33,682 nucleotides of DNA, taken from Nitrososphaerota archaeon (GTDB lineage Archaea; Thermoproteota; Nitrososphaeria; Nitrososphaerales; Nitrosopumilaceae). The position numbers and the translations under genes were made by a program. The notes under the pieces were generated by a model. That model saw nothing but the letters and a program-made list of their open reading frames with translations. It made no database searches and had not been told where the DNA came from. Numbering within the stretch: position 1 is the first letter of the stretch; every line of letters begins with the position of its first letter. The stretch is from assembly GCA_016215465.1 (NCBI GenBank), contig JACRJT010000027.1, positions 1 to 33,682 of the forward strand, written 5' to 3'. This document shows positions 1 to 33,682 of the stretch, piece by piece.

Positions 1-477
1 CAAAACAATCATGTGGTGATATGCAGTGCAGAGTCCGAATTGTTGTTGAGAAAGGCGTCAAAGGCAGGGCTGATAAAATACGTTCCAGGCGACACTGCAT
101 TTGAAATACAAAGCCAGTCACCAAGCCCGCAGCAAAAACAGGCACTAGACCTGGTAAAGGCAGTGCTTGCAAAAACCCACACCACTGGAATCCAAGAGGC
201 AATCAATTATGCCGTATTTGATTTGCTAAAGTTCATCACAGTATATCCAGTAGAAGATGAGGCCAAGCTTTCAAACAAGGATGGAGTGATTCTGCCTGAT
301 GCGCGACTCTTGCTTGCCGGCTCAAGCGCAAAGGACCTGGCTGGAACCATTCATGCCGATCTGGCAAAAGGATTCCTCTTTGCAATAGATGCAAAAACAA
401 AGCTTCGAATCAGCGCAGACCACATACTGCAAGACGGCGATGTGATAAAAATTGTCTCCAGCATGAGCCGTGGGTAA
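1..477 (+). CDS. YchF/OBG-family translation-associated GTPase, C-terminal part (5' end outside window)
   Basis: The reading frame is open from base 1 and runs into a TAA at 475-477, so this is the 3' part of a longer gene. The visible 158 residues hold the end of the GTPase domain and its helical insert (the VICSAESELLLRKA stretch matches the SA-x-x-E region of OBG/YchF G domains). They finish with a TGS domain (about the last 80 residues, ending GDVIKIVS). Members of this family bind ATP or GTP and associate with ribosomes; the archaeal form is about 390-400 residues. The Walker A and DxxG motifs lie outside the window. The next gene (kae1) starts 1 bp after the stop, so the two are probably cotranscribed. 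The family call is confident; the biological role in archaea is poorly known. Confidence 0.85.
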   Translation, partial: QNNHVVICSAESELLLRKASKAGLIKYVPGDTAFEIQSQSPSPQQKQALDLVKAVLAKTHTTGIQEAINYAVFDLLKFITVYPVEDEAKLSNKDGVILPDARLLLAGSSAKDLAGTIHADLAKGFLFAIDAKTKLRISADHILQDGDVIKIVSSMSRG

Positions 478-478
478 A

Positions 479-1459
479 ATGATCTGCCTGGGAATAGAAA
501 GCACCGCACATACGTTTTCCTGCGCCATAGTGCAGAAAAACAAAAAGAGTGGAAAAATTTTATCCGATGTCAGAAAAATATACCGACCTCCGGAGGGTCA
601 GGGAATTCATCCCAGGGAGGCATCACGCCACCACATAGAGAACAGCTCTGACGTTCTTTTGGAATGCCTAAAAAAGGCCAATTTGAAAATAAATGATATT
701 GACATCATATCGTATGCGGCAGGACCGGGACTTGGGCCTTGCCTGCGAGTTGCAGGGGTAATAGCTAGAACCGTATCATCATATTATAAAATTCCAATCT
801 ACCCTGTGAACCATGCAATTGGGCACATTGAGCTTGGGAAATTACTGACTGGCGCAAAAGATCCGCTCGTACTGCTGGTATCTGGTGGCCACACAATGCT
901 TGCAGCACTAAAGCAAAAAAAATGGCGCATATTTGGCGAAACACTTGACACGACACTAGGCCAGCTGCTTGATCAGTTTGGGCGCTCTCTGGGGTTTGCC
1001 TCTCCCTGTGGAAAAAAAATTGAGGAGATTGCACTGGAATCGAAAAACTATCTCCCTCTACCATATGTAGTAAAGGGAAATGACGTGTCATTTTCGGGAC
1101 TGCTTTCTGCTGCAAAAAAAATCTCCTCAAACAAAAAGGATGCATGCTACTCTCTCCAGGAAACGGCATTTGCGATGATTGGCGAGGCAACAGAAAGAGC
1201 ATTATCGTTTACCGAAAAAAAGGAATTACTGATAGTTGGCGGAGTATCTGCAAACAAGAGACTATCAGAAATATTGAAAAAAATCTGCCAGAGGCAAAAA
1301 TGCAAGTTCTTTGTGTCCCCAATAGAATATGCAGGTGACTGCGGCTCGCAAATTGCCTGGACTGGGTTACTGGAAGCTACTGCAAAAAAGGGCGCAAAAC
1401 TTGATGAAACGTTTGTGCGACAGTCCTGGAGACTGGATACTGTAGAAATTGATTACTGA
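479..1459 (+). CDS. kae1: KEOPS subunit Kae1, tRNA N6-threonylcarbamoyladenosine transferase
   Basis: Kae1/TsaD-family catalytic subunit of the KEOPS complex, which transfers threonylcarbamoyl from TC-AMP to A37 of ANN-decoding tRNAs. About 326 residues, normal for archaeal Kae1 without a fused kinase. The start MICLGIESTAHTF is the canonical family N-terminus, so ATG 479 is preferred over an in-frame GTG at 470 that would overlap the upstream gene. Metal ligands are visible as NHAIGH (H112 and H116) and the late AGDCGSQ motif; the nucleotide loop is SGGHT (135-139). Unlike the Kae1-Bud32 fusions of some methanogens, the kinase partner is a separate gene at 2663, on the same strand but behind a 1.2 kb minus-strand block. 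The 3' end overlaps the convergent gene at 1453 by 7 bp. Confidence 0.96.
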   Translation: MICLGIESTAHTFSCAIVQKNKKSGKILSDVRKIYRPPEGQGIHPREASRHHIENSSDVLLECLKKANLKINDIDIISYAAGPGLGPCLRVAGVIARTVSSYYKIPIYPVNHAIGHIELGKLLTGAKDPLVLLVSGGHTMLAALKQKKWRIFGETLDTTLGQLLDQFGRSLGFASPCGKKIEEIALESKNYLPLPYVVKGNDVSFSGLLSAAKKISSNKKDACYSLQETAFAMIGEATERALSFTEKKELLIVGGVSANKRLSEILKKICQRQKCKFFVSPIEYAGDCGSQIAWTGLLEATAKKGAKLDETFVRQSWRLDTVEIDY

Positions 1460-1779
1460 GTTTTGATATTGCCTAGTGCCTTTTGGATGTCCTTTAGCCA
1501 GCCGCCATTGCTAAAGACGCCAAACTTGTAGTCTTTTTCACCTTGTTCGGTTTTTACTCTAATGCAGACTTTTTTCATCAGTAGTCCTTCCTTCCACGCT
1601 TTTACCACGTTCTCAAGTGGTGCATCCAATATAGTTTCGTCAATTCTTTTTGTAAAATCGGCAATTCTTCCTCGGGTCTTGTCAAAGGCGATTCTTTTTG
1701 TCGTAAGTGTGAGTATTCCTGCTCCTAGTGAGTCCTCATTGCAGTCTTCTTGCTTTAGTTTCTTTTCTGATTCGTCCAT
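1453..1779 (-). CDS. Small GRAM/PH-like protein of unknown function
   Basis: 108 residues, no signal peptide or membrane segment. The core (LGAGILTLTTKRIAFDK followed by alternating beta strands and a late amphipathic helix WLKDIQKALGNI) resembles the GRAM/PH-like fold in which a beta hairpin carries the 'G.L.lT..Ri.F' signature. This is a fold impression rather than a firm family call. A TATA-like AAAATTATAACC at about 1806-1817 on this strand lies some 30 bp before ATG 1779, consistent with a nearly leaderless transcript. The C-terminal codons overlap the end of kae1, tail to tail. It may be an accessory insertion between kae1 and bud32 together with the neighbouring toxin-antitoxin pair. 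Function unknown. Confidence 0.7.
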   Translation of the reverse strand: MDESEKKLKQEDCNEDSLGAGILTLTTKRIAFDKTRGRIADFTKRIDETILDAPLENVVKAWKEGLLMKKVCIRVKTEQGEKDYKFGVFSNGGWLKDIQKALGNIKTQ

Positions 1780-1849
1780 GACTAGCTTGATCCTGTATGG
1801 TCAGGTTATAATTTTACCTAGTGAGCATCTAGATCTCATTGAGTAATTC

Positions 1850-2170
1850 TCATAGCTTGTCTGCCTTTTCCCAGCCGCTCTTTGCCTTTGGACTAGCATA
1901 AATCCAGACCAATGATCCATCATCATCAATCAAAATCTTATTCGATCTTTCCAAATATTTCAAAATAACATTAAGAACTGGTGGTCTCATAGCGACATCT
2001 AATTTCTTTGCTAGTTGTACTTTGGAATCAAACTCTTTGTGTTTGGTGAAAAGTTGTTCAACTCTTAGAATGTTCTTCAACGTAGGATTGTACTTTAGTA
2101 TGTTCTGAAATATGTCATCATGAGATCGTAAGTGACTACCTTTTTCTGCAGAAACTGTCTTTGTTTTCAT
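1850..2170 (-). CDS. Winged-helix-like protein, probable antitoxin partner of the RelE-like toxin
   Basis: 106 residues. After a basic N-terminus the sequence has helices and a helix-turn-helix-like segment (FDSKVQLAKKLDVAMRPPVLNVILKYLE), then a short wing (KILIDDDGSLVWIYA). That looks like a small winged-helix DNA-binding protein. It lies 58 bp downstream of the RelE-like gene on the same strand. The gap is rich in palindromes and TATA-like sequence, so this gene may have its own promoter. A toxin-first order with a DNA-binding second gene resembles HigBA-type modules. The antitoxin role is inferred from the neighbour and the size; no named antitoxin family was recognised. Confidence 0.6.
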   Translation of the reverse strand: MKTKTVSAEKGSHLRSHDDIFQNILKYNPTLKNILRVEQLFTKHKEFDSKVQLAKKLDVAMRPPVLNVILKYLERSNKILIDDDGSLVWIYASPKAKSGWEKADKL

Positions 2171-2197
2171 CTTATATTACACATGCCTGTATATCGT

Positions 2198-2211
2198 ATA
2201 TATGCATATAT
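2198..2211. promoter_or_regulatory. 14-bp palindrome in the toxin-antitoxin intergenic gap
   Basis: ATATATGCATATAT is a perfect palindrome in the 58-bp gap between the toxin stop and the antitoxin start. It sits about 28-41 bp upstream of the antitoxin ATG, where a TATA box for a leaderless minus-strand transcript is expected. An adjacent GTAC-rich stretch (2211-2228) adds further short inverted repeats. It could be an internal promoter combined with an operator. AT-rich palindromes also arise by chance. Confidence 0.4.
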
Positions 2212-2228
2212 GTACATACATAAATGTA

Positions 2229-2534
2229 CTAGTAGCAAAACCGCTTATCGTATTTACCATGATCAAACAATTCCATCAAGAGTGCCTTTCTTTCACCATG
2301 AATAACCAATATGCCATAAATTAGACGCCAATATCCCGGCAAATCCACTTTGTAAACTGCGTTGATGTCATGTTTTTTGACATAATATTGCGGAATTTGT
2401 TCTTGCCTCAATCTGAATCCTACAATTCTATCCTTTTTCAAATCATCAATTGTCTCTTTGACTTTTCTATACAAAGCATTATTGAGGTTAGTGTAAGATG
2501 GCATGAAATCACAAGGATCTCCAGATACATCCAT
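2229..2534 (-). CDS. RelE/ParE-like toxin (predicted mRNA interferase or gyrase-type toxin)
   Basis: 101 residues. The C-terminal half has the RelE/ParE beta-sheet pattern: a YKVDL strand, GYWRLIYGI, a variable turn, then LLMELFDHGKYDKRFCY, the typical 'vleifdH..Yd' ending. The N-terminal half is helical (YTNLNNALYRKVKETIDDLK). RelE-fold toxins cleave mRNA at the ribosome and ParE toxins poison gyrase; the sequence alone does not decide between them. A TATA-like TCTTTAATTC lies about 25-30 bp upstream on this strand. The winged-helix gene follows downstream. The pair separates kae1 from bud32, suggesting insertion into an older KEOPS cluster. Confidence 0.7.
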   Translation of the reverse strand: MDVSGDPCDFMPSYTNLNNALYRKVKETIDDLKKDRIVGFRLRQEQIPQYYVKKHDINAVYKVDLPGYWRLIYGILVIHGERKALLMELFDHGKYDKRFCY

Positions 2535-2662
2535 TTTTATCTAATAACAATAACATTTGATGAATTAAAGACTTGGCTATACACGCAGCATGATGCTAAA
2601 CTTAGCTCTCAATCTCCTTTTACTGTGTTAAGCTAATATTTCACGATTAAATCATAATTGCA

Positions 2663-3283
2663 ATGAGATTGCTCAAAAAAGGCGCAGAAGGAGACATCTT
2701 TCTTACTAGACACGAAAATACGTTGGCAATCCTAAAGACAAGGAAAAAAAAGCAATACCGAAATGAAATCCTGGACGACAAGATAAGAAAGAGCAGAACG
2801 ATTAGGGAATCAACCATTCTCTCAGAGGTAAAGGAATTTGGAATCAGGACTCCACTGGTATACCAAGTGAATCACAATGATTGTACCATACTGATGCAGC
2901 ACATCAAGGGAAACGTGGTGCGCGATCTTACTGGGAGTAAGCTTATTTTTGCATGCAAGGAAATTGGAAAAATCACAGGAACACTTCACAAAAACGGAAT
3001 AATGCACGGGGATCTTACAACATCAAATTTCATTTTGAGTAATGGCAAAGTTTACACGATTGATTTTGGGCTATCACAACGAACCACACGAATCGAGGAC
3101 CATGCGGTGGATCTGAGGCTGTTCAAGGAAATGCTAAACAGCGCGCACGTGGATGTGATGAACAGTCTCTGGTCAAGCTTTTTGAAAGGATACAGATCCG
3201 TAGTAGGATGTGAGAGGTATAACCAGATATTGAGTCATGTTTCAGTAATTGAGGGACGTGGAAGATATGCGCAAGTCATTTGA
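2663..3283 (+). CDS. bud32: KEOPS subunit Bud32 (atypical small Ser/Thr kinase/ATPase)
   Basis: 206 residues, the usual size for stand-alone archaeal Bud32 of the RIO/piD261 kinase group. A glycine-poor P-loop KGAEGDIFL (6-14) opens the N-lobe. The catalytic loop HGDLTTSNF (115-123) and metal-binding DFGLS (134-138) are intact. The basic C-terminus (EGRGRYAQVI) matches the tail that stacks against Kae1. Bud32 ATPase activity drives threonylcarbamoyl-tRNA formation within KEOPS. The gene overlaps the start of rdgB by 17 bp, implying translational coupling. Confidence 0.95.
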   Translation: MRLLKKGAEGDIFLTRHENTLAILKTRKKKQYRNEILDDKIRKSRTIRESTILSEVKEFGIRTPLVYQVNHNDCTILMQHIKGNVVRDLTGSKLIFACKEIGKITGTLHKNGIMHGDLTTSNFILSNGKVYTIDFGLSQRTTRIEDHAVDLRLFKEMLNSAHVDVMNSLWSSFLKGYRSVVGCERYNQILSHVSVIEGRGRYAQVI

Positions 3284-3830
3284 TCTGTATTTTGCGTCGT
3301 CTAACAAAAACAAGTATTCTGAGGCAAGGGAAATCCTGTCAAAATTCCAGATTCATCTGGGCTTTTTTGAATTTGCGCCAATTGAGATCCAGTCTAGTTC
3401 AATTTTGGAGATTGCTACACAAAAGTCACTTGACGCATATCTGTCATGCAAAAGGCCAGTCATAGTAGAAGATGATGGATTACTCATACCATCTCTTGGG
3501 GGCTTTCCAGGCCCGTATTCGTCGTATGTTTTCAAAACAATTGGAAATGCAGGCATTTTGAACCTGGTAAAGTCAAAAAGAGCAGCCGAGTTTCATTCTG
3601 TAATAGCATACTGTGATGGAAAAAAGCCAGTCCTATTTCAGGGAATCACACGGGGAGTGATATCAAAAAAGCAAAGGGGGGATGGCTGGGGATACGACCC
3701 TATTTTCATTCCAGGTGGAAAGACGAAAACATACGCAGAACTAGACGACAAAAACACCATATCCCACCGATACAAGGCGCTAGGCAAATTTGCTAGGTGG
3801 TTTGATATGCAGAAATCCAGCGGTCGATAA
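3267..3830 (+). CDS. rdgB: XTP/dITP diphosphatase (RdgB/HAM1 family)
   Basis: House-cleaning nucleotide pyrophosphatase that hydrolyses ITP, dITP and XTP to monophosphates. The family signatures are present: FASSNKNKYSEA at the N-terminus, VEDDGLLIPSLGGFPGPYSS in the middle, GDGWGYDP, and the late TISHRYKAL motif. ATG 3267 gives about 187 residues and the normal N-terminus (MRKSFDLYFASSNKNK). An upstream in-frame TTG at 3249 would extend it without family support. It follows bud32 with a 17-bp overlap, a pairing seen often in archaea, and its 3' end overlaps the convergent taw1 by 38 bp. Confidence 0.93.
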   Translation: MRKSFDLYFASSNKNKYSEAREILSKFQIHLGFFEFAPIEIQSSSILEIATQKSLDAYLSCKRPVIVEDDGLLIPSLGGFPGPYSSYVFKTIGNAGILNLVKSKRAAEFHSVIAYCDGKKPVLFQGITRGVISKKQRGDGWGYDPIFIPGGKTKTYAELDDKNTISHRYKALGKFARWFDMQKSSGR

Positions 3831-4821
3831 ACCTCTGATTGTTCTGTAATACTACAATTCTTGATACTTGACTGTCATCCATTATGGAATAGATTTGGCT
3901 TTTCTTTGCCAGCTCTGATGAAAAATGCATTACCTCTTCATATTCTAGCATGTCTGATCTATCCAGTCGATTAGTTGACCTACCGATGTGCATGTATGAT
4001 TTTATTTCAATGAAATGGGCGTTTGCCCTTTTTACCATTTCGGAAAATGCTGGAATCATTTCATCTGAATTGTTATAGTTTCTAATCAGCGTAACCCTAA
4101 GAACGGTTCTAGTGTCCATCTTTGCTAGCATCTCCAGTGAGCGGTTCCATCGCTCCCAGGAATCCTTGTATCTTGGCTTGTTTATCTCTATAAATGACTT
4201 GTAGTCTGCCGCATTTGTTGACAGGTACAACTGGGTTGGAAGCGCGTCTTCATCTGCTAGTCTTTGCAGCATGTCTGGTTCTTGGCCGTTTGTTACTAGA
4301 AATACTGATTTTGTAGCTTTTAGGCTTTTTAGATATTTTATCATGTCTGGCAGTCTGGGATACATTGTCGGCTCGCCGGATAATGAAATAGCATAATGGC
4401 TTGGGAGCAGCGACTCGTCAAGTTTTTTTGTATCTGACTTTGGGTCCCCGTAATGGCCCATGATCAGCTTTTCTCTTTCCTTCATCAGCTTTGCCAGTAT
4501 TTCCTCTGGCTCTGCAACTTTGGATGAATTCATTTTTAGTGAATCGTAAAACTCCATTGGCCTCCAGCAGTAGACGCACCTGTTTTCACAGTGCATTCCA
4601 GCTGGCGAAAACTCCATGCACTGATGGGTTGAAATTCCGTAGAACTTGTGCTTGTAGCAGCTGCCCTCGTTTTTGAATGACTTTTTTGTCCAGTGACACA
4701 ACTCCACCGTGGAGTGATCAGACACTCCGTACTTTGCCTTTTTTAGCTGCTCTTGGATTGACGATTTTATTTGGATGATGTCATTTTCCGGTTCTACAAT
4801 TTCGCCTGAGCAGCTCATCAA
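3793..4821 (-). CDS. taw1: tRNA 4-demethylwyosine synthase Taw1 (TYW1), radical SAM
   Basis: 342-residue radical-SAM enzyme that condenses N1-methylguanosine-37 of tRNA-Phe with pyruvate to give the tricyclic base of wyosine. The radical-SAM cluster ligands are C78, C82 and C85 (CENRCVYC). Three further cysteines at C42, C55 and C68 have the 13-residue spacing that forms the second iron-sulfur cluster in TYW1. YAISLSGEPTMYP is the conserved GEPT segment. Expected to be cytosolic and oxygen sensitive. The 3' end overlaps rdgB by 38 bp tail to tail, so the two transcripts are convergent. Confidence 0.95.
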   Translation of the reverse strand: MMSCSGEIVEPENDIIQIKSSIQEQLKKAKYGVSDHSTVELCHWTKKSFKNEGSCYKHKFYGISTHQCMEFSPAGMHCENRCVYCWRPMEFYDSLKMNSSKVAEPEEILAKLMKEREKLIMGHYGDPKSDTKKLDESLLPSHYAISLSGEPTMYPRLPDMIKYLKSLKATKSVFLVTNGQEPDMLQRLADEDALPTQLYLSTNAADYKSFIEINKPRYKDSWERWNRSLEMLAKMDTRTVLRVTLIRNYNNSDEMIPAFSEMVKRANAHFIEIKSYMHIGRSTNRLDRSDMLEYEEVMHFSSELAKKSQIYSIMDDSQVSRIVVLQNNQRFIDRWISAYQTT

Positions 4822-4949
4822 TGACTCATAATGACCATGGAATATGAAATGTTTGATGGAATGCGCATGGTGAAAAATTACACATTATTCTGTGTTTATT
4901 CAAAAAATTTGAATTAAATCTTAAATATGATGATTTCCTATACGAAATG

Positions 4950-5095
4950 ATGCGTAAGGATGCAAATCCTAACAAATAAGACGCGCGTGACCCAGTAGAA
5001 CGAATTTGTGACCATGAACGCATTTTTGCGTTATGGACGTGAGAGGGAATCTCTCGAGTTCTGCGTTTGGGGTCACGCCATTTTCAATTTCTTGT
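4950..5095 (+). ncRNA. Candidate structured non-coding RNA upstream of corA
   Basis: This sits in a 339-bp gene-free stretch (4822-5160). Four helices can be drawn. (1) 4957-4961 with 4966-4970, closed by a GCAA (GNRA) tetraloop. (2) A perfect 9-bp closing stem, 4985-4993 with 5070-5078, continued by 4997-5001 with 5058-5062. (3) 5012-5022 with 5027-5036 (10 bp, one bulged G, TTTT loop). (4) 5041-5045 with 5051-5055. A TATA-like TTAAATAT at 4921-4928 would start transcription near 4950, and T-rich sequence follows 5080. The corA promoter lies further downstream, so the fold need not be a corA leader. It does not look like 5S, SRP or RNase P RNA. The plus strand is favoured by the GNRA loop, but a TATA-like stretch near 5100 could drive the minus strand. 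Confidence 0.5.
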
Positions 5096-5125
5096 AAATT
5101 GTATTTTACAGTACCTGATAATCAA

Positions 5126-5140
5126 AAATTTAAATTTATA
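5126..5140 (+). promoter_or_regulatory. TATA box of corA
   Basis: The AT run AAATTTAAATTTATA is centred about 27 bp before the TTG start at 5161. This is the usual archaeal spacing for a leaderless transcript. It supports TTG 5161 as the corA start and makes the folded region upstream a separate unit. Confidence 0.6.
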
Positions 5141-5160
5141 GCAAAAGGCTAGTAGCTGAT

Positions 5161-6183
5161 TTGAAAAAGGACATATTCACAAGCAAGTTGCCGCATCTCC
5201 GAAAGCAGCCGCAACCTGATGCAGTAGTTCAGAGTCATGTTGAGACCGTTCAAGGAAATGGATTTTCTTGGATTGACATTCAAAATCCAGACAGAACAGA
5301 AATTGAGAAACTGGGACAAACCTACAACTTTAATGAACTAAACTTGGATGATTCCATTTCAAAGATTCAGCTTCCAAAAATAGACAACTATGACGATCAC
5401 TCGTTTATCATTTTGCATTTTCCTCCAATGGTTCTAAAAAGGGGACTGCCGCGATTCAACCAACTGGCAATATTCATCGGAAAAGATTTTCTAGTTACCA
5501 TCCATTATGGCGAGCTAAAGCCTCTAGTTGAAATGTTTACCATGTGCAAGGAAAACGTACAGCACAGAAACGAACTACTTGGAAAATCCCCTGGATTTCT
5601 CTTGTACAAAATTGTAGATGTTCTAGTAGATGATCTATTGCACACACTGCGAAGAATTGTGGCAAACTTGGACGAAATAGAAGATGACGTATTTGACGAA
5701 AACAAATCAACTCCTAAAAAAATATCGATGTTGAGACGAGAAATTACCATTCTGAGGCGAGTGGTTCATCCGTTGAGAAAAATCGTACTGGAGACATCAA
5801 AGAACACGCAGCAATTCTCAAATCCGGAAGACGACTTGATCATTCATTTTGATGATGTAATTGACCATATTGACAAAGTTGCTGAAACTCTAGATGAGGC
5901 AAAAGAAACAATGGAAATCTACAAGGACACTGACTTTATGCTCAGTACCGAAAAGGCAAACAAAATCCTTGGCGTGCTGACTATCATATTTACGCTGACC
6001 ATTCCACCCTCTGTGATTGCCGCCATATACGGAATGAACGTAAACCTTCCAGGCGGAATACAGACCGGCTCATGGACGTTTTTGGGCCCATACACTACGC
6101 TCATTTTCGTCTTGATAATATCAGGCATCCCTGCGCTTTTCATGCTATTCCACTTTTACAAGCGTGGATGGCTAATCGACTAG
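5161..6183 (+). CDS. corA: CorA-type magnesium/cobalt channel
   Basis: 340-residue CorA/MIT-superfamily channel. A long soluble N-terminal domain (about 1-270), mostly acidic helices in its second half (LDEIEDDVFDENK and EVAETLDEAKETM-like stretches), forms the funnel. Two C-terminal membrane helices follow (about 270-290 and 308-332). The selectivity motif YGMN lies at 290-293, between them, and is followed by the acidic/polar loop. The basic C-terminus YKRGWLID is typical. The start is TTG, chosen because of the TATA spacing and because no other start precedes the conserved region. It normally works as a homopentamer importing Mg2+ and sometimes Co2+ or Ni2+. The 3' end overlaps the stop of a small convergent gene. 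Confidence 0.93.
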   Translation: MKKDIFTSKLPHLRKQPQPDAVVQSHVETVQGNGFSWIDIQNPDRTEIEKLGQTYNFNELNLDDSISKIQLPKIDNYDDHSFIILHFPPMVLKRGLPRFNQLAIFIGKDFLVTIHYGELKPLVEMFTMCKENVQHRNELLGKSPGFLLYKIVDVLVDDLLHTLRRIVANLDEIEDDVFDENKSTPKKISMLRREITILRRVVHPLRKIVLETSKNTQQFSNPEDDLIIHFDDVIDHIDKVAETLDEAKETMEIYKDTDFMLSTEKANKILGVLTIIFTLTIPPSVIAAIYGMNVNLPGGIQTGSWTFLGPYTTLIFVLIISGIPALFMLFHFYKRGWLID

Positions 6184-6266
6184 AGCCACGGGAATAGATA
6201 GTTTACCCCTGCCCAAACTACCGCTACAGTTATTGCCATTCCAATAAACCAGCCTTTTCCTTGCAT
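6180..6266 (-). CDS. 28-residue single-span membrane peptide
   Basis: The minus strand encodes MQGKGWFIGMAITVAVVWAG followed by VNYLFPWL and TAG: one hydrophobic helix with a basic N-terminus and an aromatic C-terminal cap. A purine-rich GGGAAAATGG precedes the ATG and a TATA-like TTTAATAT lies about 30 bp upstream. The composition and clean topology suggest a real small membrane protein, perhaps a subunit of a larger membrane complex. Nothing identifies the partner. It is convergent with corA and overlaps its stop by 4 bp. Confidence 0.55.
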   Translation of the reverse strand: MQGKGWFIGMAITVAVVWAGVNYLFPWL

Positions 6267-6349
6267 GATTTACCATTTTCCCAGATGATATTAAACTTTC
6301 AAAAATTAGAGTTAGGTTAATACTTGATATGAAATGACCTTTTTTAGGT

Positions 6350-6422
6350 GGCCTTCGTAGTACAGTGGCTAGTATAGGGGACTGTGGATCCCCGGACAGG
6401 GGTTCGATTCCCCTCGAGGGCC
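6350..6422 (+). tRNA. tRNA-His (GTG)
   Basis: Acceptor strand 6351-6357 pairs with 6415-6421 (one G-U). G-1 at 6350 can face the C discriminator at 6422, the hallmark of tRNA-His. The anticodon loop is CTGTGGA, giving anticodon GTG. The T arm is AGGGG-TTCGATT-CCCCT. CCA is not encoded and there is no intron. It marks the left edge of an accessory region, and a 14-nt partial copy of its 3' half lies about 100 bp downstream. Confidence 0.95.
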
Positions 6423-6491
6423 TACATAATTTTCCTGGAAAAATTTCAATAAAATCGTGTCTGAATTTTTGAAAAATTTGAGGTACTCGAA

Positions 6492-6505
6492 CCTCGGACA
6501 GGGGT
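6492..6505 (+). repeat. Partial copy of tRNA-His sequence (13/14 match)
   Basis: CCTCGGACAGGGGT matches tRNA-His bases 6390-6403 (CCCCGGACAGGGGT) with one mismatch, 102 bp away in the same orientation. A further CCCCC and GGCCC follow, as in a decayed T arm and acceptor end. A scar of this kind can be left when an element integrates in a tRNA gene, but it is short and could also be a local duplication. Apart from this and a promoter, 6424-6626 holds no recognisable gene. Confidence 0.45.
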
Positions 6506-6626
6506 CACCCCCGGCCCATTTATGAAAAAATTCCCAAAAAATAACTTCTAGCAACTTGGAAACTAAGCAGATCAATCAATTACACGTGTTAACAGCTTAT
6601 GCGCAATTGAAGCATTGTCTTTAAAA

Positions 6627-6642
6627 TAAGACATATGTCTTA
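6627..6642. promoter_or_regulatory. 16-bp palindromic operator candidate before the MNT/HEPN pair
   Basis: TAAGACATATGTCTTA is a perfect palindrome. The TATA-like TTAAATATA (about 6640-6648) overlaps its right edge and lies some 30 bp before ATG 6675, so a protein bound here would block transcription. The downstream nucleotidyltransferase carries an N-terminal winged helix and is a natural candidate for autoregulation. Confidence 0.5.
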
Positions 6643-6674
6643 AATATAGGACATATATAATATATTTAAGATAA

Positions 6675-7277
6675 ATGCTATTTCATAGATACCTAGAAGA
6701 AATAATAGGAAACAAGCCTGCCCTTAGCATGCTTCGTGCAATGGTTAGACAAAAGGGAATGATTTTTACCGTACGAAGACTGGCAGATGAGGCAAAGATC
6801 TCCATTAATGAGTGTGCTTTGACTACTCAACACCTTGAAAGGTTTGGAATTATAAACATTCAACCGATTGGGAAAGCTTACCATCTAACTCTAAACGAGA
6901 AAAGCTACATCCTAAATCAAATAATACAACTTATTTTTGATGCGGAAAAAAATACGATATCGCAATTGATTCAAACCCTGAAAAAATATCTTACTAGCAA
7001 TAAAATCACCTCGGCAGTATTATTTGGAAGTGTATCGAAAGGTGAAGAGCAGACGGATAGCGATGTAGATCTTTTGATTATATCAAATGATTTAGATAAT
7101 GCAATAGATGCAGTCTCAAAAGTAAGTTCGAAGGTGTTTGAAGTTTTCCATGGTAAGATATCTCATATAGTATTCTCTGAGAAACAATTCAAATCTAAAA
7201 AAAATAGTGATTTAATACAATCAATTCTTTCTGATCACATATTGATATGCGGTAAGGAGTTATCTGATATAAAATGA
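6675..7277 (+). CDS. Winged-helix/minimal nucleotidyltransferase (MNT-type antitoxin)
   Basis: 200 residues in two parts. Residues 1-80 form a winged helix (MVRQKGMIFTVRRLADEAKI, then recognition helix and wing). Residues 95-200 form a pol-beta-superfamily minimal nucleotidyltransferase with the GS-x10-D-x-D signature at 118-132 (G118, S119, D130, D132). In MNT/HEPN systems the nucleotidyltransferase neutralises the HEPN toxin, in studied cases by AMPylating it. The fused DNA-binding domain would let the antitoxin repress its own operon. The HEPN gene follows after 7 bp. Base composition is more AT-rich than the core genes, consistent with transfer. Confidence 0.85.
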   Translation: MLFHRYLEEIIGNKPALSMLRAMVRQKGMIFTVRRLADEAKISINECALTTQHLERFGIINIQPIGKAYHLTLNEKSYILNQIIQLIFDAEKNTISQLIQTLKKYLTSNKITSAVLFGSVSKGEEQTDSDVDLLIISNDLDNAIDAVSKVSSKVFEVFHGKISHIVFSEKQFKSKKNSDLIQSILSDHILICGKELSDIK

Positions 7278-7284
7278 CAAGACC

Positions 7285-7668
7285 GTGGATTCCAAAAAAG
7301 CAATCAATTACCTAATCAAAGCGGAAAATTCACTTCGTATAGCAAAGATCGCAATTGAACAACAAGCATACGATAATGCTGTAATGAGTTCAATTCATAG
7401 TGCTATTAACGCGCTTGATGCGCTTACTACATATCGTCTTAAAAAACGTTCATCGGGCCAACATACAGGTGTTCTTTCGCTTACTAGAGAAATATTTTCT
7501 GCTCAGGAACAAAATGATGTCGAAAAACAATTCAAACTATTGTTTGGCCTCAAGAATGCTTCGGAATACCAGCCGGAAATGATGAGCCAAAAAGATGCGG
7601 AAAACTCATTAAAATTGGCAGAACGGATTCTTGCCAAAGTCAAAACTAAATTACAAAAACAAGCATAA
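7285..7668 (+). CDS. HEPN-domain protein, probable toxin partner of the MNT gene
   Basis: 127 residues, all helical, with the typical HEPN layout: KAENSLRIAKIAIEQQAYDNAVMSS, then AINALDALTTYRL, a loop RSSGQH, and a closing helix pair. R55-x4-H60 fits the R-x4-6-H motif of HEPN RNases, although it lies in the loop after helix 2 rather than near the C-terminus, so catalytic activity is uncertain. The start is GTG at 7285, 7 bp after the MNT stop. As a pair they form a type VII-like toxin-antitoxin module or a nucleotide-transfer immunity unit. Confidence 0.8.
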   Translation: MDSKKAINYLIKAENSLRIAKIAIEQQAYDNAVMSSIHSAINALDALTTYRLKKRSSGQHTGVLSLTREIFSAQEQNDVEKQFKLLFGLKNASEYQPEMMSQKDAENSLKLAERILAKVKTKLQKQA

Positions 7669-7697
7669 ACTTTCTAATTAAGTCTAACAAAACCTGA

Positions 7698-7718
7698 GAG
7701 AATCAAACTAATCAGACA
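7698..7718 (+). repeat. Left copy of a 21-bp direct repeat (pair at 12555)
   Basis: The 21 bases here match 12555-12575 at 19 positions, in the same orientation. The two copies bracket 4.8 kb holding the helicase-nuclease, the CARF-like gene and the small-gene cluster. They may mark ends of an inserted segment. The 126 bp around this copy (7669-7794) show no gene. Confidence 0.45.
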
Positions 7719-7794
7719 ACGCCCCTTGAGAACCTACACTTTTTTGTTAGTCATGAGGATATGGGAGATTATCAAAATACGTATTTTTGGAATA

Positions 7795-10700
7795 TCATTC
7801 GTCGACTTCCTTCTGATCACAAATGCTCCAAAAATCACACATCCTGCAAGTCTGATAGCTAGGCGTTGCCTCAAACTCTTCATTTAGAATTGATTTGACT
7901 TTTTCATCAATGGCCTGCATAACCTTCTCGACTTGTTGTTTCTCGATCGGATTGTCTACAATTTTGTCATGCTTTAGATAAAACAGCGTAGTCTTTTGCG
8001 GCTGCTCACCATACAACTTCTCTACACCCAAAGCATAGATGTTCATCTGGGGATCTTCCCTGATTGACTTGCTGTTTTCATAGACTCCACCCGTCTTAAA
8101 ATCAATGACCTCGAACTTGCCGTCTGGAGTCTTTTCCACTCTATCGATAAAACCATTGAACGGGACACCGCCTATTTCCACGGTAAACCTCTGCTCTACT
8201 GCGACTGGTGAATTTGGATTTTCTTTTACCCACTTGAGGTATGTCCTGATCATTTCCTTTGCTTTCTCCTTTGATTGGTTCTCCTGAGTCTCGTTCTGGA
8301 AACCACTTGAACTCCACTCTCTTGCGAGTATCTCAAATGCAAGTTCCTCTGTTGGAGGTGTCCCTTCGAGCTGAAGTTTTGTCAGGTGTTCTGCCACCGC
8401 GTGTACTGCGCTTCCTAGATCAAAGTATGGTCTAGGGGGAGTAGGCACCTGCAGTATGTGAGCAAATTTGAATTTCAGCGGACAGTCAAGATACGTCTTG
8501 ATTTTCGATGCGCTTAGCCTTAGCTCCTCTTTGTTAATTACGGGAACTTTCTTTCCTTGAAGCTCAGCATCAAGACTTGTATCATTGTTGTCTATTTTCA
8601 GAATATCTTCTGGTTTGAAATTCTGGATTGTCCCGTTTTCCTCAAAGTGCTTTACCTTAGCAAGCTCAATTATTCTTTGAATGGCGCTTTTGAGGTGCAT
8701 CTGGTTGAGCGACCTTACGGCTTTTATCTGAAGATCCTGCTTTATTCTCTCGATTTTCTTTTCTTCTTCAAGCAAAGCTTCCCCATTTTGGCCTTGGTAT
8801 TCTACAACATTGATGAGTAGATTTTTGTCAAATTTTATGTCCTCTAGGAACTTTGAAGGCTTTGTTTCCCTGACATTCTGACCGTACCGCTTTGCATAAG
8901 TTATGTAGAGCATGTTTTGTGCCCTTGTCATTGCAACATATAACAATCTTCTTTCTTCTTGCACGTAGAGTTCCTTCTCGTCTTCTACCCTGATGACTCC
9001 TTTGGATAGCTCATTTGGAACATAGAATTTTTTTGCCTGGTATCTTAGCGGAAGCTTGTTAGTTGCAACATCAACAATGAAGACTACTGGAAATTCTTGG
9101 CCCTTACTCTGATGTATGGTGGTGACCGGTATGGAGTCATCCTCACCAATACCTTCCTTTAACTCGATGTCAAATTGACCCATCAGAGAAAGATATTTTA
9201 TGAAATCATCCAGCTCCCCTTGGGGGTTTAGCGACTCGTATTCTATTGATATGTTGTAAAACTCTTTCAATATCATTTGGTTCCTTCTGTTTTCCGGAGT
9301 GTCTGACTGTATGAGTCTCTTATAAAGATCAGAGACTGACACCATTATCTGGTAGACCATCTCATTAATTGTAGACTTGCTCTCAAGCTCGATTATTCTC
9401 TGAATTTGCTGCGCAATCTCCTTTACCTCATCTTTTTGCGTGACATCAAGACTGTCACAATTTTTCAACGTTTCAAAAACAAAGTCGATGTCTGTAGGAT
9501 CATTTCTTGCCTTCTTCATTGCAACATAGTTGATCCTAGCTATGTTCATCTCGGAAATTCCGTGGTTTTTCATCAGGCGGACAATCTCGATTCCTGCAGC
9601 AGTTGGCTTGTTTGCAATTCGCAAAAACGCCATCATGTCTCTTATGACTGGAGACGAAAAGATGTTGGATTCGCCAATGAATCTGGTTGGAAGGCCGTGT
9701 GCCTTCAATGACTTGGCAAACTTTTTCCCCTCTGATTTTCTTCGTGACAGTATGACAAAATCTTTGTAGGTGAGAGGGCTGTCCGTTCCGTCTCTTCGCT
9801 TAATCTTCTTCCCAAGAATCTCCTTTATGGTCTTGACCACAAACTCAACTTCGGCTGACTCATTTGCACACTGGGCAACAGTAATTTTGTCACCTTCCTC
9901 ATGCTCTGATTTGAGTTTTTTTTGCTGTCTTTCAGGCAGGCCTTCCAGCAATTGGCTTGCAAGACTTACTATGTTCTGCGGGCTGCGGTAGTTGCGACTC
10001 AAAACAACGATTGTAGTTTTTGGGAAATGAGACTGGAAATCCTTAAAGTTTGTCAGATATGCGCCCTGGAACCTGTATATGCTCTGGTCATCGTCTCCGA
10101 CAACTGTGACATTGCCTTCATTCGCAATTAATTTAACAAGTTCAAGCTGTGCAAAGTTGTTGTCCTGAAACTCGTCCACAAGAACATGCTTGAACTTTTT
10201 TTGATACTTTGAAAGAACGTTTGGCTTCTTTTTGAAGAGTTCAATTGTCTGTACGACCATGTCGTCAAAATCAATCACTGCCTTGCTTCGCTGAAATTCT
10301 TGGTATTTGAAATAAACTTTGCATAAATCCGATAATTTGAGAAGAAAGTTTCTTTCTTCATCTGAGATGCTTTTTTCTAGTTTCGTCCTGATGTATTTTT
10401 GAAGCTCTTCAGGAGATATCAGTTCGTCTTTGAATGTACTAATTCCGTCTATTATGGATTCTATGATTTCTACAGAATTGTTTCCAATTTCCAGATACTC
10501 TAGTTTGAAATCATCAATGTGTTTGAGGCCCCAGACCAGCTGAGAGGATCTTTTGATTACACCTGATGACATCCCAATACCTGAATCAAGGACATTGTCC
10601 TCAAGAACCTCTTTTGCAAAAGAATGAAACGTGCTGATTTCCATCTCTGTGACGTCTGTAAGTTTTTCGAGTCTTTGCTTCATCTCTTCTGCGGCTTTTT

Positions 10701-10875
10701 CAGAAAACGTAAGGCAAAGAATCTCGGAAGATTTTATTCCAGACCTGACAAGATGCAGTACTCGCTCAATAATTACTCTAGTCTTTCCACTCCCTGGGCC
10801 GGCAATCACAAGTAGTGGACTTCCTGAATGAGTAACAGCTTGGTGCTGTTCAGGATTTAATGTTATGCTCATCAT
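7795..10875 (-). CDS. UvrD/Rep-type superfamily-1 helicase fused to a RecB/AddB-like iron-sulfur nuclease
   Basis: 1026 residues. The helicase occupies about 1-690: Walker A GPGSGKT (26-32), DEFQD (234-238), GDDDQSIYRFQGA (260-272), NYRS (295-298), TTIHQSKGQEFP (585-595) and VAMTRAQ (647-653). After a linker, a PD-(D/E)XK nuclease domain (about 785-1026) shows GSAVH (821-825), D911 and the VIDFKTGG strand (D925, K927). C798, C1010, C1013 and C1019 match the four-cysteine iron-sulfur staple of AddB and Cas4-like nucleases. The architecture suggests 3'-5' unwinding coupled to end processing, as in AddAB-type repair or phage and plasmid defence. A TATA-like AAATAAAAATAG lies about 27 bp upstream of the ATG. 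It may be cotranscribed with the CARF-like gene 56 bp upstream. Confidence 0.93.
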   Translation of the reverse strand: MMSITLNPEQHQAVTHSGSPLLVIAGPGSGKTRVIIERVLHLVRSGIKSSEILCLTFSEKAAEEMKQRLEKLTDVTEMEISTFHSFAKEVLEDNVLDSGIGMSSGVIKRSSQLVWGLKHIDDFKLEYLEIGNNSVEIIESIIDGISTFKDELISPEELQKYIRTKLEKSISDEERNFLLKLSDLCKVYFKYQEFQRSKAVIDFDDMVVQTIELFKKKPNVLSKYQKKFKHVLVDEFQDNNFAQLELVKLIANEGNVTVVGDDDQSIYRFQGAYLTNFKDFQSHFPKTTIVVLSRNYRSPQNIVSLASQLLEGLPERQQKKLKSEHEEGDKITVAQCANESAEVEFVVKTIKEILGKKIKRRDGTDSPLTYKDFVILSRRKSEGKKFAKSLKAHGLPTRFIGESNIFSSPVIRDMMAFLRIANKPTAAGIEIVRLMKNHGISEMNIARINYVAMKKARNDPTDIDFVFETLKNCDSLDVTQKDEVKEIAQQIQRIIELESKSTINEMVYQIMVSVSDLYKRLIQSDTPENRRNQMILKEFYNISIEYESLNPQGELDDFIKYLSLMGQFDIELKEGIGEDDSIPVTTIHQSKGQEFPVVFIVDVATNKLPLRYQAKKFYVPNELSKGVIRVEDEKELYVQEERRLLYVAMTRAQNMLYITYAKRYGQNVRETKPSKFLEDIKFDKNLLINVVEYQGQNGEALLEEEKKIERIKQDLQIKAVRSLNQMHLKSAIQRIIELAKVKHFEENGTIQNFKPEDILKIDNNDTSLDAELQGKKVPVINKEELRLSASKIKTYLDCPLKFKFAHILQVPTPPRPYFDLGSAVHAVAEHLTKLQLEGTPPTEELAFEILAREWSSSGFQNETQENQSKEKAKEMIRTYLKWVKENPNSPVAVEQRFTVEIGGVPFNGFIDRVEKTPDGKFEVIDFKTGGVYENSKSIREDPQMNIYALGVEKLYGEQPQKTTLFYLKHDKIVDNPIEKQQVEKVMQAIDEKVKSILNEEFEATPSYQTCRMCDFWSICDQKEVDE

Positions 10876-10931
10876 TTCTCACGCTTGATGAGTTAGGCAA
10901 ATAAAAATAGTTGTTGTTAAATCTTTAGATA

Positions 10932-11672
10932 TTATATCAGAAATTCAGCTGCATGATTTCCTTCTGGCGTCATCTTTATCCATCTGTTTCTTCCAATCTT
11001 TTCAACTTCAATAAATCCCCATTGTTCTTCTAGGGGCTGTATGATATTTTTATCAAGACTTGCAAATCTGGCTTGCTCAAAATTTTCCTCTCTGGCATTT
11101 ACTGTAATCAGCTTGTTTTCTTCGGAAATCTTTGCCATCTCTTTCTTAGTTATTTTGCAGTTGTGATTTTTTACTATCTTTAATGCCTCAACAAGCTCGT
11201 GTTTTGGCTTGTGAATTTCGTATTTTGGCAATTCGACTAAATCCTTTAACCCAGTTGATTGTTGTTTTCCCTGAGTCGCAGGATAATTCTCAGGCTCTGC
11301 ATAATATGGCGTAGTATTGCTTTCTCGAAAAATCATGCATGCCATCATACACGCAATGGCTTGGATCTTTGAACCCGAGGACACATTTACGTAAATGTCA
11401 TTGTTTACTTCCTTTTCAAATATCTCCTTTACCGTTTTTAGAATCTGAAAAACATCACTTCGGTCAGATTCTGAGAACTCAACTCTGATCTTTTCTTTTT
11501 TGAACTCGTTTACAATTTTTTCAATGTATGGTTTAGCTTTGTCCTGTTCAGGGTTGCTGTCGCGGATTAACCAAATCTTATCGGCTTTCATCCTTATAGC
11601 TGGAAGTACAATTCTATCGATTTCAAAGCCGACAGGAGCTATGTGTATGCGTAATTTTGCTAGTTTACTCAT
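10932..11672 (-). CDS. CARF-like sensor with C-terminal helix-turn-helix (HFX_2341/DUF6293-like regulator)
   Basis: 246 residues from ATG 11672. The N-terminal half is a Rossmann-like domain (RIHIAPVGFEIDRIVLPAI, then KADKIWLIRDSN) with a glycine/serine-rich ligand loop YVNVSSGSKIQAIA, the usual CARF position. The C-terminal part is a winged helix (TKKEMAKI onward, ending in a short wing RNRWIKMTPEG). Proteins of this build are transcription factors that may respond to cyclic oligonucleotides. No CRISPR array or cas gene is in the window. The upstream ATG at 11693 lies inside a palindrome at the predicted transcription start, so 11672 is preferred. Divergent from the small-gene cluster. Confidence 0.75.
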   Translation of the reverse strand: MSKLAKLRIHIAPVGFEIDRIVLPAIRMKADKIWLIRDSNPEQDKAKPYIEKIVNEFKKEKIRVEFSESDRSDVFQILKTVKEIFEKEVNNDIYVNVSSGSKIQAIACMMACMIFRESNTTPYYAEPENYPATQGKQQSTGLKDLVELPKYEIHKPKHELVEALKIVKNHNCKITKKEMAKISEENKLITVNAREENFEQARFASLDKNIIQPLEEQWGFIEVEKIGRNRWIKMTPEGNHAAEFLI

Positions 11673-11684
11673 AATGATATGTAC

Positions 11685-11717
11685 AGTATGCATACTATTG
11701 TGATGTTATATAATAAT
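11685..11717. promoter_or_regulatory. Divergent promoter with 12-bp palindromic operator candidate
   Basis: AGTATGCATACT (11685-11696) is a perfect palindrome. Next to it TTATATAATAATTT (11706-11719) reads as a TATA box in both directions: about 28 bp before ATG 11739 on the plus strand, and about 26 bp before the palindrome on the minus strand, which places the palindrome over the CARF-gene start site. A regulator bound there would repress the CARF gene and could affect the divergent operon. Confidence 0.55.
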
Positions 11718-11738
11718 TTCTAAACTCATATCTGATTC

Positions 11739-11845
11739 ATGAGTCAAATCCACACACAAAACGCACAGCAAACCTCACTTTTTTTCCAAGGATAATTCGA
11801 GAGTTTGATGACAAGGACGAGCCAATGGTTTATGGAGGAAAATAA
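11739..11845 (+). pseudogene. Small leaderless gene broken or recoded at a T7 tract
   Basis: From ATG 11739, 28 bp after a TATA box, the frame reads MSQIHTQNAQQTSLFFQG and stops at 11793-11795. A shift of -1 at the seven T bases 11779-11785 continues as PRIIREFDDKDEPMVYGGK and ends with TAA at 11843-11845, directly abutting the TTG of the next gene with its strong ribosome site. The joined product would be 35 residues. U-UUU-UUU in the zero frame is a classic slippery heptamer, so programmed frameshifting, transcriptional slippage, a true mutation or a base-count error are all possible. No family recognised. Confidence 0.4.
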
Positions 11846-12007
11846 TTGCATCAAAACATCCCAAGCCAATCCATAATCCAAATTCTAGAAGAATCCCTTC
11901 AAAAACATCAGCAAAAATACAATTATCATAAAAAAATCACGCAAGGATATTACGAAATAATCAAGCAAACGGAGCTAAAACTACAAGAAATCAAAAACGT
12001 GAGATAA
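11846..12007 (+). CDS. 53-residue helical small protein
   Basis: Starts at TTG 11846, 7 nt after a strong Shine-Dalgarno GGAGG (11834-11838) that lies inside the end of the preceding frame. The product is polar and helical (IIQILEESLQKHQQKYNYHK, then YYEIIKQTELKLQEIK), likely a short coiled coil. It stops 2 bp before the next ATG. The tight spacing and ribosome site argue for a real gene despite its length. Family unknown. Confidence 0.6.
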   Translation: MHQNIPSQSIIQILEESLQKHQQKYNYHKKITQGYYEIIKQTELKLQEIKNVR

Positions 12008-12009
12008 AA

Positions 12010-12150
12010 ATGCTGGATGAAACCAAGATACGAAAATTACTTGATGATATCCGAATTGCCTACGAGATTGGATACCAAAATGATGATCTTGACACCGAGG
12101 CAGAAAAATGGGGACAGATTCAGATTTTGGAGTGGATTTTGTCAAAATGA
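12010..12150 (+). CDS. 46-residue acidic helical small protein
   Basis: ATG 12010 opens MLDETKIRKLLDDIRIAYEI and continues through acidic residues to WGQIQILEWILSK before TGA. The amphipathic pattern and normal codon choice favour this frame over the overlapping frame that starts at 12017, whose first 45 codons give an arginine/methionine-rich, unstructured-looking protein. It starts 2 bp after the preceding stop, so it belongs to the small-gene operon. Function unknown; small proteins of this kind are frequent in archaeal mobile elements. Confidence 0.6.
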   Translation: MLDETKIRKLLDDIRIAYEIGYQNDDLDTEAEKWGQIQILEWILSK

Positions 12151-12241
12151 AGGTTCAATATCATTTGAGGAATTACCGGTTACAAATATCCGATCCACAA
12201 AACTGGATCAAGCTTATTTAATTCTCAGTCTACTTAATGTT

Positions 12242-12382
12242 GTGCCAGATACAAAAAAGAAAATAAACCCAACAAAAGATGATTATAACAAAGCCTTGGC
12301 TTCTGATGCTCCTACAAAAATTACCACCTCTGACTTGGAAAACTTAGCTAAAGAAGCCATGAAAAAATTCAAATCCCTATGA
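12242..12382 (+). CDS. 46-residue lysine-rich small protein
   Basis: GTG 12242 opens a polar, lysine-rich product (VPDTKKKINPTKDDYNKALA onward, ending EAMKKFKSL). A TATA-like CTTATTTAATTC at about 12211-12222 lies 26 bp upstream, suggesting a leaderless start here, although the frame is open back to 12017. Its TGA overlaps the ATG of the next gene (ATGA), a sign of translational coupling that supports the 3' end. The start is uncertain. No family recognised. Confidence 0.45.
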   Translation: MPDTKKKINPTKDDYNKALASDAPTKITTSDLENLAKEAMKKFKSL

Positions 12383-12537
12383 ATCTAGAATGGGTTGTTA
12401 CTGGAATCATACTTTTTGGAGGAATTGCTGCTGGAGGAATCAGCTTGTATCTTAAAAGAAGAAAAGAATCTCTGATTTCTGATTCGTTTTATGATACTCA
12501 GCCGGATTTACCAGAGTCTGAAAAAGATAAAAAATAG
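12379..12537 (+). CDS. 52-residue single-span membrane protein
   Basis: ATG 12379 overlaps the preceding stop by 4 bp. Residues 4-24 form one hydrophobic helix with several glycines (WVVTGIILFGGIAAGGISLY), then a basic stop-transfer LKRRKE and an acidic cytoplasmic tail ending SEKDKK. Topology is N-out, C-in by the positive-inside rule. It is the last member of the small-gene operon, and a hairpin follows at 12541. A small membrane protein at the end of such an operon could be an effector, holin-like or an anchor; nothing in the sequence decides. Confidence 0.6.
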   Translation: MNLEWVVTGIILFGGIAAGGISLYLKRRKESLISDSFYDTQPDLPESEKDKK

Positions 12538-12540
12538 TTT

Positions 12541-12559
12541 TTCTCTCTAATGTAGAGAA
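12541..12559 (+). terminator. Hairpin after the small-gene operon
   Basis: TTCTCT (12541-12546) pairs with AGAGAA (12554-12559) around a 7-nt loop, starting 3 bp after the last stop codon and preceded by a short T run. Archaeal termination depends mainly on T tracts, so this may only be an end-protecting stem. Confidence 0.3.
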
Positions 12560-12575
12560 CCAAACTAATTAGACA
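12555..12575 (+). repeat. Right copy of the 21-bp direct repeat
   Basis: Matches 7698-7718 at 19 of 21 positions in the same orientation. Beyond the repeat, CTCAAGGG (12578-12585) is the reverse complement of CCCTTGAG next to the left copy, so the junctions differ. It may bound the helicase/CARF/small-gene segment. Confidence 0.45.
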
Positions 12576-12610
12576 GGCTCAAGGGTCGGATCATAGTTGA
12601 ATGATTTCAC

Positions 12611-12670
12611 CGCGCAGTGCAGAGCATGTAAGACTAGGGTCATAATCCCTGATCAGGGGCCTTGCACGGA
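12611..12670 (+). other. tRNA-like fragment, possible decayed tRNA-Met
   Basis: The run GCAGAGCATG followed by a 5-bp stem (12635-12639 with 12647-12651, one T-G pair) around TCATAAT recalls the D arm and anticodon arm of an elongator tRNA-Met. The loop is out of register: C replaces the invariant U33 if this stem is used. The T loop is missing and no acceptor helix can be drawn. I read it as a degenerate tRNA piece or chance resemblance, not a working tRNA. An inverted repeat ATATGCA/TGCATAT follows at 12679-12701. The rest of 12538-12762 shows no gene. Confidence 0.25.
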
Positions 12671-12762
12671 TTTAGAGTATATGCAATACATCAGTGCATA
12701 TCATATTCAATGCAAATGTGGTAAAAATGACTGGGAACTTTTGCAAAATTAGCTAAAATCTT

Positions 12763-14289
12763 CTATTTCTTTAGAATTTTCTTGAATTTGCCAAACACCC
12801 CGCTTGATCTGTATGTCTCATTGAATCTATTGAAGCATAACTGGCTGCAGAAATTCTTTGCGACAAGGGCATATTTTTTCGATATGATGTGAGATATGCA
12901 CACATAATCATTGCATTGGATGCATTTTTCCCTATGATTGGAACATATCATGGTCTTACACTCTATGCAGAGCACAGATCTGCAATTTTGGCATAAAGTC
13001 GATCTGCATATACCGCAAACCGTTTGCGGCCTGTGTTCGTTGCAAAAGTTTTTCCTGCAATCAACGCATACATGCGCGCACATCTCGCACAAAATATTTG
13101 AGCACATCAAGCAGGGGCGATTGTGGTTATCGCATGTGGTGGAATGGCACGCTAAACAAATGGAATTAGTGTCATTCTCACACGATTTGATTTGACATTT
13201 TGACATCTCGTCCAAAATAACATCGTCATCATCATACCCAAAGTAGATTCTTCGATATGTCTTGTCTCCAAGGTTGAATTTGACATCCCAAACAGGTACG
13301 TAAATGAGGTATGGCCCAATTATGCGAACGTCGTCTGCTCTTGGTCTTACAATTTTTTGCCTTTGTTCGTTTTTTGCAGTTGTATAATGTGTCCTAACTT
13401 CATTTTGTGCGGCGATTTGTTCACGCACTATTCGTATTACTTCTCTCTGATTTACAAACGATTCTGTTTTTTTGATTGTAAAACCTTTTTCTTGAACTGA
13501 TACATGCGTTTCCGCATTTGTGTAGTATTTTATCAAATGCTTGAAGACTGGATCATTTTCGGAAAGAATTGCACCCTGAGTTGCATCAACTATGACGGAT
13601 CCGACGTCATTACTATTTATTTTGCCAGTGCCCGGGTGCAGTGCTTGAACGTGTAATCTGTAATTTATCACTAAATACGGCTCTAGCTTTAGTGTAGAGT
13701 CTGATGGCACAAGATCGTGATTATTCATAATGTATCGTGGCGACTCATTCCAGAAATTAATTGGAAGTAGTCTTTCGCATCCTACTGTGCGGCCTATCGT
13801 TACAGATTTTTGCGCACGTATCTCGTCTGCAACTGTTCTCCTTTTATTTGCACTGAGACCTAGCCTTGTTTTAAAATAATCTTCAATGTCAGTTGCCTGT
13901 TTGGAATATGTGAGTTTTTTTAATCTTGTAATCTCGTCATGATCAAGCAAAACAATGTTTATTCCTTTTGTGTTTCGAACATGTTCTGCTCTTAAAGGCA
14001 AAGTATTTGCAATATCTCCAGAAGAAGCAAAGATTCCGTACTTTAGATTTTCAAATTCAAGCATTTCTACAAGGTGGGAAAATTGTTCAGAGCCTGGAGT
14101 TTGACCGTGCCAATCCTTGCATGAAACTCCTATAATTTCGCCGCTAGATGGTTCTTGTGCTAAAACATCCAAATCTCCAATCTGTTTTCCCTTGTGCATT
14201 ATCCTATGCGGCTGCTCTTTTATCACAAAGTCAGCACTGTGTAACATCAGCGCAATTTGGGTTTCAAACGATTCCCCAGGTTTTGACAA
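12763..14289 (-). CDS. PD-(D/E)XK (Mrr-like) nuclease with middle domain and 24-cysteine zinc-binding tail
   Basis: 508 residues. Residues 1-125 look like a restriction-endonuclease fold of the Mrr type: GDLDVLAQ (D41 as first metal ligand), then IIGVSCKDW (K58). The residue two before the lysine is serine rather than Glu or Gln, so activity is uncertain. Residues about 150-360 form an unrecognised mixed alpha/beta domain ending PYLIYVPVWDVKF. Residues 365-485 hold 24 cysteines, mostly as CxxC pairs with interspersed histidines (for example CLMC, CEMC, CGIC, CIEC, CIQC), suggesting a string of zinc ribbons or B-box/RING-like knuckles. The tail ends with basic residues. It may bind nucleic acid or protein. 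It lies next to the accessory region but could be an old archaeal gene. Confidence 0.7.
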   Translation of the reverse strand: MSKPGESFETQIALMLHSADFVIKEQPHRIMHKGKQIGDLDVLAQEPSSGEIIGVSCKDWHGQTPGSEQFSHLVEMLEFENLKYGIFASSGDIANTLPLRAEHVRNTKGINIVLLDHDEITRLKKLTYSKQATDIEDYFKTRLGLSANKRRTVADEIRAQKSVTIGRTVGCERLLPINFWNESPRYIMNNHDLVPSDSTLKLEPYLVINYRLHVQALHPGTGKINSNDVGSVIVDATQGAILSENDPVFKHLIKYYTNAETHVSVQEKGFTIKKTESFVNQREVIRIVREQIAAQNEVRTHYTTAKNEQRQKIVRPRADDVRIIGPYLIYVPVWDVKFNLGDKTYRRIYFGYDDDDVILDEMSKCQIKSCENDTNSICLACHSTTCDNHNRPCLMCSNILCEMCAHVCVDCRKNFCNEHRPQTVCGICRSTLCQNCRSVLCIECKTMICSNHREKCIQCNDYVCISHIISKKYALVAKNFCSQLCFNRFNETYRSSGVFGKFKKILKK

Positions 14290-14425
14290 TCATATCATAA
14301 CGTTGTAGTGTCCAATAAAATTTTCTTTTACATTGACAAATTGTGCCAACTATCTTAATTTTATACGATTATCAAGTCCTGTATACATCAAAAATAAATT
14401 TCACACAAATTTCCATACTGGAATC

Positions 14426-14599
14426 TTACTGGATATTACTAAGGGATGTTCCTTTTTCCTTAGCTTCTTTCTTTAATTCCACTATCTGCTGGTTTACATC
14501 CTCGATTTCTGCAATTAGCTCGTCTCTTTGTCTTACCAAAGTCTCATAATGTGACTGGTAAAGCATATGAAGCGATGCGGGCTCTACTGACTTTTTCAT
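14426..14599 (-). CDS. 57-residue coiled-coil small protein
   Basis: The minus-strand ATG at 14599 encodes a protein whose second half is a strong heptad-patterned helix (LVRQRDELIAEIEDVNQQIV and on to LKKEAKEKG). There is no signal or membrane segment. It is transcribed in the same direction as the nuclease gene 136 bp downstream and divergently from the dehydrogenase. Codon use looks normal. Prefoldin-like or structural small proteins have this look; no family assigned. The remaining bases of 14290-14425 hold no gene. Confidence 0.6.
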   Translation of the reverse strand: MKKSVEPASLHMLYQSHYETLVRQRDELIAEIEDVNQQIVELKKEAKEKGTSLSNIQ

Positions 14600-14722
14600 T
14601 TCGTATTGAGGAGTGGATTTTCCTTATCTTAACCTTGGTAATGGAGCAAAATTGACGTATTAGTAGCAAACTATGCTGTTTTTTAAAAACCCAAAAATAC
14701 CAAATCAAAAACACCTAATATC

Positions 14723-15697
14723 ATGAAAGCGCTTTATTTTGACGGCAAAAAACTTGTGATGAATTCTGATTATCCAAAGCCAAAATCTGGCGAAACTTTA
14801 GTCAAAGTTACTATGGCAGGAATCTGTGGAACGGACCTTGAGATCCTAAAGGGTTACATGTCTTATTCTGGCGTTCTGGGGCACGAATTTGTAGGAATAG
14901 TTGAGGATTCGCACAACAAAGAACTAGTCGGCAAAAGAATAGTAGGAGAGATCAATGCAGGATGCAAAAAATGCCCATCTTGCTTTTCAGGACTGGAACG
15001 ACATTGTCCAAATAGAACCGTTCTTGGAATATACAAAAGAGATGGGGCATTTGCAGAATACATTTCTCTTCCGGAAGAAAACATTCACGTAATACCTGAT
15101 TCTATATCTGACAGGCAGGCAGTGTTTGTAGAACCACTTGCAGCAGCATTTGAAATACTAGAACAATTACATTTAGAGTCAAGCTGGAAAATTGCTATTC
15201 TGGGAGATGGAAGACTTGCACAGCTTGTTGCTCGAGTCCTGAAGCTTTCATGTCGTGATATTACGTGCTTTGGGCACCATGAGAGAAAAACAATGCTTTT
15301 GCAAAAAATTGGAATTAAGACAAAAACTGCAATAGAAAATTCCGACGAACACTCGTATGATGTTGTAGTGGAGGCAACTGGGAGAGAATCTGGATTTTTG
15401 GATACAATAAAACTGGTAAGGCCAAGAGGAATCGTAATCCTAAAATCAACTATAGCATCGCAAAACAAAATTGACCTATCTCCAGCTATAATAAATGAGA
15501 TAACGTTCGTTGGTTCCAGATGCGGACCATTTAGGCCTGCCATAACTGCGCTGGCAACTGGTTTGGTGTCAGTCGATGATCTGATTGATGCAATATATCC
15601 AATTGATAGCTATGCCCAAGCCTTTGAGCATGCTGGAAAATCTGGCGCTCTTAAAATCATACTGGAATCAAAATCAGAAAAGACCATACTTGGTTGA
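14723..15697 (+). CDS. Zinc-dependent medium-chain alcohol/sugar dehydrogenase
   Basis: 324-residue MDR-family dehydrogenase. Catalytic zinc ligands are C35 (AGICGTD), H54-E55 (GHE) and E137. The structural zinc site is C81, C84, C87 and C95 (CKKCPSCFSGLERHC). The Rossmann loop is GDGRLA (161-166), shorter than the GxGxxG of most members. The closest named relatives by eye are threonine, sorbitol or glucose dehydrogenase-like enzymes; the substrate cannot be read from the sequence. A TATA-like TTTTTTAAAAA at about 14680-14690 lies upstream of ATG 14723. The 3' end overlaps the convergent gene at 15674 by 24 bp. Confidence 0.9.
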   Translation: MKALYFDGKKLVMNSDYPKPKSGETLVKVTMAGICGTDLEILKGYMSYSGVLGHEFVGIVEDSHNKELVGKRIVGEINAGCKKCPSCFSGLERHCPNRTVLGIYKRDGAFAEYISLPEENIHVIPDSISDRQAVFVEPLAAAFEILEQLHLESSWKIAILGDGRLAQLVARVLKLSCRDITCFGHHERKTMLLQKIGIKTKTAIENSDEHSYDVVVEATGRESGFLDTIKLVRPRGIVILKSTIASQNKIDLSPAIINEITFVGSRCGPFRPAITALATGLVSVDDLIDAIYPIDSYAQAFEHAGKSGALKIILESKSEKTILG

Positions 15698-16018
15698 TTC
15701 CATTTCTTCCTTTATGGCAAATTTTGCTTTGAGGTTTTTTTGTTCCATTTTTTGTGATAGCCATGACATGAATTTTTTCTCCAGTCCTTTGCCCTTTAGG
15801 CTGGAAAACTCCTCTCCCTTTTGGTCTGCAAGTTTCTGTACAAGACCTGATTTTACCGATATCACATAAAAGTGCCATCCAAAGGCAAACTCTGAGTCAG
15901 TCACAACAAAAGAGTCGTCTTCATGGACCATTTCTTCCGCCATGGTGAGAATTGATGTGATCTCCTTGCTTGTCTTATCATAGTCCGTAGCCGAGACGTT
16001 GATGTATATTCTTTCCAT
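15674..16018 (-). CDS. Conserved-looking protein of unknown function
   Basis: 114 residues from ATG 16018 (MERIYINVSATDYDK). A longer frame to 16054 would only add MTLLFLKYHTHT, which looks untranslated. The protein is soluble and mixed alpha/beta with a central SFVVTDSEFAFGWHFYVISV strand pair and a lysine-rich C-terminal helix. No motif or family was recognised. It lies 35 bp downstream of the methyltransferase gene on the same strand, so the two are likely cotranscribed. Its end overlaps the dehydrogenase tail to tail. Confidence 0.65.
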   Translation of the reverse strand: MERIYINVSATDYDKTSKEITSILTMAEEMVHEDDSFVVTDSEFAFGWHFYVISVKSGLVQKLADQKGEEFSSLKGKGLEKKFMSWLSQKMEQKNLKAKFAIKEEMESTKYGLF

Positions 16019-16053
16019 GGTATGTGTATGGTATTTCAAAAATAAAAGCGTCA

Positions 16054-16803
16054 CTACTTGATTAGATGCTTTACCTCTATGTTGAAGAAGTTCTTCATTA
16101 TCTCCATGTAGCTTTTGATGGGAGCGGGTATTTCCTCAGTACATGATAAGCCTAGGTTTTTTGCATTTATCCAAATTAACAGTGTCTGGAGTATGGTGAG
16201 GAATCTATCATTTCCGACATCGGGCGAGCCAATTGCCTTCGTGTATCTTTCCGCATGCTCCCACGCCGTGGAAAAATCAATGCATTCTGTTTCAAAAATC
16301 GCAACTAGTTGTTCCCTGAGATCTTTTGCCTGTCTAAATGGGGTCTGAAACATCAGATATGGAAAATCTATCTTGGCTGGCAACAATCCCGGCAGTGGAT
16401 CAAATATTGTAATTATTTTGCAGTTTTTTAGACTCATGAATTTCTCCAGCATCAACTCGACTATTCCTGTATCTGAAAACCAAAAAAGGATTACACTTGC
16501 ATCTGACAGATCTGATTCCAAAATGTCTTGGCATCTAAATTCTGCATTTTCAAGTTTTGCGATTTCTTCTGCCTGCAGAATTTTGTCTACATCAGAATCA
16601 ATTCCCACTGCCTTTTTGACATGAAACTCTTCTAACGCAATCGCTATGCTGTTTCCAGTACCGCACCCAAGGTGATAAAATATATCGTCCTTTCCAAGCT
16701 CAGCTAGTTTGAAAACGTCCCTAACTGAATCATCTAATAGCTGAATCTCTTCGCCCGTAATGATAGAATCTGGGAGAGTTGAGATGTATTCCTCGATTTT
16801 CAC
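16054..16803 (-). CDS. Class I SAM-dependent methyltransferase (DOT1/PrmA-like motif I)
   Basis: 249 residues if started at GTG 16803. The frame is open to 16947, but the extra 48 codons contain a TATA box (ATTTATAAATT, about 16825-16836) placed 26-27 bp before GTG 16803, which points to a leaderless start there. Motif I is FYHLGCGTGN, followed by the acidic VGIDSD of motif II. The FYHLGCGTGN-x-IAIA pattern is reminiscent of DOT1-like and ribosomal-protein methyltransferases. The C-terminal third (WEHAERYTKAI and IWINAKNLGLSC) shows no known domain. The substrate is unknown. The decayed transposon starts about 150 bp upstream. Confidence 0.75.
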   Translation of the reverse strand: MKIEEYISTLPDSIITGEEIQLLDDSVRDVFKLAELGKDDIFYHLGCGTGNSIAIALEEFHVKKAVGIDSDVDKILQAEEIAKLENAEFRCQDILESDLSDASVILFWFSDTGIVELMLEKFMSLKNCKIITIFDPLPGLLPAKIDFPYLMFQTPFRQAKDLREQLVAIFETECIDFSTAWEHAERYTKAIGSPDVGNDRFLTILQTLLIWINAKNLGLSCTEEIPAPIKSYMEIMKNFFNIEVKHLIK

Positions 16804-16950
16804 GATATGGTTTGGGTGATTCAGAAATTTATAAATGCGAGCGAGAAAGTCCGAACCCTTTAGGGTCTGGATTAAAGCGATTTGTAGACAAAAGGTAGGT
16901 ATTGGTTCAACCAGAATGGTTTTAGACAAAAATACACCATAAAACAATCA

Positions 16951-18155
16951 TTGCAAAAAACCTACAAATTCAGACTGTATCCAAATTCTGAACAATCACA
17001 AAAACTGCATGTTACTCTGAATGCGGGTAGATAGATCTACAACCAGATGATTGAAAAAATAAACAAAGAAGGCTTACAAACAAGAAACGACTCAATTATT
17101 TTCTCACAGAACTGAAAGAGTCTGAAAAATGGTGTATTCACATCATTCCAAAATGCTTCAGATGATATCAACTCAGATTGATAGTGCTCAAAGGGGATTA
17201 ATCCAGCTAGAAAAAAATGACCACAAAACAGGTAATCTGAAATTTGCAAGATATTCAGAGTATCAAACATTCACATACAACCAATCAGGATTTGAAATCA
17301 AAGACGGCTTTTACATCTGTTCAAAATAGGCAAAATCAGGATAATGCAACACAGACAGATTCCAGAAAATTCAGAAATAAAACAAATCGCAGTAACAAAA
17401 TCAAAATCAGGAAAATGATATGCTTGTGTTACATGTCAGATTGATGTAATGCTGCCAAAAATTAATTTTGTAAAATCTGTTGGAATCGATGTGGGAATGA
17501 AGAATTTTGCATATGATTCAGACGGATTTGTGACGCCGAACCCACTTAATCTGCAAAAGATGCTCAAACCTCTGGCAAGAATACAAAGAAAGATATCAAG
17601 AAGACAGAAAGGCTCAAACAATAGAAAGAAAGCAGTGCGATTCTATCAAATAATGCATGAGAGAATTAGAAACAAAAGGCGTGATTTTCTGCACAAGCTG
17701 TCAACCAAGTATGCCAAAAAATACGACGCTGTATTTGTGGAAAAATTACAAAAAATGAACATGGTAAAAAACCACTGCTTTGCAAAAAACATTCTGGATT
17801 CCGGTTGGGGAACATTCACAACATGCTTGACTACAAGTGTGTTCTAGTTGAGGTTCCTGCAAGAAACACAAGCACTGACTGCTCGAGATGTGGAACTGCA
17901 ATACAAAAATCTCTGGCAATCAGAATTCATAGATGCAATAAGTGTGGCCTTGTACTGGACAGGGATCATAATGCCAGTATTAATATTTTGAAAAAAGGAT
18001 TAGCAATTTTCGGAATTATTTTAAAGTATGATCACTTAAGCAATGAATTACCGCAGGGACTGCGGGAAATTACACCTGTGGAGATCTTAAGGAGGTCAAG
18101 GAAGCAGGAAGCCACAACTTTAACGAATGGTAGTTCACTCTCTTATGCCCTCTAA
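16951..18155 (+). pseudogene. tnpB: Degenerate TnpB (IS605/IS1341-type OrfB) RNA-guided nuclease
   Basis: TnpB similarity can be followed across several frames. From TTG 16951: MQKTYKFRLYPNSEQ, with stops at 17032 and 17113. After a shift near 17128: KTGNLKFARYSEYQTFTYNQ up to 17329. A further frame has a stop at 17416 in place of Trp and continues GIDVGMKNFAY to about 17810. The last frame runs from 17805: VEVPARNTSTDCSRCG onward. RuvC residues D (GIDVG), E (FVEKLQ) and D (DRDHNA) and the four zinc cysteines all survive, but at least three stops and three frame changes rule out a working protein. A short deletion sits near 17830. No TnpA is nearby. Confidence 0.9.
18051..18138 (+). mobile_element. 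Right end / omega-RNA-like region of the TnpB element
   Basis: CCGCAG (18051-18056) and CTGCGG (18060-18065) form a perfect 6-bp hairpin. The sequence ends in AATGGTAGTTCA, the type of 3' end seen in archaeal IS605/IS1341 elements, where the omega RNA scaffold meets the guide. The usual terminal stem before GGTAGTTCA is only half preserved (GCCACAACTT has no full partner). The element ends about 18138, inside the stop codon of the UPF0147 gene. Confidence 0.55.
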
Positions 18156-18407
18156 TGCAGATACTGCCTGCCATAGAGTAACTCGCACGTATGACGGTAT
18201 GTTTGGATCCTGTGATACGTCGTCAAGCTGACTGATTGCATTTGCAGCTCGAACCGATATTGGGTCCTGACTCGCTCTGAGGCTTGAAATCAGGTCTGTG
18301 AGATTTTTTTTAATGTTCTTTGGGGTTGTTGGATTTGATACAACCTGCACTAGTGTCTGTATTGCCTGATCAAATGATATTTGATTTTGTGCCTTTTTGT
18401 CTGCCAT
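18135..18407 (-). CDS. UPF0147 family protein
   Basis: 90-residue all-helical archaeal protein: FDQAIQTLVQVVSNPTTPKN, then LTDLISSLRASQDPISVRAA, then LDDVSQDPNIPSYVRVTLWQ. This matches the UPF0147 pattern found throughout archaea. Length and ends are normal. The function is unknown; the HEAT-like helices hint at protein binding. Its TGA (18135-18137) is built from bases at the right tip of the TnpB element, so the insertion lies exactly at the 3' end without altering the protein. It heads away from the Rieske gene 43 bp upstream. Confidence 0.9.
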   Translation of the reverse strand: MADKKAQNQISFDQAIQTLVQVVSNPTTPKNIKKNLTDLISSLRASQDPISVRAANAISQLDDVSQDPNIPSYVRVTLWQAVSALEGIRE

Positions 18408-18450
18408 AACCGATCAAGTATTGATATTGACTGGTTTAAAAAGTGTGCAC

Positions 18451-18759
18451 TCAGACCTCTACAAAAACGCTGTCTGATTCTACAACTATTTGATATGATT
18501 TTAGGTCCCTTATCTTAGCTGGAAATTTTTCAAGCTTGCCTGTCATGCAATTGAACTTGGCTCCGTGCCAGCCGCATGTTATGATTCCCCCTTCAAGTGT
18601 TCCTTCTGCAAGGCTTGCCCCGGCATGTGTGCACGTATCGTCACACGCATAATAATTGCCGTCAATATTTGCAACAAGAATGTCGCGTCCATCCACTGCT
18701 ACTTTTTGCATTGAGCCTGGAAGAATATCTGATTTTTTCCCAACAATTATCTTTCCCAT
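18451..18759 (-). CDS. Rieske-type [2Fe-2S] ferredoxin
   Basis: 102 residues with the full Rieske signature: C43-x-H45 (CTHAG) and C62-x2-H65 (CGWHG), 19 residues apart. There is no membrane anchor or oxygenase domain, so it is a soluble electron carrier of the bacterial NirD/biphenyl-ferredoxin type. Thaumarchaea carry several such small Rieske proteins; the redox partner cannot be read from here. It lies 31 bp downstream of the FAH-family gene on the same strand, probably in one transcript. Confidence 0.93.
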   Translation of the reverse strand: MGKIIVGKKSDILPGSMQKVAVDGRDILVANIDGNYYACDDTCTHAGASLAEGTLEGGIITCGWHGAKFNCMTGKLEKFPAKIRDLKSYQIVVESDSVFVEV

Positions 18760-18790
18760 GTCTTAGAATGATTCTAATTCATTAATTAAT

Positions 18791-19654
18791 TTACTGAACG
18801 AATCGCACAGTGTTTTCTATTTTTCCTAGGCTTTGGATTTCCATCTCTATTTTATCGCCGTCCTGAAGGAACGTGGCATTTGGCTTGTTTAACATCACAC
18901 CAGCTGGTGTCCCAGTAGATATGATGTCACCTTTTTCAAGTGTCATCACTCTACTCAGCTTTGAAATTATATCTGGAATCTTGATGAACATATTTGATGT
19001 AGACGAATTCTGCCTTGTCTGGCCGTTTATCTTGGTTGTAAGTTTTAGATTTTGGGGGTCTGCAATTTCATCAGCTGTTGTGATCCACGGGCCGCACGGG
19101 GCAAACGTGTCAAATCCCTTTGCGCGTCCAAACTGCTTGTCCTGTGCCTGAACGTCACGTGCAGAAACATCGTTTAGAATCATATATCCAAATATCGCGC
19201 CCATGGCATCCTTTTTATCTATGTTTTTGCAGTTTTTCCCAATTACCAGTGCAAGCTCGACCTCATAGTCAAGCTGTTTTACAAAATTTGGGCAGATTAT
19301 CTCAGAGTTTGTCCCATTTAGTGTGGTTCTTGGGATTAGCACTATTGCAGGATCCGTTGGCGGTGACAAATTCTGCTCTTTTGCGTGATCGATATAGTTG
19401 AATGCAAGACAAATTGTCTTTGGAGGATTTGGGATTGGCGCCAGAATTTTTGCATCGGACAAATTTACCATGTAATCGAGATCTGGCTTTTGAGATATTA
19501 CCTCGTCGTACCATCCGTCAAACAAAAATTCCTTGACTCCAACGGGTATTGGAATTCCAGTCTTTGTGATTATCTCTTCTTTTGTTGCAATTTTACCATC
19601 CTTGACAAATCCATATGTCTCCTTGTTGTTTATCAAAAATCTGCCTATCTTCAT
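18791..19654 (-). CDS. Fumarylacetoacetate hydrolase (FAH) family protein
   Basis: 287 residues. The C-terminal FAH fold begins at about residue 75 (PPKTICLAFNYIDHAKEQ). Metal ligands are in DYEVELALVIGKN (acidic residues of the E-x-E set) and in ILNDVSARDVQ. The conserved end GDIISTGTPAGV is present. Members include acylpyruvases, oxaloacetate decarboxylases and 2-hydroxyhepta-2,4-diene-1,7-dioate isomerases; the substrate is not decidable. The start at ATG 19654 lies 6 bp after the gltX stop, so it belongs to that operon. Confidence 0.9.
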   Translation of the reverse strand: MKIGRFLINNKETYGFVKDGKIATKEEIITKTGIPIPVGVKEFLFDGWYDEVISQKPDLDYMVNLSDAKILAPIPNPPKTICLAFNYIDHAKEQNLSPPTDPAIVLIPRTTLNGTNSEIICPNFVKQLDYEVELALVIGKNCKNIDKKDAMGAIFGYMILNDVSARDVQAQDKQFGRAKGFDTFAPCGPWITTADEIADPQNLKLTTKINGQTRQNSSTSNMFIKIPDIISKLSRVMTLEKGDIISTGTPAGVMLNKPNATFLQDGDKIEMEIQSLGKIENTVRFVQ

Positions 19655-19660
19655 GATGTA

Positions 19661-21364
19661 TCACTTGTGTGTGTAGATTGCCTGCAAAACTGAATCCTTT
19701 CTGCAGTACCCAAATCTTACAAATTGAATTTCCTTTCCCTCTTTTAATTGTGCATAGTGTGGTTCTACAAATACGTCGATTTCCTCTAGGCTTTTTTCGT
19801 TGAATGCATCCCCAATGAACAGCTGGCTCGGGATTAGGATTTTTATTTTCTGCGCGTCCTTTTGCACTACCCACTGTACCTTTGGAATCTGCGGCTTTAG
19901 CTCCTCTCCTGTGTACTTTCCTTCAAGCGGCTCTGTCTTTGTTATCTGAACGTTTCCCAATCCCATGAGTCTCAACTCGTCTCCTGCTTTGAGATTTTTT
20001 ATGTCTTCAGATTCTATGTACAGGTTCTCATCTAGAATGATTTCCCTTGTGCCGATGTCCTTTACAGGGTGGTTTGGCAAAGTGATGGCATTTGGCATGC
20101 CTGAAATTTTGATTTTTACAGGGCTTTTGACCATGTGCAGTCTGATGCTGTCTGCATCTACGATTTTTCGATTAAGCGATTCAAGTGTGTCAAACGGGGC
20201 AAGTGTGTCTGCCTTTGTAAATCCCAAAGACAGAACAAATTTCCTAATTGCCTCAGGTGTGATTCCCCGTCGTTTTAGCGCCTCTAGTGTTGGGAGTCTT
20301 GGGTCGTCATATCCTGATACCTTGCATTCTTCAATTAGTGGCCGCAGAATTCTCTTAGATACTGGCATTCCCTCAAATCCAAGTCTTGAAAATTCTATTA
20401 CCTTAGGTTTTCGCATGTTTAGTGCATCCAAAATTGCATAGTATAATTCGTTTCTCAACTCATACTCTTTGGTCCTAAACGCATGAGTCACACCATCAAT
20501 GCTGTCCTCTATTGCAACTGAAAAATCATAGCTTGGCCAGACCCTGTACTTGTCTGCAAGTATTGGGTGCTTTGCCTCTATTATTCTGCACATGACGGGA
20601 TCGCGCATCACTGTGTTTTCGGATTTCATGTCTCCGCGGAATCTGACTATTGCTTCTCCTTGCTTGTATTTTGAAAACATCTTTTCCCATCTTTCTAAAT
20701 TCTGTTCCAAATCGCCAAGACTACACTTGCAGGCTTTCATCTCTCTTCTGTTTGCGCTGACTGTTTCTTGTTTACATGTACATAGATACGCAAATCCTCC
20801 GTTGATTAGCTCAAGACATTTTTTGTATAGCAATTCTATGTCATCTGACGTGTTTTTGACCCTGTCATATTTTACGCCAAGCCAGTCCAATCCTACCTTT
20901 ATTGCCGCATAATATTCCAGTCTTTCTGCTTCTGGGTTTGTATCGTCAAATCGCAAAATGAGTTTTCCTCCGTACATTCTGGCGTATTCCTCGTCAATTA
21001 TCGCAGCCTTTGCGTGCCCAATGTGCGGGTATCCGTTTGGCTCCGGGGGAAATCTCGTTATGACTTTTCCTTGCTCTGCGCCCTCAAGCGGGGGCAGCCC
21101 TTCACGCTCTTCTTTTTTTGGCTTTTCGACCAAAAGATCAGGAAACTCTTTTTCAATTTCGGATTTTTGCTGCTCAAATGGTATTTGGTTTATGGAATTC
21201 ACTATGTCTGAAATTATGGGGGCAATTTCCTTTACCTGGCTTCGCAATTCCGGAATGGTGCCTAGTGCTTTTGAGAGAATAATCTTGTCTTGGGTTTTTC
21301 CTTCATGTTCAACTGCGTTTTGCAGCGCTAGTTTTCGTATCTTTTCTTTTATCGAGTCATCCAA
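19661..21364 (-). CDS. gltX: Glutamyl-tRNA synthetase, archaeal type
   Basis: 567-residue class I synthetase of the archaeal/eukaryotic GlxRS group. After a roughly 100-residue N-terminal extension comes the HIGH motif RFPPEPNGYPHIGHAKA (104-120). The KMSKS counterpart is GMPVSKR. The C-terminal third is the beta-barrel anticodon-binding domain of this group, unlike the helical one of bacterial GluRS. No GlnRS is visible, so it is probably non-discriminating with GatDE or GatCAB correcting Glu-tRNA-Gln (inference from the family). The gene starts 2 bp after the GGPP synthase stop. Confidence 0.95.
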   Translation of the reverse strand: MDDSIKEKIRKLALQNAVEHEGKTQDKIILSKALGTIPELRSQVKEIAPIISDIVNSINQIPFEQQKSEIEKEFPDLLVEKPKKEEREGLPPLEGAEQGKVITRFPPEPNGYPHIGHAKAAIIDEEYARMYGGKLILRFDDTNPEAERLEYYAAIKVGLDWLGVKYDRVKNTSDDIELLYKKCLELINGGFAYLCTCKQETVSANRREMKACKCSLGDLEQNLERWEKMFSKYKQGEAIVRFRGDMKSENTVMRDPVMCRIIEAKHPILADKYRVWPSYDFSVAIEDSIDGVTHAFRTKEYELRNELYYAILDALNMRKPKVIEFSRLGFEGMPVSKRILRPLIEECKVSGYDDPRLPTLEALKRRGITPEAIRKFVLSLGFTKADTLAPFDTLESLNRKIVDADSIRLHMVKSPVKIKISGMPNAITLPNHPVKDIGTREIILDENLYIESEDIKNLKAGDELRLMGLGNVQITKTEPLEGKYTGEELKPQIPKVQWVVQKDAQKIKILIPSQLFIGDAFNEKSLEEIDVFVEPHYAQLKEGKEIQFVRFGYCRKDSVLQAIYTHK

Positions 21365-21366
21365 TT

Positions 21367-22344
21367 CTAAAGGCTCCTTTTTACAACAAAATCAAGCAGC
21401 GAGATCAATTCCTTTTTTGCAGGACCTGAATACGCCGCCAGAGACTTGATTGCCTTTTCCGCATACTGCATCGCCTCGTTTCTTACGTCTTTTTCAATTT
21501 CTAAAGAACGCATTGCATCCACTGCATCGTTTATCTGCTTTTTTGTGGCTTTTGGATTCCCAAAAACATTTAGGATTAGTTTTTTTGATTTTTTGTCTGC
21601 CTTTTGTATTGCAAGTAATATGGGCAGTGATTTTTTCCCCTCACGCAAGTCGTTGCCAACTGGTTTTTTTGTAACCTTTGGATCACCTAGTACTCCGATA
21701 TAATCATCAGTTATCTGAAATGCCACGCCGAGGTTTTTTCCAAATGTTGCCAAATTTGAAATGTCTTTTTCATTTCTCTTTGCACAAATTGCGCCCATTG
21801 CGCACGATACCTCAAATAGCGCGGATGTCTTTTTTTCAACCATTTTGATGTATTCTGATTTTGTTGGGATCTTTTTTCCTTCTGCCATTTTTATATCAAG
21901 TACTTGGCCTTCGCACACGTCTACGCACGCTTTTGCCAGTTTTGCCACCAAAAGGCTTGATGTGGTTTTGTCCCTTACGTTGTCTATTGATATTATTTCA
22001 AATGCCTTTGAAAACAAAACATCCCCAGCTAAAATGGCAAGCGGCATGCCGAATTTTGTGTGAACCGTTGGAACGCCGTGGCGCATCTCGTCATTATCCA
22101 TGATATCGTCATGGACTAGGGTGAAATTGTGTATCATTTCTATTGCCGCACCTGCAGGTAGGGTATCTCTAATGGAGCCTCCAAGCATCTGGCAGCTCTT
22201 TATCACCAGATATGGTCGCAGGCGCTTTCCTCCGTTTACTATGAGGTGCGCAGCTGCAGAATACAGCTCAATTGGTTTTCCGGCAATTTTTGCACTCAGA
22301 TATTTGTTTACCACCTTTGCGTTTTTTGGCAGAGTGGATGTCAT
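21367..22344 (-). CDS. Geranylgeranyl diphosphate synthase
   Basis: 325-residue trans-isoprenyl diphosphate synthase that builds the C20 chain for archaeal ether lipids from DMAPP and IPP. The first aspartate motif is DDIMD (79-83) and the second region DDYIGVLGD (213-221), where the fifth position is Gly as in many archaeal enzymes. F74, five residues before the first motif, is the bulky position that limits the chain to C20 in GGPP synthases. The gene overlaps the end of the IDI-like gene by 4 bp (ATGA), so translation is probably coupled. Confidence 0.93.
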   Translation of the reverse strand: MTSTLPKNAKVVNKYLSAKIAGKPIELYSAAAHLIVNGGKRLRPYLVIKSCQMLGGSIRDTLPAGAAIEMIHNFTLVHDDIMDNDEMRHGVPTVHTKFGMPLAILAGDVLFSKAFEIISIDNVRDKTTSSLLVAKLAKACVDVCEGQVLDIKMAEGKKIPTKSEYIKMVEKKTSALFEVSCAMGAICAKRNEKDISNLATFGKNLGVAFQITDDYIGVLGDPKVTKKPVGNDLREGKKSLPILLAIQKADKKSKKLILNVFGNPKATKKQINDAVDAMRSLEIEKDVRNEAMQYAEKAIKSLAAYSGPAKKELISLLDFVVKRSL

Positions 22345-22985
22345 TTGGCAAGCCTCCAGTTTTTTGTTGGAAAGTGATAGTTTAGTGATTTTTCAAGTGC
22401 TGATTTGAATTTGGGGCTAATCCATTTGTCAAGAACCGGACCGTGCTTTTCCATCATTTCTTTTTCGGACTCTGGAAGCAAATACAACGCGACTACCATC
22501 CACGGACAATATATCTGTGGATTTTTTTCCATATCTTGGTACAACTCGTCGCTGCTTAACCACTTTACTTCGCTGATTTCATCCTCCACTAGTTTGGTCT
22601 GGAATGATTCTGGCACATGACCGATGAGTGTTCCACAAATTTCATTTTCCGATCCTACGTCCTTGTATGGTACGTGGTACTCAAATTTGAATAAATAATC
22701 AAGCTTGCACGAAGCACCAATTTCTTCTGGCAACCTTCTTTCTGCTGACGAGACATATGTTTCTGATTTTCTTGGGTGGCTTGCAACCGTCCCGTCCCAG
22801 TCTCCTGGCCAAAGCATTTTGGACTGGCTTCTGCGCGTGAGCAATAACTTTCCGTCCTTGTCAAATAGCAGCACTGTAAATGCTCGGTGCAGTTTGCCTT
22901 TTGGCAGATGGCACTTTACTTTTTCCTCAAATCCAATTGGGTTGTCGTTTTCGTCAACTAGGATCAAAAATTCTTCTGCCATCAT
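22341..22985 (-). CDS. idi: Type-1 isopentenyl-diphosphate isomerase-like NUDIX protein
   Basis: 214 residues. The NUDIX fold and IDI-1 layout are clear: H26 and H33 (KCHLPKGKLHRAF), H70 (ASHP), the RRLPEEIG NUDIX helix and the later SENEICG with catalytic-type Glu. IDI interconverts IPP and DMAPP. The residue aligned with the catalytic cysteine of the C-[SG]-H-P motif is Ala68 here. Either another residue replaces it or the protein is an IDI relative with changed chemistry. The genomic position between IPK and GGPP synthase, with 4-bp overlaps on both sides, argues strongly for an isoprenoid role. Confidence 0.85.
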   Translation of the reverse strand: MMAEEFLILVDENDNPIGFEEKVKCHLPKGKLHRAFTVLLFDKDGKLLLTRRSQSKMLWPGDWDGTVASHPRKSETYVSSAERRLPEEIGASCKLDYLFKFEYHVPYKDVGSENEICGTLIGHVPESFQTKLVEDEISEVKWLSSDELYQDMEKNPQIYCPWMVVALYLLPESEKEMMEKHGPVLDKWISPKFKSALEKSLNYHFPTKNWRLAK

Positions 22986-23731
22986 ATGCCTCTGAACATG
23001 GTTCCCTCAAACTTTCCTTTTGTGGCATTGGTGATTCTCTCTGGCTTGTTTCCGTTTACAAAAAAGACGTCCAGTCCCATTTTTGAAATTTTTGTTGCCT
23101 CTTCCACCTTTCTTTTCATGCCGCCTGTAACATCCATTGGTATGTCTTCTATTGAAACTTGATCTCCGTCCATTTTGTGGACTAGTCTTTTTGTCTTAAA
23201 GTCAGAGTACAGGCCATCCACATTTAACACAAAGATGGACAGCCTTGGGCGCAGAACCTTTGCCAGAATGCTCATTATTTTATCACCGGACAAAATGTAT
23301 GACTTTTTTGCACCATACCAGAGCGCGTCTCCGTATGACACTGGAATGAGTCCTGACTGGGCAATTTTTGAAATTTCCTTGACCTTTTTTGTGATTGGTC
23401 TGTTTCCATCCATGAAATCAGTTGGAGGTAGGCAGTAAGGGTTTAGCTTGTTTTTGATTAGCGAATCCAAAATAATTTTGTCAAGCTGTATCATCGAGTT
23501 TTTTACTACTGATACCCCGTGAAGGGAATATTTGTCGGGCTTTGTGTGCATGCCATATTTTACAGACCAATAGTGACCAAACGAGCCTCCTCCATGAACA
23601 AGTATTATGGGTTCGTGGATTTTTTTTAGATGCTTTGATATTTTATCTATTGTAGAAATCCTTGGGGAAAGCGGTTTTTCCTTGTTTGTGATAATGGAAC
23701 CCCCAAGCTTTATGAGAATCATATTTTTCAT
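22982..23731 (-). CDS. ipk: Isopentenyl phosphate kinase
   Basis: About 249 residues, amino-acid-kinase fold. MILIKLGGSIITNK is the N-terminal phosphate-binding strand; HGGGSFGHYW carries the catalytic histidine and glycine loop; DVTGGMKRKVEEA is the late nucleotide-binding region. It phosphorylates isopentenyl phosphate to IPP, the last step of the archaeal modified mevalonate pathway. The start may be ATG 23731 or three codons later (MILIKLGG). It overlaps the IDI-like gene by 4 bp and heads the ipk-idi-ggpps-gltX unit. Confidence 0.93.
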   Translation of the reverse strand: MKNMILIKLGGSIITNKEKPLSPRISTIDKISKHLKKIHEPIILVHGGGSFGHYWSVKYGMHTKPDKYSLHGVSVVKNSMIQLDKIILDSLIKNKLNPYCLPPTDFMDGNRPITKKVKEISKIAQSGLIPVSYGDALWYGAKKSYILSGDKIMSILAKVLRPRLSIFVLNVDGLYSDFKTKRLVHKMDGDQVSIEDIPMDVTGGMKRKVEEATKISKMGLDVFFVNGNKPERITNATKGKFEGTMFRGI

Positions 23732-23799
23732 CGAAATTTAGTCAGTTAAAAAGTATCTGTGATGTGGATGATGGATTTTTTGTAATCACTGCTGACGAT

Positions 23800-24291
23800 C
23801 TAACCTGTTTTTATTTTGATGATGCCTTTATCAATCAAATATGTTATCGCGTTAATCACTTCGTCGTCTGAAACTTTTCCTTCCCCATACCAGATGAAAA
23901 TATTTCTTACCCAGTTGGGAATTTTTTTCTGGCTGTTTACTGGAGACGTATCGATTTTGCCCTCAATGGCTTCTTTTTGACTTTCGGCAATTTCCAATTC
24001 CGCATAATACGCACTACGCTGGATCAATTTTTGAATTCTGTCTGTTCCATGATGCTGCCAGAGGGTATCAGAGTACAAATTTGCACAAATTCTTGCTTCG
24101 ATGCTATGCTTCTGTTGTTCGAGCCACTTTGCCTCTCCATACAAGTAATATCGTGCATTTTCCTCCTCGCACCACTGTATCCCGTTCTCGGTAAACTTGT
24201 TTCCTGCAAAAAACGTAGTAGCACCAAAAACTGTGGAAACAGACGGGGTTAGCAAAATTATGCATAGAATTGTTGCTGCGTATACTTTCAT
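23800..24291 (-). CDS. Secreted protein with thaumarchaeal C-terminal helical module
   Basis: 163 residues with a clear signal peptide (KVYAATILCIILLTPSVSTV, cut near residue 23). The middle is helical with two cysteines. The end, IPNWVRNIFIWYGEGKVSDD through YLIDKGIIKI, is the 'P-x-W-v-k-n...W...g.isd..f...i.yLi..gIi' module that recurs on many secreted thaumarchaeal proteins. Its role is unknown; it may be a domain for surface attachment or protein contacts. It sits between mevalonate kinase and IPK on the same strand with 68 and 126 bp gaps, and may be an insertion into an older isoprenoid run. Confidence 0.8.
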   Translation of the reverse strand: MKVYAATILCIILLTPSVSTVFGATTFFAGNKFTENGIQWCEEENARYYLYGEAKWLEQQKHSIEARICANLYSDTLWQHHGTDRIQKLIQRSAYYAELEIAESQKEAIEGKIDTSPVNSQKKIPNWVRNIFIWYGEGKVSDDEVINAITYLIDKGIIKIKTG

Positions 24292-24417
24292 GATTCTTCA
24301 AACCTGATTTGTTTTGTTACAATTATCTCTTACCCATTATTGTTAATTGGCATAATCAAAAGTTCAGTCCTTATGCTGGTAGTGTTTTCGCTAAGCAAAT
24401 CCAATTATCATGTGATT

Positions 24418-25368
24418 TTAAGCCGAGCCTTGCTCCAGTCCTCTGGTATCTATTTTTGCAGAAAAACATTCGTACTTTTTTGCTAGTGCGCTTTGTATTT
24501 TTTCGAGGTTTGTTTTGTCAGCTAGCGCAATTATACATCCACCGTCGCCAGCACCTGTTATCTTTGCACCATACGATACGTCCTTTGTTAGGCTGATCAT
24601 TGATCTTAGCGTGTCATTTGAGACCCCGATTTTTTCCAAAAATTCCTGATTCTGCGTCATCAGTTTTCCAATCTTTGTCAGATCATTTCTCTGCAGACAT
24701 GCCAGAGCGTCTTCAATTAGACCTGCTTCCTGCGTACACAAAGATGAGAAAGTTTCTTGCCTTTCGTCCTTGAACTGTCTTACCATTGACACTACCTTGT
24801 TTGTGGAATGTATGATTCCAGAATTTGCCACCACGAGATCAAACTTTGGCAAGAGCTCTAGTTTCCTTATGTGTCCATCCTTACTGTATTCTAGAATTCC
24901 TCCATACACACATGCCGTGCAATCTGCACCTGACGTGTTTTCAAAAATTGTTCTTTCTGCATCGATTGCAATTTTTAGGATCTCCTCTCTTGTGTGATTC
25001 CCAAAGAGTCCAGAAATTGATCCAGCAGCTGCAACGCAGCACGCAGACGAAGACCCAAGTCCGACACCGGATGGAAATTCTGCCCTGACCGTTATTTTGA
25101 TGCCTGACTCTGAATGAAATTTCTCAAGCATTTTCTGTGCGATGTAGATTATTGGGCGGAACACCAAATCTGCGTTTTTGTACGAGTCTGACTTTGAAAT
25201 TTTTAATTTGCCCAGGCTTGACTCTATCTCTATTTGTCCTGTCTTTGTCAGCTCCGACTCTACCGTGATTCGCTTATTAATTGAGCATAAAATTGCCTTT
25301 CCACCATACACGATAAAGTGCTCCCCGAACAGAATTATTTTTGCAGGAGCAGACGCAATTGATTTCAA
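24418..25368 (-). CDS. mvk: Mevalonate kinase
   Basis: 316-residue GHMP kinase. Motif 1 is PAKIILFGEHFIVYGG (8-23), motif 2 PSGVGLGSSSACC (99-111) and motif 3 ITGAGDGGCIIAL near the C-terminus. It phosphorylates mevalonate to 5-phosphomevalonate, feeding the archaeal pathway that ends with IPK and GGPP synthase further along this strand. It overlaps the MEMO gene by 4 bp. Length and motifs are normal. Confidence 0.95.
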   Translation of the reverse strand: MKSIASAPAKIILFGEHFIVYGGKAILCSINKRITVESELTKTGQIEIESSLGKLKISKSDSYKNADLVFRPIIYIAQKMLEKFHSESGIKITVRAEFPSGVGLGSSSACCVAAAGSISGLFGNHTREEILKIAIDAERTIFENTSGADCTACVYGGILEYSKDGHIRKLELLPKFDLVVANSGIIHSTNKVVSMVRQFKDERQETFSSLCTQEAGLIEDALACLQRNDLTKIGKLMTQNQEFLEKIGVSNDTLRSMISLTKDVSYGAKITGAGDGGCIIALADKTNLEKIQSALAKKYECFSAKIDTRGLEQGSA

Positions 25369-26195
25369 GTGAAAACTATGGATGCATACCCGACAACTGA
25401 GCCCTTGTCACCTGTTACGTCGCCACTAGTTGCATATTTTAACAACTGGCCTTTTGTTGCCCCCAATTTTTCACATGCAACCATGGTTGCGGCGATGGCT
25501 CCGTATCCGCATGCACTAACCCTCCTTTCGTGTAGTGTTTTGTAGAATTTTTCAACATCCAAATCAAGTATTGGCTCGATGAGTGCCTCGTCCTGGCTGT
25601 GAGCAAACTCGTTTGGCTCGTAATGGGTAAAATCAGAAGAGCCAATTATTATGATCTTTTTATTTTCTGCAAGTTTTGATATTGCTTCTCCTATCTGGAT
25701 GGCAGAGTTGTATTCCTGATCAATTAGAGATATTGGCAGTATCTTGAATTTATTTTTGCAAAATTCCTGCAACATTGGCACTTGTACCTCGATGCTGTGC
25801 TCTTTTGTGTGTGAGAAAAAATCCGACTCGACTAGGCTGGTCGTTTGGGTGATTTCATTTGCAGCTTCTGAATCAACCTCCACTCCCCCAAGCGGCGTCT
25901 CCCACATACAATCCTTCATTGTCGCAATGTTGCACCCAATCCCCCAGTGGTTTGGCCCAATTATTATGGCAAGATCAAAGTTCTGATTTGAAATTAAACT
26001 ATACGAGTGGGTGGCAATCGGACCCGAATACATGTAGCCTGCATGTGGGCATATGGCTCCATAAATTTTTTCAGTTTGTGCTTTTGAATTTGCGGCGCCA
26101 AATTCGTGTGAGAAACAATCGCTAATTGATTTTTGCAGTTCGCTTTTTGCTTTTGGATAGAACATCCCGGCTACGGCCGGCGTTCTAATACGCAT
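25365..26195 (-). CDS. MEMO1-family protein
   Basis: 276-residue MEMO/AmmeMemoRadiSam family protein, structurally related to class III extradiol dioxygenases. Conserved pieces: RTPAVAGMFYP at the start, HAGYMYSGPIA, GPNHWG, SSDFTHYEP and YGAIAATM. The histidines in HAGY and GPNH and the aspartate in SSDF are likely metal ligands. The function in archaea is not settled. The gene shares one base with the rpsB stop and 4 bp with mvk, so it is translated within that operon. Confidence 0.93.
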   Translation of the reverse strand: MRIRTPAVAGMFYPKAKSELQKSISDCFSHEFGAANSKAQTEKIYGAICPHAGYMYSGPIATHSYSLISNQNFDLAIIIGPNHWGIGCNIATMKDCMWETPLGGVEVDSEAANEITQTTSLVESDFFSHTKEHSIEVQVPMLQEFCKNKFKILPISLIDQEYNSAIQIGEAISKLAENKKIIIIGSSDFTHYEPNEFAHSQDEALIEPILDLDVEKFYKTLHERRVSACGYGAIAATMVACEKLGATKGQLLKYATSGDVTGDKGSVVGYASIVFT

Positions 26196-26818
26196 TACTC
26201 GATTTCCTCGTCCGCTATCTTTGTTTCAAAGTCATCTATTTCGTATTTCATCTGGTCTGATTCGCTGAGCTTGCCCTGTTGAATTAGGATCTCGCGAGCT
26301 AACAGCCAAAATACTGTTGCAAGTGACTTTCTACCCCTGTTGTTTGCTGGAATTACAATGTCAATCATTGATGTTACGTTATCTGTGTTGGAAATTCCGA
26401 TTACCGGAATTCCTGCATTTGTTGCCTCTATGATTGCCTGTGAGTCCACTTGGGGGTCTGATATTATGACAAGTCTTGGTTCTGTGTAGAACGGTAAAGA
26501 CGGATTTGTAAGTGAGCCTGGCATGAATCTGCTAAGCATTTTTCTTGCCCCTGTTATTTCGCAAAATCTCTCAATTGGTGTAGTTGCGTATTCCCGTCCA
26601 GAGCATACCAAAACTTTGTCAAAATCCATCCTGTTGATGAATTTGGCAGCAGTCTTGATTCTGTCGAGTGTCTTGTCCAAATCTATCATGTAGAGGCCTT
26701 CTGGGCTTGCCTTTGTGATAAATGGCTGCATGAAAGTTGTCTTGACAGTAGTTCCTACTCTAATTCCTGTAGATAGGATCTTCTTTTTGATGTCTTGAGG
26801 TTCTGTTTGCTGACTCAT
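26195..26818 (-). CDS. rpsB: 30S ribosomal protein uS2
   Basis: 207 residues, archaeal/eukaryotic-type S2 (SA-like). Typical blocks: GTTVKTTFMQPFI, LYMIDLDKTLDRI, VLVCSGREYATTPI, RFMPGSLTNPS, LVIISDPQVDSQAI and GIPVIGISNTDNVTSMIDIV. The acidic C-terminal tail (DDFETKIADEEIE) is usual. It lies 9 bp after enolase, in the classic archaeal rpoN-eno-rpsB gene order, and is followed by MEMO and mevalonate kinase. Confidence 0.97.
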   Translation of the reverse strand: MSQQTEPQDIKKKILSTGIRVGTTVKTTFMQPFITKASPEGLYMIDLDKTLDRIKTAAKFINRMDFDKVLVCSGREYATTPIERFCEITGARKMLSRFMPGSLTNPSLPFYTEPRLVIISDPQVDSQAIIEATNAGIPVIGISNTDNVTSMIDIVIPANNRGRKSLATVFWLLAREILIQQGKLSESDQMKYEIDDFETKIADEEIE

Positions 26819-26827
26819 ATTGCGATT

Positions 26828-28066
26828 TTAAATCTCTGCCATTCCACGTAATAAATCATGCTCTGATAATCTGACTAACTCGTTTAGTTTTGCCACCCGC
26901 TCGCCCCCAACTACGCCAACTTTGAGCATTTTTGAGCCAGTCGCAATTCCGATATGAGAAATCTGGTGATCCGTGGATTCGCCAGATCGATGAGATGTAA
27001 TCAATCTGACTTTGTTTTTTGTAGCTACCTCAGCAAACTCTAGTGCATCATAAAGGCTTCCTGCCTGGTTTACCTTGAGTATTGCGGCATTGCAAGATTT
27101 TTTCTTTATTGCCTTTTGCAGAATTTCTGCATTTGTTACTGTGAGGTCGTCTCCCGTGACTAGCACCTTTGGGAACTTTGCTGTGATCTTTGACATGTCC
27201 TCAAATGCTTCCTCGTGGACTGCGTCCTCTGCATAGATGAGTTTGTATTTTTTGATTATATCTGACGCAAAGTCAATTTGCTCTTCTGGCGTGTTTTCAA
27301 ATCCTGCTCTAGAGTAGACGTACTTTTTCTTTTTTGAATCCCACTGAGTGGAGGATGCAAAATCTACTCCTAGTGCCACCTCTTTTCCAAGTGTATATCC
27401 TAGATTTTCACATGCCTTGACAGATACATCTAGTGCCTTTTCGTTGTCCATTTGCGGTGCCCATCCTCCCTCGTCTCCCCTGCCGTTTGTAAACATTGGA
27501 TCCTTTTTTCGCAATACATTTCCAAGTTCCTTATGGACTGCCAGATTCATCTCAATTGACTCTCTGACTGTCTTTGCGCCGATTGCACAAACTAGGATTT
27601 CCTGAATGTCAGGAGTTCCAGGGCCTGCATGGGCACCCCCTCCCAAAATGTTTCCTATGGGAAACGGGAAGCGCCATTTTTTTGTCTGAGATATTACCTT
27701 AAACATTGGCTCGTCTTTTGCCTTTGCAGCAGAGTCAACAGACGCTATGGTTATAGCATATGCCACTGCCCCGCCTATTTTAGAATAATTTGACGTACTG
27801 TCTATTTTGCGCAGTACCTGCTGGATTGACTTTAGGTCATCTGATTCTAAGCCGATAAATTTTTTTGCGTTTGCGTTTAGTACTTGCAGACTTTTTTCTG
27901 GCTTGTTATCTGTAAAGCTTTGCGCCTCGTATTTTCCTACACTTGCACCTGATGGGGCGCACGCACGTCCTAGGTGTTTGTTATCTGTTATGACATCGAT
28001 TTCTATGGTCTTACTTCCTCTGCTATTGTAAACTAGTCTACCTCTGATCGATGAGATCTTTGGCAA
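26828..28066 (-). CDS. eno: Enolase
   Basis: 412 residues. Converts 2-phosphoglycerate to phosphoenolpyruvate, here mainly gluconeogenic. Signatures: ARACAPSGASVGKYEAQ at the N-terminal loop, GNILGGGAHAG, the metal-binding strand YAEDAVHEE, VTGDDLTVTN, and SHRSGESTDH (canonical SHRSGETxD, here Ser for Thr). The gene follows rpoN after 1 bp and precedes rpsB by 9 bp, the usual archaeal cluster. Confidence 0.96.
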   Translation of the reverse strand: MPKISSIRGRLVYNSRGSKTIEIDVITDNKHLGRACAPSGASVGKYEAQSFTDNKPEKSLQVLNANAKKFIGLESDDLKSIQQVLRKIDSTSNYSKIGGAVAYAITIASVDSAAKAKDEPMFKVISQTKKWRFPFPIGNILGGGAHAGPGTPDIQEILVCAIGAKTVRESIEMNLAVHKELGNVLRKKDPMFTNGRGDEGGWAPQMDNEKALDVSVKACENLGYTLGKEVALGVDFASSTQWDSKKKKYVYSRAGFENTPEEQIDFASDIIKKYKLIYAEDAVHEEAFEDMSKITAKFPKVLVTGDDLTVTNAEILQKAIKKKSCNAAILKVNQAGSLYDALEFAEVATKNKVRLITSHRSGESTDHQISHIGIATGSKMLKVGVVGGERVAKLNELVRLSEHDLLRGMAEI

Positions 28067-28067
28067 T

Positions 28068-28304
28068 CTACTCTAACTCAGATTGGACTTCTAAGTAGCG
28101 TCTTTGTATTGCCTCGTAGAATGGAATTATCTGTTGTATTGTTTCGACAGATGTCATGAGCATTCTTCTACAGCAGTATCTTTTGAAACCAAGAGAATCT
28201 AAAACTTTGGCCGGTTCTTCACCAGATTTGATCCTATTTTGATAATCTTCATGTTTGTCTGCAATTAGATTCCCGCAAGTAAAGCATCTAACTGGAATTA
28301 ACAC
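28068..28304 (-). CDS. rpoN: RNA polymerase subunit N (Rpb10)
   Basis: 78 residues with the zinc site CFTCGNLI near the N-terminus and CCRRM in the middle, the invariant Rpb10 pattern. It holds the polymerase subassembly platform together with subunits D, L and P. The C-terminus (YLEVQSELE) is slightly longer than in many archaea. It is the first gene of the eno-rpsB-memo-mvk unit; tRNA-Leu is divergent upstream. Confidence 0.97.
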   Translation of the reverse strand: MLIPVRCFTCGNLIADKHEDYQNRIKSGEEPAKVLDSLGFKRYCCRRMLMTSVETIQQIIPFYEAIQRRYLEVQSELE

Positions 28305-28325
28305 GAAATCAAAAAGTAATCAAGG

Positions 28326-28335
28326 ATTATAAAAA
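28326..28335 (+). promoter_or_regulatory. TATA box of tRNA-Leu
   Basis: ATTATAAAAA is centred about 24 bp before the first base of tRNA-Leu, matching the archaeal spacing from TATA to start site. Confidence 0.6.
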
Positions 28336-28354
28336 CCCTGCACGGTATTTCGCT

Positions 28355-28439
28355 GCGGGAGTTGCCAAGCCCGGCCAACGGCGCTAGCTTGAGGGGCTAG
28401 TATCTTAGGATTTCGTGGGTTCAAATCCCACTTCCCGCA
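28355..28439 (+). tRNA. tRNA-Leu (GAG)
   Basis: Class II tRNA of 85 nt. The acceptor 28355-28361 pairs with 28432-28438 (one G-T), discriminator A. The anticodon stem CTAGC/GCTAG encloses TTGAGGG, anticodon GAG (reads CUC and CUU). A long variable arm precedes the T arm GTGGG-TTCAAAT-CCCAC. No intron; CCA not encoded. The gene lies directly upstream of the recombinase operon on the same strand. Confidence 0.95.
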
Positions 28440-28486
28440 TTTTTTACTAGTAAGTGTTTTTATGCATGCTTTACCATGATATCCCA

Positions 28487-29014
28487 TTGGTAGTAAAGGC
28501 AAACGATCTCACAAAGCGGGCAATCTACGTGTATCTGCCCACCGTACAGATGGTCAGATCTTGGAAGAAACTGGCAGAAAAATCAAAGCTGTCACTTTCA
28601 AGGTTTGTCTCAGACCACGTTGAAAACTCGCTAAACCAGGAACAAAACAAAATAGGATACGAGTCAAGGACTGATCTCATCAAACAGCTGGAAGAAAAAG
28701 ACAAGCAGGTTAATGATCTGATGCAAGAAAACAAGCTTCTAAAAAAACTTGCAGACAATCTTGATTCAGAGCTTGCCAAATACAGGGCAAGACCGTTCCT
28801 AGAGCCAGAGTTCTCTGGAATGAGAAAATACGACGAAGAGCTTGTCCAGTTGTTAAAAGAAAGGGGAATGATCGACTCTGATCACATCCTAAAGGAATTA
28901 CGAATCAGGCCGCAAAACACAGACCAGGTTAAGTCCGTCTACAGGCAGCTTGAATCCCTGGAATCATTTGGATTGGTTCGAACCACGCCGCGGGGTTGGC
29001 AGTGGAATGGATAG
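28487..29014 (+). CDS. Ribbon-helix-helix/coiled-coil DNA-binding protein paired with the recombinase
   Basis: 175 residues from TTG 28487, which lies about 26 bp after the TATA-like GTTTTTATGC (28454-28463); earlier starts would fall inside that box. Residues 5-45 look like a ribbon-helix-helix (AIYVYLPTVQMVRSWKKLAE then LSLSRFVSDHVENSL). Residues 60-100 are a coiled coil (LIKQLEEKDKQVNDLMQENK). The C-terminal 55 residues resemble a winged helix (ILKELRIRP, YRQLESLESFGLVRTT, wing RGWQW). Its stop overlaps the recombinase start by 8 bp, so the proteins are made together; it may be an accessory or directionality factor. No family name recognised. Confidence 0.75.
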   Translation: MVVKANDLTKRAIYVYLPTVQMVRSWKKLAEKSKLSLSRFVSDHVENSLNQEQNKIGYESRTDLIKQLEEKDKQVNDLMQENKLLKKLADNLDSELAKYRARPFLEPEFSGMRKYDEELVQLLKERGMIDSDHILKELRIRPQNTDQVKSVYRQLESLESFGLVRTTPRGWQWNG

Positions 29015-29951
29015 CATCAAAGTAATACAAGAAGCACAGATTCTGGCAGAATTTGAGCAGGACTGCCAGGACCGCGGTTTCACTGCAGAAACCATACGGC
29101 GATACAAAAGGGTAGCCGAGATGTTTTGTGATTTTCTCAAATCAAGGTCGCGCCAGATGACCGAAATTGACAAGTACGTGTTGCGGGATTTCATACATTA
29201 CAGGCGAGAAAATGGCACAAACCCAAAGACCATCGGATATGACTTTGCAGCACTTTCCACATTTTACGGCTTTATGGTGTTTGAGGGCTATTCTGCCGCA
29301 AACCCGGTAATGGAGGTAAAAAAGCGCTACTTGAAATCATACAAGACATCAAGGGAGGAATCGCCAAGAAAGCTGATCAGCGTAGAACAAATGAGCATGC
29401 TGGTTAATTCAATACTAAACACAAGGGACAGGGCGGTTTGCGTTCTCCTGGCAAAAACCGGAATGAGAAGATCCGAATTGATATCGCTTGACCTGCAGGA
29501 CATAAACTGGAGAGAACAATCGATTCTTCTAAAAAAAGGGAAATTCAAAAAAAGGACAAACCGTGAGATATTTTTTGATGACGAGTGCGCTTACGTATTA
29601 AAAAAATGGCTTGCAACTCGTTCCAGAATGACCGAAGAAAGCACTGCACTATTCCTTGGGGAGCAGGGAGCAAGGCTGAATCGAAACGGAATATACACAC
29701 TAGTAACCAAGTATGCGGCAGCTATAGGACTACACAAACCGGAATCAAAAAGAATTGAGGATCACTTTTCACCACATAATTTCAGGCACTGGTTTACCAC
29801 ACATTTGTTGCGAAACGGGATGCCAAGAGAATATGTCAAGGAGCTACGAGGCGACGGCAGGCGGGAAACAGTCGACATATACCATCATATAGACCGGGAT
29901 GATCTCAGGAAAAAATATCTCTCATGCATGCCAAAGCTTGCAGTCATTTGA
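29007..29951 (+). CDS. Tyrosine recombinase (XerC/XerD/XerA family)
   Basis: 314 residues from ATG 29007, inside the end of the preceding gene. The N-terminal SAM-like core-binding domain spans about 10-105. The catalytic domain shows R154 (TGMRRSE), a lysine hairpin near 178-183, H257-x-x-R260 (HNFRH) and the nucleophile Y292 (VDIYHHI). The second active-site histidine, usually LGH, reads RGD here (D283), so one catalytic position is altered. Candidates are the chromosome-dimer resolvase XerA or an integrase tied to the adjacent tRNA-Leu. No flanking tRNA 3' duplication was found, which favours a resident recombinase. Confidence 0.88.
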   Translation: MDSIKVIQEAQILAEFEQDCQDRGFTAETIRRYKRVAEMFCDFLKSRSRQMTEIDKYVLRDFIHYRRENGTNPKTIGYDFAALSTFYGFMVFEGYSAANPVMEVKKRYLKSYKTSREESPRKLISVEQMSMLVNSILNTRDRAVCVLLAKTGMRRSELISLDLQDINWREQSILLKKGKFKKRTNREIFFDDECAYVLKKWLATRSRMTEESTALFLGEQGARLNRNGIYTLVTKYAAAIGLHKPESKRIEDHFSPHNFRHWFTTHLLRNGMPREYVKELRGDGRRETVDIYHHIDRDDLRKKYLSCMPKLAVI

Positions 29952-30100
29952 TCTTCAAAAGCAAGGCTTTCTGCATTTAAAAAATAATTCCAGTACAGAT
30001 TTGAATAATTAATGCTGATTTTTACTAATAAACCGGTCCACGTGTTATTTTAATACGTAAAGCATGAAGTGAAAAACCGCCTTTGATCGGCATCCAAGAC

Positions 30101-30385
30101 TCATTCTGAAATCTTTTCTATAAAATCCCTGATCAATCCGTCATCAAAACTGACTGTCTTTTGCTCGATCATGGTTCGTACCTTTTGCCAGTCTGATTTG
30201 CTCATCTTTTTGGTGTAGAATAACCCTCCGGTCGCAAGCATGCTCAAAACCATTGACATGCTCCATGACTGGTCTGTCTTTTCCATTAATCTAGCCTGAA
30301 TCTTGCGCAGCTTTGTCTCGATTTCCTTTTCTAGCGTGATGCTTTTCTTGGTTTTGAGTTTTGATTCTGGAATCTTGAATGCCAC
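30101..30385 (-). CDS. Small ribbon-helix-helix-like protein
   Basis: 94 residues. A basic N-terminal strand (KKSITLEKEIETKLRKIQAR) followed by SWSMSMVLSMLATGGLFY looks like a CopG-type ribbon-helix-helix. The C-terminal half is a helical region (SKSDWQKVRTMIEQKTVSFD). It may be a repressor or a plasmid-type partner protein. It is 38 bp downstream of the winged-helix gene on the same strand. The 149 bp before it (29952-30100) contain AT-rich promoter-like sequence but no gene. Confidence 0.6.
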   Translation of the reverse strand: MAFKIPESKLKTKKSITLEKEIETKLRKIQARLMEKTDQSWSMSMVLSMLATGGLFYTKKMSKSDWQKVRTMIEQKTVSFDDGLIRDFIEKISE

Positions 30386-30423
30386 GATCAGATTCCTGAT
30401 TTTGCCTATAAAAAGATCATTTC

Positions 30424-30711
30424 CTAATACCTAATGTCAAGCAATTTTACCGTATCTGCAAACTGGCGCAGTACTGCGGCAAATTTGATACCTTTTTCGG
30501 TTATGGCATACCTGCAGTTTTTGCTATTTCTTTCATGTGTTATGAGGCCGCCTTTTACCAGCTTCTGGCACCTCTGGTTTACAGAATTGTACGATTCGTT
30601 TGCCGTTCTGGATATGGCAGATATGATGACGCCGTCCTGCCCTCCTGATTCCAGAAGATTCAAAATGTCCAAAACTATGCCGATTTCAGAGCGGTACTTT
30701 TGCTTTGACAT
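30424..30711 (-). CDS. Winged-helix transcriptional regulator (HTH_45-like)
   Basis: 95 residues. Pattern: IVLDILNLLESGGQDGVIIS, helix-turn-helix ANESYNSVNQRCQKLVKGGL, wing ITHERNSKNCRYAITEKG, and a long dimerisation helix FAAVLRQFADTVKLL. This matches the small archaeal winged-helix regulators abundant in thaumarchaea. The target is unknown. The region 30712-31051 upstream holds no convincing gene; it contains TGTATG/GTATGTATG direct repeats (about 30980-31000) and the TATA box of the next gene. Confidence 0.8.
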   Translation of the reverse strand: MSKQKYRSEIGIVLDILNLLESGGQDGVIISAISRTANESYNSVNQRCQKLVKGGLITHERNSKNCRYAITEKGIKFAAVLRQFADTVKLLDIRY

Positions 30712-31060
30712 TTGCTATATCTGTGATACTGTAAGGATTCCAAATGCTGATCTCGTACAGGACTGGTTACTGAGAATATCATAAATTTGATGGACGTTTT
30801 GAAAATCTCGGATGTTGGCATGTATGTTCTTATTCCAAGTTATCACTCAAATCATACGATTCAGATTTGTAGCATTAATAAGATTTACTTCAATCTGGAT
30901 TGAATCAAAACTTAAAAGTAATTTATCAAGTTGATTCTAAAAGATGTAGGGAAATTCGTACCTTACGTAGTTTGTTCTATATGTATGGTATGTATGTGCA
31001 AAATCTATCGTTAAGGTTTTATACTAAAACACGATTCGATCATTACCAAACTTGGAAAAC

Positions 31061-31378
31061 ATGATCAAAAATTCGCTAATATTTGGCAATAAAACAGGAA
31101 CAAACAAAAAGTTCAAACCAAGCCTTGAAGTTCTTGTACGTCTTGCAAGAGTATTAATCGAGAATCAATCGGTACTAAAGACCCATCTTCATATTGCGTC
31201 CAGAGTAAAGTGGAGTTCATTTGCTTGTTACCTGACATGGCTGACAGAAAACCGTATTGTTCAATGCAATGGACTAGATGAAACATATGCATTAACTAAA
31301 AACGGCAGGAATGCTTTCACATTCCTCCTAAAATTCAATGACATTGTGAGAACAAGTGAACATTATCTTTGTGCCTAG
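31061..31378 (+). CDS. Winged-helix regulator upstream of the secreted protease
   Basis: 105 residues from ATG 31061; an in-frame TTG at 31052 is also possible. TATA GTTTTATACTAAA (31016-31027) precedes both. Helices LEVLVRLARVLIENQSVLKT and WSSFACYLTWLTENRIV, then a wing YALTKNGRNAF and a closing helix, give the same small winged-helix build as the gene at 30424, which lies divergently. A half-site-like TTGTTCTAT occurs upstream (30972) and within the inverted repeat downstream (31405-31431), suggesting it may control itself and the protease. Confidence 0.7.
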   Translation: MIKNSLIFGNKTGTNKKFKPSLEVLVRLARVLIENQSVLKTHLHIASRVKWSSFACYLTWLTENRIVQCNGLDETYALTKNGRNAFTFLLKFNDIVRTSEHYLCA

Positions 31379-31404
31379 TTCTATTTTACCTCAATCTGAA
31401 ATTT

Positions 31405-31431
31405 GATAGAACAATCAAGCATTGTTCTATC
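31405..31431. promoter_or_regulatory. Perfect 11-bp inverted repeat upstream of the protease gene
   Basis: GATAGAACAAT (31405-31415) and ATTGTTCTATC (31421-31431) flank a 5-bp spacer. It lies 26 bp after the regulator stop, about 35 bp before a TATA-like GGATTTAAAG (31465-31474), and no T run follows. An operator or activator site is more likely than a terminator. Two small hairpins follow around 31480-31506. Confidence 0.5.
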
Positions 31432-31542
31432 GGAATTTGGTTGGAATGTAGTCGATTTTTCCGCGGATTTAAAGATTATGGGTCGCAGACCCGTGTCCAG
31501 GGCACGTTCGCCTTATTAATTTGTAGGAAGGTAGGAGGGATA

Positions 31543-32817
31543 ATGACATTGAACAACAAATCGAAAACAAGCATCATCGCTAGCGTAATAGCAACGTTGA
31601 TAATCACAAGCATATTCGCAACAACCAATAACTTGGCATCAGCAGCTTCAGTCGTTGATAACACCGACTATTTTGCTCAAGCTAGAGTAGTCTTTGATGA
31701 GATCCAAGGATTAGAATCAAAAATTAATGCTGATGGTGAAAAAATTGCAAGTATGACGGATCAATTTGCAAAGGCATCTAGTGGAACAGTAGAAAAGGTA
31801 AATCTCGAACGACAAATAAAAGATCTACAAACACTCACGGATGTAAGAACAAAACGAATTGCTGATTTACATGGTGAACTTGATCGTCTAGAAAAGCTAA
31901 ATGTGGCTGCGTTCAAAGTTGACGACATAACAAGACAAAAATTCCAAACCACGGAAAGAGCCATAATTGACCGTTATCTGGATGAGAATTCTGTCAATTA
32001 TGTTGGTAGCAACCCAGTTGAAGAGGTATACGCACACACAAAAAATAGAAGCATAGTGATTATTCTCGATCCGCAAGAACTGACCGAGAAAAAAATCAAC
32101 ATTGATTCTATGAAAGCGACATTTGCAAACATTATCAAGACAGCAGTTGGAGAAGAAATCCCAATTGAGATACAATTTGGCAAGTTTGTAGATCTTGGAT
32201 GTGCTGCTAGAGACAATCCATGTAGGCCCCTGTTAGGAGGTTTAACTGTTTCAAAAAAGAACGTCAATACTCTTAATACCATGGGTTACAAGGCTAGCAA
32301 AACAGGTGAAGGTACCGGCTTTGTAATTGCTGGTCATACAGCAGAAAACCTTGATGCAGAAATTGTTCAACCACATAATGACAATACAAAAAGAGTTGGC
32401 ACGGTGAGGGCATACTCAAACACTGTTAGTTGTGATTGTGCATATGTCAAGGTTGATGCAGGCATAACCGTTGATAACACCATCTACAAAAGTTCGAACC
32501 TAGTGTATACTGTCACAGGCAAAACCGCTGATTCGTCACAAACTGTAGGTACGTGGGTTTACAAATCAGGTGCCAGAACAGCAGTCACATTAGGACAGAT
32601 TACTGGTAATGTAGCAGGAAATTCTTACAACGCTGTTGACATCTATCATGGTCAGGGAGATAGCGGCGCACCTGTCTTTGCTACCGTTAGCGGTGACAAT
32701 GTAAGCTTGTATGGAATGTTCTATCGAGGAACATATGCTGAACCTCCTGGACTCGGTCCAGCAAAATACCACCCATGGGATCAGATTCAAAGCCAAATTG
32801 GCGCAGTTCCACCATAA
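31543..32817 (+). CDS. Secreted trypsin-fold serine protease with N-terminal coiled coil
   Basis: 424 residues from ATG 31543, 4 nt after a Shine-Dalgarno GGAGG (31534-31538); the open frame to 31369 has no signal-like start. The signal peptide is about 1-36 (cut near ASA). Residues about 45-120 are a coiled coil (QIKDLQTLTDVRTKRIADLH). Residues 150-215 may be a pro-domain. The chymotrypsin fold follows: H265 (VIAGHTAEN), D298 (CDCAYVKV) and S374 (QGDSGAPVF), resembling alpha-lytic/streptogrisin proteases. C220/C227 and C297/C299 may form disulfides. Probably acts outside the cell on proteins or in turnover of the S-layer; the target is unknown. Trypsin-fold proteases of this type are uncommon in archaea. 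Confidence 0.85.
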   Translation: MTLNNKSKTSIIASVIATLIITSIFATTNNLASAASVVDNTDYFAQARVVFDEIQGLESKINADGEKIASMTDQFAKASSGTVEKVNLERQIKDLQTLTDVRTKRIADLHGELDRLEKLNVAAFKVDDITRQKFQTTERAIIDRYLDENSVNYVGSNPVEEVYAHTKNRSIVIILDPQELTEKKINIDSMKATFANIIKTAVGEEIPIEIQFGKFVDLGCAARDNPCRPLLGGLTVSKKNVNTLNTMGYKASKTGEGTGFVIAGHTAENLDAEIVQPHNDNTKRVGTVRAYSNTVSCDCAYVKVDAGITVDNTIYKSSNLVYTVTGKTADSSQTVGTWVYKSGARTAVTLGQITGNVAGNSYNAVDIYHGQGDSGAPVFATVSGDNVSLYGMFYRGTYAEPPGLGPAKYHPWDQIQSQIGAVPP

Positions 32818-32833
32818 CTCTTTATTTTTTTAT

Positions 32834-32847
32834 TTTGACTAGTCAAA
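32834..32847. promoter_or_regulatory. 14-bp palindrome between the two secreted-protein genes
   Basis: TTTGACTAGTCAAA is a perfect palindrome preceded by a T-rich run (32821-32836) that may terminate the protease transcript. It lies 41 bp before the likely start of the next gene, about where its promoter should be, so it may be an operator. Confidence 0.35.
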
Positions 32848-32887
32848 GTATAGAAAAATGAAAATATTGGCTCAAAACAATATTAAT

Positions 32888-33571
32888 ATGAAAAAATTAA
32901 TAAAAAATATTACACTATCTATTGTGTTTTTGTCAATGATTTATTCATCCTCACACACTTCATATGCTAAAATGCAATCATCTGATGAGAATTGGTACAC
33001 ATATCATATGGTTGGTAAATTTAAAGATTTAGAACCACCAAAATCAGATATTTTTATTTTTCAATATAAGATTACAAATGGCGTTATTGAATCGTTTGAT
33101 GGTGTTCCTAACGCCTCTATGTTCATGATAAAAACCAATGCTGACGACAAAGGCATCTTTGAGCTAAAATTTCCACGTAATTATCCATACACTAATGATC
33201 TAACCGACTATACAGATGATTTCATTGTACTATTGAATAACAGAGAAATAAAATATACGATGGAAAAGGATGAATGTTATTTTGTTTTCTCAATTCCTTT
33301 TTCTGCTAGTGAAGAAATTAAGATTGCTTGGACTTATTTATTGTCATCTCCGTATCCAATACGCGGTGATGATGTTCCAGAACGTTGTATAAAATTAACA
33401 ATAGCTGATAATCTACCACCGCTACAACAGTTCAATGCCGGTACCGATGCGGCAGAAATTAAATGTAGGCAAGACCACCAACTAATAATAAAACTGGATG
33501 GTCATCCAGCATGCGTGAAGTCAGATACAAAGTTAAAACTAATTGAGCGTGGCTGGGCAAAACCTGTCTGA
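32888..33571 (+). CDS. Secreted protein with thaumarchaeal cysteine-containing C-terminal module
   Basis: 227 residues from ATG 32888 (MKKLIKNITLSIVFLSMIYS signal sequence); an upstream in-frame ATG at 32858 adds ten residues. The body is beta-rich (SDIFIFQYKITNGVIESF, GIFELKFPRNYPY and YFVFSIPFS). The end, LPPLQQFNAGTDAAEIKCRQ through HPACVKSDTKLKLIERGWAK, is a recurrent module on secreted thaumarchaeal proteins with two conserved cysteines. It probably lies at the cell surface. The function is unknown. It follows the protease by 70 bp, and base composition is distinctly AT-rich. Confidence 0.8.
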   Translation: MKKLIKNITLSIVFLSMIYSSSHTSYAKMQSSDENWYTYHMVGKFKDLEPPKSDIFIFQYKITNGVIESFDGVPNASMFMIKTNADDKGIFELKFPRNYPYTNDLTDYTDDFIVLLNNREIKYTMEKDECYFVFSIPFSASEEIKIAWTYLLSSPYPIRGDDVPERCIKLTIADNLPPLQQFNAGTDAAEIKCRQDHQLIIKLDGHPACVKSDTKLKLIERGWAKPV

Positions 33572-33625
33572 TTTCAGCATTCATTCTATCAAATAAAAAA
33601 TAATAGGTGTATCCTAAACCCGGCA

Positions 33626-33682
33626 ATGGCTCTGCCTGTTTTAGATGAAAAAATCATCATGGTGCGAGCAAATTTCTACCCA
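33626..33682 (+). CDS. Start of a gene running off the window
   Basis: ATG 33626 opens 19 codons (MALPVLDEKIIMVRANFYP) with no stop before the window ends. A TATA-like AAATAAAAAATAATA (about 33590-33604) lies 28 bp upstream, as for a leaderless gene. Too short to identify. Confidence 0.3.
   Translation, partial: MALPVLDEKIIMVRANFYP

Follow-up and report, generated by a model that had tools for sequence, protein, structure and literature searches.

The Escherichia coli type IV enzyme Mrr has the Mrr_cat fold in common with the archaeal protein described here, but it also contains an Mrr_N winged helix, which is lacking from the archaeal protein, the nuclease domain of which begins at residue 5. 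In addition, E. coli Mrr carries an acidic or Gln residue where the archaeal protein has the Ser of an S-C-K motif. In enzymes of this fold, loss of the Glu of E-x-K usually abolishes cutting. NgoMIV and Cfr10I possess a migrated Glu, located in a helix 13–14 residues after the Lys. These NgoMIV/Cfr10I (CCGG) enzymes and PfoI provide precedent for PD-(D/E)XK sites in which the usual acid of D/E-x-K is missing, their likeness to the archaeal protein being one of residue pattern. PfoI, a PD-(D/E)XK enzyme with the second acid two residues ahead of the active-site Asp (E113...E167-x-D169...K187), shows that such a permuted site is functional (PMC6344858). Two haloarchaeal proteins annotated "restriction endonuclease", of Haloarcula marismortui (WP_011222458) and Halorubrum (WP_129452610), have the same domain order as the archaeal protein.

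The DNA analysed, a stretch of 33,682 nucleotides from a Nitrososphaerota archaeon that is referred to below as the window, contains at 12763–14289 (minus strand) an ORF specifying a 508 amino acid protein with a PD-(D/E)XK (Mrr_cat) domain, a middle domain and a zinc-repeat tail. Its TTG start codon lies immediately behind an in-frame TGA; the TTG position is conserved in the Nitrosotenuis orthologs, the ortholog L075 having ATG. The Nitrosotenuis orthologs (83–86% identity) were found in four of the 16 other genomes of the genus searched, and further orthologs in a Nitrosarchaeum MAG (L074; 75%) and in two other Thaumarchaeota MAGs (L075, 64%; L076, 45%). Between the closer ortholog pairs dN was approximately 0.02–0.16 against a dS of approximately 0.57 upward, and dN was far below dS in the nuclease, middle and tail parts alike, wherever dS could be estimated. 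The orthologs and the low dN indicate that the ORF is a real gene, maintained under purifying selection. No viral, plasmid or phage homologs of the protein were found, nor were there matches to families of NCBIfam and PHROGs or, at E-values up to 0.1, to the defence models of PADLOC-DB.

Nuclease domain and active site

A nuclease fold at the N-terminus, with SCK replacing the Glu of E-x-K, had been proposed in the original prediction, and both elements are present. The domain comprises residues 1–145 (13855–14289, minus strand). Pfam Mrr_cat (PF04471) matches residues 5–123 with 26.6 bits against a cut-off of 21 (E-value=6.9e-6), and is the sole Pfam match of the protein at E-values up to 0.1. 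The AF2 model, based on seven orthologs, has pLDDT values mostly of 75–89 over residues 8–145 and the element order of a PD-(D/E)XK core (helix 8–18, strands 22–58, helix 66–79, strand 84–89, helix 98–108, strand 111–115). Foldseek comparison of the domain with the PDB gave EcoT38I as the best match (E-value=5.7e-4), followed with weaker E-values by Cdn1, Can2, NucS/EndoMS, the Avs4 nuclease and HindIII, while the family profile matched the solved structures of AF1548 (3e-5), LlaBIII (9e-5) and, weakly, Hjc (0.04). An N-terminus without a nuclease fold is ruled out by Pfam, AF2 and Foldseek. Invariant positions among the orthologs number 63 of 144 in this domain, 56 of 217 in the middle domain and 47 of 146 in the tail, and the nuclease domain has the lowest dN of the three parts (0.02–0.06 against the Nitrosotenuis orthologs).

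The motif S56-C57-K58 (14116–14124, minus strand) replaces E-C-K. Position 56 is invariably Ser in the orthologs and Glu in nine of nine related family members aligned. Two conserved acids form the motif D39-x-D41 (14167–14175, minus strand), and E9, D39, D41 and K58 are all invariant among the orthologs. Set against the catalytic pattern D...(D/E/Q)-x-K, D41 and K58 are present and the place of the acid is taken by S56. D39 is most likely the candidate for a carboxylate replacing the lost Glu, by analogy with PfoI; the arrangements E-x-D...K of PfoI and D39-x-D41...S56-x-K58 are analogous at the sequence level only. A migrated Glu of the NgoMIV/Cfr10I type was judged less likely than D39, the residue at K+14 being H72, which is invariant but not acidic; E68 is Gln in L076, and E78, although invariant, is found only at K+20. 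An acid at K+1 (D59 or E59) occurs in six of six aligned orthologs of the S56 clade and in none of nine relatives. It was set aside as the replacement, representing as it does one evolutionary event and a strand position that faces away from the site.

Middle domain, zinc-repeat tail and their relatives

The middle domain (residues 146–362; 13204–13854, minus strand) is made up of two halves (PYLVINY...VIVDA and LIYVPVWDVKF...YRR...DE). It gave no match to any Pfam family, in keeping with the original prediction of a domain of no known family. Once the Cys region had been removed, hhalign related it to the middle domains of four other nuclease subfamilies (E-values of 1e-13, 1e-8, 6e-7 and 1e-6). 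In one of these (L026, 1570–2832, minus strand; by inspection also L161, 442–1698) the middle domain and Cys module stand behind a different nuclease-like N-terminal domain (HPDFYLP..VYVEFWG), of the PD-(D/E)XK type by inspection. This N-terminal domain is unrelated in sequence to Mrr_cat and shows a weak match to Phage_endo_I (0.001), whereas the middle domain and the closing Cys element are in common with the window protein. The presence of the middle domain behind a second type of nuclease domain is what would be expected if the effector were exchangeable and the targeting part held in common.

The tail (residues 363–508; 12766–13203, minus strand) carries 24 of the 26 Cys residues of the protein, at residues 365–485, with eight CxxC motifs. 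A density of 24 Cys in 124 residues was reached by none of 2000 shuffles, and the Cys-rich tail first noticed is thereby substantiated. Reading from its N-terminal side, and with all features on the minus strand, the tail consists of an opening Cys pair that is invariant in the orthologs (C365/C370; 13180–13197), six in-register CxxCx4Cxx[C/H] units with a period of 15–17 residues (residues 378–467; 12889–13158), and a closing element (residues 471–485; 12835–12879) with the pair C481/C485. The motif CxxCx4Cxx[CH] occurs seven times, at residues 378, 393, 408, 425, 433, 441 and 456, that at 433 bridging two units, and seven were reached by none of 20000 tail shuffles. Taken together with four His, the 24 Cys make up 14 pairs (the opening, twelve in the six units, and the closing). 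Across orthologs down to 45% identity, 27 of these 28 ligands are invariant against 20 of the 118 other tail residues (Fisher p approximately 1e-15). Judged by the ligand count, the tail would accommodate up to seven zincs, rather than the four to six first proposed.

The proposal of zinc knuckles did not hold. The retroviral CCHC knuckle has the spacing CX2CX4HX4C, to which the CX2CX4CX2[C/H] units do not conform. AN1 and B-box fingers have a CxxCx4CxxH core, which the units resemble in spacing; Pfam gave no AN1 or B-box match in the window protein. The tail of the relative L007 matched B-box and AN1 models with E-values of 0.003–0.06, below the cut-offs, and the window tail an AN1 structure weakly (E-value=1.2). 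The AF2 model of the tail, from seven sequences, has a pLDDT of 38.

The order of Mrr domain, this middle domain and a short Cys cluster is found again in further Thermoproteota and among the haloarchaea. The haloarchaeal proteins L126 and L127, annotated "restriction endonuclease", align over 79% of the relative L029 with approximately 21% identity (tblastn of L029), and contain by inspection the Mrr domain, the middle domain and the Cys cluster. Some relatives possess N-terminal zinc ribbons, and the haloarchaeal proteins have a hydrophobic segment at the C-terminus. E-C-K and only a short Cys cluster are found in the relatives L007/L008, L029–L033 and L036/L071, whereas the window clade has S-C-K and an expanded array. 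The window protein shows both traits of this unnamed family, the homologous middle domain and the C-terminal Cys cluster with a closing pair. On sequence comparison, the gene is a divergent member of a widespread archaeal nuclease family, its clade being set apart by the expanded Cys array and the invariant E-to-S change. The architecture was originally not recognised, and the family does lack a name; the architecture is nevertheless not unique, being found in other Thermoproteota and haloarchaea, with the tail also on HerA ATPases.

Other arrangements of these parts were observed. Two proteins of approximately 600 amino acids from two Nitrosopumilaceae genera (L163, 307–2115; L164, 1141–2901, minus strand) combine a middle part resembling a coiled coil with a long array of similar Cys pairs that lacks the closing element. 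A Bathyarchaeia-like Mrr protein (L128, 965–2215), in which two FYPYY segments flank a winged-helix-like region, may show the middle domain in yet another architecture.

Profiles of the window protein also match the C-termini of ATPases of approximately 880–1030 amino acids in other archaea. These are HerA-type (DUF87) proteins, found throughout Bathyarchaeia-like and in some Nitrososphaera-like genomes (inferred lineages), for example at L108 (7361–10393), L110 (7252–10272), L111 (6880–9873) and L109 (7965–10607, minus strand), and their C-terminal arrays contain 22–56 Cys. The HerA ATPases L108, L109, L111 and L112 possess 15-residue CxxCx4Cxx[C/H] units and a closing element, as does the window tail, but have a DUF87 ATPase and a coiled coil where the window protein has its nuclease domain and the first half of the middle domain. 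The same 15-residue period is found in the HerA tails of L009, L038 and L040 and in L007. By Pfam the window protein has no DUF87 ATPase domain, and the tail alone is in common with the HerA family.

The closing element was examined with an HMM of 23 HerA tail ends, each nuclease tail being scored against 500 decoys with the Cys and His held fixed, a choice intended to exclude a purely compositional match. The real score exceeded all 500 decoys in eight of ten nuclease tails. The margin was large for L071 (38.5 versus 23.9 bits for the best decoy), L007 (33.0 versus 27.4) and L008, and small for the window tail (16.2 versus 15.5); L010 was equalled by one decoy, and the haloarchaeal tail did not pass. 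The segments just ahead of the tail in nucleases and HerA proteins matched moderately by hhalign (46% probability over 48 columns). The tail module has no Pfam family, and no description of it was found in the literature searched, most subscription journals being outside that scope. Its presence in both nucleases and HerA suggests a shared, undescribed targeting or docking module.

In the genome of the window itself the tail profile matched the window gene only and no HerA with the same tail was found, so a direct nuclease–HerA partnership is not supported there. The genes for HerA proteins that carry this tail have ordinary chromosomal neighbourhoods; the tail itself is therefore not specific to defence. 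Those of L108 and L110 have a common neighbouring gene order, with apparent nucleoside-metabolism genes.

Genomic island and neighbouring genes

The gene lies in a variable island of approximately 8.3 kb (6424–14722), bounded on one side by tRNA-His (6350–6423, plus strand; ARAGORN and Rfam) and on the other by an alcohol dehydrogenase (ADH) gene (14723–15697, plus strand), which occurs in genomes irrespective of whether they have the nuclease-family gene. In the Nitrosotenuis genomes L086 and L088 the site is empty, tRNA-His lying approximately 35–45 bp ahead of the ADH start, and L083 and L084 have other content between the two. Neither an integrase within the island nor att repeats of at least 10 nucleotides between tRNA-His and the ADH end were found. 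Besides the nuclease-family gene, the island contains an MNT-HEPN pair, a UvrD-RecB gene, a CARF gene and short ORFs, so that the gene has neighbours of defence type.

The MNT nucleotidyltransferase and HEPN genes, a pair of the toxin-antitoxin type (PADLOC PDC-M05A/B), directly follow tRNA-His at 6675–7668; a HEPN homolog lies near ADH in the genome G003 (L082), which lacks the nuclease-family gene at this place. The CARF gene (10932–11693) is HFX_2341/Csa3-like. As an obligate partner it was rejected, being present without the nuclease gene in four members of the genus. Its ortholog in G006 (L013) is only 63% identical, where neighbours are approximately 78–92% identical and the genes beyond differ, a pattern suggestive of local replacement. 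A 46 amino acid ORF (MLDETKIRKLL...) lies in a stretch (12010–12150) conserved between Nitrosotenuis genomes, and the 121 amino acid ORF that overlaps it in another frame (12017–12382) probably does not represent a gene in the form listed. A match to the n00280 sRNA (8891–8988), which falls short of the gathering score and lies within the helicase gene, was treated as chance. Outside the island, a TnpB remnant is split across two frames at 17449–18155.

Elsewhere, the ortholog L076 adjoins an OLD/GajA-like ATPase-TOPRIM gene and is directly followed by a J-domain gene, a phage-type integrase lies approximately 4 kb from the ortholog L074, and the relative L029 is situated directly behind AbiV-HEPN and a PADLOC candidate gene. 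Terminase-like genes beside L075 were dropped from consideration, having no Pfam or PHROGs support. The neighbours of L074, L075, L076 and the window gene differ, with no conserved operon partner. Since there is no constant partner gene, a defence role is likely but unproven.

Proposed function and alternatives

Taken as a whole, the data point, with a probability of roughly 50%, to a variant nuclease of an unnamed family, targeted by its zinc module, with a permuted active site and a probable role in defence. The tail would bind several zincs (up to seven) in a chain of AN1/B-box-like paired-site fingers, and the middle domain and tail together would act as a recognition or docking module. 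This module would deliver the nuclease domain to its target, either DNA or nucleoprotein, for which invading DNA, or DNA that a motor is processing, is the most likely candidate. With the active-site Glu changed to Ser, D39 would most likely supply the carboxylate, and the variant site D39-x-D41...S56-x-K58 would still nick or cut. Because the gene is variable cargo of the tRNA-His island, it would probably act in defence against mobile elements or in their competition with one another. In sum, the protein is probably a DNA-acting, defence-linked member of the nuclease family that is targeted by a zinc module. A bolder proposal, which we hold to be doubtful, is that the tail serves archaea as a docking module, so far undescribed, through which HerA pumps and interchangeable nucleases load on one common partner or DNA structure, and that the window clade has a new permuted PD-(D/E)XK site, D-x-D...S-x-K.

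The main rival, a tentative possibility, is a catalytically dead reader in which the E-to-S change abolished cutting, the Mrr domain only binding nucleic acid or dimerising and the zinc array enabling the protein to work as a sensor or adaptor. It would account for a Ser that is invariant in the clade where all nine aligned relatives have Glu, and an inactive REase-like Pfam family exists (NA-iREase1), with weak matches to the relatives L007, L028, L029 and L036. Dead PD-(D/E)XK domains, however, often lose the Lys and Asp as well, and here E9, D39, D41 and K58 are all kept in the part of the protein under the strongest constraint, which argues against simple decay. In another rival reading, the nuclease fold would be secondary and the zinc array an AN1/B-box/RING-like protein-interaction scaffold, to which a ubiquitin-like SAMP, a chaperone or some partner machine would bind. 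Such a protein-directed adaptor is in line with the weak B-box and AN1 matches of the L007 tail, with that of the window tail to an AN1 structure, and with the J-domain gene after L076. We consider it unlikely, as no profile match rose above its cut-off, a J-domain neighbour was seen at a single locus, and attachment of the module to nucleases and HerA DNA motors points to DNA transactions; nothing specific was found for the ubiquitin-like or SAMP partners suggested at the outset.

With 28 candidate ligands the array might instead buffer zinc or sense oxidation, the nuclease fold being its output or a vestige, but the fixed 15-residue register, alternating Cys/His and conserved closing element speak for a structural array that is not metallothionein-like, and no metal-handling genes were recognised nearby, so that a metal or redox store or sensor appears highly improbable. 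As to the tail itself, Cys-rich sequences inflate profile scores, and the nuclease and HerA tails could be alike through composition alone, without common descent; the limited match of the pre-tail segments and the small margin of the window closing element would agree with this. It is nonetheless hard to reconcile with the success of the closing element against Cys/His-fixed decoys in most nuclease tails and with the unit register common to both groups, and is regarded as improbable.

For the preferred reading of a variant, zinc-targeted nuclease, the invariant E-to-S change beside otherwise intact catalytic residues offers a clean test of carboxylate relocation in the Mrr family. The gene is a candidate defence gene for the ammonia-oxidising archaea, in which few have been characterised, and a module of nucleases and HerA motors would provide a handle on target finding, which is poorly understood in the Thermoproteota.
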